Source: Cytophaga sp. FL35
GTDB taxonomy: Bacteria > Bacteroidota > Bacteroidia > Flavobacteriales > Flavobacteriaceae
Assembly: GCF_014349235.1 (NCBI RefSeq)
Contig: NZ_JACSOH010000019.1
Span: 1 to 64,000 of the forward strand
Direction of reading: 5' to 3'
Length of the DNA: 64,000 nucleotides
The position numbers and the translations under genes are program-made. Positions within the stretch are counted from its first letter, which is position 1. Every line of letters starts with the position of its first letter. Below the pieces are notes generated by a model, which worked only from the letters and a program-made list of their open reading frames with translations, made no database searches and had not been told where the DNA came from. Shown here piece after piece: positions 1-64,000 of this stretch.

Positions 1-415
1 ATTTTATTGATTCCTGCAGTACAAATTGAGTGGGCTTTCTAGAAATGGACTAGGAGAATAAGTTCAGATCAATAGCTATAATTACATAAAGTACTTTTTA
101 ATTCTTATAATTTTTTAAAATCTAATAGGCGTCATAGGTAGGTTTATGTAGTTAATTAAAAGTAATTCTTCATCCAATAAAAATTCAACAATTATCGCAT
201 AAACTAATGGAATATTGACTTTGCTAATCTAGCTGTTTAAAAGGATGTTTTTTACAAAATACTTGTGAGCCTGCAAAATAAGGGATTTGTCATTGTTCTT
301 TTAACTTCTTTTGATTGATTTACATTTTTTGTGTCATTTTGGTGTGTTTTCAATAATTAAATTATATAAAAACCGGGTTGTTATGAAAATTACATAAGCT
401 AAATTATGATTTTAG
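1..415. other. AT-rich intergenic region at window edge
   Basis: No convincing gene is present. Frame 1 is open from the window edge to a TAG at 40-42 and would encode a tail ending in ...VQIEWAF. An aromatic last residue after alternating residues is compatible with the last strand of an outer-membrane barrel, but 13 residues are too few to assign it. The remainder is AT-rich, with many stops in all frames and no clear terminator hairpin. It leads into the promoter region of the first SusC gene. Confidence 0.5.
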
Positions 416-460
416 CAGGATAGTACAGGATAGCGAAAACGTTTGATAAAGATAAATTTG
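416..460 (+). promoter_or_regulatory. Activator-type element plus -7 box upstream of susC (first locus)
   Basis: Positions 416-435 read CAGGATAGTACAGGATAGCG, which contains the direct repeat GGATAG-N4-GGATAG with a 10-base period. TAAATTTG at 453-460 is an exact match to the Bacteroidota -7 element TAnnTTTG and lies 18 bases downstream. The same 20-mer occurs at 60262-60281 before the sulfatase-rhamnosidase gene with the same spacing to a near-match -7 box. A direct repeat of one helical turn at the -33 position is typical of AraC-type domains, as in hybrid two-component regulators. The regulator itself is not in the window. Confidence 0.7.
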
Positions 461-527
461 GTCATAATCATTTACAAGCTGAACGTATTTGATTACTCAA
501 CTTTTCACTAACTAACTATTTATTATT

Positions 528-3500
528 ATGAAACACAATCGATTTGGGTTAAAAACCTTGTATTTGGTTTTAGCCTTGTTTCTATCTGTTAACTCCTATT
601 CCCAAAGTTCTTCCGTTTCGGGAAATGTAACTTCTGCTGATGATGGCTACGGTCTTCCAGGAGTCAACGTAATTGAAAAAGGTACAACCAACGGTACCGT
701 AACGGATTTTGACGGTAACTACAGTCTTAATGTAGAGGACAGTAATGCAATCCTGGTCTTTTCCTATATAGGCTTCACCACGCAAGAAATACCTATTAAT
801 GGGGCTTCCTTAATCAATGCTACCATGACTGAAGACGCTACAGCTTTGGAAGAAGTAGTCTTGGTAGGATATGGTACACAAATTAAAAGAGAGGTTACAG
901 GGTCTGTACAAACGGTAAAAGTCGCAGAATTGGCCGATATACCAGTTACCCAAGTAACCCAGAAACTCCAGGGTCAATTGGCCGGGGTTCAAATCAACCA
1001 AACTACGGGTAAGCCAGGCGAAGGTATTAATGTTCGTATTAGGGGACAATTGTCTATTTCAGGGGGAAGTGACCCTCTTTATGTGGTGGATGGTTTCCCT
1101 ATAGCAGGGAATATCAATACCCTCAATCCGGCAGAAATTGAAAGTATTTCAGTTTTAAAAGATGCTGCATCTACTTCCCTGTATGGTTCAAGGGCGGCAA
1201 ATGGAGTTGTATTGGTGACCACAAAGCAAGGTGTTCCTGGGCAGACCAATGTGAGTTTTAATGTTTCTACGGGTATTCAAAACGTACCTGAAAGAGGTAG
1301 AATAGATATGATGGATGCAGTGGAGTTCGCTCAATTTAAAAAGGAGTACTATGAAGACCAAGGGGATCCTGTTCCCGAAATCTTTCAAAACCCATCACAA
1401 TATGAGGGCCAAACCAACGATTGGTACGATGCCATGCTTCGTACGGCACCTCAATCCATTTATAGCCTTGCAGTTTCCTCTAGCAATGAAAAATTTCGCA
1501 GTTCCATGATAGCCGGATTTACAGATCGTACCGGAGTTGTTTTGGGCAGTGATTGGAGGCAATACACTTTGCGGGCGAATTTAAATTATAATCTATCGGA
1601 TAAGGTTGAGATAGGTTTGAACGTTGCCCCTAGTTGGGTCATAGATAGAACACCCCGTACCGATGGTACCAGGGGTACAGGTATTTTATTCAATGCCTTA
1701 CATACTTGGCCCATCATGCCTATTTATAATGAAGATGGTACCAGAACAGAATTCAATAGGTTTCCAGCGGAAACCGGAAATATCTTTGCGTACGCAAACT
1801 GGTTAAATTCAGCCGAGCGTATTAAGGATGAGACAAGAAATTTGAATTTGTTGTCCAATGCCTATATGGAATGGCGACCAATTGAGGGTTTAAGTATTAG
1901 ATCAAGCTTAAATGCGGAGTTCTATCGGGAGCGCTACGAGTATTTTAGCCCTACCAATGCAACTTCTGCTATCAACCGTCCAGTTCCTACCAATAATCAA
2001 GGGGTCTGGGACAATAGGGATACCTTCTCTTGGTTGAACGAAAATATTGCCACCTATAACAAATCTTATGGTGACCATAACTTCTCCTTGCTGGGCGGTT
2101 TTGCTTATCAAAAGTTCCGTTTGGATAGAAACAGGCTTGAAGCATCCAATTTTGCCGATGATAGGCTTCCTGTTGTTCAAGGTGCAGCAGATATCAATAG
2201 AAATGGCACTTTTGACCAAATTGAGGAAAATACGTTAGTTTCTGCCTTTTCAAGGTTGACTTATAACTATATGGGTAAATATTTATTTACCGCATCCATA
2301 CGTAGCGATGGTTCTTCTAGATTTGGGTCGGAGAATCGTTGGGGAACCTTTCCATCGGTTTCTGCCGGATGGGTAGTATCCGATGAGTCATTCCTGGAAA
2401 ATTCCGAGACCATATCATTAATGAAAATCCGAGGGAGCTATGGTGTCACCGGTAACAATAATATTGGTAATTATACTCAATATGCCTTGGTAGGTAACGA
2501 GCAATTTGGTAGAACGGTAAATGGCGTCTTTGGGGATACTTTTGCCCAAGGTGCCGCGGTAAACTCTTTGTCCAATCCTAATTTGGGATGGGAGACCACC
2601 AAACAATTTGATATTGGACTCGATTTAAGTCTTTTTAATGACCGGGTTTCTTTCATCTATGATTATTATACTAAGAATACCACCAATTTATTGTTTAACA
2701 TTCAGGTGCCTAGAGAATCTGGCTTTTCAAACTTTAGTGACAACATTGGGGAAATTAAGTTTTGGGGACATGAATTTTCTCTAAATACTGTTAATACGAC
2801 TGGAAAGTTCAGGTGGACAACGAGTGCGAACATATCGTTTAACAGAAATGAGGTGGTAGCCTTGGCCGATGGTATCGATCAGGTATTTGGTCCCAGTGGT
2901 TGGCATATTACCCAAGTGGGGCAACCCTTTGCCCAATTTTACGGACACCTATCTGATGGGGTTTACTTGAACCAACAAGATTTGGATAGTTCGCCCCAAG
3001 TACCTGGTAGATCTACGGTAGGTAGTATTAAACTTATAGATGTGAATGGTGATGGTGTCATAACTAGGGGAGGTATAGATGACGATCGTGCTATTACCGG
3101 TAATCCGTTCCCGGACTTTACTTACGGCATCACGAATAGGGTTACTTATGGTAATTGGGATTTTTCCGTAGTTGGTACAGGTTCACAAGGTAACGAGTTA
3201 TTGGTGAGGCATTTGTACAGTACAACGAATCTAGATGGTGTGTTCAACCTTTTGGATGATGTGAAATACCGCTTTAGGTCAGAAGAAAATCCTGGAAGAG
3301 GATTTTACGGTACCACAGTAGGAGGGGGTAATGTAACCGGAATTGAGCGAGATTGGATCAATGACCGTTTTGTTGCAGATGCATCTTATTTCAACATCAG
3401 AAATATCACCTTAGGTTATACCATACCAAGTTTAGATAAATATTTTAAATCGGCCCGGATTTATGGATCGATTCAAAATGTGCACATATTCACCAAATAT

Positions 3501-3635
3501 TGGGGTGGACCCAATCCTGAGATTAGCGTTCAGAACAATGGGCAGGGAGATGGTGGAAACCTAGAACCAGGTGTTGATATCTCAGGATATCCCGTACCTC
3601 GCATCTTTAACATAGGTCTCAACCTAAATTTTTGA
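528..3635 (+). CDS. susC: SusC/RagA-family TonB-dependent outer-membrane transporter
   Basis: This is the outer-membrane channel that imports oligosaccharides in partnership with the SusD lipoprotein encoded next. The 1035-residue product has a signal peptide (about residues 1-26, ending ...NSYSQ), a carboxypeptidase-regulatory-like domain (about 30-110, with GTTNGTVTDFDGNY), a plug domain (about 115-235, with VLKDAASTSLYGSRAANGV) and a long C-terminal barrel ending in NLNF. Length and order are normal for the family. Only three bases separate it from the susD reading frame, so the two are surely co-transcribed. The substrate cannot be read from the sequence. The shared promoter element suggests regulation in common with the ulvan-type sulfatase-rhamnosidase gene at the far end of the window. 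Confidence 0.96.
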   Translation: MKHNRFGLKTLYLVLALFLSVNSYSQSSSVSGNVTSADDGYGLPGVNVIEKGTTNGTVTDFDGNYSLNVEDSNAILVFSYIGFTTQEIPINGASLINATMTEDATALEEVVLVGYGTQIKREVTGSVQTVKVAELADIPVTQVTQKLQGQLAGVQINQTTGKPGEGINVRIRGQLSISGGSDPLYVVDGFPIAGNINTLNPAEIESISVLKDAASTSLYGSRAANGVVLVTTKQGVPGQTNVSFNVSTGIQNVPERGRIDMMDAVEFAQFKKEYYEDQGDPVPEIFQNPSQYEGQTNDWYDAMLRTAPQSIYSLAVSSSNEKFRSSMIAGFTDRTGVVLGSDWRQYTLRANLNYNLSDKVEIGLNVAPSWVIDRTPRTDGTRGTGILFNALHTWPIMPIYNEDGTRTEFNRFPAETGNIFAYANWLNSAERIKDETRNLNLLSNAYMEWRPIEGLSIRSSLNAEFYRERYEYFSPTNATSAINRPVPTNNQGVWDNRDTFSWLNENIATYNKSYGDHNFSLLGGFAYQKFRLDRNRLEASNFADDRLPVVQGAADINRNGTFDQIEENTLVSAFSRLTYNYMGKYLFTASIRSDGSSRFGSENRWGTFPSVSAGWVVSDESFLENSETISLMKIRGSYGVTGNNNIGNYTQYALVGNEQFGRTVNGVFGDTFAQGAAVNSLSNPNLGWETTKQFDIGLDLSLFNDRVSFIYDYYTKNTTNLLFNIQVPRESGFSNFSDNIGEIKFWGHEFSLNTVNTTGKFRWTTSANISFNRNEVVALADGIDQVFGPSGWHITQVGQPFAQFYGHLSDGVYLNQQDLDSSPQVPGRSTVGSIKLIDVNGDGVITRGGIDDDRAITGNPFPDFTYGITNRVTYGNWDFSVVGTGSQGNELLVRHLYSTTNLDGVFNLLDDVKYRFRSEENPGRGFYGTTVGGGNVTGIERDWINDRFVADASYFNIRNITLGYTIPSLDKYFKSARIYGSIQNVHIFTKYWGGPNPEISVQNNGQGDGGNLEPGVDISGYPVPRIFNIGLNLNF

Positions 3636-3686
3636 TAGATGCTTCAGAAAATTCATTCAATCCCAGGAAATATAAAAATTGATAAA

Positions 3687-5180
3687 ATGAAAAATATACT
3701 TATAATTTTCGGTTTTCTTGGCATCCTTTTGATGGGGTGTGAAGATGAGCTTACGGTCTTTCCGGAAGATTCGTTAAGTGTACCAACCTTTTTTCAAACG
3801 GAGGAAGATTTTACGCAGGCGATCAACGCCACTTATGAGCCATTACGAAATATGTATAATCTGTCTAAGAACTACCTAACAGAAATGAGTTCCGATAATA
3901 CATATTATGCGCGAAACACCGCTTTTGGTGCTACAGAACAGCAGGAAGATATTGCGGATCACGCTATTCCTAGTGACAATGGTATTACTGCCAATGTTCA
4001 TGTACAAAACGTGTATAGAGACCTTTATTCGATTATTGCCCGCGCCAACCAAATTTTGGTAACTATTGATGAAGCCGATTTTGATGCTGGGGTGAAAGCA
4101 AACATTAAAGGGCAAGCACTCTTCTTAAGAGCATTTTCTTACTTTGACTTGGTACAATTATTTGGTTCGGTTCCTATGCACCTTGAGCCAGTGGTAGACC
4201 GTGAAGGCGCAGCATTGCCTTTATCTACTTCTGATGCCATTTATGCGCAGATCATAGAGGATGCCCAAGTGTCCATTCCGTTATTGCCCCCAAAATCAAC
4301 TCAGCAGCCCGGTCGTGTCACCTCAGGGGCCGCACGGACTTTATTGGCGAATATTCATATTGTTCGCCAAGAATGGGCCCAAGCAGAAACGCTATTAAAA
4401 GAAGTTGTAAGCAGTAATGAATACATGCTAATGCCCAATTACGAAGACGCTTTTTCCGGCAATAGCGATAATAAGAACAATTCGGAATCAGTTTTTGAAG
4501 TTCAGTACAGAGAAGGGTCTGATGGACTACAAAGTTCTTTTATGTATCAATTTCTTCCACGTCCTATTGAGGCGGACGAAGTGGGTGCTTTATTCGGTAC
4601 CTCAGATGCACAACCTATTAACGGGGAAGGAAACAACATTCCAACACCGGATATCATTGCTGCGTACGAAGATGGTGATTTAAGGGAAGATGCATCTATT
4701 ATGTACATAGAACTTAGGGAAAGTTTTTGGAATGATGGCGTTTATCCCATTATCAAAAAATATGTAGAACAGCATGCCCTACATTTTAATCACGGTGTAA
4801 ACTTTCCTGTTTATAGATATGCAGAGGTCTTATTGTTTTTGGCCGAAGCCCTTCATGAGCAAGGTAAGGATGGTGAAGCTATTACGTATCTTAACCAGGT
4901 TCGTACACGTGCCGGTTTAGGAGCCCATACAGGTGATTTGGGAGAAGCCATTTTTAACGAAAGAAGAGTGGAGCTTGCTTTTGAGAACAAGCGTTGGTTT
5001 GATTTGGTAAGAACTGGAAGAGCTGTAGATGTCATAACGGCCTTTGGCAATCGTGTATTTGCAACCCCAAACGATTATTATTATCCGGTTGGGGCAGAAC
5101 CTAGGGGCAATGCATTTTCAAATATTAAGGAGCTTTATGCCCTTCCTGCTTCTGAATCTGAACTGAATCCTAATTTTTAG
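3687..5180 (+). CDS. susD: SusD/RagB-family surface glycan-binding lipoprotein
   Basis: This protein captures oligosaccharide at the cell surface and forms the lid of the preceding SusC channel. The start at 3687 is chosen because it gives a compact lipoprotein signal (MKNILIIF...LLMGC, Cys18). An in-frame ATG at 3639 would add 16 residues before it. The acidic residues after the Cys (EDE) suit surface export in Bacteroidota. Family features include the helical repeats around FLRAFSYFDLVQLFG, RYAEVLLFLAEAL and FNERRVELAFENKRWFDL, and the C-terminal LNPNF. Length is about 497 residues, normal for SusD. It follows SusC directly and shares its transcript. Confidence 0.95.
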   Translation: MKNILIIFGFLGILLMGCEDELTVFPEDSLSVPTFFQTEEDFTQAINATYEPLRNMYNLSKNYLTEMSSDNTYYARNTAFGATEQQEDIADHAIPSDNGITANVHVQNVYRDLYSIIARANQILVTIDEADFDAGVKANIKGQALFLRAFSYFDLVQLFGSVPMHLEPVVDREGAALPLSTSDAIYAQIIEDAQVSIPLLPPKSTQQPGRVTSGAARTLLANIHIVRQEWAQAETLLKEVVSSNEYMLMPNYEDAFSGNSDNKNNSESVFEVQYREGSDGLQSSFMYQFLPRPIEADEVGALFGTSDAQPINGEGNNIPTPDIIAAYEDGDLREDASIMYIELRESFWNDGVYPIIKKYVEQHALHFNHGVNFPVYRYAEVLLFLAEALHEQGKDGEAITYLNQVRTRAGLGAHTGDLGEAIFNERRVELAFENKRWFDLVRTGRAVDVITAFGNRVFATPNDYYYPVGAEPRGNAFSNIKELYALPASESELNPNF

Positions 5181-5233
5181 TAACTTCAGAGGCGTAAAAA
5201 TCCAAACTGGAAATAAATTTTAAAAATTACCAA

Positions 5234-7921
5234 ATGATCAAGAATTCTTTTCTGCTCTTAGCTATGCTGCTACTGGTTGTTTCCTGTGGTACGGAAACTT
5301 CAAAAGAGGCAGATTCTACCGAAAATCAGGACCCAAAAATTGCCAAACTAAAACTGCAACCTGGTTTTAAGGCAGAGCTTTTATACAGTCCTGGGGAAGC
5401 CGGAACGGGTTCATGGGTTTCCATGGCCTTTGACGATAAGGGAAGGTTAATTACATCTGACCAATACGGCTTTTTGTATCGGATGGAAGTACCTGAAATT
5501 GGTTCGGAAAATCTGACTCCAAAGATTGAAAAACTTAAGATTCAGACAGGGGAACAAGTGGCAGATTCCGTGGTGCAAATGGGTTACGCCCAAGGTCTTC
5601 TGTATGCTTTTAATAGTTTGTACGTGATGATCAATCACTGGGGCAATGAAGATTTTGAGAAGAGTAGTGGTCTCTATAGGCTTCAGGATACGGATAATGA
5701 CGATCAATACGATAAAGTGACTCTTCTTCAAAAATTAGAAGGGGCCGGGGAGCATGGGCCACACAGTATTGTGCCCTCTCCGGATGGTAAATCACTGTAT
5801 GTTATTGCCGGTAACCATACAGACCTGCCGGAGGAAATTGATACCTACAGGTTACCAAAAAACTGGGCAGATGACAACCTTTTTCCTCAAATTAAGGATC
5901 CACGTGGTCACGCAAACGATAGAGGTGCACCAGGTGGTTGGGTAGCGAAAATCGATCCTGACGGTAAAAATTGGGAATTGGTCGCTGCCGGTTTTAGAAA
6001 TCCTTATGACTTGGCGTTTAATGAGCTAGGTGATATGTTTGTGTACGATTCTGATATGGAGTGGGATTTGGGCATGCCGTGGTACCGACCCACGCGTATT
6101 TGTCATGTAACCAGTGGAGCGGAATTTGGTTGGAGAACAGGTAATGGGAAATGGGCACCTGCCTATCCTGATAACCTGCCACCATTAATGAACATAGGAC
6201 AAGGCTCACCTACCAATGTGATGTACGGTAGCAATGCCAAGTTTCCAAGCAAGTACAAGCGTAGCGTTTTTGCATTTGATTGGAGTTTTGGAATCATTTA
6301 CGGTATTGAATTACAGACCCAAGGTTCTTCTTATAAAGGCGTTCGGGAAGAATTTTTGAGCGGATTGCCTTTGCCTCTTACAGATGGTGTCATTGGTCCT
6401 GATGGTGCTATGTACTTTATGACCGGGGGCAGAAGATTGGATTCAGACCTTTACAGAGTGTATTATGATGGAGATACAGATACGGAAAGTGCCGTAGCAT
6501 TGGAGCAAACGGAGGAAAATAAGATCAGGAAAGAATTGGAAACCTATCATCTAGGTCCCAAAGAAGGTGCGGTAGAGGCCGCTTGGCCACATTTGGACAG
6601 CGACGACCGCTTTTTACAATATGCGGCAAGGGTTGCCTTGGAACATCAGCCTGTAAATACTTGGCAGCAAAAGGTATATGATGAAAAAGGTGCCGTTAAA
6701 AAGACTCAAGGTGCCATTGCTTTGGCAAGACAAGGTGATGCTACACAACAACGTAAGTTACTCGAATCGTTAACGGGAATAGACTATGTAAATCTTAGTA
6801 CATCGGAACAGGTAGATTTGGTTCGTGCCATTGAATTGACCCTATCCAGAATGGGCAAACCAAATGCCAGTTCGCAAAAGTTGGTGCGTGATTATTTGGC
6901 TTCACATTACCCAACGGAAACAGATGTTCTTAACCAGTTATTAAGTAAGACCTTAGTGTATGTGGGGGAACCAACCGTGGTTTCAAAAACATTGGCGCTT
7001 TTGGAAAATCCCCAAGGTGAAAATGCGGATGTGATGGCCAATTCGGCCACGGACGCAGCAGATTTGATTTTGCGTAATCCACAATATGGGATGGATATAG
7101 CCGAAACCCTTAAGAATATGCCTCCGGCACAAAACACCTATTATGGTACAGTGTTGAGTGGGGCTACCAATGGGTGGACACCCGAATTAAGGGAGAAATA
7201 CTTTAAGTGGTTCTATAAGGCATTTTCTTTCAAAGCGGGAAGAAGCTACATTGGATTCATAGATAAAGCAAGGCAAGGGGCCTTGGCCAATGTTTCCAAA
7301 AGTCAGTTTGAACTTTACAATGAAATGAGCGGCGATTCTCTTTTGAGTAGTTCTGGTAATGATTTGGTTTCCAATGCCGTACAGCCAAAGGGTCCGAGAA
7401 AAAACTGGTCAGAGGAGGATATAGAGCCTCTTTTGGCGGGCGGACTTGAAAATCGGGATTTTGAACAAGGAAGAAATATGTTTTTGGCAACCAATTGCAT
7501 CACCTGTCATAGTATGAAGGGAGAAGGACAGAGTATTGGTCCGGATTTGACCAATTTAGGTACCCGTTTCTCTCCTGCAGATATGATGAAGGCGATAATT
7601 GATCCCAATGACGTAATTTCAGACCAGTACAATTCCACGGTATTTACCCTTAAGGATGGAAATTCTGTTGTGGGTAGGTTGATTAGCGAGAACGGTTCCG
7701 AATATAAAATCAGTCAGAATCCTTACGCTCCTGATGTTATTAGAAGCATACCTAAGGGAGATGTAGTGAATACTAAGATGTCAACCATTTCATTGATGCC
7801 TCCAGGAACAATTAATAGATTGGGGCCGGATGAGGTGAAGGACCTTTTGGCCTATTTAGTGGCCGGTGGAGATAAGGATAATCCAATTTTTGCCGGTGCA
7901 GATGAGGCCGTTGCGGAATAA
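5234..7921 (+). CDS. Lipoprotein with sorbosone-dehydrogenase-like propeller and c-type heme domain
   Basis: The 895-residue product begins with a lipoprotein signal (lipobox ...VVSC, Cys18). Residues of about 35-400 look like the beta-propeller of glucose/sorbosone dehydrogenase-type proteins (for example GPHSIVPSPDGKSLYV and AAGFRNPYDLAFNELGDMFV). A helical, HEAT-like middle follows. The C-terminus is a heme-binding domain of the kind found in Planctomycetes/Verrucomicrobia 'membrane-bound dehydrogenases', with CITCH at 755-759 and IGPDLTNLG following. The probable role is extracytoplasmic sugar oxidation or electron transfer, which is inference. It lies 53 bases after susD and before a terminator at 8017-8047, so it closes the susCD transcript. 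A redox lipoprotein in a locus without glycosidases supports an oxidative route. Confidence 0.85.
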   Translation: MIKNSFLLLAMLLLVVSCGTETSKEADSTENQDPKIAKLKLQPGFKAELLYSPGEAGTGSWVSMAFDDKGRLITSDQYGFLYRMEVPEIGSENLTPKIEKLKIQTGEQVADSVVQMGYAQGLLYAFNSLYVMINHWGNEDFEKSSGLYRLQDTDNDDQYDKVTLLQKLEGAGEHGPHSIVPSPDGKSLYVIAGNHTDLPEEIDTYRLPKNWADDNLFPQIKDPRGHANDRGAPGGWVAKIDPDGKNWELVAAGFRNPYDLAFNELGDMFVYDSDMEWDLGMPWYRPTRICHVTSGAEFGWRTGNGKWAPAYPDNLPPLMNIGQGSPTNVMYGSNAKFPSKYKRSVFAFDWSFGIIYGIELQTQGSSYKGVREEFLSGLPLPLTDGVIGPDGAMYFMTGGRRLDSDLYRVYYDGDTDTESAVALEQTEENKIRKELETYHLGPKEGAVEAAWPHLDSDDRFLQYAARVALEHQPVNTWQQKVYDEKGAVKKTQGAIALARQGDATQQRKLLESLTGIDYVNLSTSEQVDLVRAIELTLSRMGKPNASSQKLVRDYLASHYPTETDVLNQLLSKTLVYVGEPTVVSKTLALLENPQGENADVMANSATDAADLILRNPQYGMDIAETLKNMPPAQNTYYGTVLSGATNGWTPELREKYFKWFYKAFSFKAGRSYIGFIDKARQGALANVSKSQFELYNEMSGDSLLSSSGNDLVSNAVQPKGPRKNWSEEDIEPLLAGGLENRDFEQGRNMFLATNCITCHSMKGEGQSIGPDLTNLGTRFSPADMMKAIIDPNDVISDQYNSTVFTLKDGNSVVGRLISENGSEYKISQNPYAPDVIRSIPKGDVVNTKMSTISLMPPGTINRLGPDEVKDLLAYLVAGGDKDNPIFAGADEAVAE

Positions 7922-8016
7922 GTGATGCAGATGGCTCAGAAATGTCAGATTTAATGAGGAACGTATCTAAATTTTCATTGTGCATTAAAGAATTGATAGT
8001 AAGGTGTTTAAAGTCT

Positions 8017-8047
8017 AAAAACCTGTGCGGTTAGCGTACAGGTTTTA
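8017..8047 (+). terminator. Rho-independent terminator after the susC-susD-heme protein unit
   Basis: AAAACCTGT and ACAGGTTTT form a nine-base stem (8018-8026 with 8038-8046) around an 11-base loop, flanked by A and T runs. It divides the SusC-led unit from the DUF1080-led unit. A weak promoter-like TAGCTTTTG at 8069-8077 follows it. Confidence 0.75.
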
Positions 8048-8131
8048 TGACATTTAAAGGTCAAGAAATAGCTTTTGAGCTTATTAATTGAAAATTAACC
8101 TGAACCGAATTATAACTAGTAAATAACCAAA

Positions 8132-8938
8132 ATGAAAGCATACAATATTAAAAAAGTAGTTGGGCTTCTCTTTTTGTCCTTAGTGGTATTGCAGTCCTGT
8201 AAGGAGTCCAAAAAAGAGGAAAAAGTAACCGAGGAGACAAAGAGTTCATCCACTGATCAAGAGGGGTTTGTTTCCATTTTTGACGGAAAAACATTGGATG
8301 GTTGGGAAGGGGATTCCAATTATTGGAGTGTTAAGAACGGAAACCTGGTTGGTGAAGTTACCCCGGAAACGTTATTGGACAACAACACCTTTATCGTATG
8401 GCAAGGTGGCCAACCCAGTGATTTTGAATTGAAGTTGGAATTTAAAATTGCGGAAGCGGGCAACAGCGGAATCAACTATAGAAGTGATAAAATTGATACC
8501 ATCCCACATGCACTTAGGGGATATCAGGCAGATATTGATGGTAAAATAAGATATACAGGTCAAAATTACGAGGAGAAAAAGCGAGCCACCTTGGCTTATA
8601 GAGGGGAGAAAGTTATCATTAATACCCAAGACAATCCGGATGAGGAAGGCTCTCTAAGGGCCAATGTACAAAGAAACTGTTGGCAGAGTAGGGAAGTGGT
8701 AGATTCTTTAGGTGAATCTGATTCCCTAAAGACCAAAATAAAATTTGAGGACTGGAACGAAGTACATTTGGTCATAAAGGGAAATCGCTTACAGCATTAT
8801 GTAAATGGCGTATTGATGAGTGACGTAACCGATGAAGATGAGGTAAACAGAAAAAGCTCGGGGCACTTGGGAGTACAAGTACATGTTGGGCCGCCAATGA
8901 AAGTGGAGTATAGGAATATTCGCCTTAAGGAGCTTTAA
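8132..8938 (+). CDS. DUF1080 (3-keto-disaccharide hydrolase/lyase-type) lipoprotein
   Basis: A lipoprotein signal (...LVVLQSC, Cys23) and a Lys/Glu-rich linker precede a DUF1080 domain (about residues 45-266). The domain shows the opening GFVSIFDGKTLDGWEG, then GNSGINYRS and a concanavalin-like fold pattern ending in VEYRNIRLKEL. Members of this family (Pfam 3-keto-disaccharide hydrolase) cleave glycosidic bonds of 3-keto sugars; in Bacteroides they act by elimination beside Gfo/Idh oxidoreductases and TIM-barrel hydratases. The same companions are found here at 11311, 13204 and 14056. The protein is exported, probably to the periplasm or cell surface. It starts a new unit after the terminator at 8017-8047. 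Confidence 0.9.
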   Translation: MKAYNIKKVVGLLFLSLVVLQSCKESKKEEKVTEETKSSSTDQEGFVSIFDGKTLDGWEGDSNYWSVKNGNLVGEVTPETLLDNNTFIVWQGGQPSDFELKLEFKIAEAGNSGINYRSDKIDTIPHALRGYQADIDGKIRYTGQNYEEKKRATLAYRGEKVIINTQDNPDEEGSLRANVQRNCWQSREVVDSLGESDSLKTKIKFEDWNEVHLVIKGNRLQHYVNGVLMSDVTDEDEVNRKSSGHLGVQVHVGPPMKVEYRNIRLKEL

Positions 8939-8971
8939 TTTTTTTTAAAATACGGTTACTACAACGTTTTC

Positions 8972-10039
8972 ATGATAGAAAAAAATTCCCTCTTACAAGT
9001 TAAAAATAAGGTCGGTAATACGGCTCAAATTGGAGGTATTGAGACTTCCGTTTTAGACAATGGCCTTGGCAGAGGTTCCCGCATTGCCTGGATCAATACC
9101 GGTACAGGGTTGCGTTACAAGGTTCTTTTGGACAGGGCTATGGATATTGCAGATGCATTTTTTAACCAGTACAGCCTTTCATGGTTAAGCCATTCCGGTG
9201 TCATGCCTGCAGACCGATTTTCTGATCAAGGTATTGGCTGGTTGCGAAATTTTGGTGGCGGATTAGTAACCACTTGTGGACTATCGCATGTAGGTGGCCC
9301 AGAAGATGATGAAAATGGACACCGGGGTGTTCATGGTCGCATCAGCAATACACCTGCAGAAATTATTGCTATTGACCAACCCGATTTAAGTGCCGGAAAA
9401 CTAGAAATGAGCATTACTGGTATAATTAGGGAAACCCAAGTTTTTGGTCCGTCTTTGGAATTAAGGCGAACTATTTCGGGTAAACTCGGTGAAGCTAAAA
9501 TTAAGGTGTCCGACGAGGTAATCAACAAAGGAAATACCATAGTCCCACACATGGTTTTATACCACATTAATTTTGGTTGGCCCATAGTGGATGAAGGAAC
9601 CCAAATTATTTGGGAAGGTACGTGGGAATCCCCAACACCGGATACGGATAAAAAAGTTTTTAAAGCGGGGAACAATTTCAAGGTTTGCCCGCCTCCCATG
9701 AAATCACACTCGGGAACAGGGGAAGATGTTGCATTTATTGATGTTACATCGGATAAGGATGGCAATTGCAAATGTGCTCTTTACAATGAAAAATTAAATC
9801 TGGCCGTAGGAGTAAGCTTCAAAAAGGAACAATTGCCATGGTTGGTCAATTGGCAACATTGGGGTGAGGGAGAATATGTTACGGCCTTGGAGCCTGCCAC
9901 ACATCCGCCTATTGGTCAAAAAAAAGCAAAACAAGATGGGAGTATAATTTATTTAGCTCCAGGAGCATCTAAAGAATATGATTTGCAAATCGAGATTTTG
10001 AAGAACAAAGAAATACAAGATTTTATTAATTCAATTTAA
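8972..10039 (+). CDS. DUF4432 family, aldose 1-epimerase-like protein
   Basis: The 355-residue product resembles the DUF4432 branch of the galactose-mutarotase-like superfamily. Motifs include VLLDRAMDIADAFF, GGGLVTTCGLSHVGG, HGRISNTPAE and NWQHWGEGEYVTALEPATH. Mutarotase-like proteins interconvert sugar anomers; the exact activity of DUF4432 members is not well established. No signal peptide is seen, so it is likely cytoplasmic. It lies 33 bases after the DUF1080 gene and 25 bases before the cupin gene, within one operon. It may process the sugar released by the keto-sugar pathway. It could also be a lyase or hydratase on the same fold. Confidence 0.85.
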   Translation: MIEKNSLLQVKNKVGNTAQIGGIETSVLDNGLGRGSRIAWINTGTGLRYKVLLDRAMDIADAFFNQYSLSWLSHSGVMPADRFSDQGIGWLRNFGGGLVTTCGLSHVGGPEDDENGHRGVHGRISNTPAEIIAIDQPDLSAGKLEMSITGIIRETQVFGPSLELRRTISGKLGEAKIKVSDEVINKGNTIVPHMVLYHINFGWPIVDEGTQIIWEGTWESPTPDTDKKVFKAGNNFKVCPPPMKSHSGTGEDVAFIDVTSDKDGNCKCALYNEKLNLAVGVSFKKEQLPWLVNWQHWGEGEYVTALEPATHPPIGQKKAKQDGSIIYLAPGASKEYDLQIEILKNKEIQDFINSI

Positions 10040-10064
10040 CTAAACCATTTAAACAAAAAATAAT

Positions 10065-11279
10065 ATGGCAACATTGGCTGAAAAAGCATTGGAACAAGGC
10101 AAGGGAATTTTGCGCTTGACGCCAACTTGGGTACCTCGATCATTTTGTGTGCCGGGAAGAAGAATAAAACTGCATCCAGACGATTATTATGTGTTGGGAG
10201 GCGAAAGAGGAGGTATAGATGAGCGCTGGTTTTCTTCCACCACTCCGGCCGAAAATGGACCTCTAACGGGAAAAAACGAAGGATTGAGCCATGTGGTCCT
10301 TGAAGATGACGGTAAGGAAGTTCAGATTTTACTAAAGGATGTTATAGATGAGCTTAAAGGAGAAATTATAGGTGATAGATTATGGGACGAATTTAAAAGT
10401 TGGCCCATGTACTCCAAATTTTTTGATAATATGGGACCCTTACCACATCATATTCACCACAATGATGAGCATGCCGCCAAAGTAGGGCAGAAAGGCAAAC
10501 CTGAAGCTTATTATTTTCCACCTCAAGTGAACAATCATGGAGGAGATTTTCCCTATACCTTTTTTGGTATAACGCCCGGTACCACTAAGGAACAGATCAA
10601 AGAATGTTTAATGAACTTTGCCAAAGGGGATAATAAGATTACCAATTATTCTTCGGCATTTAAATTGGAGCCGGGGACCGGATGGGACGTACCGCCGGGA
10701 ATGTTGCACGCACCAGGAAGTATGTGTACGTACGAGCCGCAAAAGGCATCAGACGTATTTGCCATGTACCAATCATTGGTTAATGAAGCTATAATTCCTG
10801 AGGAACTGCTTTGGAAAGGCACTCCTGAAGATAGAAAAGGAGATTACGATCAGTTAATGGAAGTAATAGACTGGGAATTGAATACAGACCCGAATATGCT
10901 AGAAACCCGTTTTATGGCTCCAATACCTGTGGAACCACTTGAAGAAATGGAAGCAAAAGGGTATATTGACAAATGGATCTGTTATCGTTCCGATGCCTTT
11001 AGTGCCAAGGAACTCACAGTACTTCCGGGGCAAACGGTTACCATTAAGGATAGCGCCTGTTACGGTATGATCATGATGCAAGGTCATGGTAAAATGGGAG
11101 AGTGGGATATAGAAACTCCTTCTTTGATCCGGTACGGCCAACTGACCCACGATGAATATTTTGTTACGGAAAAGGCTGCTAAGGAAGGTGTTACCATCAC
11201 CAACCTTAGTTCAACCGATCCCATCGTAATGTTGAAACATTTTGGACCGGAAAATCCGGATTTACAACTCAACCTATAG
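10065..11279 (+). CDS. Cupin sugar isomerase, class I mannose-6-phosphate isomerase-like
   Basis: A 404-residue cytoplasmic protein. A histidine-rich metal site, HHIHHNDEH at residues 128-136, and the downstream WDVPPGMLHAPGSM fit a cupin of the type I phosphomannose-isomerase group. A second, C-terminal cupin half (about 300-404) contains ITIKDSACYGMIMMQGHG-like strands. Family members isomerise aldose and ketose sugars using a divalent metal. It lies in the middle of the keto-sugar operon and may convert the pathway product to a fermentable sugar. The sequence does not show whether the substrate is phosphorylated. Confidence 0.72.
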   Translation: MATLAEKALEQGKGILRLTPTWVPRSFCVPGRRIKLHPDDYYVLGGERGGIDERWFSSTTPAENGPLTGKNEGLSHVVLEDDGKEVQILLKDVIDELKGEIIGDRLWDEFKSWPMYSKFFDNMGPLPHHIHHNDEHAAKVGQKGKPEAYYFPPQVNNHGGDFPYTFFGITPGTTKEQIKECLMNFAKGDNKITNYSSAFKLEPGTGWDVPPGMLHAPGSMCTYEPQKASDVFAMYQSLVNEAIIPEELLWKGTPEDRKGDYDQLMEVIDWELNTDPNMLETRFMAPIPVEPLEEMEAKGYIDKWICYRSDAFSAKELTVLPGQTVTIKDSACYGMIMMQGHGKMGEWDIETPSLIRYGQLTHDEYFVTEKAAKEGVTITNLSSTDPIVMLKHFGPENPDLQLNL

Positions 11280-11310
11280 AAAATGAATGTTGAATTCTAA
11301 AAAAGAGAAT

Positions 11311-12339
11311 ATGAATACTAATTTTCCAAAACTACATAACGCCACTTGGCCTGGAATCGTGGGGAAGGGACCCGATTCCCAGCCTGTGATTCCATTCGAC
11401 AAAATGCTTGAAATGACCGCTGCTGCGGAAGTTAATGGTAATAAGTTTGATGGGGTGGATTTAGGCCTTTTAGACCCACATATTAATATTGATATGTCTG
11501 ATGATGATATCAAAAGGCTTGCGGACAAAATAGCGGGTTACAACTTAAATGTGGGGAGTTTGGTTGCCCCAATTTGGGGCGGACCAACATTAGGTACAGA
11601 TGATGACAGAAAAACATTTGTAGAACTGGTCCGTAAAGCTTGCCACTTTGGAAAGGTTTTAAAGGACCATGGGGTTCGGCAATATGGTGTTATACGAATT
11701 GATTCTGCTTCCGGACCGGAGGACTGGTCCAAAGACCCTAAAAAAAATACCCAATTAATAGCCGAAACATTTAGGGCGGCCTGTGATGTAGCAGCCGATT
11801 ATGACGAGAAGTTAGCCGCCGAAGGAGAAATCTGCTGGGGCGGTATGCACAGTTGGAAATATATGGTAGAAACGTTGGAAGCTGTAGATAGACCAAATAT
11901 TGGTTTCCAGGCAGATATGTCACATACATTATTATACTTGTTGGGGTATAATGCACCGGAACACAGAATACTACCTGAAAATTACGATTGGTCTGATAGG
12001 GCTACCTTAAAAAAAGGACTCAAAACAGTTACAGATGCTTTAAGGCCTTGGACCATAGATTTTCATGTAGCCCAAAATGACGGAACAGTTCACGGCACTG
12101 GCTCCCATGATAAAACCGGTAGACATTGTTTGGCAACTGATCCTAACGGAAAATTGGATGTGGCCAAAGATGCCGGTTTTTGGTTAAGGGACGGTAATGG
12201 AAACCTAACCAAGAAGTTTAAACATATTTGTTGGGATGGCTGTATGTTTGATAATGAGGTAATGTATGAACAACAAACGTGGAACGATATTTTGGCCAAG
12301 TTGGTGGAAGTTCGTGATATGCACGGCTGGAGCGAATAA
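11311..12339 (+). CDS. TIM-barrel sugar isomerase/epimerase or dehydratase (AP endonuclease 2 fold)
   Basis: The start at 11311 is chosen because [15 protein letters not shown] begins like the family; an ATG at 11287 would add eight polar residues. The 342-residue product has a xylose-isomerase-like TIM barrel with likely metal ligands in [21 protein letters not shown] and [13 protein letters not shown]. Such proteins isomerise, epimerise, dehydrate or hydrate sugars and keto-sugars. In the described Bacteroides 3-keto-glycoside pathway a protein of this fold hydrates the elimination product, and this gene or the one at 13204 could fill that role. It is cytoplasmic by sequence and co-directional with tight spacing. 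Confidence 0.85.
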
Positions 12340-12376
12340 CCTATGACCACCATTTTAAACTCATACAACTCAACAA

Positions 12377-13183
12377 ATGCCTATCACAACAGTTAACGGA
12401 ATTAAATTAAACTATCAAGAAAGAGGAAAAGGTAAGCCGTTATTGCTCATCATGGGCATAACGGCAGACCATTCCGTTTGGGAAAAACATGTTTCTTTCT
12501 GGGAGCAAAACTATCGATGTATTCTATTTGACAATAGGGGGGTAGGGCTTTCGGATAAGCCCGAGGGGCCGTACACCACAGCTCAAATGGCAGATGACGG
12601 TGCTGCGCTTCTCAAATCCTTGGAAATTGAGAATGCCGCCATCGTAGGTGTATCTATGGGGGGAGCCATTGCACTGCAATTGGCTATCCGCCATCAAGAT
12701 ATGGTGAATGCCTTGGTACTTATGTGCCCTTGGGCAAGTTGCGATCGCAAGGCCGAAGCCATTTTTACCCACATGATGCATGCAAAGGCCCATTTACGTC
12801 CGGAACATTTTTCAAATTTTGTACAGACCCTCATATTTCACAAATCTACTTGGGATGATGATCAGGAATATGACGGACTCATACAAGGTCAAAAAGAAGC
12901 TGCCTTAGCAGAAATTCAGCAACCCTTACATGGTTTGGAAGGTCAGGCACATGCCTGTATCTCCCATAATGTGGTCGCGCAATTGCCAAGCATAAAAGTA
13001 CCGGCTTTAGTTATTGGAGGTAAGGAGGATCAATTCATTCCGGAGTGGATGGCCAAGGAGGTGGCCCATGGTATTTCAAAAAGTGAATTACATCTATATG
13101 AGGATGCGGGTCATGCCTTTCATTGGGAGAAGTTGGACGACTTTAACACGCGGGTGTTGAATTGGTTAAACATGAATTATTAA
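12377..13183 (+). CDS. Alpha/beta hydrolase
   Basis: A 268-residue hydrolase with the HGxx-like opening LLLIMGITADHSVW, a nucleophile elbow GVSMGGA (Ser93), an acid in GGKEDQFIP and the base in DAGHAFHWE. Fold and length are typical of small-molecule esterases, lactonases and C-C hydrolases. No signal peptide is present, so it is cytoplasmic. It lies between two TIM-barrel sugar genes with a 37-base gap upstream and a 20-base gap downstream. Ring opening of a sugar lactone or de-esterification of the glycan is a reasonable guess from context, but the substrate cannot be determined. Confidence 0.88.
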   Translation: MPITTVNGIKLNYQERGKGKPLLLIMGITADHSVWEKHVSFWEQNYRCILFDNRGVGLSDKPEGPYTTAQMADDGAALLKSLEIENAAIVGVSMGGAIALQLAIRHQDMVNALVLMCPWASCDRKAEAIFTHMMHAKAHLRPEHFSNFVQTLIFHKSTWDDDQEYDGLIQGQKEAALAEIQQPLHGLEGQAHACISHNVVAQLPSIKVPALVIGGKEDQFIPEWMAKEVAHGISKSELHLYEDAGHAFHWEKLDDFNTRVLNWLNMNY

Positions 13184-13203
13184 TTGAAAGAATGCATTAG
13201 ACA

Positions 13204-14016
13204 ATGGGAAAAATACAAATAGGTTGCGAAACATATACCTGGGCAATGTCCGGGGAGACTTATAAAAACAAACTGGAACATATTTTGGGAGTTATGTCCC
13301 AATCTGGGTTTAAAAGTATTGAGCCGGACACTGGTTTTATGAACGGTTTTACTGACCCAAAGGTTTTTAGGGAGGCTTTGGACCGAAACAATATTGAACT
13401 ATCGGTTCTATGTCATGTGGAAGATTGGAGAAACCCTAAAGAAACCGCAGAAGAAAAGCGTAACGCCGACCAGTGGATCGAGTTTATGAAATACTTTCCG
13501 GAGGCTATACTTCTTTTGGTACAAATGCCAGGTAAAGACCGAGAAAATCTAATAGAGCGCCAACAAAACCTATTGAGTTGTGTCAATGAAATAGCCAATA
13601 GGGCAGCTGGAGAAGGTATTACTTGCTCTTACCACCCTAATTCCCCAATGGGGTCCATTTACCGAACAGAAGAGGATTATAAGATTCTTTTGAACGGATT
13701 GGATAGTAAAGTAATTAAGTATACCCCGGATGTAGGGCATATGGCCAAAGGAGGTATGGATCCTTTGAAGGTGATTAAAGAGTACCGAGATATTGTGAAT
13801 TGTGTACATTACAAGGATATGTTCGAAGATGGTAAATGGGCCCAAATGGGAGAGGGGATCATTGACTTTGAAGGTATTACCAAATACTTGAAGGAGAGCA
13901 ATTTTGAAGGCTGGATCATTGTAGAAGACGAGTGCGATCGGGCCATTGTAGATCCTGATGGTGTTACAGAACAGGATGGCGTTTATATCGATAAGGTATT
14001 ACGTCCGCTACTATAA
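13204..14016 (+). CDS. TIM-barrel sugar phosphate isomerase/epimerase (IolE-like fold)
   Basis: A 270-residue protein of the AP-endonuclease-2/xylose isomerase-like group. It opens with IGCETYTWAM. Metal-site candidates are Glu in KSIEPDTGF, His in CSYHPNS, Asp/His in YTPDVGHMAKGG, His in CVHYKDMF, and Glu in IVEDECDR. The pattern is close to inosose dehydratase-like and hydroxypyruvate-isomerase-like members. With the oxidoreductase 40 bases downstream it could form an oxidise-then-eliminate/hydrate pair acting on keto-sugars. It is shorter than the first TIM-barrel gene of the operon and not obviously a recent duplicate of it. Confidence 0.85.
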   Translation: MGKIQIGCETYTWAMSGETYKNKLEHILGVMSQSGFKSIEPDTGFMNGFTDPKVFREALDRNNIELSVLCHVEDWRNPKETAEEKRNADQWIEFMKYFPEAILLLVQMPGKDRENLIERQQNLLSCVNEIANRAAGEGITCSYHPNSPMGSIYRTEEDYKILLNGLDSKVIKYTPDVGHMAKGGMDPLKVIKEYRDIVNCVHYKDMFEDGKWAQMGEGIIDFEGITKYLKESNFEGWIIVEDECDRAIVDPDGVTEQDGVYIDKVLRPLL

Positions 14017-14055
14017 CTATTAAAACTACAACTTTAAACTATAAACAGAACTATT

Positions 14056-15204
14056 ATGTCAGACAAGAAAGAACTACGTATTGCAATGATCGGTACGGGG
14101 CTCATGGCTAGAACGCATAGCAATGGTTACAACCGAATTAGAGACTTTTTCCCTGAGTTGAAATACAAGCCGGTCATGAAAGCCGTTTGCTCAAGAACGG
14201 AGGCAAAGGTAAAGGCGTTCGCCGAACAGTGGGGCTATGAATCCTATGAAACGGACTGGAGAGAAATAATCAAAAGGGATGATATTGATGCAGTGGATAT
14301 CTGTACACCCAATGATATGCATGCGGATATTGCCATTGCCGCAGCCGAGGCGGGTAAAATGGTACTTTGTGAAAAACCTTTGGCGCGTACTGTTTCGGAA
14401 GCCCAACCAATGGTAGATGCCATTGAAAAAGCAGGGGTGCCCAATACAGTTTTCTACAATTACAGGAGAATTCCTGCTGTAACCCTGATCAAGAATATTA
14501 TTGATTCCGGGAAGCTGGGAAAGATTTTTCACTACAGGGCTAATTTCCTTCAAGATTGGACCATAAGTCCCGATCTACCACAGGGAGGTGAGGCCCTTTG
14601 GCGTTTGGATGTGGATGCCGCCGGATCAGGGGTAACCGGGGATTTATTGGCACACTGTATTGATGGCGCCATGTGGTTGAACGGACCGATTAAGGATGTT
14701 TCTGCCGTTACCGAAACATTTATCAAGGAAAGGGTGCACCAAGGAACAGGAGAGAAACAAAAAGTAGGGATAGATGACGCCTGTATTTTCCATTGCCATT
14801 TTGAAAATGGCTCGCTGGGCCTTTTTGAAGCCACGCGTTATGCTAGGGGACATAAGGCTTTGTACACCTTGGAAATAAACGGGGAGCACGCTTCACTCCG
14901 ATGGGATTTACACAATATGAATTATCTAGAAATGTTCGATCATGCAGATGATGGCGTTGTAAGGGGCTGGAAGCAGATTTTGATTACGGATGGTGATCAG
15001 CCGTATATGGACCGTTGGTGGATCCCAGGTACTTCCATTGGTTATGAGCACTCTTTTGTTCATCAGGTAGCGGACTTCCTAAAGAGTCTGGAAGAAGGCA
15101 AACCTTGTGAGCCAACGTTCAAAAATGCCATGATGACCCAAAAAGTATGTGAAGCTGTCATTAACTCCGCCAACTCTAAAAGCTGGAAGGATACTGGATT
15201 ATAG
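14056..15204 (+). CDS. Gfo/Idh/MocA-family NAD(P)-dependent sugar oxidoreductase
   Basis: A 382-residue cytoplasmic oxidoreductase. The N-terminal Rossmann fold has [14 protein letters not shown]; the conserved EKP (106-108) carries the catalytic lysine; GDLLAHCID (with His200 and Asp203) is the C-terminal-domain active-site motif. Family members oxidise or reduce sugar hydroxyls, often at C3. Together with DUF1080 and the TIM-barrel proteins this is the diagnostic set of 3-keto-glycoside metabolism known from Bacteroides. It is the last gene of the operon and is followed by a strong terminator at 15234-15281. Confidence 0.93.
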
Positions 15205-15233
15205 ACTTTAGAAGCGCGTAAGGTTCGTAAACT

Positions 15234-15281
15234 AAAAATCCCGACGTAGAAATGTGGTGAACATTTCTGGTCGGGATTTTT
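15234..15281 (+). terminator. Rho-independent terminator of the keto-sugar operon
   Basis: AAAAATCCCGAC at 15234-15245 pairs with GTCGGGATTTTT ending at 15281. An inner stem, AGAAATGT with ACATTTCT, extends the hairpin. It begins 30 bases after the oxidoreductase stop. Confidence 0.88.
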
Positions 15282-15600
15282 CACTATTTAGGTGGTTGGT
15301 TGTCAGAATAACGATTGGTTTGGTCCGGTTTATATGGTGAAAAAAAGGGACAAAAAACAACATTTGTCCCCTTTACATTAAACTAACTCAAACAACTCAA
15401 AAGGGTATCACTCCTTTCGGATACTATATTACTTCAAATCCCTTGGAATACCATCCTGTACTGTACTGCTCTAAATGACTTTTTTATTTTTATCTAGTAT
15501 TAAATTTTTACGAAGAACTAGAATTTAGAATAGGTGAAATTCAATAAATAAGTAAGAGCAACCGTTATTGGATTAGCGCGTTGCCAACAACAACTTACCT
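15282..15600. other. Intergenic region with a hairpin and a partial match to the 20-base regulatory element
   Basis: No gene is seen. A hairpin at 15341-15374 pairs GGGACAAA (15347-15354) with TTTGTCCC (15363-15370), bordered by an A run and CTTT; it could be a second terminator or the end of a small RNA. On the minus strand 15451-15468 matches 15 of 18 bases of the element found at 416 and 60262. No gene in the right orientation is close, so it may be chance. No TAnnTTTG box is evident before the gene at 15601. Confidence 0.4.
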
Positions 15601-15861
15601 ATGGACAAAACCTTAAGAATTCTATTAATGCTGGCGGTGATTGGTGTGGGAATGATACTAGGAGGTATTCTTGGTTTTTTTGGCTTGTTTTGGGTGTGTG
15701 AGTATTTAGATGCCCAAGATGCAGAAAGAGCGGCATCCGGAGGAGGTTATGTAGCCGTAGGCTGGATATTTCTTTTTGTTACCATCCCTTTTGGGGCCTT
15801 ATTGGGCGGGATTTCAGGCTTTTTTGGTTTTAGATGGGTAAGTCCCAAATCCAAGAAATAA
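15601..15861 (+). CDS. Small glycine-rich two-helix membrane protein
   Basis: The 86-residue product has two hydrophobic segments (about 6-32 and 50-76) with glycine-zipper spacing and an internal near-repeat, GGILGFFGLFW and GGISGFFGFRW. It ends in the basic tail SPKSKK. No enzymatic domain is recognised. The open frame, balanced codon use and terminator just downstream (15893-15911) support a real gene. It stands alone between the keto-sugar operon and the convergent MdaB-like gene. The function is unknown. Confidence 0.65.
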   Translation: MDKTLRILLMLAVIGVGMILGGILGFFGLFWVCEYLDAQDAERAASGGGYVAVGWIFLFVTIPFGALLGGISGFFGFRWVSPKSKK

Positions 15862-15892
15862 ATTTCATATAAAACGTAAGAGGACACAAAAA

Positions 15893-15911
15893 AACCACCA
15901 ATTTGGTGGTT
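15893..15911. terminator. Bidirectional hairpin between convergent genes
   Basis: AACCACCAA and TTGGTGGTT form a near-perfect stem with A residues before it and a T/A-rich stretch after. It sits between the stop of the small membrane protein (15861) and the stop of the convergent MdaB-like gene (15917), so it can serve both strands. Confidence 0.7.
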
Positions 15912-15916
15912 ATATA

Positions 15917-16525
15917 TTATAGTAGAACCGTTTCCTCTTCAAAATGTTTCTTCAAAAACGCAGTGTACCTCTTAAGCTCTTTTGGAACATCCGCATTTTT
16001 TTCCATATCATGAAAGTGTAGCGTATCTAACCTTTCCAAACCAATAAACTGGTTCATTTTATGAAAGCCAAACAGAATACCTTGATTAACACTAGTTTGG
16101 TCAAAAAACTCTCCGTCCCAAGTAAATGCTTCTTCTGGCGCGTTCCAACTGGTAGTTACCAAATATTTTCGTCCCTGTAATCTGCCACCGGTACCGTAAT
16201 TAATTGCCGGATTGCTTCGGGTTCTTCCATCACTATCATAAATGCCTTTTTGATGACCTTCGGTAAGAATTACGTCTAAATACTCCTTAAACTTAAATGG
16301 TAATTGAAACCACCAAATGGGAGTATGAAAAATTATGAGGTCTGCCCATTTCAATTTTTCTACTTCCTCTTTGGCATTATAGGGCTCCCCAACCTCTGTA
16401 ATTTTGATTTCAAAGTTTTTAAACTTTTTAAAGTATTGAACATCAGTTTCTACAAGGGTTTTATTGAACTTACCGGGGGAGTGTGCAAAGGGAAATCCGC
16501 CGTTTATTATAAAAATTTTCTTCAT
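15917..16525 (-). CDS. mdaB: NAD(P)H-dependent flavin oxidoreductase, MdaB-like quinone reductase
   Basis: A 202-residue flavodoxin-fold protein. MKKIFIINGGFPFAHSPGKF gives the FMN/FAD phosphate-binding start, and TPIWWFQLPFKFKEYLD is the family hallmark of MdaB/NQO-type reductases. Members reduce quinones by two electrons and protect against oxidative and electrophile stress. The gene is divergent from a LysR regulator, with both -7 boxes inside the 91-base gap, so the LysR protein is its likely regulator. The product is cytoplasmic. Confidence 0.9.
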   Translation of the reverse strand: MKKIFIINGGFPFAHSPGKFNKTLVETDVQYFKKFKNFEIKITEVGEPYNAKEEVEKLKWADLIIFHTPIWWFQLPFKFKEYLDVILTEGHQKGIYDSDGRTRSNPAINYGTGGRLQGRKYLVTTSWNAPEEAFTWDGEFFDQTSVNQGILFGFHKMNQFIGLERLDTLHFHDMEKNADVPKELKRYTAFLKKHFEEETVLL

Positions 16526-16546
16526 ATCTCGTATTGTTTTAAATCA

Positions 16547-16554
16547 CAAAACTA
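16547..16554 (-). promoter_or_regulatory. -7 promoter box of the MdaB-like gene
   Basis: The minus strand reads TAGTTTTG, an exact TAnnTTTG match, 21 bases before the start codon at 16525. Confidence 0.55.
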
Positions 16555-16590
16555 TACGCTCTATTTCTATAAATAAAATAATATAAATTA

Positions 16591-16598
16591 TACCTTTG
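16591..16598 (+). promoter_or_regulatory. -7 promoter box of the LysR gene
   Basis: TACCTTTG matches TAnnTTTG and lies 18 bases before the ATG at 16617. The AT-rich spacer between the two divergent boxes (16555-16590) is the likely LysR-binding region. Confidence 0.55.
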
Positions 16599-16616
16599 TA
16601 TTATAATTATAATAGA

Positions 16617-17525
16617 ATGGTAAACTTTGAATGGTATCGGACGTTTGTAGCAATTTATGAGAACCATACGTTGACCAAAGCGGCCAAGTCCTTATTCACA
16701 TCTCAGCCAGGTGTTAGCTTACATTTGAATGCTTTGGAATCCTACGTAGGGCGAAAATTGTTTGAACGTACTTCAAGGAAAATGATTCCGACGGAGGAAG
16801 GAAAGCAACTGTACAATTTTATAACCGATCCTATTCAGAAGCTTATAAGTGCAGAGCAGCACTTTAAAAAGACATCAAAGGAGAATACCGCATCCGTGCA
16901 TATTGGTATGTGTACCGAAACTTTTCAAGCTATTCTAGAACCCGAAATAGGCCAATTTGAATTCGATCTAGTAGCCAAATTCGGTAACCATCAAGAATTG
17001 ATTAAAGACTTAAACAATGGATTGTTAGATTTGGTCATTACACCCAAAATGAACAATAAATCCACCTTGGTGGAATATGAGGCTTTTTCAAAGGAAACTA
17101 TTGTTCTGGTAGCCGGTAATCAAACAGATGTTCAAAAAATTAATAGGGTTTTGGAAACTAAGGAATTAGCATTGTTTGAAAGTGACTTAAAAAGTAAGAC
17201 TTGGTACAGTGCCTCCAATGAGATGGAACATTTTGCACGTTTCTGGTTTGACAATTTTAAAAAGCGTCCGGACTTTAAACCTAATTATATTTTGCCCAAC
17301 ATCGGTTCTATTATTAGAAGTCTAAGTGGCAATAATGGTTTGGCCGTAGTGCCGGATTTTTTGGTGGAAAAAGAGTTGTACGACAAGCGGTTAAAGCTTG
17401 TTTGGAAGGGAAACACCAAAGTGGAGAATACCCTTTATTTTGCCACAAGAAAAGATTTGCAGTTTAAAAGGGAGGTGAGCAGCATCAAGACTATCTTCAA
17501 GTTAAAAATGGGAGATAAACTCTAA
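16617..17525 (+). CDS. LysR-family transcriptional regulator
   Basis: The start at 16617 (MVNFEWYRTFVAI) is the family norm; a GTA/ATG extension from 16596 would overlap the promoter box. Residues of about 1-60 form the winged helix (TLTKAAKSLFTSQPGVSLHL, then ERTSRKMIPTEEGKQLY). The rest is the periplasmic-binding-protein-like effector domain. The product has 302 residues, a normal length. It probably controls the divergent quinone reductase in response to an electrophile or quinone, by analogy with other LysR/MdaB pairs. Confidence 0.93.
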   Translation: MVNFEWYRTFVAIYENHTLTKAAKSLFTSQPGVSLHLNALESYVGRKLFERTSRKMIPTEEGKQLYNFITDPIQKLISAEQHFKKTSKENTASVHIGMCTETFQAILEPEIGQFEFDLVAKFGNHQELIKDLNNGLLDLVITPKMNNKSTLVEYEAFSKETIVLVAGNQTDVQKINRVLETKELALFESDLKSKTWYSASNEMEHFARFWFDNFKKRPDFKPNYILPNIGSIIRSLSGNNGLAVVPDFLVEKELYDKRLKLVWKGNTKVENTLYFATRKDLQFKREVSSIKTIFKLKMGDKL

Positions 17526-17612
17526 ATACGTTTTTGCCAATATAATGGACAATATAAATTAACCTCGCATAGTGGTCACAGGACCTTGGCAGAATGCTCA
17601 AAAGACAAGTAA

Positions 17613-18155
17613 TTACTGGTAAAGAACGTATCTTGGAGGTACTATGTTATTTAAACGAAGGTAGACCAACATCTGACCTCGGTGATGTGTAATATGGTCA
17701 GATAATAAAAGAATTATTTGCCTTTTGTTTCTAGTAAGTCCAAAATAATCGAGTTCATCTCCAAAGCTCTCTGGATTAAATTCTTTAAGGAAGGCAATTG
17801 TTTCGTCAAAGGTCTTTTCTATAAGTGAAATCATTTCTTTTTTGGACTTACCTTCTGTTTTGTAAACAGTATCTGTCTGCCAATCTTTAGGAGCTCTTTC
17901 ACCTAGAAGAGTTTGGCAATGGAAGTCCATAGCAAAACCTACATGTAGCAAATTTTCTGCAAAGCTGAGGGATTCAGGTGTTGGCCTGTAATGATAGGAG
18001 TCTTCAGGCATCATTTCGGCAACCAAAACCATGTATTTCTTGGAGTTTTCCAATCGTACCAAAAAGTCATCTATAAAGTCATTTTGTTGCCCTTGCACGG
18101 TATGGTATTGGAGGGTGGTTAAAATGACCACCAAGGTACAAGTAAGGTACTTCAT
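17613..18155 (-). CDS. Secreted DinB-family protein
   Basis: A 180-residue protein with a signal peptide (about 1-22, ending ...TVQGQ) and a DinB-type four-helix bundle. The metal-site pattern shows His in ENLLHVGFAM and the C-terminal SDHITHHRGQM. DinB-like proteins often act as metal-dependent thiol transferases or are of unknown role; a secreted form suggests an extracytoplasmic function. It is a single gene between the LysR and LacI regulators, with no operon partners. Confidence 0.85.
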   Translation of the reverse strand: MKYLTCTLVVILTTLQYHTVQGQQNDFIDDFLVRLENSKKYMVLVAEMMPEDSYHYRPTPESLSFAENLLHVGFAMDFHCQTLLGERAPKDWQTDTVYKTEGKSKKEMISLIEKTFDETIAFLKEFNPESFGDELDYFGLTRNKRQIILLLSDHITHHRGQMLVYLRLNNIVPPRYVLYQ

Positions 18156-18211
18156 TTTTCTAAATTTCTAGGTAATGAATTAATAGTTAGCTTTCTATGG
18201 TGCGATGTAAA

Positions 18212-19240
18212 TTAAGAAAATTCATCTAAATTTTCCGCAATCACGATATCTACTCTCAAAAGATTGCGTTTGGGGATAGATTTGGAATAAAGCAATAGCT
18301 CGGATAACGAAGTGATTCCTTGATGCCCCTGCAGTTCCGGATTTTGATTTAACAGCACCTTTACGGTTCCCTTCTTGAGACACGCCGTATTTTTTGCAGT
18401 TAGATCATAACCAATTGCCTGGATATGGGGATGCTTCTTTAAAATCCCTTCTAATTGATGAATTTTAGAGGTAGTGACATACATGCCGGCCACGTGGGAG
18501 AGGTCAAAATCGGTATCTACAAAATCCTCTACACTGGCAGAACTTATCGTTTTAATAGTGGTATTTGGATGATGGGTGGCAAAGAAGTTTCTAAAACCGT
18601 CTTCTTTTTCAGTTAAGTGGCTTGAATGACCTGATTTAATTCCCAAATGCATCACCAATAGTTGTTCATCCTCTTTAGGCGAAGTGAGATAGCTCATTAA
18701 TTGAGCGGCAATTTTTCCGCTCTTTTTGTACGCTTGTCCCAAAAAAGTCACCGGTTCCAAGCCTTCTACTTCAGAATTGATCAAGGCAATAGGCTTTTTT
18801 AATTCTTCTGCTTTGTGATATAAATCTTTAAAGGTTTCAGGAAAAACGGGTACAATCAAAAATGCATCCGGGCTTTGTTCTATCGCCTCTATAAATTTGG
18901 TTTTAAATTCTTTTAGGGTACTAACATACCTAACATAAGAAATAGAAATCCCAAACTGTCTTAGCTCTTCTTCAGCTTTTTGTACTCCCTTGGCGCATTG
19001 TTGCCAATATTCCCCTTCTGAGTCCTCGGGAATAAGGGCGCATATGGTATAGTTTTTATGGGTTTTCAAGGATTGTGCAAATAGATTGGGCTTGTAATCT
19101 ATATCCTTTAAAATTTTTTCTACTTTCTTTTGGGCTTCCTCTGAAACCCTACCTCTTTTATGTAAAACTCGGTCTACCGTTCCCCTTGAAACGTCCGCTA
19201 GTTGGGCAATTTCTTTGAGGGTATAATTCTTTTTGGTCAT
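18212..19240 (-). CDS. LacI-family transcriptional regulator
   Basis: A 342-residue repressor-type protein. The N-terminal helix-turn-helix is YTLKEIAQLADVSRGTVDRV with hinge region DYKPNLFAQSLK, followed by a sugar-binding periplasmic-protein-like domain (from about 62). It is divergent from the symporter operon at 19375. A 16-base palindrome at 19298-19313, just downstream of the operon -7 box, is its likely operator. The effector is presumably the sugar carried by the symporter. Confidence 0.93.
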   Translation of the reverse strand: MTKKNYTLKEIAQLADVSRGTVDRVLHKRGRVSEEAQKKVEKILKDIDYKPNLFAQSLKTHKNYTICALIPEDSEGEYWQQCAKGVQKAEEELRQFGISISYVRYVSTLKEFKTKFIEAIEQSPDAFLIVPVFPETFKDLYHKAEELKKPIALINSEVEGLEPVTFLGQAYKKSGKIAAQLMSYLTSPKEDEQLLVMHLGIKSGHSSHLTEKEDGFRNFFATHHPNTTIKTISSASVEDFVDTDFDLSHVAGMYVTTSKIHQLEGILKKHPHIQAIGYDLTAKNTACLKKGTVKVLLNQNPELQGHQGITSLSELLLYSKSIPKRNLLRVDIVIAENLDEFS

Positions 19241-19284
19241 TAATGTTTAGTATAAAAAATAGTAGCTAAAATACAATTTTTGTA

Positions 19285-19313
19285 TACATTTGTAATGTGT
19301 GCTCGTGAACACA
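19285..19313 (+). promoter_or_regulatory. Promoter -7 box with overlapping LacI-type operator
   Basis: TACATTTG at 19285-19292 is an exact TAnnTTTG match. TGTGCTCGTGAACACA at 19298-19313 is an imperfect palindrome (12 of 16 positions symmetric) lying where transcription should begin. A repressor bound here would block the symporter operon. The ATG at 19375 leaves a leader of about 70 bases. Confidence 0.65.
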
Positions 19314-19374
19314 GTTGAAAAATTTTACATTTTATGTTTTCTTATAATACTTTGCTACCTTATTTCCTGAGATA

Positions 19375-21201
19375 ATGACATTGCATTACATTGATATTGC
19401 CATAGTAGCGGCCTATGTGATTGGAGTACTGCTCCTGGGTTTTTATTTATCCAGCAAAGCTTCCAAAAATTTAGAGTCTTATTTTTTGGGTGGTAATCAA
19501 TTACCTTGGTACTATTTGGGATTGAGCAATGCTTCTGGCATGTTCGATATATCTGGTACTATGTGGACGGTGGGTATACTTTTTGTCTACGGATTAAAAA
19601 GTGCTTGGTTACCCTGGCTTTGGCCCGTATGGAACCAAGTATTCGTTTTTGTGTATTTAGCCATTTGGATGCGCCGCTCCAATGTAATGACAGGTGCAGA
19701 ATGGATAACCTTTCGCTTTGGTGATGGGCGGGGAGCAAAACTGTCGCACATCATAATCGTTGTTTTCGCCGTAATAAGCGTGCTAGGGTTTATCGCTTAT
19801 TTTTTTGAGGGTATTGGTAAATATAGCACCACCATTTTACCTTGGGACCTTGGTTTTGAGGTATTTGGTTTTCAAGTGGATTCTGCGAAAAGCTACGCTT
19901 TGATTATCTGTGGGCTAACCTCGCTCTATACCATAAAGGGAGGTATGCACAGTGTGGTGGCAACAGAGGTTATGCAATTTGTGGTTATGACTATAGCCTG
20001 CATTGGTGTGGGTGTCGTAGCCTATAATACAGTAGATGTAGCTTCCCTCAATCAAATTGTACCTACTGGGTGGAAAAATCTCTTTTTTGGTTGGAACCTT
20101 GATTTGGATTGGAGTGGCACGCCCTTTCCACAAGTAGATTCCAAAATTGCGAAAGATGGGTTTGATTTATTCGGACTTTTGTTCATTTTAATGGTGTTAA
20201 AGGGAATTTTGGCCTCTACCGCGGGCCCCGTTCCCAGTTATGATATGCAACGAATTTTAGCTACGAAAACCCCGGCCGAAGCTGCTAAAATGAGCTTTTT
20301 GACCATTTGCGTGCTATACCTTCCCCGCTACTTTATGATTATTGGCTTTGCTGTTTTGGCCTTGGTACATATGGGGCCGGAAATAACCGCTATGGGAGAT
20401 GTGATAGATTTTGAGCAAGTATTGCCCATGGCTATCAATAAATTTCTCCCGGTAGGATTAAAAGGACTCATGCTGGCCGGGTTTTTAGCTGCCTTTATGG
20501 GTACGTTTGCCGCTTTTGTGAATTCGGCACCGGCCTATATAGTCAATGATATTTATAAGAAATACATCAACCCAAAGGCTACGGATAAGCGCTTGGTACA
20601 CTATAGTATTCTCTCTTCTCTACTGTTAGTTGTTGTAGGTATTATTTTCGGTTTTAATGCCGGGTCGCTAAATCAATTGATTTTATGGTTAAGCTCAGCT
20701 CTTTATGGAGGGTATGTAGCGGCCAATGTGCTTAAGTGGGTTTGGTGGCGATTTACGGGGATGGGATATTTCTGGGGTATGCTTTTTGGTCTCATAGCTT
20801 CTACCATTAAATTGTTCTTTTTTCCTGAATACGTAGATATTTTCGTATTTCCGGTCATCCTCTTGTTTTCTATGGTAGGATGTATTATCGGTACCTATTT
20901 ACAACCCTTGACCAATAGGGAACAGGTAAAGGAATTTTATAAAAGGACAAAACCTTGGGGTTTTTGGAAACCCATACAAGAGGAAGTTTTAGCGGAAAAC
21001 CCGGATTTTATTCCCAACAAGGATTTTAAAAGAGACAGTTTTAATGTGGTGGTGGGTGTTATTTGGCAAATGGCACAGGTGGTCATTCCCATATATTTTA
21101 TGTTAAGGGAAAACACTGAAATGATCGTTTGGTGCGCCATACTTATTCTCACTTCGGCATTACTTAAAAAATATTGGTGGAACAACCTAAAGAACCTTTA
21201 A
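19375..21201 (+). CDS. Sodium:solute symporter (SSS family)
   Basis: A 608-residue inner-membrane transporter with about 13-14 hydrophobic helices. It begins with YIDIAIVAAYVIGVLLLGFY and the family pattern SYFLGGNQLPWYYLGLSNAS, which contributes to the sodium and substrate sites. SSS members import sugars, sialic acid, amino acids or inositol with sodium. Its stop overlaps the ATG of the DUF4434 gene (TAATG at 19-base scale position 21199-21203), so translation is coupled. As first gene of the LacI-controlled operon it imports the substrate for the epimerase and hydrolases that follow. Confidence 0.93.
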   Translation: MTLHYIDIAIVAAYVIGVLLLGFYLSSKASKNLESYFLGGNQLPWYYLGLSNASGMFDISGTMWTVGILFVYGLKSAWLPWLWPVWNQVFVFVYLAIWMRRSNVMTGAEWITFRFGDGRGAKLSHIIIVVFAVISVLGFIAYFFEGIGKYSTTILPWDLGFEVFGFQVDSAKSYALIICGLTSLYTIKGGMHSVVATEVMQFVVMTIACIGVGVVAYNTVDVASLNQIVPTGWKNLFFGWNLDLDWSGTPFPQVDSKIAKDGFDLFGLLFILMVLKGILASTAGPVPSYDMQRILATKTPAEAAKMSFLTICVLYLPRYFMIIGFAVLALVHMGPEITAMGDVIDFEQVLPMAINKFLPVGLKGLMLAGFLAAFMGTFAAFVNSAPAYIVNDIYKKYINPKATDKRLVHYSILSSLLLVVVGIIFGFNAGSLNQLILWLSSALYGGYVAANVLKWVWWRFTGMGYFWGMLFGLIASTIKLFFFPEYVDIFVFPVILLFSMVGCIIGTYLQPLTNREQVKEFYKRTKPWGFWKPIQEEVLAENPDFIPNKDFKRDSFNVVVGVIWQMAQVVIPIYFMLRENTEMIVWCAILILTSALLKKYWWNNLKNL

Positions 21202-22154
21202 TGAGCATACAACATCCGCTAAAGATTAGCGGCACTTTTTTAGATGAAATCAGTCACGACATTCCCCACCAGAATTGGGGTGTAAAGGAATGGGATGCAG
21301 ATTTCGCGCATATGGCCAAAATGGGAATCGATACCGTTTTTTTGATACGCTCGGGTTATCAACGTTTTTTGACCTACCCATCTACCTATTTGATTGAACA
21401 ACAGGGTTGTTATGAGCCCCTTACGGACTTAGTGGAAATGTACCTTGTACTGGCCGAAAAACACGGTATGGACTTTTATTTTGGCACTTACGACAGTGGT
21501 GTTTACTGGGAAACCGGTAACATGTTACATGAGCTTGATTGCAACAAATATGTCATTGAGGAAGCCTACAGGAAATATGGGCATTACAACGCCTTTAAAG
21601 GTTGGTATTTGAGCTTGGAGTTAAGCCGAAAAACAAAAGGTTCCGTAGAGGCCATTGCCAGTTTGGGCAGGCAATGCAAGGATGTAAGTGGAGGTTTGCC
21701 GGTAATGATATCTCCTTGGATAGACGGTAAAAAAGCCGTTTTAGCCGCGGAAGGTAAGCTGGCCAAACAGGATATGGTGTCCCTAAAAACGCACTATCAG
21801 GAATGGGATGAGATTTTTGACGGTATCAAGAATGATGTAGATACAGTGGCTTTCCAAGATGGTCATGTAGACTACCATGAGTTGGAGCATTTTTTAAATA
21901 TCAACAAAGAATTGGCCGATAAATATGGGTTGAATTCTTGGACGAATATTGAATCCTTTGATCGCGATATGCCTATCAAATTTCTACCCATCAAATTTGA
22001 AAAAATGCTTTTAAAGTTGAAAGCGGCACAAAAAGCAGGGTGTTCCAAGGCTATTACTTTTGAGTTTTCGCACTTTATGAGTCCGCAGTCGGCTTATCTA
22101 CAGGCAGGTCATTTGTACAATCGCTATATGGAATATTTTAATGAAGAGAATTGA
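21201..22154 (+). CDS. DUF4434-like TIM-barrel protein
   Basis: The start at 21201 overlaps the symporter stop codon; an in-frame upstream ATG at 21174 would lie inside the symporter gene. The 317-residue product (MSIQHPLKISGTFLDEI...) matches DUF4434, a putative glycosidase-like TIM barrel, with segments KMGIDTVFLIRSGYQ, DFYFGTYDSGVYW and FKGWYLSLELS. No signal peptide is present, so it is probably cytoplasmic. No activity is known to me for the family. It is translationally coupled on both sides. Confidence 0.78.
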   Translation: MSIQHPLKISGTFLDEISHDIPHQNWGVKEWDADFAHMAKMGIDTVFLIRSGYQRFLTYPSTYLIEQQGCYEPLTDLVEMYLVLAEKHGMDFYFGTYDSGVYWETGNMLHELDCNKYVIEEAYRKYGHYNAFKGWYLSLELSRKTKGSVEAIASLGRQCKDVSGGLPVMISPWIDGKKAVLAAEGKLAKQDMVSLKTHYQEWDEIFDGIKNDVDTVAFQDGHVDYHELEHFLNINKELADKYGLNSWTNIESFDRDMPIKFLPIKFEKMLLKLKAAQKAGCSKAITFEFSHFMSPQSAYLQAGHLYNRYMEYFNEEN

Positions 22155-22155
22155 A

Positions 22156-23316
22156 ATGGAAATGAAAAAGTATGCCGCATTATATAGAACCGAGTTGTTG
22201 AACGAGGTAGTTCCTTTTTGGGAAAAAAAGTCATTGGATACCGTCCATGGGGGATATGTTACATGCTTGAATGAAAACGGAGAGGTCTTTGATACCGATA
22301 AATTTATGTGGCTGCAAGCGCGACAAGCTTGGATGTTTTCAACGCTTTTTACTCAGGTGGAAGCAAAGGAAAATTGGAAGGATGCCGCTAAATTGGGAAT
22401 CGATTTTATGAAAAAAAATGGGCGGGATGCCCAAGGTAACTGGTATTTCTCCTTGACAAAAGAGGGTCGCCCTTTGGTGCAAGCCTATAATATTTTTTCA
22501 GATTGTTTTGCGGCCATGGCCTTTGGCGCCTATTATAAATTGGACCCCAAGGAGGAGTACGCCGCCATTGCCAAAGCTACATTTCAAAACATTCTACAAA
22601 GACAAGAAAACCCGAAGGGGAAATACGATAAAACCTATCCCGGAACGCGTGAGATGCAAAACTTCGCCTTACCCATGATTTTGTGCAATCTGGCATTGGA
22701 GTTGGATCATTTGTTGGAAAAAGAGCAAGTCGCTCAGCTCACAGAAGGAATTTCAGACCTGATTTTAAACAAATTCTACCAAGAAGATTCGGGTTTGGTA
22801 TATGAGAATATTGCACCCAATGGTACGTTGGTAAATAGTTTTGAAGGACGCCTTTTAAATCCCGGGCATGCTATTGAGGCCATGTGGTTCCTTATGGATT
22901 TGGGAGCTAAAAATGGGGATAATGAACTTATCGCGAAAGCGGAGAAAATCATGTTTCAGCAATTGGAGTTTGGCTGGGACAAGGAGCATGATGGCATTTT
23001 TTATTTTTTGGATGCCAAAGGAAATCCACCCCAGCAACTGGAATGGGACCAGAAGTTGTGGTGGGTACATTTAGAGACTTTGGTGGCCTTGGCAAAGTCC
23101 ATTCGACTGACCGGAAACTCCATGGCAAAAGAATGGTTTGAAAAGGTGCATGAATATACATGGAACCATTTTAGGGACTCGGACAAGGGAGGCGAATGGT
23201 TTGGCTATCTGAATAGGAGGGGAGAGCCCCTTCTAAAATTAAAAGGAGGCAAGTGGAAAGGCTGTTTCCATGTGCCCAGAGCTCTTTTACAGGTAAGTAA
23301 AACCTTGGAGATTTAA
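22156..23316 (+). CDS. AGE-family sugar 2-epimerase/isomerase
   Basis: A 386-residue (alpha/alpha)6-barrel protein of the N-acylglucosamine 2-epimerase family. Conserved residues are the Arg in MWLQARQAWMFS, PGHAIEAMW (His238), WWVHLETL (His305) and FHVPRALL (His372). Members epimerise GlcNAc/ManNAc, cellobiose or mannose-type sugars at C2. An upstream ATG at 22141 would overlap the DUF4434 stop by 14 bases; 22156 starts just after it, and both are possible. The gene is cytoplasmic and coupled to its neighbours. The substrate is not determinable. Confidence 0.9.
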   Translation: MEMKKYAALYRTELLNEVVPFWEKKSLDTVHGGYVTCLNENGEVFDTDKFMWLQARQAWMFSTLFTQVEAKENWKDAAKLGIDFMKKNGRDAQGNWYFSLTKEGRPLVQAYNIFSDCFAAMAFGAYYKLDPKEEYAAIAKATFQNILQRQENPKGKYDKTYPGTREMQNFALPMILCNLALELDHLLEKEQVAQLTEGISDLILNKFYQEDSGLVYENIAPNGTLVNSFEGRLLNPGHAIEAMWFLMDLGAKNGDNELIAKAEKIMFQQLEFGWDKEHDGIFYFLDAKGNPPQQLEWDQKLWWVHLETLVALAKSIRLTGNSMAKEWFEKVHEYTWNHFRDSDKGGEWFGYLNRRGEPLLKLKGGKWKGCFHVPRALLQVSKTLEI

Positions 23317-23319
23317 GTT

Positions 23320-24414
23320 ATGAAAGGGGTGAAGCAACTTTTATTGATTACATGTATTCTTTTCGGGCTACAGGCTTTTGCGCAAAACCAAAAGGGTTTT
23401 TGGTTGACCAATGTGGCCAGTGAGGCATTGGATACCAAAGAAGGAATTATGGAAGTGGTGCAAAACTGTAAAAAATTTGGTATGGATCACATCTACGTTG
23501 TGGTCTGGAACCGCGGATATACCTTGTACCCTAGTAGCGTAATGAAAAATAGGTTCGGCGTTGAAATTATGCCACGTTTTGCCAAAAGGGATTTCTTAAA
23601 GGAACTTATCCATGAGGCCCATAAGAATCAAATGAAGGTTCATGCTTGGTTTGAGTTTGGTTTTTCCAGTAGTTACAAACAAGAGGATGGCGGACCAATA
23701 TTAGAAGCCAAACCTGAGTGGAAAGCTTTAAATTACGATGGTAAATTGGTATCCAAAAACGGATTTCAATGGATGAATGCCTTTGATCCGGAAGTACAGG
23801 ATTTTGTACTGTCCCTAATAACGGAAGTCATTGATACGTATGATATAGATGGAATTCAGGGCGATGATCGTTTACCGGCAAATCCATCTACTGCGGGCTA
23901 CGATCCGTACACCATTGCGCTTTATAAAGAGGAACATAATGGTAAGCTTCCACCAAAAGATTACAAAGACCCAGATTGGATTGATTGGAGAGCAACCAAA
24001 TTGGATTCATTTGCAGAACGTATTTATAAGACGGTAAAGGCCAAAGATTCCAATGTTACCGTATCCATGGCCCCAAGTATTTATCCTTGGAGCAAGGAGG
24101 AATATCTCCAAAATTGGCCCACTTGGCTTAAAAATGGATGGGTAGATTATATCATTCCTCAAGTGTATCGATATGATTTGGATGCCTATACGGCCACCAT
24201 AAAGTCGAATTTGGAATTTGTACCAGAAGAATTAAAGGAAAAGTTTATACCCGGTGTTCTGCTAAAGGTAGATGATTATGTCCCCTCGGAATCTTTTTTA
24301 GAAGGGATGATTCAAACGAATCGGAAATTGGGATTGGACAGTGAGGTGTTTTTCTTTTATGAAGGATTAAAGGACCATTACCAATTTTTTCAAACTATCT
24401 ATCCAAAATTATAG
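23320..24414 (+). CDS. Secreted GHL10-type family 10-like glycosyl hydrolase
   Basis: A 364-residue protein with a signal peptide (about 1-21, ending LQAFAQ). The domain is the 'glycosyl hydrolase-like 10' (DUF187) TIM barrel. It has KGFWLTNVASEAL at the start, HAWFEFGFSSSY, the acidic segment DIDGIQGDDRLP and DYIIPQVYRYD. Related proteins act on peptidoglycan-like or amino-sugar glycans, but the family is poorly characterised. It begins three bases after the epimerase stop and is separated by three bases from the FAD oxidoreductase. Confidence 0.85.
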   Translation: MKGVKQLLLITCILFGLQAFAQNQKGFWLTNVASEALDTKEGIMEVVQNCKKFGMDHIYVVVWNRGYTLYPSSVMKNRFGVEIMPRFAKRDFLKELIHEAHKNQMKVHAWFEFGFSSSYKQEDGGPILEAKPEWKALNYDGKLVSKNGFQWMNAFDPEVQDFVLSLITEVIDTYDIDGIQGDDRLPANPSTAGYDPYTIALYKEEHNGKLPPKDYKDPDWIDWRATKLDSFAERIYKTVKAKDSNVTVSMAPSIYPWSKEEYLQNWPTWLKNGWVDYIIPQVYRYDLDAYTATIKSNLEFVPEELKEKFIPGVLLKVDDYVPSESFLEGMIQTNRKLGLDSEVFFFYEGLKDHYQFFQTIYPKL

Positions 24415-24417
24415 ACT

Positions 24418-26268
24418 ATGCGCGTATTCCATTTCTTATGGGTGATTTTGATGTTGGTTACCAATTATACTATTGCTCAAAACCAAGTAGATGTGCTCAT
24501 CATTGGTGGTGGGGCAGGAGGTACTGCTGCCGGTATTCAAGCCGCAAGAAGCGGAGTACAGGTACAGATCATGGAGGCAACACCTTGGTTGGGAGGCATG
24601 CTCACCTCCGCAGGGGTTTCGGCCATTGATGGTAATCATGATATGCCGTCCGGAATTTGGGGCGAGTTTAGACAAGGTTTGCGAGATTACTATGGAGGTG
24701 CTAAAACCTTGGCAACCGGTTGGGTTAGCCACACGCTATTTGAACCTTCCGTAGGGCAAGAAATTCTAAGAGAAATGGCGCAATTTCCCAACTTGAAATT
24801 GACCTTCAATGCGCACTATAAGAACATTCAGAAAAAAGCCGATGGCTGGCAGGTTACCTATGAACAAAACAAAAAAATACACAACGTTTCAGCGACCATT
24901 TTAATTGATGCTACCGAAACCGGGGAAGTACTTCCACTGGTAAATGCAGATTTTCGCTTTGGAATGGATTCCCAATCGGAAACAGGAGAAAAAGAAGCTC
25001 CTCAAAACGCAAATGATATTATCCAAGACTTAACCTACGTTGCTATTTTAGAGGATGTGTCCCAAACCACATCCGAACGGTCTAAAAAGGGATTGGTCAA
25101 AAAGCCCAAAAATTATGACCCTGAAGCATATAAATGTGCCTGTGAGCGAAAAGGAGGCGAGATGTTCGGGCAAGTTTCAGGATGTGAGCAAATGCTAAAT
25201 TATGCCAAGCTGCCCAATGGCAAATACATGATCAATTGGCCCCATTGTGGTAATGACTTTTATATAGGATGGAAGGACTTATCGAATAAGGAATTGGAGA
25301 AAGAGATAAAGAAGGCAAAGGAATTTACCCTTGGTTTTATTTATTACATTCAGCAAGAATTGGGGTTTGACCATTTGCGGTTGGCCGATGAATTCGGAAC
25401 TAAGGATAAATTGCCCATGATTCCCTACCACAGGGAAGGTAGAAGGGCAAAAGGGAAGGTGTTTTTGACCGTTGATCATTTGGAAAGTCCCTATGATTTC
25501 AATTTGTACAAAACGGGCGTGGCTGTTGGCGATTATCCTATTGATCACCATCATGACAAGAATGCTGATGCTCCGGTGATCGACTTTATCAATATAAAGG
25601 TACCCAGTTACTCCATTCCCATGGGTGCACTTATTCCTAGGGATACTGACAACTTTTTGGTGGCCGATAAAAATATTAGCGTGAGTAACATCGTAAACGG
25701 CACCACCCGTTTACAACCAGTTGTTTTGGGAATTGGGCAGGCAGCCGGCGCTATAGCCGCGACCGCCATCATTAAAGAAAGGAAGGTTTCCGAGGTTTCC
25801 GTTCGTGATGTACAACAACTTTTGTTAGAACAAAAGGCCTACTTACTACCACTTTTTGATGTAAAACCTACGGACGTCAGTTTTTCCTCCATACAAAAGA
25901 TAGCAGCCAGCGGGGTTTTAAAAACGTATGGCATTCCCTATAAATGGGCCAACCAAACCTTTTTCTATCCAGAGCGTATTGTTTCCGAATACGAATTGAA
26001 AGAGGGACTATTACCCTATTTTCCACAATTGGAGAAATTACCGGCTTCAGGCTATGGGGTGAAAATTCCTTTTTTGGAAAAAATAATGAAAGTTATGGAC
26101 CAATCCTTTTCCCCTGCTATTATAGAAAAGCATTGGAAGGATTGGGGAATCGCTCAATCCTTCCATCCCGGCACAGAATTTAACCGAGAAACCGTAAGTA
26201 TTCTAGTGGATAAGTTGCTGGATCCATTTTCTGTTAACATCGATCTCCAAGGCAACCTACAAAATTGA
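24418..26268 (+). CDS. Secreted FAD-dependent oxidoreductase
   Basis: A 616-residue protein with a signal peptide (about 1-20, ending NYTIAQ) followed at once by a dinucleotide-binding fold (VDVLIIGGGAGGTAAGI, EATPWLGGML). The second FAD region, DNFLVADKNISVS...GIGQAAGAIAA, lies near residues 410-450. It fits the FAD_oxidored family common in Bacteroidota carbohydrate loci. The substrate is probably a sugar or glycoside in the periplasm. It ends the operon; its TGA abuts the stop of the convergent TolC gene with no spacer. Confidence 0.9.
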   Translation: MRVFHFLWVILMLVTNYTIAQNQVDVLIIGGGAGGTAAGIQAARSGVQVQIMEATPWLGGMLTSAGVSAIDGNHDMPSGIWGEFRQGLRDYYGGAKTLATGWVSHTLFEPSVGQEILREMAQFPNLKLTFNAHYKNIQKKADGWQVTYEQNKKIHNVSATILIDATETGEVLPLVNADFRFGMDSQSETGEKEAPQNANDIIQDLTYVAILEDVSQTTSERSKKGLVKKPKNYDPEAYKCACERKGGEMFGQVSGCEQMLNYAKLPNGKYMINWPHCGNDFYIGWKDLSNKELEKEIKKAKEFTLGFIYYIQQELGFDHLRLADEFGTKDKLPMIPYHREGRRAKGKVFLTVDHLESPYDFNLYKTGVAVGDYPIDHHHDKNADAPVIDFINIKVPSYSIPMGALIPRDTDNFLVADKNISVSNIVNGTTRLQPVVLGIGQAAGAIAATAIIKERKVSEVSVRDVQQLLLEQKAYLLPLFDVKPTDVSFSSIQKIAASGVLKTYGIPYKWANQTFFYPERIVSEYELKEGLLPYFPQLEKLPASGYGVKIPFLEKIMKVMDQSFSPAIIEKHWKDWGIAQSFHPGTEFNRETVSILVDKLLDPFSVNIDLQGNLQN

Positions 26269-27666
26269 TCATAGGTTCTGCGGAGCCTGACCGATGGAAT
26301 TAAACAATTTTGCCTTGGCAGAATAGAATTTGTTCTGAATTTCATTCCGCTTCAGCGTGGCATCAATTAATTTGCTTTCACGGGAATTTACCATGAAAAG
26401 GGAACTTTCCCCTAGATTAAATTTACGTTCTTCCGCGTTGAGCATCCGTTCGTAATTGTCCACCATATCCAACATCAAATTTTGTTGTTTTTGATAAGAA
26501 TCCAAGGCTTGGTAGAGTCCCACAATTTTATTTCTTATTTGAATTTGGGCGTTGTCATAATCCAATCGGGCATAATCAAGCTTGATTTTGGCCAATTTTA
26601 AATCACCTCGTTCCTTTCTCAAAAATAAGGGTAGACTAAAAGTGACCCCGGCTTTATAATTTTGGTCTTCAAAAGAATTCAGGTACTCCGGAGTTTCCGT
26701 TAAAAAATTGTATTCCACATCAATTTTGGGAAGGAGTTTGTTGGTTTTCAATCTTTTATCGATAACCAAACTTTGCACCTTAAAATCAAGCGACCTTAAT
26801 TTTGGGTGATTTTCCATAGGGAAGCTATCCAAAGGCATTCCGGCAATTTCCAAGGTAGTATCCACAATAGCATCCAAATCAATATCCGGAACCACATTGG
26901 GCTGTAATTCTATGGGTACATTGTCCAACCATAAAAAGGAGGAAAGTTCCAAAGAAGAATTGACCAAATCAATGGTTGATTGCTCCAATCGCAATTGACG
27001 GTCCTGTACGGTTATCTTTGCTTCAACGGTATCTATGGCCGCCAATTCACCCGACTCGGCACTAATTTTTATGCTTTCGAAGCGCTTTTGGGCATTGGAC
27101 AAAAACTGACTGAAGGTTTCTTGGTTTCTATAGGCTTCCAACCATTTAAAATAGGCCATGGAGGCTTCATATAATATTTGGTTTACCTGTAAATCGCGCT
27201 CCACCTTGGACTGTTCCATAAAAATTTTGGCTCGTTTTAGGGTCGCCATACGGTCGTTCATCCAAAGTCCTTGCCCTACGGAAAGCGAAACACCTGCACT
27301 GTACAATCCATCATCAGGTACATTGTCCATCGGGTTCAAATATTCTCCTTCATTACGGTCGTATTTCGCCTTAAAATCCAAACTGTACCAAACAGGAATT
27401 TTAAAGGTTGAATTCAACTTTTCGAAGTATTCCGTACCCTTAAAAAGCTTCTTATTATAATCCACTTCCAGTTTAGGGTCAAAGGCACCACGGGCTTTCA
27501 TGAGCTCCGCTTGTCCGGAATCAATGGTCAATTCGGCTTGTCTGGCTACCGGATGAAACTTTTTAACGTATGCCAAATACTCGTTGAATTGCAACACCGT
27601 GGTAGTTTCTTGCCCAAGTACCCAAAAAGTACTCATGAAGAAGATGTAGTAAATCAGTTGCCTCAT
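26269..27666 (-). CDS. TolC-family outer-membrane efflux protein
   Basis: The start at 27666 gives a normal signal peptide (MRQLIYYIFF...VLGQ) and a four-base ATGA overlap with the upstream HlyD gene; the longer frame to 27747 lies inside that gene. The 465-residue product shows the outer-membrane efflux pattern of two long helical repeats (for example VNQILYEASMAYFKWLEAY and RNKIVGLYQALDSYQKQQN). It forms the exit duct of the ABC-HlyD exporter encoded by the same operon. Confidence 0.9.
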   Translation of the reverse strand: MRQLIYYIFFMSTFWVLGQETTTVLQFNEYLAYVKKFHPVARQAELTIDSGQAELMKARGAFDPKLEVDYNKKLFKGTEYFEKLNSTFKIPVWYSLDFKAKYDRNEGEYLNPMDNVPDDGLYSAGVSLSVGQGLWMNDRMATLKRAKIFMEQSKVERDLQVNQILYEASMAYFKWLEAYRNQETFSQFLSNAQKRFESIKISAESGELAAIDTVEAKITVQDRQLRLEQSTIDLVNSSLELSSFLWLDNVPIELQPNVVPDIDLDAIVDTTLEIAGMPLDSFPMENHPKLRSLDFKVQSLVIDKRLKTNKLLPKIDVEYNFLTETPEYLNSFEDQNYKAGVTFSLPLFLRKERGDLKLAKIKLDYARLDYDNAQIQIRNKIVGLYQALDSYQKQQNLMLDMVDNYERMLNAEERKFNLGESSLFMVNSRESKLIDATLKRNEIQNKFYSAKAKLFNSIGQAPQNL

Positions 27667-29012
27667 TTCTTTTGAGTGTTTGCTGCCGTTTCCGGTTGAT
27701 AATAATTTGGAGGGAAACCACTTAGTTGTCGCCATAACTCGTACCAAATCGGAACATCATCCAACAAAGCAATGGTGCTTGCTCCGGAACCAACACGTAG
27801 GTCTTTGGGCCAATCCCTGTCCTCTGGGTCTGGAGCCAACAAAACCCTGTATTTGCCATTGGGACTGATAAAGGTTTCCACTGCAACTACTTCACCACCA
27901 AAGGTACCGTAAGAGGTGTTGGGCCATCCACTAAACACAATAGCGGGCCATCCATCAAAAAGTATCCGCACTTTTCCTCCTACATGGATCAACGGCAAAT
28001 CAATGGGAGATACATAAGTCTCCACGGCAATATCAAAATCTGCGGGCATAATGCTCACCAATTGTTCGCCCTCCTTAAAAGCCTCACCCACACCAGCTTT
28101 GATCGCTTTATTGATATACCCGCTTTGGGGAGCCCTTATATAGTGCAAAGAACTACGAATGTCGTAGTTGGAATATTGATTCTCCAACTTGCTTACCTGC
28201 GCTTCCGAATCATATTGGTTGGATTGGGCGGTGAACATATCACTTTCAGATTTCGCTATTTTATCTGCATAGGATGCCCTTAGCCGATTGATTTCCATTT
28301 CTGCATTGATCACTTCATTTTTAGAGGCCAACAACTTGTTTTCTTGGGAGACCAATTTGGCCTGTGTCTCTTGTAGTTTTAAACGCTTTTCCTCTACATC
28401 CTTCACCGCTTTTAAGCCTTCTTCCTGCAATTGAACGGTACGGTTATACTGCCTGTCTGCAATATCAATATTTGTCTCGGCGGCAATTAGATCAATACTG
28501 TCGCTTTTTACCTTTAGTTTTGACTGGGCCAGCTTATTCTTGGCCTGCTCCAACTTTAGTCCTCTTTCCTGTTGTAGGGCAACAATCTGCTGTTTGAGGG
28601 CTTTTACCTTGCCTTCATAGGATTGAACAGATAGGCTTTTTGCCTTCAGTTGCGCCCCTGTTCTTTCCACCAGTTTGGGATCCATATATTCATTTTTCAC
28701 CTCGGAAATGAATAGAACGGTATCTCCTTTTTGTACAAAATCACCTTCGTTCACATACCATTTTTCAATTCGTCCGGGGATAGGTGATTGTATGGTCTGA
28801 GGTCTGTGTTCGGGACTTAAAGTGGTAAGGTAGCCAGTTCCACGCACGTTTTGCGTCCATGGCAACAACAGGACAATGAGCCCAAAAATGGCCGACCCCA
28901 AAAGAAATCTGTTTAAATGCTTGTAGTGTCTTTGATGAAAAACCCTTTCCGTGGAGGCATATCCGGTAAGGTGAACGGTTTTGTTCAGCGGATTTTTAGA
29001 TATATTAAGCAT
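27663..29012 (-). CDS. HlyD-family membrane-fusion (adaptor) protein
   Basis: A 449-residue inner-membrane adaptor. One transmembrane helix (about 36-52, LLGSAIFGLIVLLLPW) follows a short cytoplasmic tail. A lipoyl/barrel domain (QTIQSPIPGRIEKWYVNEGD), a long coiled coil (about 115-270) and the HlyD C-terminal part (YIRAPQSGYINKAI, then VRILFDGWPA) follow. It bridges the ABC protein and TolC. It is seven bases after the ABC gene and overlaps the TolC start by four bases. Confidence 0.93.
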   Translation of the reverse strand: MLNISKNPLNKTVHLTGYASTERVFHQRHYKHLNRFLLGSAIFGLIVLLLPWTQNVRGTGYLTTLSPEHRPQTIQSPIPGRIEKWYVNEGDFVQKGDTVLFISEVKNEYMDPKLVERTGAQLKAKSLSVQSYEGKVKALKQQIVALQQERGLKLEQAKNKLAQSKLKVKSDSIDLIAAETNIDIADRQYNRTVQLQEEGLKAVKDVEEKRLKLQETQAKLVSQENKLLASKNEVINAEMEINRLRASYADKIAKSESDMFTAQSNQYDSEAQVSKLENQYSNYDIRSSLHYIRAPQSGYINKAIKAGVGEAFKEGEQLVSIMPADFDIAVETYVSPIDLPLIHVGGKVRILFDGWPAIVFSGWPNTSYGTFGGEVVAVETFISPNGKYRVLLAPDPEDRDWPKDLRVGSGASTIALLDDVPIWYELWRQLSGFPPNYYQPETAANTQKK

Positions 29013-29018
29013 AGTTTT

Positions 29019-30683
29019 TTATTTAGAGGAGACGATTCTTCCTTTGTTCATGGTAATGACCTTGTGACAATTCTGTTTCCACCTTGGGTCTTGGCTTGCC
29101 ACGATAAGCGTCCATGGTTGATTTTTATCCGTAAGGAATTCCATAATTTTTTGAGATTCCACATCATCAAAAAGGTTCAATGGGTCTTTTAGCAAAAGCA
29201 CTTTAGGTTTGGTTACGATGCTTCGTGCCAAGACAATCTTTTTGGCTACCGTATGGGGAATTTGCATTCCCTCAGGATAAATAATGGTTTTAAGACCTAA
29301 GGATTGTTCTTTTACAAACTGTAGGAGACCAACACCTTCAAGTGCCCAATGCAAATCTTTTTGGGAAATTTCCTTGTTACCAAAAGTGATATTCTCCCAA
29401 ATAGTGCCTTCGAACGGGGTTTCTTCCGTTAATGATTGGCCCAGAAAAGAGCGGTAATGATTAAAGTTGATACCATTCAATGATATGTCGTTTACATATA
29501 CGTTACCTCCGGTAGGTTCAATAATTCCGGCAATAAGACGTAAAAATGTAGATTTACCCGAACCATTGGGACCTGTAATCAGGTATTTGGAGCGAGGTTC
29601 TATCTTCAAAGAAATCTCATTAAGGATTGTTTTACCGCCGGGAACTGTTAAGGAAACATTGTTTAGTTCAATGGTCATATCCTCTTGCTCGGTAAATGGA
29701 GTGTCCCCATCTTGATCTTCCAGCTCCTTATCTACCACTTGTCCCATTTTTTCAAGAGAAGTAAGCAAATCATAAAAAGTTTCCAGTCCACGGATTAATT
29801 TCTCCACGGAAGTAATCACCAAAAGAATGATGATTTCTGCTGCCACAAATTGCCCGATGTTCATTTCTTGGTTGAGTACTAAGAGACCTCCAATTAGCAG
29901 AAGACCGGCAGTAACGAGTACTTTAAAACCAATCATCTGAATGAACTGCAGTAAGAGCACCCTAAAATGGCTTTCACGGGCTTTTAAGTAATGGGTAACC
30001 AAGGAGTCATTCTTGGTGACTGCCAAATTGGTTTTACCAGAAAGTTTAAAACTTACCAGGGACCGCGCAACTTCCTGGATCCAATGGGCTACTTGATATT
30101 TTAATTTGGATTCGTCCAGACTGGTATCCATACCTTTCTGTGCGGTATACTTAAATACCACATAAATAAGTAGTAACAACAGTAGACCGTAGATGATAAA
30201 AAAGGGATGGTAAAACGATAATAGAATCAAACCAAAAATAATCTGAAGAATGGATGCTGGAAAATCCAACATGATTTTGGAAAGACCCTTTTGCACGTTC
30301 AAAGTATCAAAGAAACGATTGGCCAGTTCCGGAGGATAATAGTTTCTTAGTTCACTCATTTTTATTTTGGGAAAGCGGTACGTAAATTCAAAAGAAGCCC
30401 TTACAAAGATTTTCTGCTGAAGATTTTCAATAATGCGAATCTGCATGATCTGTAAAAGACCTGCAAAGGCCACACCACCCGTCACCAGTACTACTAGTAT
30501 AATCCAAGAAGTACTTATTTGTGCACCTTGAATTAGGTTGATAATAGCTTGTATACCAATAGGTAGGGATAAGTTTACCAATCCTGCGAAAATGGCATAA
30601 TAGAAAGTCTGATAAACATCCCGTTTATCAAGTTTTAGCATGCTTATGAGGCGTTGCCAAGCGGTTAGTACATTTTTAGCCAT
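29019..30683 (-). CDS. ABC exporter (fused permease-ATPase) with degenerate ATPase motifs
   Basis: A 554-residue half-transporter: an N-terminal six-helix membrane domain (about 20-320) and a nucleotide-binding domain (about 335-554). Walker A is intact (ITGPNGSGKST, near 370) and the Q-loop is present (FLGQSLTEETPFEGTIWENI). The LSGGQ signature is replaced by QIPHTVAKK (near 475), Walker B reads VLLLKDPLNL where LLLDEP is expected (near 495), and the H-loop position reads IVASQDP. As a homodimer both sites would be affected. It may bind ATP but hydrolyse it poorly, or use unusual residues. It is the first structural gene after the TetR gene, four bases away. Confidence 0.88.
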   Translation of the reverse strand: MAKNVLTAWQRLISMLKLDKRDVYQTFYYAIFAGLVNLSLPIGIQAIINLIQGAQISTSWIILVVLVTGGVAFAGLLQIMQIRIIENLQQKIFVRASFEFTYRFPKIKMSELRNYYPPELANRFFDTLNVQKGLSKIMLDFPASILQIIFGLILLSFYHPFFIIYGLLLLLLIYVVFKYTAQKGMDTSLDESKLKYQVAHWIQEVARSLVSFKLSGKTNLAVTKNDSLVTHYLKARESHFRVLLLQFIQMIGFKVLVTAGLLLIGGLLVLNQEMNIGQFVAAEIIILLVITSVEKLIRGLETFYDLLTSLEKMGQVVDKELEDQDGDTPFTEQEDMTIELNNVSLTVPGGKTILNEISLKIEPRSKYLITGPNGSGKSTFLRLIAGIIEPTGGNVYVNDISLNGINFNHYRSFLGQSLTEETPFEGTIWENITFGNKEISQKDLHWALEGVGLLQFVKEQSLGLKTIIYPEGMQIPHTVAKKIVLARSIVTKPKVLLLKDPLNLFDDVESQKIMEFLTDKNQPWTLIVASQDPRWKQNCHKVITMNKGRIVSSK

Positions 30684-30686
30684 TCA

Positions 30687-31361
30687 TTAATTGTTTAAAG
30701 AATTAAAAACCAGGTGTTTAAAAAAGGTGTTTGGACCTTGCTTTTCGCTACAATTGGTGAGCGATGGAAAGTGATTTTTTAAAAAACGTTGATGTAAGGA
30801 ACCTTCCAATACGGTACTTGCCAAACTACTAGGGAATTCAAAATCGGGATTCACCTCCAAAATCATCTCCTTTAATCTGTTGACCAGTCTTTTATAAATG
30901 GCAAAATAACCTTCTTTATTTTCGATATCTACCTCCTTGGTCAAATACGATTTAGAATATTCATTTACAACTATATTATTCAACTTCACCTCATCTATAT
31001 GGGAATAAGTGGCATCAAATTTTGTGGGTCGGGTTATGATTTCAATGGCCTTTTTCAATTTGTCTTCCACATTGTTCATATTATTAGTGCCAAATACTAG
31101 TTGATATTCTAACCAGCCCCAATGCCATGAAGTAAGGTAAAGCAATAGTTTATGTTTGTTTTCAAAATACCGATAAATGGAGCTTTCGTTACTACCTATT
31201 TCAGTACCCAATTTCTTGAAAGTGAAGTGCTCAAAACCGATTTGGTCTATCATTAAAATACTTTCTTTCACAATACGTCTCCCTAAATCGCTTGTTTCAG
31301 GGTCTTTTATATAAAGTCCTTCATTGACTTGTATTTTAAGGGATTTTAATAGATTCTCCAT
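30687..31361 (-). CDS. TetR-family transcriptional regulator
   Basis: The start at 31361 (MENLLKSLKIQV) is preferred; the longer frame to 31400 would include the promoter and operator. A TetR-type helix-turn-helix lies near residues 33-75 (FTFKKLGTEIGSNESSIYRYF, ENKHKLLLYLTS), followed by a helical ligand domain. The product is 224 residues. It is the first gene of the ABC-HlyD-TolC operon and likely represses it through the inverted repeat at 31389-31405. The ligand is unknown. Confidence 0.88.
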   Translation of the reverse strand: MENLLKSLKIQVNEGLYIKDPETSDLGRRIVKESILMIDQIGFEHFTFKKLGTEIGSNESSIYRYFENKHKLLLYLTSWHWGWLEYQLVFGTNNMNNVEDKLKKAIEIITRPTKFDATYSHIDEVKLNNIVVNEYSKSYLTKEVDIENKEGYFAIYKRLVNRLKEMILEVNPDFEFPSSLASTVLEGSLHQRFLKNHFPSLTNCSEKQGPNTFFKHLVFNSLNN

Positions 31362-31382
31362 GTTTTTGAAAATTGAGTCTCG

Positions 31383-31405
31383 CAAATATAATAGTAACAC
31401 TATTA
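31383..31405 (-). promoter_or_regulatory. Promoter -7 box with TetR-type operator
   Basis: On the minus strand TATATTTG (31383-31390) is an exact TAnnTTTG match, 21 bases before the ATG at 31361. TAATAGT-AAC-ACTATTA at 31389-31405 is a perfect seven-base inverted repeat that overlaps the box by two bases on its upstream side. A dimer bound there would exclude RNA polymerase, giving autorepression of the TetR-led operon. Confidence 0.7.
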
Positions 31406-31955
31406 AATTATGAAAGATTAACTTTTAATTAGTGTTTTTGTTGAAGCTTTTAAAATGATTTTTAAAAAGGAGAAAAATTGCACTATACTTGGTTTTTACA
31501 GGTGTTAGAAGAATTTAATTCCTTTTAATTGCAATTGTCTAGAGTTGAACAGAAGTCTTGAAGGTTTTGGAATATCCATTCAATTTGAATAGTCAAAATT
31601 AGGTTGTAGACAAAGAAAATATGAGAAAGCAGTATTGTCTTTAGGTTAAATATTCCTTGTTTTTAAGAAGCATACTTTGGGTTTGTACAATTTATTTTTC
31701 TATTTGATTTATATACCTGCTTGTTTACGTTTCAGGATTGACAAATTCTTTTTTTAACACCCTTTTATTTATTTAAATCCGAAATAAGAGGGCATATTTT
31801 ACGAATACTTAATCAGTCAAATTACACTTTTCTGCCTCTAAGAATCAAAATTTAACGTTGTGGGCCATGTTGGGTTTGTCGTTTTTTAAATGTCCTTAAA
31901 TTGAATTTAAGTATTTGAATTTCAATTATTTAAAAAATGTAGTTTTTGTCTTTGG
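31406..31955. other. Long AT-rich divergent intergenic region
   Basis: This lies between the TetR operator and the starch SusC promoter. No open frame of gene-like quality, no tRNA and no strong hairpin were found. It contains no exact TAnnTTTG on the plus strand. A small RNA or a decayed gene remnant cannot be excluded. Confidence 0.5.
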
Positions 31956-32028
31956 AAAAGGTGTCAATTCCGTTTTTATAGGTCATTTTATAAAATGAAG
32001 CGAACGAGCTGATGTCTTCAAGTAGTTT
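31956..32028 (+). promoter_or_regulatory. Three-block regulatory element upstream of the starch susC
   Basis: AAAAGGTGTCA (31956-31966), CATTTTATAA (31984-31993) and AGTAGTTT (32021-32028) recur in the same order before the SusA-like gene at 42386-42460. The last two blocks are separated by 27 bases in both places. The third block resembles a -7 box (TAGTTTTA here). The first two are probably the binding sites of the membrane AraC-type starch regulator at 40447. The ATG follows 59 bases after the third block. Confidence 0.65.
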
Positions 32029-32087
32029 TAATTCCGATTTAATGGAGACTTTAAATCATAAACTACTAACTTAAATTCAACTCACAC

Positions 32088-35069
32088 ATGCGAGGGAAAA
32101 TTACAATGTTTTTCTTGGTGCTCTTCTGTGCACCATTATTTGCATTGGCGCAGCAAGAGGTGACCGGTACGGTCATTGACGATTTGGGACTACCCTTACC
32201 CGGCGCTTCTATTGTTTTAAAGGGAACTACCAACGGTGTTACCACAGATTTTGATGGAAAGTATTCCATACAGGCCAGCGAAGGCAATGTATTGGTATTT
32301 TCATACATAGGTCTAAAAACACAAGAGGTAACAGTAACATCTAATGTAATAGATGTTTCTATGGAAAGTGATATATCACAATTAGATGAAGTGGTTATCA
32401 TTGGTTATGGCTCCACCACAAAAAAGGATGCCACAGGAGCTGTGCAATTATTAACGGCAGAAGACTTAAACAAAGGTGCTATTACAACCGCAGACCAAAT
32501 GATAACTGGTAAATCTGCCGGTGTACGGGTGGTCAACAATGGCGGTGACCCCGATGCAGGCATCAACATTCGTATACGTGGAGGCTCCTCTCTTAACGCG
32601 AACAATAGTCCATTGATTGTAATTGACGGGGTACCGTTATCCAATCAGAATCCTGCTGGTCAGGCCAACCCTTTAACGCTCATCAACCCAAATGATATTG
32701 AATCGTTTTCGGTATTAAAAGATGCATCATCTACGGCAATCTATGGTTCTAGGGCATCAAACGGTGTAATTATTATTACTACTAAGTCCGGTACCAAGGG
32801 AGCACCGCAATTCAATTTCTCGTCCAATGTTCAAGTAGGTACCTTAAGCAATCAGATAGATATTTTTGAATCGGCTGAATATGTTGATTTTATTCAGAAC
32901 ACCTATCCTGAAAGTGCAAATTTATTGGGCCTGAACGGTACTATCTACGATACGAATTGGCAGGAGGAAATTTATAGAACTTCCTACACCATCAATAATA
33001 ACTTAACTGCGAGGGGAAATCTTTTTAATAAGATTCCGGTCAGGGCTTCTTTCGGGCATTCAGAAATCGCCGGTATTCTAAAGGAGTCGCAATTAGACAG
33101 ATATACGGTCTCCTTGAACATCGCTCCCGAGTTCTTTGACCAACACTTAAAGGTGACAATCAACGCCAAGGGAATCGCCACGGAAAAAGATCAACCCGAT
33201 ACGGGGGCCATTGGAAGTGCCTTAACGGCGAACCCGACATTACCAATTTATGACCCCCAAGGAGGCATTTTTGGTGGATTCTACCAATTGACCGATGATC
33301 AAGGTATTGTAGGCCCAGCGAATCCATTGGCTTTACTGAAGCAACGAGAACGAAATGAAGATGCAGACCGTTTTATTGGGAGTGCCGAGTTTAGGTACAA
33401 AATTCATGGCTTTGAAGACTTGACGGCAGTAATTAACACTGGTATCGACTATTCGGAATCCAGCATTAACGAATATTTCTTGCCAAGCGCCGTTGGGGCA
33501 TATACTGTATTTGATGGACTCCCCATATTTAATAACTTCAGCGAAAGCTTTAGGGAAAATCAGATAAAGAGAGATCATCTTTTAGATGCCTATTTAAATT
33601 ATGCAAGGGATTTTGAAGGGGCGGTCAATAGATTGGACATACAAGCAGGTTATGGATATCAGAATTTTACCACCCAAGGAACTACTTTTCCAACTACTAC
33701 AGAAAACGGTTTTAGGGAATCTCAGCAGCCTTTTAAATATTACAATATTTTAAACCTTCAATCCTATTTTGCTAGGGCCAACTTAACTCTTTTTGACAGT
33801 TTTTTGTTGACCGCTTCGGTAAGGGCAGATGCTTCCTCTTTGTTTGCCAAAGATGATAGGTGGGGGTACTTTCCCGCAGCAGCTTTGGCTTGGAAATTGG
33901 ATGAAGAGAATTTCCTAAGTGATACCACTTGGATTGATCAATTAAAGCTGAGATTGGGATGGGGTCTCACAGGTCAACAGGATATCACAGGTCCAGTGGG
34001 CTATTTCCCGTACACTGCATTATATGATGATGGTGATCCAACGGTGAGTTATATGTTCGGTGATCAATTGATAACCACCTACAGGGCCAATGCCTTCAAC
34101 CCTAATCTAACTTGGGAAAAGACTTCAACCTACAATGTGGGTATCGATTTCAATTTTTTCTCCAATATGTTAAGCGGTAGTGTAGATGGTTATATCAGAA
34201 ATACTACGGATTTATTGGCAGAGGTGCCCCAATCAGAAGGAGCTTTAAGAAACCGGTTCGTAAGTAATGTGGGTGAAACGGAAAGCAAAGGTTTTGAGGG
34301 TGCACTTCAGTTTAGGCCGGTACAAGCGGATGGTTTCACCCTTGAGTTCAATGCCAATGCAGCTTTTAATGAGACCTATGTTACCGATTTAGATAATATC
34401 ACACAGTTTTCTAGTGGTGGAGGTATCGGTCGTGGAACGGGTGTCAATATTGGGCAAACAGCAGTTGGTGAGCGTAACCGTACCTTCTGGTTGTATGAGC
34501 AAGTGTATGATGCCAATGGTAAAGTGATTGAAGACGCCTTTGTAGACAAGAATGGAGATGGTTTAATTTCTGATGCGGACAGAAGATTTATTCCTTTTGA
34601 GCCTAAGTGGACCTACGGTTTCGGAACCTTTGTTCAGTATAAAAACCTTGATTTAACAGCCAATTTAAGAGGGCAATTAGGGGGCAATGTTTACAATGCC
34701 AATTTGTTGAATAGGGGCTTTGCTTTGGCGGCCATTCCGCAGACCGATTCTGGTTTTATTGACAATACTTTGAACCTTTTTGATGGTTCGCAGTACGATG
34801 GGTTCCCAGAGATGCCGTCCGATACGCAGGCCCTTTCTGATTTTTACCTATCGGATGCTTCTTTCTTACGATTGGATAATATCACCCTTGGCTACAATTT
34901 TACACCCTTTAAGGATAAAAAGTTAAGCCTGAGATTCTATGGCTCTGCCAACAACCTTTTTGTTATTACGGATTATGACGGTTTGGACCCCGAAAATTTT
35001 GACGGTATAGAAACTTCGCCATATGCGCGTCCACGTACCTACACTTTAGGATTAAACCTTGACTTCTAA
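32088..35069 (+). CDS. susC: SusC-family TonB-dependent transporter of the starch locus
   Basis: The 993-residue outer-membrane channel has a signal peptide (ending LFALAQ), a carboxypeptidase-regulatory-like domain (about 23-100, GTTNGVTTDFDGKY), a plug (about 105-225, VLKDASSTAIYGSRASNGV) and a barrel ending NLDF. Its partners (SusD, SusE-like, two GH13 enzymes and a starch-binding regulator) point to maltooligosaccharide or starch uptake. It is preceded by a 687-base intergenic region with a regulatory element shared with the SusA-like gene. The SusD start lies 13 bases after its stop. Confidence 0.96.
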   Translation: MRGKITMFFLVLFCAPLFALAQQEVTGTVIDDLGLPLPGASIVLKGTTNGVTTDFDGKYSIQASEGNVLVFSYIGLKTQEVTVTSNVIDVSMESDISQLDEVVIIGYGSTTKKDATGAVQLLTAEDLNKGAITTADQMITGKSAGVRVVNNGGDPDAGINIRIRGGSSLNANNSPLIVIDGVPLSNQNPAGQANPLTLINPNDIESFSVLKDASSTAIYGSRASNGVIIITTKSGTKGAPQFNFSSNVQVGTLSNQIDIFESAEYVDFIQNTYPESANLLGLNGTIYDTNWQEEIYRTSYTINNNLTARGNLFNKIPVRASFGHSEIAGILKESQLDRYTVSLNIAPEFFDQHLKVTINAKGIATEKDQPDTGAIGSALTANPTLPIYDPQGGIFGGFYQLTDDQGIVGPANPLALLKQRERNEDADRFIGSAEFRYKIHGFEDLTAVINTGIDYSESSINEYFLPSAVGAYTVFDGLPIFNNFSESFRENQIKRDHLLDAYLNYARDFEGAVNRLDIQAGYGYQNFTTQGTTFPTTTENGFRESQQPFKYYNILNLQSYFARANLTLFDSFLLTASVRADASSLFAKDDRWGYFPAAALAWKLDEENFLSDTTWIDQLKLRLGWGLTGQQDITGPVGYFPYTALYDDGDPTVSYMFGDQLITTYRANAFNPNLTWEKTSTYNVGIDFNFFSNMLSGSVDGYIRNTTDLLAEVPQSEGALRNRFVSNVGETESKGFEGALQFRPVQADGFTLEFNANAAFNETYVTDLDNITQFSSGGGIGRGTGVNIGQTAVGERNRTFWLYEQVYDANGKVIEDAFVDKNGDGLISDADRRFIPFEPKWTYGFGTFVQYKNLDLTANLRGQLGGNVYNANLLNRGFALAAIPQTDSGFIDNTLNLFDGSQYDGFPEMPSDTQALSDFYLSDASFLRLDNITLGYNFTPFKDKKLSLRFYGSANNLFVITDYDGLDPENFDGIETSPYARPRTYTLGLNLDF

Positions 35070-35082
35070 AAACGAACTACAG

Positions 35083-36642
35083 ATGATTAAAAAGATAATA
35101 TTCGGACTATTCACAGCTACTGTTTTGGTAGGATGTATAGATGATTTGGATACCGAGCCAAGGGTGCAGAAAAGTATCGATAACCTATTGGAAGAAGATG
35201 AGAATGCAGCCTTAGGTATTCTTGGTAAACTCTATGGTGGCTTGGCTCTGCACGGAATCGGTATTCCTGGCAGTGATAACCAAGAAGCGGATATTGCAGG
35301 GGACGACCCAGGAGAAACCGTATTTTTCAGAGCTATTTGGAACATGCAAGAGCTTACTACCGATATAGCCAAAAATCGCTGGGGTGATGGAGGTTTGGAC
35401 CCTTTAACCACCGCTACCAATTGGGTGCCTACCAATAAGTTCTTTGGTTACCTCTACAACAGAAGTTATTTCAATATTGCGCAGATCAATAACTTTATTA
35501 TAGACGTTCAAAAGGCGGATGAGCCAAACGCGGATTTATATGTGGCGGAAGCCCGTTTTCTACGTTCCCTTTTCTACTATTATTTGATGGACACCTTTGG
35601 AGGTGTGGTCATCGTAACCGAAGAAGATGGGGTTACGGGCGTAAGAAGAGCGCGCAACACCCGAACAGAAGTTTTTAACTTTGTGGAGAGCGAATTGTTG
35701 GCCGTAGAGGAGACCATACCTGCGAGCAATGAATACGGTAGGGCAAATAAAGCCGCAGTTCACATGTTATTGGCCAAGATTTACTTAAATGCGGAAGTGT
35801 ATACCGGTACCGCTAGATATGCAGAAGCGCTTACCTATAGTGAAAAAGTGATTTTGGAGTCCCCTTTTACGTTGGATGATGATTACCAGTCCATTTTTCA
35901 GGGTGATAATTTTACCTCACCAGAAATCATTTTTCCAATTATTGGGGATAGAAATACGGTTCAGTCCTACGGAACAGCAACCTACTTAACCAATGGTAGC
36001 TTGGGAGATACTACTATGCCCATAGCAGAGTTCGGAAATTCGGACAGTTGGTTTGGTCACCGTTGTACACCGGCCATTTATGGCTTGTTTGGCGATCTGG
36101 AGACCACAGCGGATAGTAGAGCCATTTTCTGGACAGAGGGGCATAGTTATGAAATGGACGATTACCGTACCTGGGAAAGTGGTTACCCAACTACTAAATT
36201 CCAAAATCAATATTCCGATGGTAGTTCTGGGCAGAGTAGTTTCTCCGATACCGATATACCCTTATTCCGTTTGGGAGATGCTTATTTAATGTACGCTGAG
36301 GCATTTTTTAGAGGTGGAGGTGGTTCCGCGGCACAGGCGGTAGATTACATTAATGCGCTAAGAGAAAGAGCTTACGGTGATGCTAGTGGAAATATCACAG
36401 AAGCAGATTTAACTGAGCAGTTCTTGATAGATGAGCGCGCACGCGAATTGTACTATGAAGGTCATAGAAGACAAGACCTAATTCGTTTTGGTCGCTTTAC
36501 TGGAGGAACTTACAACTGGCCTTGGAAAGGTAATGTGGCAGATGGTACTTCCATTCCAGACCATTACAACTTGTTTCCATTTCCTTTAGAAGCATTACAA
36601 GCAAATCCATTATTGGAACAAAACCCAGGCTATACTAACTAA
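35083..36642 (+). CDS. susD: SusD-family starch-binding lipoprotein
   Basis: The start at 35083 (MIKKIIFGLF...VLVGC, Cys18) gives a clean lipoprotein signal; an upstream frame to 35059 overlaps the SusC stop. The acidic IDD after the Cys suits surface export. The 519-residue product shows family motifs ARFLRSLFYYYLMDTFGGV, RLGDAYLMYAEAF and IDERARELYYEGHRRQDLIRFG. The insertion of aromatic-rich loops and the synteny with amylases indicate alpha-glucan capture with the SusC channel. Confidence 0.95.
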   Translation: MIKKIIFGLFTATVLVGCIDDLDTEPRVQKSIDNLLEEDENAALGILGKLYGGLALHGIGIPGSDNQEADIAGDDPGETVFFRAIWNMQELTTDIAKNRWGDGGLDPLTTATNWVPTNKFFGYLYNRSYFNIAQINNFIIDVQKADEPNADLYVAEARFLRSLFYYYLMDTFGGVVIVTEEDGVTGVRRARNTRTEVFNFVESELLAVEETIPASNEYGRANKAAVHMLLAKIYLNAEVYTGTARYAEALTYSEKVILESPFTLDDDYQSIFQGDNFTSPEIIFPIIGDRNTVQSYGTATYLTNGSLGDTTMPIAEFGNSDSWFGHRCTPAIYGLFGDLETTADSRAIFWTEGHSYEMDDYRTWESGYPTTKFQNQYSDGSSGQSSFSDTDIPLFRLGDAYLMYAEAFFRGGGGSAAQAVDYINALRERAYGDASGNITEADLTEQFLIDERARELYYEGHRRQDLIRFGRFTGGTYNWPWKGNVADGTSIPDHYNLFPFPLEALQANPLLEQNPGYTN

Positions 36643-36653
36643 AAACTAAGACG

Positions 36654-37967
36654 ATGAAGAAAAATTTAGCATTTATATATGCATCCATCGTAGCAATGGC
36701 ACTTTTGGTGACAGGTTGTAGCGATGATGATGAAAACATAAGAGTAAGTAGTGAGGCAAGTACACAGCTTACATTATCTTCTACAGATGCTCTAGAATTA
36801 ACTAGAGATTTGACAGGAGAAACAGTTTTAAGCCTTAATTGGACTGCTCCAGATTTTGGCTTTACTGGTGCAGTGCCTACTTATAACGTGGTTGTAGGGG
36901 TAGATGCAGCTACAGAGGCTATGCCAGCCCGTGTAAATGTGGGTAACGTGCTAAGCAAAGATTTTTTAGCAGAAGAACTTAATGAGGCCGTGGCAGATGC
37001 AGGTGCTTTAGCTGGCCTAGAAAACGAAGTTAAAGTTTGGGTAGAAGCTATGTTAGGTAAAGATGTAGTGGCAGCTTCTGCAGCACAGACCCTAACAATT
37101 ACAGGGTATGCAACTACGTTCGATTTAAGTTCGCCTTGGGGTCTAGTAGGGTCTGCAACACCTAACGGTTGGGATGGTCCAGACGTACCTGTTTACAGCA
37201 CAGCAATCGCTAACGAATTTGTGGCTTATGTTACGCTTGTAGATGGGGAGCTTAAAATCCGTGAAAACAACGATTGGACCGTTAATTACGGGGATACTGG
37301 TGCCGATGGTGTCTTAGATTTAGACGGAGACAACATACAAGTAACAGCTGGCACTTACAAGGTAATGTTTAGTTTAAACGACTTTAGCTATAGCATAGAG
37401 CCATTTACTTGGGGCTTGGTTGGTGACGCTACACCAAACGGTTGGGATGGTCCAGATACGCCCTTAACGTATGATTCTTCTTCTGACCAATGGAGGGCAG
37501 TGGTAACTCTTACAGATGGTGAAATGAAGTTTAGACAAAACAATGATTGGACTGTAAACTTTGGTGATACCGGTGCAGATGGTACTATTGAAACCAATGG
37601 TGATAATATTATGGTAGAAGCTGGTAACTATCTAGTTTCGGTAGACTTTACCAATAACCTATATACTTTAGAACCTATTGATATTTGGGGCTTGGTTGGT
37701 GATGCTGCTCCCAATGGGTGGGACGGTCCTAACGTACGTTTTACACCAGATTATGCCAACGAAGGCGTTTGGATTTTGGAAAATGTTACGTTGTTAGACG
37801 GTGAAATTAAATTTCGTACCAATGATGCTTGGGATTTTAATTATGGAGATGATGGTAATGACGATACGTTAGAGGTAGACGGAGCCAACATTCCAGTAAG
37901 TGCAGGTACGTATACCATAACATTGTATTTGGCAGATGCCGATAACCCAACCTACACTATCGAATAA
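36654..37967 (+). CDS. susE: SusE/SusF-like starch-binding lipoprotein with three tandem modules
   Basis: A 437-residue lipoprotein (lipobox ...LVTGC, Cys22, followed by SDDDE, a surface-export type signal). An N-terminal SusE-like Ig domain (about 30-155) is followed by three starch-binding modules starting at Trp162, Trp253 and Trp345, each opening WGLVG-A-PNGWDGP and containing a W-x-N-x-GD segment. Such proteins hold starch at the surface for SusCD. The modules are also highly similar to the tail of the amylase encoded 12 bases downstream. Confidence 0.93.
   Translation: MKKNLAFIYASIVAMALLVTGCSDDDENIRVSSEASTQLTLSSTDALELTRDLTGETVLSLNWTAPDFGFTGAVPTYNVVVGVDAATEAMPARVNVGNVLSKDFLAEELNEAVADAGALAGLENEVKVWVEAMLGKDVVAASAAQTLTITGYATTFDLSSPWGLVGSATPNGWDGPDVPVYSTAIANEFVAYVTLVDGELKIRENNDWTVNYGDTGADGVLDLDGDNIQVTAGTYKVMFSLNDFSYSIEPFTWGLVGDATPNGWDGPDTPLTYDSSSDQWRAVVTLTDGEMKFRQNNDWTVNFGDTGADGTIETNGDNIMVEAGNYLVSVDFTNNLYTLEPIDIWGLVGDAAPNGWDGPNVRFTPDYANEGVWILENVTLLDGEIKFRTNDAWDFNYGDDGNDDTLEVDGANIPVSAGTYTITLYLADADNPTYTIE
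37137..37967 (+). repeat. Three tandem starch-binding module repeats (about 92 codons each)
   Basis: The repeat units begin at 37137, 37410 and 37686. Units one and two share the run GGTTGGGATGGTCCAGA at DNA level. Two further related copies and one diverged copy form the tail of the next gene. The similarity at DNA level suggests duplication that is fairly recent, or gene conversion. Confidence 0.8.
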
Positions 37968-37978
37968 ATCAAGAAATT

Positions 37979-40264
37979 ATGAAAATCAAAAAATATATAC
38001 ATCTAAGTCTGGCTGCGTTAACCTTTGTGTTCGCAGCTTGTACTAACGATGATTTTTCGCCCTTAAAAGTTAAAGAAGCTAACGATGCAGAAGATTTACC
38101 TTCTGGCTCGGCAGCCGGTAGAACAGATGCATTAGTACCGGGTAATGGTGTTATGATGCAAGCCTTTTATTGGGACGTTACCGAGGGGGGAATTTGGTGG
38201 AACAATGTAGAATCTAAACTAGACAGCTGGGCAGCCAACGGAATTGATGCTATTTGGATTCCGCCAATCTCTAAAGGTCAAAGTGGTGGTTTTTCTATGG
38301 GGTACGACCCGGCGGATTACTTCGATTTTGGTGACTTTCAACAGCATGGAACTGTAGAAACCCGTTTTGGTAATCGTGCAGAATTGGAAAATATGATTGG
38401 TACTGCGCACGAGAATAATATTGCGGTTATTGCAGACATCGTACTAAACCACAATTCTGGTGGACAGTTAGAGTACAACGAGTTTAGACAAATTGAAACC
38501 TATACCTTGTTTGAACCGGCTTCTGGATTATTCAATAGAACTTGGTTGAACTACTTGCCTAATGCAGAAAATTTAAAGGATGAAGGTAGATTTGGTGGTT
38601 TTCCAGACTTGGATTTAAAGAATGACTATGTGCGCGATTGGTTATGGCAGTCCGAAGAATCGGTAGCCAATTACTACATGAATACGTTGAAAATTGACGG
38701 TTGGAGATTCGATTTTGTAAAAGGTTTTTCTCCAGATGTTGTTAAAGATTGGATAGCTACCGTTGGAGGTTATAGCGTAGGTGAAAATTTTGATGGCAAT
38801 GTAGAAGGTGTAGTTGGTCCATGGGTTGAAGCCTCTGGTGCCAACGCTTTTGATTTTCCTAACTTCTTTAATATGCGCAATGCCTTTTTAAACGGTAATT
38901 TAAACGAGTTGGTAAAACCTAGCTTACTATCTACCATGCCAGAGAAAGCGGTAACTTTTGTGGGTAACCATGATACGGAAGCTAGAGATGGTAGTAATGA
39001 ATTTCCAGATGCGTTTGAAACCCATGCTTATGCATATATTATGAGTGCTCCAGGATATCCTTGTGTATTCTATTCGCACTATGAGGATAGCGGTGAAGAG
39101 CAAAAAGCTAAAATCAACCAGTTAATTCAGATTCGTTCAGAATTAGCTGCTGGGGATTGGACAGTGAATCATGTTTCTAACCAAGAGTTTGTGGCTACTC
39201 GTGGTGGCGATGCAGAAAAACCAGGCTTGGTATTATATATTAACTTAAGTGGAGAAGAAGTATCCAGAGAAGTACAAACGCATTGGGCTAGTGCCAATAT
39301 TAAAGATTACACAGAAGAATATTTAATTTTTGAGCAATCAGATGCTAGTGGTTTGGTTACATTAAAAGCCCCAGCCAACGGTTATGCCATTTGGGCAGCT
39401 ACAGAAGACGAACAGTTGGCTTTCCCAGAAGTATTATATGTGCCAGGAGGTTACCAAGGATGGGACCCATCATCTGCTCCTGCCTTAAATGCTGTAGAAT
39501 TACCAAACTTAGCCGGTACGTTTAGCGGTCACGTTCGTTTTACAGAAGCAAGTAACGAATTTAAATTTACAGATGCTCCAAATTGGGATAATGGAATTTA
39601 CGCAGATGCTGGAGATGGTACTACAGGTGTATTGGATTCGCCTGGTAATAACATAGTTTTGGCAGGACCTCAAGATTATGAGATAAATGTTGACTTGGCC
39701 AATAATACCTGGTCTGCCAACACTTGGGCAATTATAGGTAGTTCTACGCCTAACGGTTGGGACGATCCAGATACGGATATGTCTTATGATTTTGATAGAA
39801 ACGTTTGGACGGTAACAACTACGCTTACAGATGGTGAATTAAAATTCCGAGCCAATAATGGATGGGATGTAAACCTAGGGGATACTGGCGCAGATGGTGT
39901 GTTGGATAATGGTGGTGATAATATTGCTGTAACTGCGGGTAGCTACCAAATAGACTTAGATGTGGCAAACAATTCATTTACCCTTGGTAATTGGGGTGTT
40001 ATAGGTAGTGCTACGCCTAGTGGTTGGGATGCTGATACCAACATGACATATGATACTATTAATCAAGTTTGGACCATTACCTTGGATTTAGTGGCTGGTG
40101 AAATGAAATTTAGATTTAATGATGATTGGGCCGTTAATTTAGGAGATAATAACGCAGATGGTAGTGTAGAACAAGATGGAGCAAATATTGCCGTTGCCGC
40201 TGCTGGAAATTATACCCTTACATTGAACTTAAATGCAAATACCTTTAATATCGTTCAGAATTAA
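37979..40264 (+). CDS. Surface GH13 alpha-amylase with three C-terminal SusE-type starch-binding modules
   Basis: A 761-residue lipoprotein (Cys21, then TNDD, probably surface exposed). The GH13 barrel spans about 55-470, with region I ADIVLNHN, region II GWRFDF (nucleophile Asp245), region III GENFDG (acid/base Glu269) and region IV VGNHDTE (Asp332). Three modules follow: a diverged one (about 485-582) and two at Trp583 and Trp672 that are close to those of SusE. It should cut bound starch at the cell surface, the role of SusG in Bacteroides. The fusion of SusE modules to an amylase is unlike the internal CBM58 arrangement of SusG. A terminator follows at 40306. Confidence 0.95.
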   Translation: MKIKKYIHLSLAALTFVFAACTNDDFSPLKVKEANDAEDLPSGSAAGRTDALVPGNGVMMQAFYWDVTEGGIWWNNVESKLDSWAANGIDAIWIPPISKGQSGGFSMGYDPADYFDFGDFQQHGTVETRFGNRAELENMIGTAHENNIAVIADIVLNHNSGGQLEYNEFRQIETYTLFEPASGLFNRTWLNYLPNAENLKDEGRFGGFPDLDLKNDYVRDWLWQSEESVANYYMNTLKIDGWRFDFVKGFSPDVVKDWIATVGGYSVGENFDGNVEGVVGPWVEASGANAFDFPNFFNMRNAFLNGNLNELVKPSLLSTMPEKAVTFVGNHDTEARDGSNEFPDAFETHAYAYIMSAPGYPCVFYSHYEDSGEEQKAKINQLIQIRSELAAGDWTVNHVSNQEFVATRGGDAEKPGLVLYINLSGEEVSREVQTHWASANIKDYTEEYLIFEQSDASGLVTLKAPANGYAIWAATEDEQLAFPEVLYVPGGYQGWDPSSAPALNAVELPNLAGTFSGHVRFTEASNEFKFTDAPNWDNGIYADAGDGTTGVLDSPGNNIVLAGPQDYEINVDLANNTWSANTWAIIGSSTPNGWDDPDTDMSYDFDRNVWTVTTTLTDGELKFRANNGWDVNLGDTGADGVLDNGGDNIAVTAGSYQIDLDVANNSFTLGNWGVIGSATPSGWDADTNMTYDTINQVWTITLDLVAGEMKFRFNDDWAVNLGDNNADGSVEQDGANIAVAAAGNYTLTLNLNANTFNIVQN
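39725..40261 (+). repeat. Two SusE-type module repeats in the amylase tail
   Basis: Units begin at 39725 and 39992 and encode W(A/G)(I/V)IGS-TP-GWD openings with NNGWDVNLGDTGADG or NDDWAVNLGDNNADG. They align with the three units of the upstream SusE-like gene, including near-identical stretches such as CCTAACGGTTGGGA. Confidence 0.75.
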
Positions 40265-40305
40265 AGATAGAAGATAGTTGGTTGTTTATTAGTTTTAATT
40301 GAGAG

Positions 40306-40333
40306 GGGTTGCCGTAATTGGCAACCCTTTTTT
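40306..40333 (+). terminator. Rho-independent terminator of the starch susCDE-amylase operon
   Basis: GGGTTGCC pairs with GGCAACCC around a six-base loop and is followed by a run of seven T. It separates the structural operon from the regulator gene. Confidence 0.9.
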
Positions 40334-40404
40334 GGTTTCGTCCTTTTTACTTCAAATTCCGTTGAAAGCCCGGCGAATCGGAGCATAAAACTGATTCTAA
40401 TTTG

Positions 40405-40412
40405 TAGCTTTG
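40405..40412 (+). promoter_or_regulatory. -7 promoter box of the membrane regulator gene
   Basis: TAGCTTTG is an exact TAnnTTTG match, 34 bases before the ATG at 40447. With the terminator upstream it indicates that the regulator is expressed separately from the starch operon. Confidence 0.55.
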
Positions 40413-40446
40413 CAAGCATTCAATCAGAATCACCTTTTAAATTAAA

Positions 40447-42375
40447 ATGGACGCTAATAGTATTCCTAATAAAGGTAGCATGGTAGGTCTTGAAATCTTT
40501 TTAAAGATTTCGAGAGCTATGTTTTTAATTGCCTTTTTCCTACTTGGCGCGTCAAAATTAGGTGCCCAGACTACATTTGTGGTGGATTATGTACCGCCCG
40601 AAACAAGCGTTAACGATACCCTATTCCTAACAGGCTCGTTTAATGACTGGAATCCATCGGATAAAAAGTATGCTTTCAATAGACAAGCTGATGGAACGTA
40701 TAGGCTTTCTGATAAGCGGTTCTTGAATTCTTGGATTTCCTATAAAATTACGAGAGGTAGCTGGGAAACTGTGGAGGTACAAAAAGACGGTCAACCTCTG
40801 AAAGTTAGAAAGCTTTCCTTCAATCAAGTCGGTCCGCAAACCGAAACCCTACAGGTAGCAGGATGGACGGATAAATTGAATACAGCTGCGGAAAAACAAT
40901 GGCTGTCCATCAAAGTGGTAGACATTCCTCAGAATACGCCCCCCAACACATCCCTTTACATCTGTGGTAATTTTAATGGATGGGTTCCTGGTGATGAGCG
41001 TTACAGGTTAAAATCTAAGGGAAACGGTGATTATGAGATTGCCATACCTGTGTATTATGATAGGTTGGAGTATAAATTCACCAGGGGAAATTGGTCCACC
41101 GTAGAAGGAAACAGTTACGGTAGACCGAGACCCAATAGAATTATTGAACTCTCTGAGGTCAAGCCCGATCAGGTGGTTGAGGACACCATTTCTTACTGGG
41201 AAGACCAATCGTACGGTATTTTCAATCCGTATACCTTACTATTGGTTTTAACCGCACTCCAAGGATTTTTCCTCATTTTCATCATTAATTCCAATCAAAA
41301 CAATAACAAATGGGCCAACCAAGCGCTTAGTGTGCTCATCTTTGTAATCTCCTTTACATTAATTGCCAGGGTGGTTATTTACGACCGAGTTATTTATACC
41401 AATTATCCAAAACTATCCTTGTTGACAGATTTGGTTTTTTTCCTATATGGGCCAACACTATTAATTTATATCAAACGATTACTGCATCATGCCAAAAAAA
41501 CAATTTGGGACTATTGGCCACATTATATACCCTTTCTGGTGCAATGCATTATTTATATCAGTTTCTTTTTTAAACCTACACACACCTTTATAGAGCAGAA
41601 TTTGTTTCAGTCTATGGATTCTCCTCCCTATTCTGTATATGAGGTGATTGTATTGCTGGCATTAGTATTTAATGTTTGGTATTGGTTTCGGATTAAGGGT
41701 ATTATCAGAAACTACTTTAAAAATATTGAGCATACCTTTTCCACGGACCAGAATATTAGATATCTCAATGCAATTCTAATCATATTAGGGATTTGCCTGA
41801 TATTATGGACGGTCATTGTTTTAGTGGACGTATACGGTACGTTTACGGAGCAACCTGTCAATACTCTTACTAATTTCTTTATTGATGGTATTTGGATAGT
41901 TTTCTCAGTAGTGGTATTCTTTTTGGGGTATTTTGCTATCAAACAGCCACAGATTTTTAGGATGCCGGAGCAAGAAGACGAGGAGGCACCAGAAGCAGAG
42001 AAGCCGCAAATGGAATCTGAAGAGCTTGAAGAACTAAAGGAAGCATTACATAAAATGATGACCGAAGAGCAGGTTTATTTGAATCCAGAGTTAAGTTTGC
42101 CTGAATTGGCGGACCGGATGAATTCAAATGTTCACACGCTTTCCCGGACCATAAATTCCGGTTTCAACAAGAATTTTAGGGATTTTGTGAATCACTACCG
42201 AATTCAGGATTTTATTGAAAGGGCACAAGACGAAAAATATAAGAACCAAACCTTTTTGGCCATCGCTCTGGCAGTTGGTTTTAATTCCAAATCCTCATTT
42301 AATCGGTCTTTTAAAAAGGTTACGGATAAGTCGCCGCGCGAATATTTTAACGATTTGGAGCAAGCATCCACTTAG
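40447..42375 (+). CDS. Membrane-spanning AraC-type regulator with two extracytoplasmic starch-binding-like domains
   Basis: A 642-residue protein of unusual build. A signal peptide or anchor (about 22-41, ending LGAQ) is followed by two tandem CBM20/48-like domains: about 42-125 with LFLTGSFNDWNPSDKKY, and about 150-240 with LYICGNFNGWVPGDERY. Seven hydrophobic helices follow (about 258-500, for example FNPYTLLLVLTALQGFFLIF and FFIDGIWIVFSVVVFFLGYF), then an acidic helical linker and an AraC helix-turn-helix (about 545-640, LSLPELADRMNSNVHTLSR and FLAIALAVGFNSKSSFNRSF). The topology puts the sugar-binding part outside and the DNA-binding part inside. It likely senses maltooligosaccharide in the periplasm and activates the flanking promoters that share a three-block element. 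It replaces SusR, which is absent. Confidence 0.9.
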   Translation: MDANSIPNKGSMVGLEIFLKISRAMFLIAFFLLGASKLGAQTTFVVDYVPPETSVNDTLFLTGSFNDWNPSDKKYAFNRQADGTYRLSDKRFLNSWISYKITRGSWETVEVQKDGQPLKVRKLSFNQVGPQTETLQVAGWTDKLNTAAEKQWLSIKVVDIPQNTPPNTSLYICGNFNGWVPGDERYRLKSKGNGDYEIAIPVYYDRLEYKFTRGNWSTVEGNSYGRPRPNRIIELSEVKPDQVVEDTISYWEDQSYGIFNPYTLLLVLTALQGFFLIFIINSNQNNNKWANQALSVLIFVISFTLIARVVIYDRVIYTNYPKLSLLTDLVFFLYGPTLLIYIKRLLHHAKKTIWDYWPHYIPFLVQCIIYISFFFKPTHTFIEQNLFQSMDSPPYSVYEVIVLLALVFNVWYWFRIKGIIRNYFKNIEHTFSTDQNIRYLNAILIILGICLILWTVIVLVDVYGTFTEQPVNTLTNFFIDGIWIVFSVVVFFLGYFAIKQPQIFRMPEQEDEEAPEAEKPQMESEELEELKEALHKMMTEEQVYLNPELSLPELADRMNSNVHTLSRTINSGFNKNFRDFVNHYRIQDFIERAQDEKYKNQTFLAIALAVGFNSKSSFNRSFKKVTDKSPREYFNDLEQAST

Positions 42376-42385
42376 ATGTCCTTAT

Positions 42386-42460
42386 AAAAGGTGTCATTTT
42401 ATGGATAAGACTGCCCATTTTATAATTTAAGTCGATACCACGGCAGGTTCTCAGTAGTTT
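42386..42460 (+). promoter_or_regulatory. Three-block regulatory element upstream of the SusA-like gene
   Basis: AAAAGGTGTCA (42386-42396), CATTTTATAA (42416-42425) and AGTAGTTT (42453-42460) repeat the arrangement at 31956-32028. The first spacer is 19 bases here against 17 there; the second spacer is 27 bases in both. The third block gives TAGTTTAG, a relaxed -7 box, 30 bases before the ATG. The element begins 10 bases after the regulator stop codon. Confidence 0.65.
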
Positions 42461-42490
42461 AGCTATCTCAACTTAAATTGAAATACTACA

Positions 42491-44329
42491 ATGAAAACTG
42501 CAACCACCCTGCTAATGGCATTGGTGTTTTTCTGTACACACCTTACCGCCCAAAATTCCATAGAACGAGTAGAACCGCCCAATTGGTGGGTGGGTATGGA
42601 ATATAATTCGGTAGAATTGTTGATTTATGGAAAAGACATTGCGGCCAACGATGTAAGACTAAAAACCTATGAAAACGTACAATTACAAAGCGTTAAAAAA
42701 GCAGCCAACCCCAATTACCTATTTGTAACCATTGCAATAGGTGAACAGGCCCAACCGGGAAATTTGCAATTGGACTTCCGGAAAAATGGCACTACTGAAT
42801 TCGTTCAATCCTATGAGCTGAAAGCACGTGAAAACAACCGTAAAAACATAGCCGGTTTTAATAGTGCTGATGCCATTTACTTAATAACGCCAGACCGTTT
42901 TGTAAATGGAGACCCAGAAAATGACGCAGTTGTGGGCATGGTAGAACAACCCAACCGAAAAGATAAAGGCGGTAGACACGGCGGGGATGTGCAAGGTATT
43001 GTTAATAGTTTAGATGCGATTAAGGATATGGGATTTACCGCCATTTGGACCAATCCTATCCTCGAAAACAACATGCCCAGCTATAGCTATCATGGGTATG
43101 CCATCACGGATTTTTATAAGGTAGACCCACGTTACGGAAGCAATGCGTCTTATAAAGAGATGGTAGAGAAAGCTTCTGAAAAGGGAATGAAGGTAATTAT
43201 GGATATGATTGCTAACCACTGTGGATTGGAACATTGGTGGATGAAAGATTTACCATCGGAAGATTGGATCAACCAATGGGATACCTACACCCAAACCAAT
43301 CATAAAAAAACGGTAGTGTTGGACCCCTATGCTACTAAAAAGGACACCAAAGAATTTTTTGATGGCTGGTTTGTGCCCACCATGCCAGATTTAAATCAGC
43401 GTAATGCGTCTATGGCCAACTATTTAATACAAAATACCTTGTGGTGGATAGAATATTCTGGTATTGCCGGTATTCGTATGGATACCTATCCATATCCAGA
43501 TATGTATTTTATGCGAGATTGGACGGCCGCTGTGATGAAAGAATATCCAGATTTTAATATAGTAGGGGAAGAGTGGGTGCTGCGCCCCACTATTGTATCG
43601 TATTGGCAAAAAGGCAAGGAGAATACCAATGGCTACACTTCTGAATTAAAAAGTGTGATGGATTTTCCAATTCAACACGCCTTGAGTACCTCTTTAAACG
43701 ACGCCCGTTCTTGGAATGCGGTTTATGAGGAGTTGGGTCAAGATTATTTATATCCAGACCCAAATAACTTGGTGGTTTTTCCAGATAATCATGATATGAG
43801 CCGTATTTACACCCAACTAAATGAAGATGCAGATTTGGTAAAATTAGCATTGACGTATGTTGCTACCGTTCGCGGTATACCTCAAATTTATTATGGTACG
43901 GAAATTTTAATGGGAAACAAAGGCACCGAAGATCATGGCATTATCAGAACGGATTATCCTGGCGGATGGGCAAAAGATAAAGTAAATGCCTTCACCGGAG
44001 ACGGACTCACAAAAGAACAAAAAGATGCAAAAGCTTATTTGAGCAAGTTATTTAATTGGCGAAAAAATGCTGAGGTTATCCACAACGGAAAGCTTATCCA
44101 TTTTGCTCCAAAGGATAACATTTATGTTTATTTTAGGTACAATGAGCACAAAAAGGTAATGGTTGTTTTAAATAAAGATGCGAAAGCCAAGCTATTAGAT
44201 GTTGCTGATTATCAGGAAATATTAAAAGGTAGTGTAAATGGTAAAGATGTGCTAACCGGTAAACAATTTAAGAATGCCAATACGATCAATGTACCTGCAA
44301 AAACGGCCATGATCATTGAGATAGACTAA
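42491..44329 (+). CDS. susA: Periplasmic GH13 cyclomaltodextrinase/neopullulanase-like enzyme
   Basis: A 612-residue secreted enzyme with a signal peptide (about 1-20, ending THLTAQ), an N-terminal cyclomaltodextrinase domain (about 22-115, IERVEPPNWWVGM), a GH13 barrel and a C-terminal beta domain. Catalytic residues are Asp331 (GIRMDTYPYP), Glu360 (VGEEW) and Asp435 (FPDNHDMSR). It should degrade maltooligosaccharides imported by the SusCD pair, as SusA does. It has its own promoter with the element shared with the starch susC. A terminator at 44356 follows. Confidence 0.95.
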   Translation: MKTATTLLMALVFFCTHLTAQNSIERVEPPNWWVGMEYNSVELLIYGKDIAANDVRLKTYENVQLQSVKKAANPNYLFVTIAIGEQAQPGNLQLDFRKNGTTEFVQSYELKARENNRKNIAGFNSADAIYLITPDRFVNGDPENDAVVGMVEQPNRKDKGGRHGGDVQGIVNSLDAIKDMGFTAIWTNPILENNMPSYSYHGYAITDFYKVDPRYGSNASYKEMVEKASEKGMKVIMDMIANHCGLEHWWMKDLPSEDWINQWDTYTQTNHKKTVVLDPYATKKDTKEFFDGWFVPTMPDLNQRNASMANYLIQNTLWWIEYSGIAGIRMDTYPYPDMYFMRDWTAAVMKEYPDFNIVGEEWVLRPTIVSYWQKGKENTNGYTSELKSVMDFPIQHALSTSLNDARSWNAVYEELGQDYLYPDPNNLVVFPDNHDMSRIYTQLNEDADLVKLALTYVATVRGIPQIYYGTEILMGNKGTEDHGIIRTDYPGGWAKDKVNAFTGDGLTKEQKDAKAYLSKLFNWRKNAEVIHNGKLIHFAPKDNIYVYFRYNEHKKVMVVLNKDAKAKLLDVADYQEILKGSVNGKDVLTGKQFKNANTINVPAKTAMIIEID

Positions 44330-44355
44330 CTTATGTTAACCTTTTTACACCGTCT

Positions 44356-44383
44356 AAAATCCAGTCTTGTACTGGATTTTTTT
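44356..44383. terminator. Bidirectional terminator between convergent genes
   Basis: AAAATCCAGT and ACTGGATTTT pair around CTTGT, with a T run after and an A-rich side before. It serves the SusA-like gene and the convergent AraC gene, which ends at 44385. Confidence 0.85.
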
Positions 44384-44384
44384 A

Positions 44385-45287
44385 TTAATTTAACTGCCTA
44401 AACTCCTTAGGCGAATGCCCCACCTGCTTTTTAAAAAGTCGGCTAAAATGTTGTGGGTATTTAAAGCCCAGTTCATATGCAATTTCACTAACGGATTTAT
44501 CAGGATTAAACACTTTGCTTTTAGCTACATCTATAAGTTTGGTCTGTATGTATTCTTGGGCAGAGTTACCCGTTTCTTTTTTAACCAAATCCCCAAAATA
44601 GTTGGACGATAAATTTAACTGGTCCGCAAAATAACCCACAGAGGGTAAACCATATTTTTGGGGCTTTTCAGAGTTTAAATAATCGTTCAATAAACTATCG
44701 AACTTTTGTAAGGCACTTTGATGCGGAATTTCCCGGGTCAAGAACTGTCGGTCGTAAAAACGAAGGGAATAATCCAACAGCAATTCAATATTGCTAACAA
44801 TCAATTTTTTACTGTGCTTATCCAGGTTCTGTTCCAACTCAAACTGAATCTTGTCCATAACACTCAACACCAACGCCTGTTCCCGTTCAGATAAATGCAA
44901 AGCTTCCTTAACCCCATATGAAAAGTATTTGTAGCTCTTCATCTTGCGGTCCAAGTCTGAGCCCAACAATAAATCTGGATGAAAAATTAGTGCATACCCT
45001 TTGGGTACGTAATTGGGGTCATAGCTAATTCCGGCCTGTTGTCCGGGCGCTAAAAACACCATGGAACCTTCGTCAAAATCATATGCACCACCTCCGTATT
45101 TTAGCTTGCAATTTTTGGCCATTTTTAGAAAAATGGCATAGCAATCAAAGTGTAATCCATCATAAGAATAATCTGGGTAGGCCGTGGTTTTTTCGTAATC
45201 TAAAATTCCCACCAAAGGATGTGTAGGTTTCGTATTTCGCCATGCAAAATAATCAGCAACAGATTTAATGTGGTAAATGTTTTCCAT
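44385..45287 (-). CDS. AraC-family transcriptional regulator
   Basis: A 300-residue cytoplasmic regulator. The N-terminal half is cupin-like (about 30-110, YDFDEGSMVFLAPGQQ). The C-terminal AraC pair of helix-turn-helix motifs covers about 205-298 (SVGYFADQLNLSSNYFGDLV, VSEIAYELGFKYPQHFSRLF). It is divergent from an eight-gene redox operon. Direct repeats of ATCCGTAAT at 45343 and 45364, upstream of the operon promoter, are its likely binding sites. The inducer may be an aldehyde or quinone judging from the operon. Confidence 0.92.
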   Translation of the reverse strand: MENIYHIKSVADYFAWRNTKPTHPLVGILDYEKTTAYPDYSYDGLHFDCYAIFLKMAKNCKLKYGGGAYDFDEGSMVFLAPGQQAGISYDPNYVPKGYALIFHPDLLLGSDLDRKMKSYKYFSYGVKEALHLSEREQALVLSVMDKIQFELEQNLDKHSKKLIVSNIELLLDYSLRFYDRQFLTREIPHQSALQKFDSLLNDYLNSEKPQKYGLPSVGYFADQLNLSSNYFGDLVKKETGNSAQEYIQTKLIDVAKSKVFNPDKSVSEIAYELGFKYPQHFSRLFKKQVGHSPKEFRQLN

Positions 45288-45342
45288 GATTTTCTAGGCT
45301 TTATAGCTTAAAGGTAAACATTTGCCTATCAAATAATACCAA

Positions 45343-45372
45343 ATCCGTAATAATGGTATAAACATCCGTAAT
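45343..45372 (+). promoter_or_regulatory. Direct-repeat operator for the divergent AraC regulator
   Basis: ATCCGTAAT occurs at 45343-45351 and 45364-45372, start to start 21 bases, or two helical turns. Direct repeats on one face are the usual AraC-type site. They lie just upstream of the promoter at 45384-45410, the activating position. Confidence 0.68.
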
Positions 45373-45383
45373 CTGGGTAGTAC

Positions 45384-45410
45384 TTGCTCTTAATTAGTTG
45401 GTTAGTTTTG
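45384..45410 (+). promoter_or_regulatory. Promoter of the redox operon
   Basis: TTG at 45384-45386 and TAGTTTTG at 45403-45410 match the -33 and -7 elements of Bacteroidota promoters, with a 16-base spacer. The first ATG of the operon is at 45431. Confidence 0.62.
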
Positions 45411-45430
45411 GTCTAAATTGAAAAAAGCAC

Positions 45431-46209
45431 ATGAAACCTTTTCATTCTAAGCAACTTATAGCTGTACTTGTTTTTGTGGTCACTGCTGCAAATGCCCAAG
45501 AAGAAGAACAAAAATTTCTGGATGATTTTAGGGGAACGGCCAGCATAACCCATAACGGAATTTCGTTGGTGCCTTCTTTTTCGTTGGGCGATCCTGCGTT
45601 GTTGTTCGACTTGAAGTTTACCAAAGGTCGGGTAAGTTTTGAGCCCGATATGCGCTTTGCATTGGAAGGTAAACCGTGGTCTTTTTTATTTTGGTTTCGC
45701 TACAGGGCAATTCAGACAGAAAAATTCTCCTTGCGGGTCGGGGCGCATCCAGCCTTAAATTTTAGAACCATTAGCATAATCCGTAATGATGTTCAAGAAA
45801 ACATATTAGAATCTCGTCGCTATGTAGCTGCAGAGATAGTACCCACCTATAAGTTGGGCAAAAATATAGGTATTGGCTTGTATTATTTGCACGGTCGTGG
45901 GTTTGATGATGGTGTAAAACAGACCAATTTTGTAGTGTTCACTTCCTACTTTAATAACATAGGTATAGCAAAAGACTATTACTTAAATATATCACCGCAA
46001 GCCTATTATTTACGTATGGACAGCATAGACGGGGTATATGTGGTTGGTTTTATCACCCTGGCAAAAAAGAATTTCCCCCTTTCCATTTCGTCCATTTTAA
46101 ACAAAGCCATAGACACCCAAATTGTTCCCGAAGACGATTTTACATGGAACATCTCCCTAAACTACAGTTTTGGAAGTACTAATTTAAAAGCGAACAAAAA
46201 ACGAAAGAT

Positions 46210-46213
<4 letters not shown>
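45431..46213 (+). CDS. Outer-membrane beta-barrel protein of unknown function
   Basis: A 260-residue protein with a signal peptide (about 1-22, ending AANAQ) and alternating amphipathic strands rich in aromatic residues (for example WSFLFWFRYRAIQ, IGIGLYYLHGRGF, FTWNISLNYSFGS). No known domain is recognised. As the first gene of the AraC-controlled operon it may be a porin or sensor for the operon substrate. Its end overlaps the aldo/keto reductase start by four bases (ATGA). Confidence 0.75.
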
Positions 46214-47325
<1,112 letters not shown>

Positions 47326-47377
47326 TACAATTTACCATAGGGATAATCTGTAATTTTAAAAATAAAATCAAAATACA

Positions 47378-47875
47378 ATGAAAACAACAAATAGCAATTT
47401 TAGAAAATTTACAATGCTAATGCTAGGTCTTATCTGTTATACCACGGGTGTCTTTGCCCAAAAAACAGATTATGCCATATCTTCTTACCAAACTGAAGGG
47501 GTAAAAGCACCCAACACCCACTACATTGGAGCCGCATGGTTAAACCCGTTGCTACGGGCAGATGGTGATTTGGACTACAACATTACCAAAGCAACGTTTA
47601 AAGCCAATTCAACATTAGATTGGCACAAACATGAGTCGGTTCAAGTATTGATTATTGTGGATGGGGTAGGGTATTACCAGGAAAAAGGAAAAGAAGCAGT
47701 ACTGGTAAAAGAAGGAGACGTTATTAGGTGCGAAAAGAATACGGAACATTGGCATTCCTCATCCAAGCATAAAGATGTAACCTATTTGGCCATTTATGGC
47801 GGAGAAACCCCTACGGTTTGGACCGAAGTAGTAAGCCAAGCATATTATGATAAGGTGGCAGAACGGTTAAACTAA
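47378..47875 (+). CDS. Secreted cupin-domain protein
   Basis: A 165-residue protein with a signal peptide (about 1-28, ending TGVFAQ). The cupin core has LDWHKHESVQVLIIVDGVGYYQEKG in two parts and a second His motif in NTEHWHSSSKHKDV. Its metal ligands (His, His, Glu, His) are intact. It resembles cupins that accompany aldo/keto reductases and carboxymuconolactone-decarboxylase-like proteins in AraC-controlled operons. The activity is unknown. Confidence 0.85.
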   Translation: MKTTNSNFRKFTMLMLGLICYTTGVFAQKTDYAISSYQTEGVKAPNTHYIGAAWLNPLLRADGDLDYNITKATFKANSTLDWHKHESVQVLIIVDGVGYYQEKGKEAVLVKEGDVIRCEKNTEHWHSSSKHKDVTYLAIYGGETPTVWTEVVSQAYYDKVAERLN

Positions 47876-47876
47876 T

Positions 47877-47893
47877 TAATGGTTGAACCATTA
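47877..47893. repeat. Perfect inverted repeat in the operon
   Basis: TAATGGTT-G-AACCATTA begins one base after the cupin stop. It lacks a T run, so it is not a classic terminator. It may be an mRNA-stability hairpin or an operator. A GGTTCAA at 47932-47938 could pair alternatively with its centre. Confidence 0.45.
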
Positions 47894-48032
47894 CGCAGTT
47901 TACGGGTATTTTAGTTGCCAATAACTGTAAAGGTTCAATTATGAAGATTTAACAGAATAACAACGGGAGAATCAATAATTTAGAATGCATCCAAAAGGAT
48001 AATTCAGTACCTTCAAACAAACACTCAAAACA

Positions 48033-48494
48033 ATGGCAACATTCAATCTAAAAATCAACGGAAAAACCCAAACGGTAGACGTAGATGGGGCTACACCCAT
48101 GCTCTGGGTGTTACGAGACCACTTGCAAATGGTAGGTACCAAATTTGGTTGCGGTATTGCCCAATGTGGGGCCTGCACGGTTCATTTAGGCGATAATGCG
48201 GTTCGCTCATGCCAACTGCCTGTATCGGCCGTAGGGGAACAAGAAATTACGACCATAGAAGGATTGTCCGAACATGGCGACCATCCAGTGCAAAAAGCTT
48301 GGCTAGAAGTTGATGTGCCACAATGTGGGTACTGCCAGGCCGGGCAAATAATGACCGCTTCTGCCTTATTGAAGCATAATCCTAACCCTACGGACGATGA
48401 GATTGCCAGTGCTATGCACGGAAATATTTGCCGTTGTGGTACGTATACACGTATTAAAAAGGCCGTGAAAATAGCTGCTGAAAACAATTCGTAA
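48033..48494 (+). CDS. iorA: 2Fe-2S subunit of an IorAB-type molybdenum oxidoreductase
   Basis: A 153-residue ferredoxin-like subunit with the N-terminal plant-type 2Fe-2S motif ([15 protein letters not shown]) and the C-terminal helical 2Fe-2S domain ([10 protein letters not shown] and [11 protein letters not shown]). It passes electrons from the molybdopterin subunit to an acceptor. No signal peptide is present, so it is probably carried out by its Tat-tagged partner. It is 21 bases upstream of the large subunit. It is the only small subunit for two large-subunit genes in this operon. Confidence 0.95.
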
Positions 48495-48515
48495 TTCACC
48501 CTAAAACGAAAAAAG

Positions 48516-50786
48516 ATGACACTAGTAAAATCAACATTGGGCCGTAGGGCCTTTATCAGAAATACCGGTTTGGCCGGGGGTGGATTGGTTTTAGGATTCA
48601 GTTTTTTCAATTCCTGTAAGCCTAAAGTTGCCGAGGCCGTTGGCATGGAATTGGAAATGCCCAAAGAGTGGTTCGAAATTAACGGATATCTAAAGATAGG
48701 GGATAATGGCGTGGTCACCATCATGTCTCCAAATCCCGAAATAGGGCAGAACGTACGCACGTCTATGCCCATGATCGTTGCGGACGAACTGGAGATAGAT
48801 TGGAAAAACGTGGTGGTAGAACAAGCACCCTTGAACACTAATTTATACAGCTGGCAGGTAGCCGGTGGTAGTAGGTCTATTAGTAGCTCTTGGCAAAATT
48901 TGCGTATGGCAGGTGCAACGGCCCGTCAAATGTTAAAAGAGGCTGCCGCAAAGGCATGGCAAGTACCTGCAAGTGAGATAACCGCTATTGCAGGTGTTTT
49001 GTCCCATGAGGCTAGTGGTAATACGGCAGGTTATGGCGATATGGCCTCCGCTGCAGCCCAATTAGAGGTGCCGGAGCAAGTGGAACTCAAGGAGATTACC
49101 GATTTCTCCATCATTGGCACCACTCGAAAAAATGTAGATGGAAAAAAAATAGTGACCGGAAAACCTTTGTTTGGTCTAGATGTTCAAAGAGAGGGAATGT
49201 TGATTGCCGGTTTGGTGCATCCGCCAGCATTTGGAAAAAGGCTCAAGTCTTTTAATGCAGATGCGGCTATGGGAATGCCGGGTATTAAGGAGGTATTTTC
49301 CCTAAAATTATATGAAGACGATTTTGATAAAATGGCGTTCCATTTTACGGCGTTTAATGAAGTATTGGTGGTAGTGGGCGAATCTACATGGCAGGTATTT
49401 CAGGCAAAAAAGGCAATTGAAGTGGAATGGGAAGACGCTCCTGATGTTACCCAAAAAATGTCCATGTTCGGTAATCAAATGGAAGTGAAACACCCTGCTG
49501 GAATGGAAAATTCTGAGGGGCACATGTCCAAATTGAAGGAATTGATAGCGCGCAATGCTAAAGTGGCCCGCAAAGATGGTAATCCTGAAAAGGCATTTAA
49601 AAATGCGGCCAAAATTGTGGAACGCAGCTATAGTTGCCCTTTTTTGGCACATAATACCATGGAACCAATGAACTTTTTTGCCCATGTGACGGAAGACCAT
49701 GCAGAATTGTTGGGGCCTACCCAGACCCCGGAATGGATGGAACCTGCCGTGGCAGAACGTTTGGGCCTACCCTTAGAAAAAGTGGATATACAAATGACGC
49801 GTCAAGGAGGTGGATTTGGGCGTAGGCTTTACGGACATTTTATGGTAGAAGTGGCCGCCATTTCCCAACGGATGAAAGCGCCGGTTAAATTGGTGTACAC
49901 CCGTGAAGATGATATGACCCAAGGAATTTATCGCCCAGCGTATTATGCTACTTATAGGGCGGCCTTGGATGCAGATAATAACCTAATTGGTTTTCACGTA
50001 AGGGCCGGAGGCATCCCAGAAAGTCCTTTGTTTGCCAACCGCTTTCCGGCTGGTGCCATTGATAATTACCTAGCAGAAGATTTTACGGTAGATACCAACA
50101 TCACTACAGGGGCATTTAGGGCACCGCGCTCCAATTTTATTGCTGGAGCAGAACAATCGTTTCTTGATGAACTGGCAGAGGAGATGGGAAAAGACCCAAT
50201 TGATTTTAGACTGGAACTGCTCAAACGTGCAGAGGAGAATCCTGTTGGTAATCCAGAATCCAATGATTATGATGCTTCGCGTTACGCAGGGGTATTGGAG
50301 TTGGTACGGGAAAAGGCTAATTGGGGTCAAAATCAAGAAGGTATTCACCGTGGGGTATCCGCTTATTTCTGTCACCAAAGTTATGTAGCCCAGGTATTGG
50401 ATATTGTAATGGAAGGCGATAAGCCCGTGGTAGAAAAAGTTACGGCGGCAATTGATTGTGGCATTGTGGTAAACCCGGGTGCAGCGGCCAACTTATCTGA
50501 AGGAGGGGCCGTAGATGGTATTGGGCATGCTATGTATAGTGGATTAACTTTTAAGGATGGTTCTGCAGAACAAACTAATTTTGATAGGTACCGTCTAATT
50601 CGCCATGCAGAAGCACCTAAAGCTATAGAAACGCATTTTGTAAAGAACGATATAGATCCAACTGGTATGGGCGAACCGCCTTTTCCTCCAATTATGGGCG
50701 CCTTGGCCAACGCTTTGTACAAGGCAACGGGTAGACGTTATTATAACCAACCTTTTATAACGGATAAGCCACCTTTGGTAGGCTAA
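48516..50786 (+). CDS. iorB: Molybdopterin-binding subunit of an IorAB-type oxidoreductase, copy 1
   Basis: A 756-residue enzyme subunit of the xanthine dehydrogenase/isoquinoline 1-oxidoreductase group. It begins with a Tat-type signal (LGRRAFIRNTGLAGGGL, then FFNSC). The molybdopterin-site motif is RQGGGFGRRLYG, and the catalytic Glu is in GMGEPPFPP (Glu720). Family members hydroxylate aldehydes or N-heterocycles in the periplasm. It works with the IorA encoded just before it. Confidence 0.94.
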   Translation: MTLVKSTLGRRAFIRNTGLAGGGLVLGFSFFNSCKPKVAEAVGMELEMPKEWFEINGYLKIGDNGVVTIMSPNPEIGQNVRTSMPMIVADELEIDWKNVVVEQAPLNTNLYSWQVAGGSRSISSSWQNLRMAGATARQMLKEAAAKAWQVPASEITAIAGVLSHEASGNTAGYGDMASAAAQLEVPEQVELKEITDFSIIGTTRKNVDGKKIVTGKPLFGLDVQREGMLIAGLVHPPAFGKRLKSFNADAAMGMPGIKEVFSLKLYEDDFDKMAFHFTAFNEVLVVVGESTWQVFQAKKAIEVEWEDAPDVTQKMSMFGNQMEVKHPAGMENSEGHMSKLKELIARNAKVARKDGNPEKAFKNAAKIVERSYSCPFLAHNTMEPMNFFAHVTEDHAELLGPTQTPEWMEPAVAERLGLPLEKVDIQMTRQGGGFGRRLYGHFMVEVAAISQRMKAPVKLVYTREDDMTQGIYRPAYYATYRAALDADNNLIGFHVRAGGIPESPLFANRFPAGAIDNYLAEDFTVDTNITTGAFRAPRSNFIAGAEQSFLDELAEEMGKDPIDFRLELLKRAEENPVGNPESNDYDASRYAGVLELVREKANWGQNQEGIHRGVSAYFCHQSYVAQVLDIVMEGDKPVVEKVTAAIDCGIVVNPGAAANLSEGGAVDGIGHAMYSGLTFKDGSAEQTNFDRYRLIRHAEAPKAIETHFVKNDIDPTGMGEPPFPPIMGALANALYKATGRRYYNQPFITDKPPLVG

Positions 50787-50834
50787 TAAATTTTATAGGA
50801 AGGAAAAGGGGCGAAAATTATAGTGAATCATTAT

Positions 50835-51734
50835 ATGAGAGAAAAAGGGATAATTACTATTTGCTTTGTATTCGGCTTTTTGAGTTGGTCATGCAGCCAA
50901 GAGAATAAGGTGATCGATTGGTTTCCGAAGGGTACGGTACTGCATGGTAATATCAATTATAATAACGATACACTTCAAAAGCATCTCTTGGATATTTACT
51001 TACCTCCCAAGCCTGAAAAAAGAATGCCTCTCATTGTTTTTGTTCATGGCGGTGGCTGGATCGTAAACGACAAATATGCCGATATGGGCTACATGAAGAA
51101 GACCGTATCGGAAATTATAGAAAGTGGGTATGCATTGGCATCCATTGATTATCGTTTTGCAACACAGGCAAAATTTCCAGCTCAGATACAAGACTGTAAT
51201 GCAGCGGTATCATTTTTGGTCGACCATGCTGATGAATATGGTTTTGACGCGGACAAAATAGCGGTGATGGGCTTTTCAGCCGGTGGACACCTAGCTTCTA
51301 TGATGGGGCTCTCAAAAAATAATAAAGTTGGGGAATTTTTTATGCCAGGCACGAGCGATGATTTTCAATTTAAGGCGGTAGTCGATTTTTACGGCCCAGC
51401 TGAATTAATACTATTTCCTGGTGCGAATGACCCCGAGTCACCCGAAGCTTTGCTTATCGGTGCAACACCGGTAGAGCGCCCTGATTTGGCCAAAATTGCT
51501 AGCCCCACCACATACATTGATAAAGGAGACCCTCCATTTCTTATTATTCATGGGGAAAAGGACGATATGGTAGACCCTAGGCACTCACAATTAATTAGCT
51601 CGTGGCTTACCACAAAGGGTATTGAAAATGAATTGATCATTGTTAAGGATGCGCCTCATTACGGTGAAATGTTCGATGCGGATGATATTCGCAACAAGGT
51701 TATCGATTTCCTGAAGGAACATTTGGATCAATGA
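50835..51734 (+). CDS. Secreted lipoprotein alpha/beta-hydrolase (esterase)
   Basis: The start at 50835 (ATG, MREKGIITICFVFGF...SWSC, Cys20) is preferred over the GTG at 50823. The 299-residue product has the HSL/BD-FAE-type oxyanion motif VFVHGGGWIVND, nucleophile elbow GFSAGGH (Ser148), the acid in HGEKDDMVD and base in DAPHYGEM. It may release an ester-linked phenol or acid that then meets the redox enzymes of the operon. Its end overlaps the ABM gene by four bases. Confidence 0.9.
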   Translation: MREKGIITICFVFGFLSWSCSQENKVIDWFPKGTVLHGNINYNNDTLQKHLLDIYLPPKPEKRMPLIVFVHGGGWIVNDKYADMGYMKKTVSEIIESGYALASIDYRFATQAKFPAQIQDCNAAVSFLVDHADEYGFDADKIAVMGFSAGGHLASMMGLSKNNKVGEFFMPGTSDDFQFKAVVDFYGPAELILFPGANDPESPEALLIGATPVERPDLAKIASPTTYIDKGDPPFLIIHGEKDDMVDPRHSQLISSWLTTKGIENELIIVKDAPHYGEMFDADDIRNKVIDFLKEHLDQ

Positions 51735-52192
51735 AAATTACTGGTACGAAAATAGGGTTCCGGTTTTCGATGGTAATCATGGGTCTTATGCTGATGTTCT
51801 CATCACTCGTCAGTCAGACCATAGAAAAAAGTACAGATGATTTCACTGATGCGAGCATGATGGTGAGAATTGCCGTACTTGAAATTTATCCTGAACATTT
51901 ACAGGATTATCTGACTATTTTAAAAGAGGAAGCTGAAGCTTCGGTGCGATTGGAAAAGGGGGTAATCTGCATCTATCCCATGTACATAGAAGAGAATGAG
52001 AACCAGATTCGTTTATTGGAAATCTATGCCAATAGAAAGGCCTATGAAGAGCACTTGAATTCACCACATTTCAAGCATTACAAAACGGCAACTTTAAAAA
52101 TGGTCAAGAAGCTAGAGTTAATTGACATGAAGCCTATAGATAAAGAAACGATGCCAGATATATTTAAGAAGATGGGGCAATTGAGTGACTAA
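51731..52192 (+). CDS. Exported ABM-domain protein (antibiotic biosynthesis monooxygenase-like)
   Basis: A 153-residue protein with an N-terminal hydrophobic signal (about 10-28, SMVIMGLMLMFSSLVSQ). A ferredoxin-like ABM fold follows, with MVRIAVLEIYPEHLQDYLTI, ASVRLEKGVICIYPM and the family RLLEIYANRKAYEEHLNSPHF segment in parts. ABM proteins such as quinol monooxygenases act on quinones or heme without metal. It is coupled to the esterase by a four-base overlap, and the second IorB gene starts within 26 bases. Confidence 0.85.
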   Translation: MKITGTKIGFRFSMVIMGLMLMFSSLVSQTIEKSTDDFTDASMMVRIAVLEIYPEHLQDYLTILKEEAEASVRLEKGVICIYPMYIEENENQIRLLEIYANRKAYEEHLNSPHFKHYKTATLKMVKKLELIDMKPIDKETMPDIFKKMGQLSD

Positions 52193-52217
52193 AAAGTTTA
52201 AACCTAAAGTAAGAATT

Positions 52218-54482
52218 ATGCCGACTACAAAAATTAAAATGGGAAGACGTTCCTTTATCAAAAATGCGGGTATGGGTAGTGGGGCTCTTATATTAGGTTT
52301 TAGTTTCTTGAATGCTTGTAAGCCTAATGGTTCTAAAGAAAATTCCATTGACAGTGCCCCAAAGGAATGGTTTAAAATAAATGGCTATTTGAAAATAGCC
52401 GATAATGGTGTGGTAACTATTATGTCTCCCAATCCGGAAGCAGGTCAAAACGTTAAAACCAGTATGCCCATGGTTATTGCAGATGAGTTGGATGTTGCAT
52501 GGGAAAACGTGGTGGTAGAACAAGCGCCATTGAACACAGATGCCTTTAGTTTTCAATTTATAGGTGGTAGTCAGGCAATTCGCCGTGGCTGGCCAGGATT
52601 GCGGAAAGCAGGGGCTACAGCAAGGCACATGTTGAAAATGGCCGCTGCAAAACAATGGAACGTTGGTATCGATACTATCAAAACAAAAGACGGACGGTTA
52701 ATACATGAATCTTCTGGTAAGTCCGCTGGCTATGGTGAATTTGCCAATGCAGCATCAGGCTTAGAAATTCCGGAAGAAGTTCTTTTGAAAAATCCTGATG
52801 AGTTTCACATCATTGGAAACTCAAAGAAAAATGTTGAAGGTATAAACATTGTAACAGGAAAACCACTGTTTGGAATAGATACTATTAAAGAAGGAATGTT
52901 GATTGCCATGGTGGTGCACCCACCGGCATTTGGTCAAGAGATAAAATCAGTCAATGACGCTGAGGCCAAAATAATGCCTGGTATTAAAGACATTTTCACC
53001 ATTAAGCTTTACAATGATGACTACGTAAAAACACATTTTGACACCCGAAGTTTCAATGAAGTTGCCGTAATTGTTGGTGAAAGAACGTGGCAAGTTATGC
53101 AGGCCAAAAAAGTACTTGAAGTAGATTATGTAAACAGTAAAGAGTCCATCACAAAAAGAAAGCATTATAGTGGCCGTAATTTTGAAGAACGCATCCCCTC
53201 AGGTATGGAAAGTTCTTCTGAGCACTATAAAGCAATGGAACGGCATGCCAAGCAAAATGCTGAAACAGTTAGAAGGGATGGCAATCCGGAAAAAGCGTTT
53301 TTACAAGCCAAAAGGATTGTTGAAAGAACATACACCGCTCCTTTTCTAACCCACAATTGTATGGAGCCCATGAATTTTTTTGCAGATGTGCGTAATGGCA
53401 AAGCGCGATTGAGCGGACCTGTGCAAAAGCCAGAATTTACGGAACAAACGCTCTCTGCCCGAACAGGGATTCCGTTAGAAAATATCGAGATTGAAATGAC
53501 CCGTTTAGGAGGTGGTTACGGCCGTAGGTCATATTCTCATTGGGCGATTGAAGCCGCATTAATATCCCAAAAAATGAACGCTCCCATAAAATTAGTGTAC
53601 AGCCGTGAGGACGACATGACTGCCGGAATTTACAGGTCTATGTATCATGTTACCTATAAGGCTGCTATTGATGCGGAAAATAACCTAACTGCGATACAGG
53701 TAAACGCAGGCGGAGTGCCAGAAAGTCCGTTATATGCAAATAGATTTCCGGCAGGAGCCGTATCCAATTATTTAGCGGAAAGCTGGACCATAGATTCCAA
53801 TATAACTATAGGCTCTTTTAGGGCACCACGTTCCAATTTTGCAGCATTTGCCGAGCAGGCTTTTTTAGATGAAGTGGCAGAAACACTGGGGAAGGACCCA
53901 ATTGATTTTAGGTTGGAGTTACTAGAAAGGGCAAAAAGTAATCCTGTAGGTGAAAACAATGATTATGATCCCAATAGGTATGCAGAAGTTTTAAAACAGG
54001 TTCGCGAAAAATCAGGTTGGGATACCATTTCTGAAAGATCAGGCAAAGGCGTTTCAGCTTATTTCTGTCATAATTCTTATGCCGCTCAGGTTTTGGAGCT
54101 AAAAATGGAAGCAGGTTTACCTTCTATAAGTAAGGTTACCTGTGTCTTGGATTGCGGTATCGTTATAAATCCAGATTCTGCCAGAAATATGGCAGAAGGG
54201 GGTATAGTGGATGGAATTGGGAATGCTTTATTTGGCGAAATGCCTATTGAAAATGGCGTTCCTCAAAAATCCAATTTTGACACTTACAGAATGATACGAA
54301 TGAAAGAGGTACCCAAGGCAATTGAGGTCCATTTTATTACGAATGGTGAAAACCCAACTGGGTTGGGAGAACCAACGTTTCCACCAATTTTTGCGGCTTT
54401 GGGCAATGCAATGTACAAAGCAACGGGTAGACGCTATTACCACCAACCTTTTATAACGGATAAGCCACCTTTGGTAGGATAA
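52218..54482 (+). CDS. iorB: Molybdopterin-binding subunit of an IorAB-type oxidoreductase, copy 2
   Basis: A second large subunit, clearly paralogous to the gene at 48516 over its full length. The start at 52218 (MPTTKIKMGRRSFIK) places eight residues before the twin arginine exactly as in copy 1; a longer frame to 52185 overlaps the ABM gene. Motifs are RLGGGYGRRSYS and GLGEPTFPP (Glu near 718). No second IorA is adjacent, so it must share the small subunit, use another one, or act alone. Both copies end in the same residues (ITDKPPLVG). Confidence 0.93.
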   Translation: MPTTKIKMGRRSFIKNAGMGSGALILGFSFLNACKPNGSKENSIDSAPKEWFKINGYLKIADNGVVTIMSPNPEAGQNVKTSMPMVIADELDVAWENVVVEQAPLNTDAFSFQFIGGSQAIRRGWPGLRKAGATARHMLKMAAAKQWNVGIDTIKTKDGRLIHESSGKSAGYGEFANAASGLEIPEEVLLKNPDEFHIIGNSKKNVEGINIVTGKPLFGIDTIKEGMLIAMVVHPPAFGQEIKSVNDAEAKIMPGIKDIFTIKLYNDDYVKTHFDTRSFNEVAVIVGERTWQVMQAKKVLEVDYVNSKESITKRKHYSGRNFEERIPSGMESSSEHYKAMERHAKQNAETVRRDGNPEKAFLQAKRIVERTYTAPFLTHNCMEPMNFFADVRNGKARLSGPVQKPEFTEQTLSARTGIPLENIEIEMTRLGGGYGRRSYSHWAIEAALISQKMNAPIKLVYSREDDMTAGIYRSMYHVTYKAAIDAENNLTAIQVNAGGVPESPLYANRFPAGAVSNYLAESWTIDSNITIGSFRAPRSNFAAFAEQAFLDEVAETLGKDPIDFRLELLERAKSNPVGENNDYDPNRYAEVLKQVREKSGWDTISERSGKGVSAYFCHNSYAAQVLELKMEAGLPSISKVTCVLDCGIVINPDSARNMAEGGIVDGIGNALFGEMPIENGVPQKSNFDTYRMIRMKEVPKAIEVHFITNGENPTGLGEPTFPPIFAALGNAMYKATGRRYYHQPFITDKPPLVG

Positions 54483-54584
54483 AATCATTTCAGGTAGCTT
54501 AAAAATCATATGCCATAGCGCTTAGAAAAGAATAGCACTAGCTTCGGTTCGGTAAACTTAACGTACTTGCTTAAACCGAAACTT

Positions 54585-57326
54585 ATGGTATTAAAATCAA
54601 CTTGTTTTTGGGTCTTGGCCCTAATGACTATCTCTTGTAATATATTTGCCAAGGATATTTATGTGGCAAAGAATGGGGACGATACCAATGATGGCTCCTT
54701 GGAAAATCCTTATCTTACCTTAAATAAAGCGGCAAGTGTAGCTGTTGCGGGTGATGTCGTTTTTATTAGGGAGGGCACCTATGAAGAGACGTTGATACCT
54801 TTAAATTCTGGAAGTGCCGGACAACCGATAATTTTTCAGTCCTTTCCCGGAGAACGCGTCATTATTTCGGCTATGGAAGCACTTAGTGGTTTCACACAAG
54901 AAGGAGGCGCCATCTACAAAAAGGTCATTCCGTTTTCCTCTTTAGGCCAGCAGAATTTTGTGATGCACCAAGAAACTGCCTTGGATTTAGCCCGATGGCC
55001 CAATAAAACGAATACCGACCCCTTTGCTTTGGGAAGCGTAAGAAATACGGGAGGTAGCGGCGGAGAGGTAGTTAACGATGCCTTTCTTTCAGAGGTCTCT
55101 ATACCCGGTATTGATTGGACAGGAGGGGCAGTTTGGTTCTACGGAGACAAGCCTGGTAGTGGTTGGTTGGCCTGGAAAAGAGAAATATCGAGTAGTTCAG
55201 CTGGTAGAGTAAATTTTGATTTAACCACTAACCAAAATGAAAGTTGGGTACGAACTTTCCATGCCCCTGCAGATTTGGGTGATTTTTATCTGGAAGGCGT
55301 AAAAGGGGCGTTGGACTATGAAAATGAATGGTATTTTGATGAAACATCAAGCACGCTCTATGTGCAACTACCAAATGGTACTGCCCCTGCTGATGGTTCT
55401 GTTCAAATGCGCAGACGGTTGGAAACCATCAACCTAAAGGATAAATCCTACATAGAAATACGAAATCTTGCCGTGTTTGGTGGGTCTATAAACATGGAGG
55501 ATAGTAGTACTTGGTGGGGAACGAACGCAAATAGTAAAACCACCAATAATGTACTTTATGGAGTAACTAGTTTATATGGGGACCACACTCAAGGTATCAC
55601 GAATAGTTCTCGCTCCAACAAGGCTAATATAACGCTACAGGGTTCTAACAACCGAATTGAAAAGTGCGAAATAGCTTTTAATTCCGCCGCAGGATTGGTG
55701 GTCCGTGGCAATAATCAGCAAATATTGGATAACTACATTCATGATTTCAATTTCTATGGATTATATGATGGTCCTTTGGTGGTTAGGGGAATCAACAACA
55801 GCCTAATCAAAAATAATACGGTCTTTAGGGGAGGGAGGGATGCCATTCAATATAGTGGAACTAACAATGAATTTGCCTTTAATGACGTTTCGCAAAGTAA
55901 TTTGGTTGCTGATGACTGTGCCCTGTTTTATACCGTAGGCGCGCAATACACCACAGAAATTCACCATAATTGGTTTCATGATACTTCATCCAGTGGCAGT
56001 AAATACAAGGCCGCAGGGGTGTATTTGGATAATGATGCAGCGGGTTTTGTGGTACACCACAACGTTATTTGGAATACGGAATGGACCAATGTGCAAATCA
56101 ACTGGGACGGTACAGATATTGATATTTTCAACAACACCTTATGGAATGGTTCTGAGGTTATGGGTGCTTGGCACAAAGATGGTACGGCCTTTAGTAATGT
56201 ACGGGTGTGGAACAACCTAGGGAAAGATGGCAATTGGGAGCCACAATCCGATAAACAAAATAATCTAATAGTAAGTTCAAGTGTTTTTAACGATGCTGCT
56301 GCAAGCAATTTTTATTTAAAGCCTAGCAGCAGCCCCATAGACCAGGGAAGAGAAATTGCCGGAATAACAGAGGGATTTTTAGGTAACAAACCGGATGTTG
56401 GCGCTTACGAGTTTGGAGGTGCTTATTGGACTGCCGGCATATCATGGAATCCAAAATACGGGCCATCTGGCATAGGCTGTTATGGTTTACCGGGAGAAAA
56501 TTGTATAGCACTCGATCCCAATGATACGGACGGCGATGGCGTAAAAAATGAGGAAGATCTCTGTCCGGAGACGCCATTAGGTGAAACGGTCAATACTACC
56601 GGTTGTGTGGTGTTTACGTTGCCCGCAGATAATTTTAAAATCAAATCCATTGGCAGTAGCTGTGCGGCGAATAACGATGGGGTCATTGCCATTACCTCTA
56701 TTGAAGCTAATACCAATTTTACAGCTAATCTCAAAGAATCCAATGCCAGTCTAAATTTTACTTCAGAAACCAGTTTCAATGATTTGTTAGCGGGCACATA
56801 TACCGTTTGTATAACTACAGATGTTGACCCCACCTATGAACAGTGTTTTTCGGTGGTTTTAGAGGATCCCGAACCACTTGATGTAAATGCTGAGGTAAAC
56901 ACCCTTAAAGACCAGCTTAACTTGAACATGAAAGGTGGTCAGAAATATGTGGTTACCCATAATTCTAAGACAATTGAAACAACAGATTCCACTTTGAAAA
57001 TTGACTTACAAAATGGTGAAAACAAAGTTGTTGTTAGGACGTCCAGGGATTGCCAGGGGGTTTACGAAGAGACATTTATGGTACTAGAGGATTTTATGGT
57101 ATTCCCAAACGCTTTTGAAGATAAGTTGACCGTGGGCATTTCTAATCAACCGAAAGAAAAAATGATCTTACAGATCATAGCTATGAACGGAATCATAGTC
57201 CATGAAAGTCAAACAGATTTAAAGGGATTTAAGGAACTTGATTTGGGCCATTTGAGTGCTGGAGTTTATTTTTTGTTACTTACGGGAGGCAAGTTTAAAA
57301 AGCAAACGAAAATTGTAAAGATGTGA
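54585..57326 (+). CDS. T9SS-secreted right-handed beta-helix protein
   Basis: The start at 54585 (MVLKSTCFWVLALM) is near a good signal peptide; an ATG at 54567 would add six residues. The 913-residue product has a parallel beta-helix (about 25-620) with the DUF1565-like opening DIYVAKNGDDTNDGS, and many N/D-rich rungs. A thrombospondin type-3 repeat follows (DPNDTDGDGVKNEEDLCPE), then a spacer and a type-A T9SS sorting domain (VFPNAFEDKLTVGI to the end). Such helices are often polysaccharide lyases or hydrolases; no catalytic residue can be assigned. It is 102 bases after copy 2 of iorB and is coupled to the next gene. Confidence 0.88.
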   Translation: MVLKSTCFWVLALMTISCNIFAKDIYVAKNGDDTNDGSLENPYLTLNKAASVAVAGDVVFIREGTYEETLIPLNSGSAGQPIIFQSFPGERVIISAMEALSGFTQEGGAIYKKVIPFSSLGQQNFVMHQETALDLARWPNKTNTDPFALGSVRNTGGSGGEVVNDAFLSEVSIPGIDWTGGAVWFYGDKPGSGWLAWKREISSSSAGRVNFDLTTNQNESWVRTFHAPADLGDFYLEGVKGALDYENEWYFDETSSTLYVQLPNGTAPADGSVQMRRRLETINLKDKSYIEIRNLAVFGGSINMEDSSTWWGTNANSKTTNNVLYGVTSLYGDHTQGITNSSRSNKANITLQGSNNRIEKCEIAFNSAAGLVVRGNNQQILDNYIHDFNFYGLYDGPLVVRGINNSLIKNNTVFRGGRDAIQYSGTNNEFAFNDVSQSNLVADDCALFYTVGAQYTTEIHHNWFHDTSSSGSKYKAAGVYLDNDAAGFVVHHNVIWNTEWTNVQINWDGTDIDIFNNTLWNGSEVMGAWHKDGTAFSNVRVWNNLGKDGNWEPQSDKQNNLIVSSSVFNDAAASNFYLKPSSSPIDQGREIAGITEGFLGNKPDVGAYEFGGAYWTAGISWNPKYGPSGIGCYGLPGENCIALDPNDTDGDGVKNEEDLCPETPLGETVNTTGCVVFTLPADNFKIKSIGSSCAANNDGVIAITSIEANTNFTANLKESNASLNFTSETSFNDLLAGTYTVCITTDVDPTYEQCFSVVLEDPEPLDVNAEVNTLKDQLNLNMKGGQKYVVTHNSKTIETTDSTLKIDLQNGENKVVVRTSRDCQGVYEETFMVLEDFMVFPNAFEDKLTVGISNQPKEKMILQIIAMNGIIVHESQTDLKGFKELDLGHLSAGVYFLLLTGGKFKKQTKIVKM

Positions 57327-58024
57327 ATTTGAAAGTACGTTTTTCCACAATCCTATTTTTGACCGCTTTTCTGGTCAGTTGTAGTAATAATAATGAAGCC
57401 AATAAGGAGGTTGAAAAAGTGGTACCACCTGAATCTGCAACCTTGATCTTTCCAGTGAATGGGGAGGAGTGTTTGGAGGGCAATGTCATTTCAAGTTCCA
57501 AAAGTCGTCTTGTTTTTGATTGGAACAGTTCCGCAAATACGGATAGGTATACGTTGGTGATCAACAATCTAATCTCTGGCGAAATTATTGAAACCAATAC
57601 GCTTGAAAATTCCATCGGTGTTGTTTTAGACCGTAATACTCCCTATGAATGGTATGTTATATCAAAATCTGATGCTATTGAAGATGAAGTATACAGTGAT
57701 AAATGGAGATTTTATAACGCAGGCGAAGGCGTAGTCAATTATGCCCCTTTTCCAGCGGAGGTTCAAGAACCTCAAATGGGCAGTACTGCAACGGGGCCGG
57801 TTACTTTACAATGGTTAGGTAAGGATGTTGATAGTGAAACACTTCATTATAAGATATATGTAGGCACAGAGAATCCGCCCAAAACTCTATTTGGCACTAC
57901 TAGCATTCAAACTCTAGAGTTGCTGGACTTGGAACCTAATACCGTTTATTTTTGGAAAGTAATAAGTGAAGATGAAAAAGGGTTCACTTCAACTTCTCCC
58001 ATTTTTGAGTTTAAGACTGAATAA
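57323..58024 (+). CDS. FN3-like lipoprotein
   Basis: A 233-residue lipoprotein (lipobox ...FLVSC, Cys20) with a GTG start overlapping the beta-helix stop by four bases (GTGA), so the two are translationally coupled. Two fibronectin-III-like domains are suggested by RLVFDWNSSANTDRYTLVI and VTLQWLGKDVDSETLHYKIY, with typical W and Y positions. It may tether or assist the secreted beta-helix protein at the surface. No enzymatic motif is seen. Confidence 0.82.
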   Translation: MNLKVRFSTILFLTAFLVSCSNNNEANKEVEKVVPPESATLIFPVNGEECLEGNVISSSKSRLVFDWNSSANTDRYTLVINNLISGEIIETNTLENSIGVVLDRNTPYEWYVISKSDAIEDEVYSDKWRFYNAGEGVVNYAPFPAEVQEPQMGSTATGPVTLQWLGKDVDSETLHYKIYVGTENPPKTLFGTTSIQTLELLDLEPNTVYFWKVISEDEKGFTSTSPIFEFKTE

Positions 58025-58088
58025 AGCACAGCAGATTGAATTTGAAACCCTAATCCCAAAAGATGAAAATGACTTTACTTCCTCCTTA

Positions 58089-58637
58089 TCAATCTTCGGT
58101 AACGCTGCCCCAATTCTCACCTGTTTTAATGCGATAAAGCTGCATTTCAGAAATGCCAAATTGCTTTGCGATCATTTTCAGTCGGGTTCTGCGATTAGGG
58201 TCGTTGATTTTTCTTTTGATAAGCTTTACTTTCGCCTCTGTAAGCTTGGAATAGGTTCGTTTTCTAGGCTTGTTCTTATACTCAGGATTACTGAACTGGT
58301 GTTCCTCTTTTTCCTTTTTACTGACCCACTTTAGGTTTTCAACTTTATTATCGGTCTTTTTATAGTTGAGATGAATAACGTACTTGGCGTCATTTTGTTC
58401 CAGAAAATGCTCTGCAACAAGTTTATGAACGTAGCGGCACGTCCATTTTCGCGGTTGTTTCAAGCGCAAGCGAATAACTTGATAGCCATTTACAAAAGAC
58501 TCTTTTGCTATTTCTTCTTTTTCACCTTTGCAGTTGATGACTCGGCCGTGACTTGAAATTTTATAGCGTTCACTTTCCAATATTTTTTCATCAAATACGA
58601 CCGTTTTCCATTGTTCGTTCCAGTAGCTCCTAATCAT
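58089..58637 (-). CDS. NUMOD4/HNH-type homing-endonuclease-like protein
   Basis: A 182-residue protein. The N-terminal NUMOD4-like segment (about 5-60, WKTVVFDEKILESERYKISSHG in parts) is followed by an HNH-like core (YVHKLVAEHFL, VIHLNYKKTDNKVENLKWVS). A C-terminal helix-turn-helix-like part has LKMIAKQFGISEMQLYRIKTG. Many Bacteroidota carry similar free-standing copies. It is convergent with the FN3 lipoprotein gene (64-base gap). It could be an active mobile endonuclease or a domesticated DNA-binding protein. Confidence 0.82.
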   Translation of the reverse strand: MIRSYWNEQWKTVVFDEKILESERYKISSHGRVINCKGEKEEIAKESFVNGYQVIRLRLKQPRKWTCRYVHKLVAEHFLEQNDAKYVIHLNYKKTDNKVENLKWVSKKEKEEHQFSNPEYKNKPRKRTYSKLTEAKVKLIKRKINDPNRRTRLKMIAKQFGISEMQLYRIKTGENWGSVTED

Positions 58638-58828
58638 TTTCTTTGGGGGTTGGTTTTTTAAATTGGTTTTGCAAAAATAGAAGGGATATATTTTCAGACA
58701 AGAATATACTAATTTTTAACCTTAAATATGCTGATTTTCAGTAGTTAAACACAATTGTAAGGTGGGAAATCCTCAAATTGAAATAAAAATCTCACTTCAT
58801 TTTCAAAAGGATTACAGGAAGAGGTAAG

Positions 58829-58868
58829 AAACCGAGGGTTTTCTCTTGGTAGAATAGCCCTCGGTTTT
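58829..58868 (-). terminator. Rho-independent terminator of the 59719-58892 gene
   Basis: AAACCGAGGG (58829-58838) pairs with CCCTCGGTTT (58858-58867). It lies 24 bases past the stop of the minus-strand barrel gene and in that direction is followed by a T-rich stretch. The remaining 190 bases up to the NUMOD4 gene show no other feature. Confidence 0.75.
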
Positions 58869-58891
58869 AGCTTAATTCTTAAGTAAGGATT

Positions 58892-59719
58892 TTATTTTTG
58901 ATGACCAGGCTCCCATATGAGTCTGAGAAATGAACTAAAACGTTGGTTTTCCCTACTGACCGGTATCCCTGCCACAATGCCGACCATAAAATTGTCTGCT
59001 ATGCCTACTCTCATTTGAGGACGAATGGTCATATCAAAATCTTTTTTATCCAAGGTCTTGTTAAATTCTACACCAATAAAATTACGAGTGCCCGTAATCA
59101 TATAATGAAAACTGGTATTGATATCATAGGTCACGTGAACATCATTGGTCTCAAAATGCTGTGCTATCATGGGACCAGTATAAACCAATGAATGAAAGTT
59201 GGTGCCCCATCGCTTGGCCACCACTAAAAAAGGATTGTAAACGTTTCCCATTACTAAAGGCTTTCCAAAATTCTGAAAACTTGATAATTCAAATTCATTG
59301 ATAAAACCAAGCGCCATAGAAGTGGCTGTGGCCTCATTTACAAAAAATGACCATTGAGCCGCCACTTTTATGCTATTCAGTTGATTGGAAGGCACATCAG
59401 CACTGTCGGTTCCTTTTAATCTAGAGTAAAAGGTGAAGGGCAACTCGACTTCGAGTCCTAATCTATCTATGGGCGCCCATTCGTATTCAATAAGTGCTTC
59501 ATAGGAATCAAAGTCCAGATTATCCGCAAGACCGAGGCCTAAGTTCCATTCTTTTTCGCCTTTTCGAGCTCCCAAATCGCGTATGAGGTCAATATACAGC
59601 GGTTCTGCATGCAACACTTTGACAGGTGCTTCTTTTTCCGCTGATCGATTTGTGGATTGCGCATAGGTATGAAGGGTTGTTGCCAAAATGAATGGCAAGA
59701 CTAATTCTTTAAATTTCAT
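58892..59719 (-). CDS. Outer-membrane beta-barrel protein of conserved flavobacterial family
   Basis: A 275-residue protein with a signal peptide (about 1-20, ending LHTYAQ). A conserved N-terminal block HAEPLYIDLIRDLGARKGE is followed by alternating strands (for example EWNLGLGLADNLDF, YEALIEYEWAPIDRLGLEVE) ending in LRLIWEPGHQK. It is probably an outer-membrane barrel with no characterised function. The small conserved gene at 60185-59802 lies upstream, 82 bases away, and may share its transcript. Confidence 0.75.
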   Translation of the reverse strand: MKFKELVLPFILATTLHTYAQSTNRSAEKEAPVKVLHAEPLYIDLIRDLGARKGEKEWNLGLGLADNLDFDSYEALIEYEWAPIDRLGLEVELPFTFYSRLKGTDSADVPSNQLNSIKVAAQWSFFVNEATATSMALGFINEFELSSFQNFGKPLVMGNVYNPFLVVAKRWGTNFHSLVYTGPMIAQHFETNDVHVTYDINTSFHYMITGTRNFIGVEFNKTLDKKDFDMTIRPQMRVGIADNFMVGIVAGIPVSRENQRFSSFLRLIWEPGHQK

Positions 59720-59801
59720 AATTTTTTTGATTTATTTAAAACAAAGTAAATGTCCCCAGTGATTGATTTTCAATGGGGTTAGGTTTCTACAGAGCAATAA
59801 A

Positions 59802-60185
59802 TCAAACCTTTGGTGGAGGCTTCACTTGTCCGAAATAACCCGAAGGGAGAAAAGCTAAGTACTCAGGAAAATTGGCCTTTAAATTCAAAGGAAAAACTAG
59901 GTTGTTTTCATCTTTAATTAAAGGCACTATAAAATCGACCTTGATGGTATTTTTTTGATTGGGTTCTTCAGAATCAGGGTCATCATGTTCTTGAATCGCA
60001 TCTTCAAAACCTAATACCTTTTCCAGTACCAATTCAATAATACTCTCTTGGTCATTTATACTGAGATTCTCGGAAATCTCATTCGAATGGGCATCAGGGT
60101 TATCAATACTAATGTTTAGCAGGTATAACCCCATAAACCCCCAAAGGAATTTAGTAAAAATGTGATTTCGAAGCTTTCCGAACAT
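59802..60185 (-). CDS. Small conserved flavobacterial protein of unknown function
   Basis: A 127-residue protein with one hydrophobic stretch near the N-terminus (about 10-27, FTKFLWGFMGLYLLNISI) and a motif-rich acidic middle (LSINDQESIIELVLEKVLGFEDA). It ends in SGYFGQVKPPPKV. The start at 60185 keeps the full hydrophobic segment. The -7 box at 60191-60198 leaves almost no leader. It accompanies the downstream barrel gene; I know the family by sight but not its function. Confidence 0.65.
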   Translation of the reverse strand: MFGKLRNHIFTKFLWGFMGLYLLNISIDNPDAHSNEISENLSINDQESIIELVLEKVLGFEDAIQEHDDPDSEEPNQKNTIKVDFIVPLIKDENNLVFPLNLKANFPEYLAFLPSGYFGQVKPPPKV

Positions 60186-60190
60186 GCGGG

Positions 60191-60198
60191 CAAATTTA
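60191..60198 (-). promoter_or_regulatory. -7 promoter box of the small conserved gene
   Basis: The minus strand reads TAAATTTG, an exact TAnnTTTG match, five bases before the ATG at 60185. Transcription should begin at or next to the start codon, giving a leaderless or nearly leaderless mRNA, if the assignment is right. Confidence 0.42.
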
Positions 60199-60261
60199 CT
60201 ATTTCAAAGCAATTTAAAAACGTAATAACTTCTTAAATCTTGATGAGTGTTAAGGCATTCT

Positions 60262-60306
60262 CAGGATAGTACAGGATAGCGGCAAGCACTATTTTGCGTA
60301 TGTTCG
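60262..60306 (+). promoter_or_regulatory. Activator-type element plus -7 box upstream of the sulfatase-rhamnosidase gene
   Basis: Positions 60262-60281 are identical to 416-435 (CAGGATAGTACAGGATAGCG). TATGTTCG at 60299-60306 differs from TAnnTTTG at one base and lies 18 bases downstream, as at the first site. The element replaces a -33 box and implies that an activator is required. Confidence 0.7.
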
Positions 60307-60366
60307 AAAGTTCCCAGTTTTCGGGACTTTGCCAAACTTTTGAATACTTTCAAACATTATCGTTAT

Positions 60367-63300
60367 ATGAATCTGATAACCAAAGTGGTGCGGTGTGCTG
60401 CTATCTTGTTTTTCATTTTAATCTCTATTCCACTTGGTGCCCAAAAGAAGCAATTGGACAAGAGGCCCAATATAATTTTCATTCTTACAGATGACCAACG
60501 CTTTGATGCCTTAGGATATGCTGGAAATAAATTGATATCCACCCCGGAGATGGACCGATTGGCCAAACAAGGTACCTATTTTAAAAATGCCATGGTATCT
60601 ACGCCTATTTGTGCGGCTAGTAGAGCCAGTATTCTTACCGGTTTATATGAAAGAACCCACGGGTATAATTTTCAGACCGGAAATATTAGGTCATCTTATA
60701 TGGCTACATCCTACCCTAGGATATTGAAAGAAAATGGCTATCGCACCGCGTTCTACGGAAAATATGGAGTTAGATATGATTCCTTGGCCAAACAGTTTGA
60801 TGATTTTGAATCCTACGATAGAAATGGTGCTTATAAAGATAAACGGGGCTACTACTATAAAACCATTGGTAAAGATACGGTTCATCTAACGAGGTACACG
60901 GGTCAGCAGGCGCTTGACTTTATAGAAAACGCCGCAACTGAATCCCCATTTTGTCTTTCCCTAAGTTTTAGTGCGCCACACGCCCATGATGCCGCAGAAG
61001 ACCAGTATTTCTGGCAAAAAGAGAGCGACGGTCTGTTGGCTCAAACTACCGTTCCTGATCCTGAACTAGGGAAGGAGAAGTATTTTCTAGAACAGCCAAA
61101 ATTCGTAAGGGAAGGTTTTAATCGCACCCGTTGGTATTGGCGTTATGACACCCCGGAAAAGTATCAGCATAGCGTGAAGGGCTATTACCGCATGATTTCG
61201 GGAATCGACAGGGAGTTAGGTAAAATCAGGAAGCTTTTAGAGGAAAAAGGTCTAGATGAAAACACAATAATAATTCTTATGGGTGATAATGGCTATTTTC
61301 TAGGCGAACGCCAACTGGCCGGTAAATGGTTAATGTACGATAATTCAGTTCGCGTGCCTTTAATTGTTTTCGACCCTAGGGAACGAAAACAAAAAGATAG
61401 CGAAGCAATGGTGCTAAATGTGGATGTGCCTTCTACCATTTTAGATTTTGCGGGAATTACTGCACCCCAAGAATGGCATGGAAAAAGTCTAAAGCCATTG
61501 CTAAATGGAGGAAACAGAAATACGCTGCGTGATACCGTTTTAATAGAACATATATGGGAAATTGAGAATATTCCGCCCAGCGAAGGCGTGAGGACTAAAG
61601 ATTGGAAGTATTTTAGATACGTAAACGACCAAACCGTTGAGGAACTCTATTATCTTAAAGATGACCCCAAGGAAACAAAGAACTTGGCCCTAAACCCTAT
61701 ATATGTCCAAAAACTCTCTACTTTTCGCAAAAAGACCGATGAACTAATTGAGAAGTTTTCGGACGGACTTTTGAGTGGTCCCACCAACTTGACGGTGGAA
61801 ATGATCAGACAACCTGGGGAAAGTAAGATATTGGATTTAAACCCGGAATTTGGTTGGGAAGTACCAACTGCTGCAGTGCTACAATCCGCATATCAAATTC
61901 TACTGGCTTCATCACAGGAAAACATCGATAGGAATATTGGGGATATATGGAACAGCGGACAGGTTAGAAGTGGTCGTTCCAACAATATCGCTTTAGCGAA
62001 AGAACCTTTGGAAAGAGGGGAATCCTATTTTTGGAAGGTACGCATTTGGGATGAGGATAATCGTTTATCGGCCTATTCAAAGACGCAAAAATTTGTCACT
62101 TCCAGACGACCGGATAAAACTATTACAACGGCAAATAAATTTCAGATAGACAGCATCCACCCTCAAACACTGGAAAAAAGAGATCAGTTTTATTTTATGG
62201 ATTTTGGCAAAGATGCCTTCGCTACCCTTAATTTCAAATACAGGGCAAAAGAGCCTCACACTTTAACTTTTAGAATTGGAGAGCAATTGGAAAATGGCAA
62301 CATAAACCGAACTCCTGATAAAAGAAGCCATATTCGTTTCCAAGAGATTGAAATAGCTGTAAGCCCTGAAAAAACGGAATACCAGCTACCCGTTAAAATA
62401 AACAAAAGAAACACACTCCCAGGTAAGGCATTGCCATTACCGAAAGGTTTTCCTGTTTTAATGCCATTTAGGTATGCTGAGGTGGAAGGGGCCAAAGAAC
62501 CTTTGAAAAAGGAGGGTTTTACGCAATTGGCTTTTCATAGTTATTGGGAAGATGATACCAGCAGTTTCACAAGTGACGATGCTGTTTTAAATCAAGTGTG
62601 GGATTTGTGCAAATACTCTATAAAGGCCACCACTTTTAATGGACTGTATGTAGATGGTGACCGAGAGCGAATTCCCTATGAAGCGGATGCCTATCTCAAT
62701 CAGTTAAGTCATTATACCACAGACAGGGAGTATGCCATTGCCCGGCAGACTATTGAATATTTCATGGAAAACCCCACATGGCCCACAGAGTGGCAGCAGC
62801 ATGTGGCCCTCATGTTTTATGCAGATTACATGTATACCGGTAATACGGAACTGATTGAGAAATACTATGAACAGTTAAAGCATAAAACCCTATATGCATT
62901 GGCAAGGGAAGACGGACTCATTACTTCCGATAAAATGAATCCAGAACTCATGAAAAAACTAGGTTTTCCGGATGATTTGAAGGAAACCTTTAGGGATATT
63001 GTTGATTGGCCACCTGCCAATTGGGGAGGCGACCCCAATGTTACCGGTGAGCGTGACGGTTTTGATTTTAAGCCATATAATACGGTTGTGAACAGTTTTT
63101 ATTATCAAAATATGTTAATAATGGCCGAGTTCGCCACCTTACTTGGTAAAGACCAAGAAGCCCTTGATTATGAGATGCGGGCATTGAAAGCAAAGAAAGC
63201 TATCAATGAAAAGCTATTTGATGCTACAACCGGCGCCTATGTTGATGGGGAGGGCTCTAACCACTCTTCTATTCATGCCAATATGTTGCCTTTGGCTTTT

Positions 63301-63897
63301 GGTATCGTGCCGGAGAAACACAAAAAATCCGTCATTGACTTCATTAAATCACGTGGAATGGCCTGTAGCGTTTATGGTGCGCAATATTTGATGGATGGTT
63401 TGTACAGGGCCGGTGCTGGCGATTATGCATTGGATTTGCTTACTTCCACTACAGACCGTAGTTGGTACAATATGATCCGTATTGGCTCGACCATTACTTT
63501 AGAGGCTTGGGATATGAAATATAAACCTAATGCCGATTGGAACCATGCTTGGGGAGCTGTTCCTGCCAATAGTATTCCTAGGGGGCTATGGGGAATTCAA
63601 CCATTGAAACCAGGGTTCAAAGTAGCACAAATTAGACCACAACTTTCACGTTTGACCGAGAGTTCTATTGAAGTGCCCACCCTTTTAGGAAGTATAAAAG
63701 CGGATTATAAAAAAGTGAATAATCGTCTGCAACGATACACGATTGAGATTCCTGCGAATATGGTAGCTGAATTTACTTTGGTAGATACCGAAGGTAAATC
63801 CGTTTCCCATAACGGTCAGAAAGTCAATCCGAATTTCACTTCCGTAAGACTTACTCCAGGAAAGCATAAAATTGAACTGGCTATTAATTCCTTTTAA
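60367..63897 (+). CDS. Fused S1 sulfatase and GH78 alpha-L-rhamnosidase
   Basis: The start at 60367 ([16 protein letters not shown]...LGAQ) gives a normal signal peptide; an ATG at 60340 would add nine residues. Residues of about 30-470 form a sulfatase: [13 protein letters not shown] metal site, formylglycine motif [11 protein letters not shown] (Cys82), KYGVRYD and [10 protein letters not shown]. An Ig-like rhamnosidase N-domain (about 475-600) and a GH78 barrel follow, with catalytic region [12 protein letters not shown] (about 763-776), and a C-terminal beta domain. The 1176-residue enzyme should desulfate rhamnose and release it. A like-built sulfatase-rhamnosidase is known from the ulvan locus of Formosa agariphila. 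It is secreted to the periplasm or beyond. Confidence 0.94.
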
Positions 63898-63947
63898 ATA
63901 TTTAGTACTTTAATAATCTTCAATTCAACAACTTAATACTCAACTTT

Positions 63948-64000
63948 ATGATTCACATGATTCGTTTGATCAAATATGTCATCAGACTACTGCCTGTAAT
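63948..64000 (+). CDS. Start of a further gene, truncated by the window edge
   Basis: An ATG at 63948 (or 63957) opens a frame reading MIHMIRLIKYVIRLLPV and continuing past the edge. The basic then hydrophobic residues suit a signal peptide. It lies 50 bases after the sulfatase-rhamnosidase stop and is likely co-transcribed with it. The product cannot be identified. Confidence 0.45.
   Translation, partial: MIHMIRLIKYVIRLLPV

Follow-up and report, generated by a model that had tools for sequence, protein, structure and literature searches.

A predicted membrane-bound AraC-type regulator with starch-binding-like sensor domains and a shared promoter element at a Sus-like locus of Cytophaga sp. 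FL35

The gene at positions 40447 to 42375 (plus strand) of the window, by which we mean the whole stretch of 64,000 nucleotides that was analysed, is predicted to encode a one-component regulator of the inner membrane, in which a periplasmic pair of CBM20/48-like domains binds maltooligosaccharide and an AraC-type domain activates susC and susA. We put the probability of this reading at roughly 0.77. The architecture of the protein, the fold of its sensor part, its topology, its gene linkage and an operator together with the link of that operator to the regulator family are supported by computation; the identity of the ligand, the direction of control (activation), constitutive expression and signal transfer across the membrane are what we infer. 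The interpretation offered in the initial annotation of this DNA, that of a transmembrane starch sensor controlling transcription directly from the membrane, is supported, and the linkage of both gene and operator to alpha-glucan genes counts in its favor.

The genome is that of a marine member of the Flavobacteriaceae. The open frame is uninterrupted over its 642 residues, and the nearest named relative of the product is a protein from Euzebyella saccharophila (92% identity). Reading along the plus strand, it consists of an N-terminal signal segment (residues 1-41, 40447-40569) with a hydrophobic core at residues 17-35 by hydropathy and ending in ..LGAQ, CBM-like domain 1 (residues 42-140, 40570-40866), CBM-like domain 2 (residues 150-255, 40894-41211), seven hydrophobic helices (residues 262-496, 41230-41934), an acidic linker visible in the sequence (about residues 506-523, 41962-42015) and an AraC-type double helix-turn-helix (residues 554-635, 42106-42351). 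The true start may be a later ATG, at Met12 or Met25. This layout agrees with the initial annotation, which had described a signal sequence followed by seven helices (here the hydropathy segment 17-35 and seven segments within 262-496), two starch-binding motifs (LFLTGSFNDW at residues 59-68 and LYICGNFNGW at 170-179) and a C-terminal AraC helix-turn-helix. The protein belongs to the AraC family by its Pfam scores, as HTH_18 covers residues 554-635 with an E value of 3e-13 and 50.1 bits (cut-off 33.6) and HTH_AraC reaches 31 bits (cut-off 26.6), and its predicted C-terminal fold matches AraC-domain structures. HTH_18 is also above the cut-off in all seven distant CBM-bearing relatives that were scanned.

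With an AraC helix-turn-helix and 6-7 transmembrane (TM) helices in one chain, and no kinase or receiver, the protein can be classified as a membrane-bound one-component regulator. Pfam matches at E values up to 10, a range in which the HMMER filters remove most matches above about 0.1, include no histidine kinase, phosphoacceptor or receiver domain in the regulator, and neither the 7TM nor the extracellular domains of 7TMR-DISM proteins; we therefore rejected both a hybrid two-component system and a 7TMR-DISM receptor as descriptions of it. Matches to Tetraspanin, BacA, YolD, DUF373 and Pox_A14 were likewise rejected, as they are below the cut-offs and fall on hydrophobic or acidic segments.

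Hydropathy places the TM segments that follow the N-terminal one at residues 262-280, 293-311, 324-342, 357-375, 396-414, 442-460 and 478-496. Lys and Arg number 10 in the loops predicted to face inward and 3 in those predicted to face outward, and the inward-facing loops have the higher count in 14 of 14 aligned homologues. By positive-inside counts, the most likely arrangement therefore has the CBM pair in the periplasm and the AraC domain in the cytoplasm. Hydropathy and charge thus uphold the N-outside/C-inside topology proposed previously; the accompanying statement that the CBM-like half lies outside stands in the sense of beyond the inner membrane, the compartment meant being the periplasm. 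A structure model of the full-length protein has pLDDT values mostly below 50 across the membrane part. At the hydropathy cut-off used, the first segment is followed by seven others in the distant relatives L048 and L049 and by six in L077, L079 and L081, while L050 has four in all, and the number of seven helices is therefore firm for the close group only.

By the Pfam definition the sensor domains are not CBM20 or CBM48, as their scores are under the curated cut-offs (X25_BaPul_like 17.8 bits versus 27, AMPK1_CBM 16.6 bits versus 26.8). Weak matches recur among the homologues, to AMPK1_CBM in 11 of 14, to X25 in 10 of 14 and to CBM53 in 7 of 14 (E up to 0.1), and a search of the PDB with a sequence profile of the CBM pair found no starch-binding chain. 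An AF2 model of residues 42-254, built from 8 sequences (pLDDT 78.9, pTM 0.63), matched starch-binding CBM26, CBM41, CGTase and CBM20 structures in Foldseek, in a list that also includes the Bacillus anthracis TIE protein, adhesins, pilins and a leucine-rich-repeat protein. Alignment of CBM-like domain 2 with the CBM20 of STBD1, which was solved with maltotetraose, gave a Z of 10.0 and an rmsd of 2.5 A over 90 residues (VIA-align). The predicted structure of residues 42-254 thus resembles starch-binding modules, in keeping with the carbohydrate-binding fold expected there, and we assign the pair to the CBM20/CBM48-like immunoglobulin-like starch-binding fold, domain 1 having been examined only within the pair.

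The pattern FNxW...YK[FI]TRG[NS]W is largely preserved across the homologues. In domain 1, W68 and W106 are conserved in all 13 homologues that have this domain and K100 in 11 of them, L014 and L015 having Leu; in domain 2, W179, K210 and W216 are conserved in 14 of 14. We take these positions to correspond to the W-K-W set that contacts the sugar in CBM20/48. Domain 2 is the better conserved of the two and the sole domain kept in the single-domain Cytophagales relative L044. The sensor part is like CBM20, CBM48 and CBM26 modules in its fold and in its association with alpha-glucan enzymes, and presumably also in its W/K/W positions, but differs from them in scoring below the Pfam cut-offs and in being fused to a regulator, not to an enzyme.

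Matches to the regulator at an E value of 1e-40 or better were obtained in 33 of the 397 genomes of the family sample. Nine of these encode a full-length regulator with both CBM-like domains; in the other 24, the matches listed begin only at about residue 250, in frames of 369-414 codons. CBM-bearing 7TM-AraC proteins were also recognized, among the matches given a locus, in the phylum sample (395 genomes; L048, L049 and L050) and in the class sample (395 genomes; L077, L079 and L081). As only matches given a locus were inspected, there are at least six such distant relatives, and each has one or two CBM motifs by motif count. In the order sample (395 genomes, E 1e-25), matches to the membrane end of the model occurred only in three genomes already known from the close group. 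A phylogeny of the TM-AraC part places all 17 CBM-bearing rows on one side of a branch with support of 93/82 that is present in 93% of bootstrap trees, and an equally low value was reached in 0 of 500 label shuffles. The tree was built without L009, L010, L012, L013 and L043 (same or near loci) and the short L019, L024 and L030; it has long branches leading to L044 and L037, and individual placements are unsure.

As the initial annotation had it, the regulator gene follows a susC-susD-susE-amylase cluster (32088-40264) and precedes a susA-like gene (42491-44329), all on the plus strand. The cluster comprises genes for a susC-like TonB-linked transporter (32088-35069), which is a predicted target, a susD-like lipoprotein (35059-36642, with a start that is probably the ATG near 35083, judging from orthologue lengths), a susE-like starch-binding protein (36654-37967) and a GH13 alpha-amylase with SusE/F-like C-terminal modules (37979-40264). 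The susA-like gene, encoding a GH13 cyclomaltodextrinase/neopullulanase and predicted to be the second target, is found directly 3' of the regulator in all 13 distinct close loci, counting that of the window. A second AraC-family gene (44385-45287) adjoins the starch locus. A terminator-like hairpin with a T-run (40301-40332, plus strand; -21.9 kcal/mol and z -4.7 by folding) separates the sus operon from the regulator gene; a generic terminator scan did not list it. Similar blocks were seen by eye upstream of close orthologues of the regulator gene.

Using five GH13 queries, three of which came from CBM-bearing loci (L044, L093 and L095) and favor those somewhat, we found GH13 adjoining 11 of the 14 CBM-bearing regulators scanned (7 close, 7 distant), and GH13 or SusC/D genes near 12 of them, versus GH13 near 0 of 20 and SusC near 2 of 20 CBM-less 7TM-AraC paralogues. 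The 14 neighborhoods are those apart from the window and L038-L043, and the 20 come from the 24 genomes with only a CBM-less match, leaving aside G059, G102, G179, G218 and second copies. The neighborhoods of L127, L128 and L139 were shorter on one side, L126 and L128 come from the same genus and are near copies, and L038 and G347 are one locus seen twice, as are L040 and G164. Among the distant CBM-bearing loci, GH13 is present in four of seven (L044, L093, L094 and L095), SusC-SusD-SusE only in L092, and neither GH13 nor SusC/D genes in the neighborhoods scanned of L096 and L097. Pfam confirms the amylases of L044 and L095, plus a GH31 of L093; the GH13 assignments in L093 and L094 are from blastp.

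As had been noted, the susC and susA promoters of the window share an element, whose second and third blocks are 19 bases apart at both: GGTCATTTTATAAAATGAAGCGA - N19 - TAGTTTTA 5' of susC (31981-32030, plus strand) and GCCCATTTTATAATTTAAGTCGA - N19 - TAGTTTAG 5' of the susA-like gene (42413-42462, plus strand). The composite pattern common to susC and susA promoters is YCANNTTATANNNTRRRKCGA-N19-TANNTT. Nine aligned susC upstream regions keep the block GGTCATTTTATAnnnTGAnnCGA, followed by TAnTTTTA, nearly invariant in surroundings that have mostly diverged, and 12 susA upstream regions carry a block matching it; CGA and TA are 19 bases apart at the 20 distinct sites that were collected with that spacing and at all 17 pattern sites described below. 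TAnnTTTG is the Bacteroidetes -7 consensus, and the near-palindrome CATTTTATAAAATG suggests that two protomers may bind. The region upstream of the regulator gene itself contains no conserved operator block across 12 aligned loci. As the gene lies beyond the terminator-like hairpin and has no such operator, it is probably transcribed on its own, constitutively.

The composite pattern was found in 10 of the 397 family genomes, nine of which are exactly the nine with a full-length regulator; because the pattern was built from regulator-bearing genomes, its presence in 9 of 9 holds by construction, and what is informative is its near-absence elsewhere, the positions of its sites and the paralogue test described below. 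Those nine genomes contain 17 sites, all at susC or susA promoters, and the expected eighteenth, at susA of G164, deviates by one base. The tenth genome, G181, has one site, which is flanked by a CBM-less 7TM-AraC gene and a DUF6448 gene. The reversed pattern, used as a control, occurred in 1 of 397 genomes. Within the genome studied here, the 21-base pattern has two exact matches, at 31983 and 42415, and one match with a single mismatch (C21, L143), which we took to be due to chance, as the genes there have no evident sugar role and the backwards control gave 4 matches when one mismatch was allowed.

For the paralogue test, a matrix trained on the 20 starch-locus sites only was run on 20 paralogue loci. 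Its best match was within 100 bases of the regulator and on the same strand in eight of them (L121, L122, L124, L125, L126, L128, L132 and L134), while 300 column-shuffled matrices averaged 0.15 and reached at most 3 of 20 loci, and the reversed matrix gave 0. Without the -7 box the starch-trained matrix reached 3 of 20, and the -7 box alone reached 2. In six of the eight loci a secreted beta-propeller-type gene comes after the regulator, with the site in front of that gene; in the other two, the site is in front of the regulator itself. One of the beta-propeller-type genes was scanned with Pfam, with SGL, NHL and a secretion tail above the cut-offs, and the others were judged by eye. Since these sites lie beside paralogues with other neighbors, the element follows the type of regulator and not one kind of target. 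We conclude that the shared promoter element is genuine and tied to the 7TM-AraC regulator family.

In the mechanism that we propose, maltooligosaccharides imported to the periplasm through SusC/SusD would bind the tandem CBM20/48-like domains; it is the periplasmic placement of the sensor that points to maltooligosaccharides brought in by SusC as the ligand. The seven-helix membrane domain would relay binding to the cytoplasmic AraC-type domain, possibly through ligand-induced dimerization or rearrangement. The AraC domain would bind the composite operator and activate both the susC and the susA promoter. This operator is composed of the near-palindrome YCAnTTTATAAAnTGR and then RKCGA, and at both promoters 19 bases separate its end from the TAnnTTTG-like -7 box downstream of it. 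A protease might instead free the AraC domain upon the signal, so that DNA would not be bound by the intact membrane protein. The long acidic linker between TM7 and the helix-turn-helix would be suited to such processing, which agrees with the proposed mechanism in all but the last step, and we regard it as improbable.

It is also conceivable that the starch genes are regulated by this protein with its CBM-like domains docking to a periplasmic partner (SusA, a glycan or another protein) instead of sensing soluble sugar, and its seven-helix domain itself reading the signal, as that domain has to do in CBM-less paralogues. The 7TM-AraC body also occurs without the CBM part in many paralogues, and 8 of the 20 CBM-less ones are located beside the same type of operator, so the membrane body can evidently function without it. 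However, GH13 genes adjoin 11 of 14 members with CBM domains and 0 of 20 without, and the W/K/W positions are largely kept; both would be expected if the CBM domains set specificity, and docking therefore seems unlikely to us. Binding of the susC/susA element by another factor, either the AraC-type protein encoded at 44385-45287 or a global regulator, with the membrane protein acting elsewhere, we consider very improbable. Although that AraC-family gene adjoins the locus, an orthologue of it is present in just one of 12 other distinct close loci (Croceivirga, L040/L104) within the stretch examined, and for this reason we rejected its product as the factor that binds the element. In L039 the AraC-type gene at this place is another one (31% over 81 residues), L099 and L100 give only weak matches (22-24%), to a 7TM-AraC relative or to the regulator itself, and the remaining eight close loci give no match, whereas the element tracks the 7TM-AraC family, including paralogues with other targets.

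One precedent for the chassis of the membrane-bound AraC-type regulator comes from Saccharophagus degradans, a gammaproteobacterium. Membrane-bound AraC-type regulators with 6-7 TM helices, located beside cellulase genes, were reported there in 2008, and it was hypothesized that they sense extracellular polysaccharide (PMC2386152). Compared by architecture only, they are similar to the regulator described here in combining an AraC helix-turn-helix and 6-7 TM helices in one chain, beside polysaccharide-degradation genes, but the part of that report drawn upon here mentions neither an extracytoplasmic carbohydrate-binding domain nor an operator, and the neighbors are cellulase and glucosidase genes (PMC2386152). 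Another precedent is SusR, a single-chain membrane regulator of Bacteroides starch genes, which according to the portions of the reports considered here controls susA and susBCDEFG in Bacteroides thetaiotaomicron, responds to maltose and probably to maltooligosaccharides, and has a transcript level that was comparable under all conditions tested (PMC3878776, PMC11633381).

Like SusR, the present regulator is a single chain, with its sensor predicted in the periplasm and its DNA-binding part in the cytoplasm, and its control of susA and susC is predicted from operators and linkage. As far as these portions describe it, the DNA-binding domain of SusR does not significantly resemble that of any known factor, and its motif is a direct repeat with widely separated units (PMC3878776, PMC11633381), in contrast to the AraC HTH_18, CBM-like sensors, seven TM helices and near-palindromic operator found here. 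What is published on the DNA-binding domain of SusR (PMC3878776) makes it unlikely that the regulator belongs to the SusR family (BT3705); more probably it is an analogue of SusR that is built on another chassis. Bacteroides hybrid two-component systems, in the same source, also unite a membrane glycan sensor and an AraC-type output in one chain (PMC3878776), but in the regulator no histidine kinase, phosphoacceptor or receiver was detected. The initial annotation knew of no described regulator of this build, which holds for the CBM fusion but not for the build as a whole, given the membrane-bound AraC-type (PMC2386152) and single-chain SusR (PMC3878776) precedents, as presented in the parts considered. 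In the open-licence literature we found no description of a CBM-7TM-AraC regulator, of a link to a Sus locus outside Bacteroides or of the operator. The chassis is therefore known, and what appears to be new is the fusion of starch-binding domains to it, the link to a Sus-like locus outside Bacteroides and the shared operator.

To our knowledge, the regulators of starch loci outside Bacteroides have been little studied. For some Bacteroides species without SusR, LacI-type regulators have been predicted at sus loci (PMC11633381), and a marine study suggests that polysaccharide utilization loci (PULs) without recognizable regulators could be a Bacteroidota adaptation (PMC10108472), as stated in the parts of these two papers used here. 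The protein described above is a concrete candidate for a starch-locus regulator, with a sensor, a membrane domain, a DNA site and two target promoters, all predicted. If the prediction is correct, a single polypeptide directly couples periplasmic sugar binding to transcription, and the regulator could be used as a chassis to study signal transfer from the seven helices to the AraC domain. The operator would allow regulons to be predicted for related 7TM-AraC proteins.

We think it probable, on the whole, that the regulator represents a modular Bacteroidota class of single-chain 7TM-AraC proteins with a common composite operator (near-palindrome, RKCGA, 19 bases, TAnnTTTG), in which specificity comes from what is attached outside the membrane. 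One clade would have gained starch-binding domains and taken over alpha-glucan loci as the counterpart of SusR outside Bacteroides, and CBM-less members would use this operator to regulate a DUF6448 gene or the gene of a secreted NHL/SGL-type beta-propeller.

On the seven distant CBM-bearing loci, starch-trained matrices gave the operator as best match in none. A widened matrix was made by adding nine paralogue-type sites (L121-L126, L132, L134 and L150, of which the L123 site had been the second-best match in its locus); its weights were set by hand, as was its spacing range of 18-20. It gave no such best match in L093, L095, L096 and L097, of which L093 and L095 do have GH13, and it gave one in the other three loci (L044, L092 and L094); among 200 shuffles, the count was 0 in 158, 1 in 41 and 2 in 1, and never 3. 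The sites found with the widened matrix are located 99-143 bases after the regulator, before an amylase, susC or susA gene.

The composite operator of the starch promoters, found at susC and susA, also lies beside paralogues that consist of the same seven-helix membrane-AraC body (7TM-AraC) without CBM-like domains (loci L121, L122, L124, L125, L126, L128, L132 and L134). In six of these eight loci the operator precedes a gene for a secreted beta-propeller-type protein, which in L125 has NHL/SGL and secretion-tail matches in Pfam, and in two it is located 5' of the regulator gene itself. To our knowledge, a 7TM-AraC paralogue and a beta-propeller-type gene have not been described as a regulator-target pair. 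The same operator accompanies a CBM-less 7TM-AraC gene and a DUF6448 gene in genome G181 (L150:801-2754), and the DUF6448 gene is predicted to be another kind of target for this regulator type.

The neighborhoods of two CBM-bearing 7TM-AraC regulators, L096 and L097, contain no GH13 or SusC/D matches; they include a short-chain dehydrogenase and a type III glutamine synthetase, respectively. Within the window, an AraC-type gene at 44385-45287 (minus strand) has no predicted link to the susC/susA element. Its counterpart in the Croceivirga locus is 98% identical; in Zobellia and in Euzebyella saccharophila, no orthologue was seen next to the locus.

The membrane part of L017, a 374 aa paralogue, gives a weak, sub-threshold match to MASE10 (E 0.0024), which may hint at where the seven-helix domain came from. 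A short regulator relative of 382 aa (26% identity; L099:4896-6044, plus strand) shares its neighborhood with a CBM-bearing regulator in genome G120.

The CBM-like unit of the regulator is also present in many other proteins with differing C-terminal parts (L051-L076, L086-L091), several of which resemble a hydrolase or esterase by eye. By motif count, proteins of ~550-595 aa (L078, L080, L082-L085) comprise about four or five such units in tandem.
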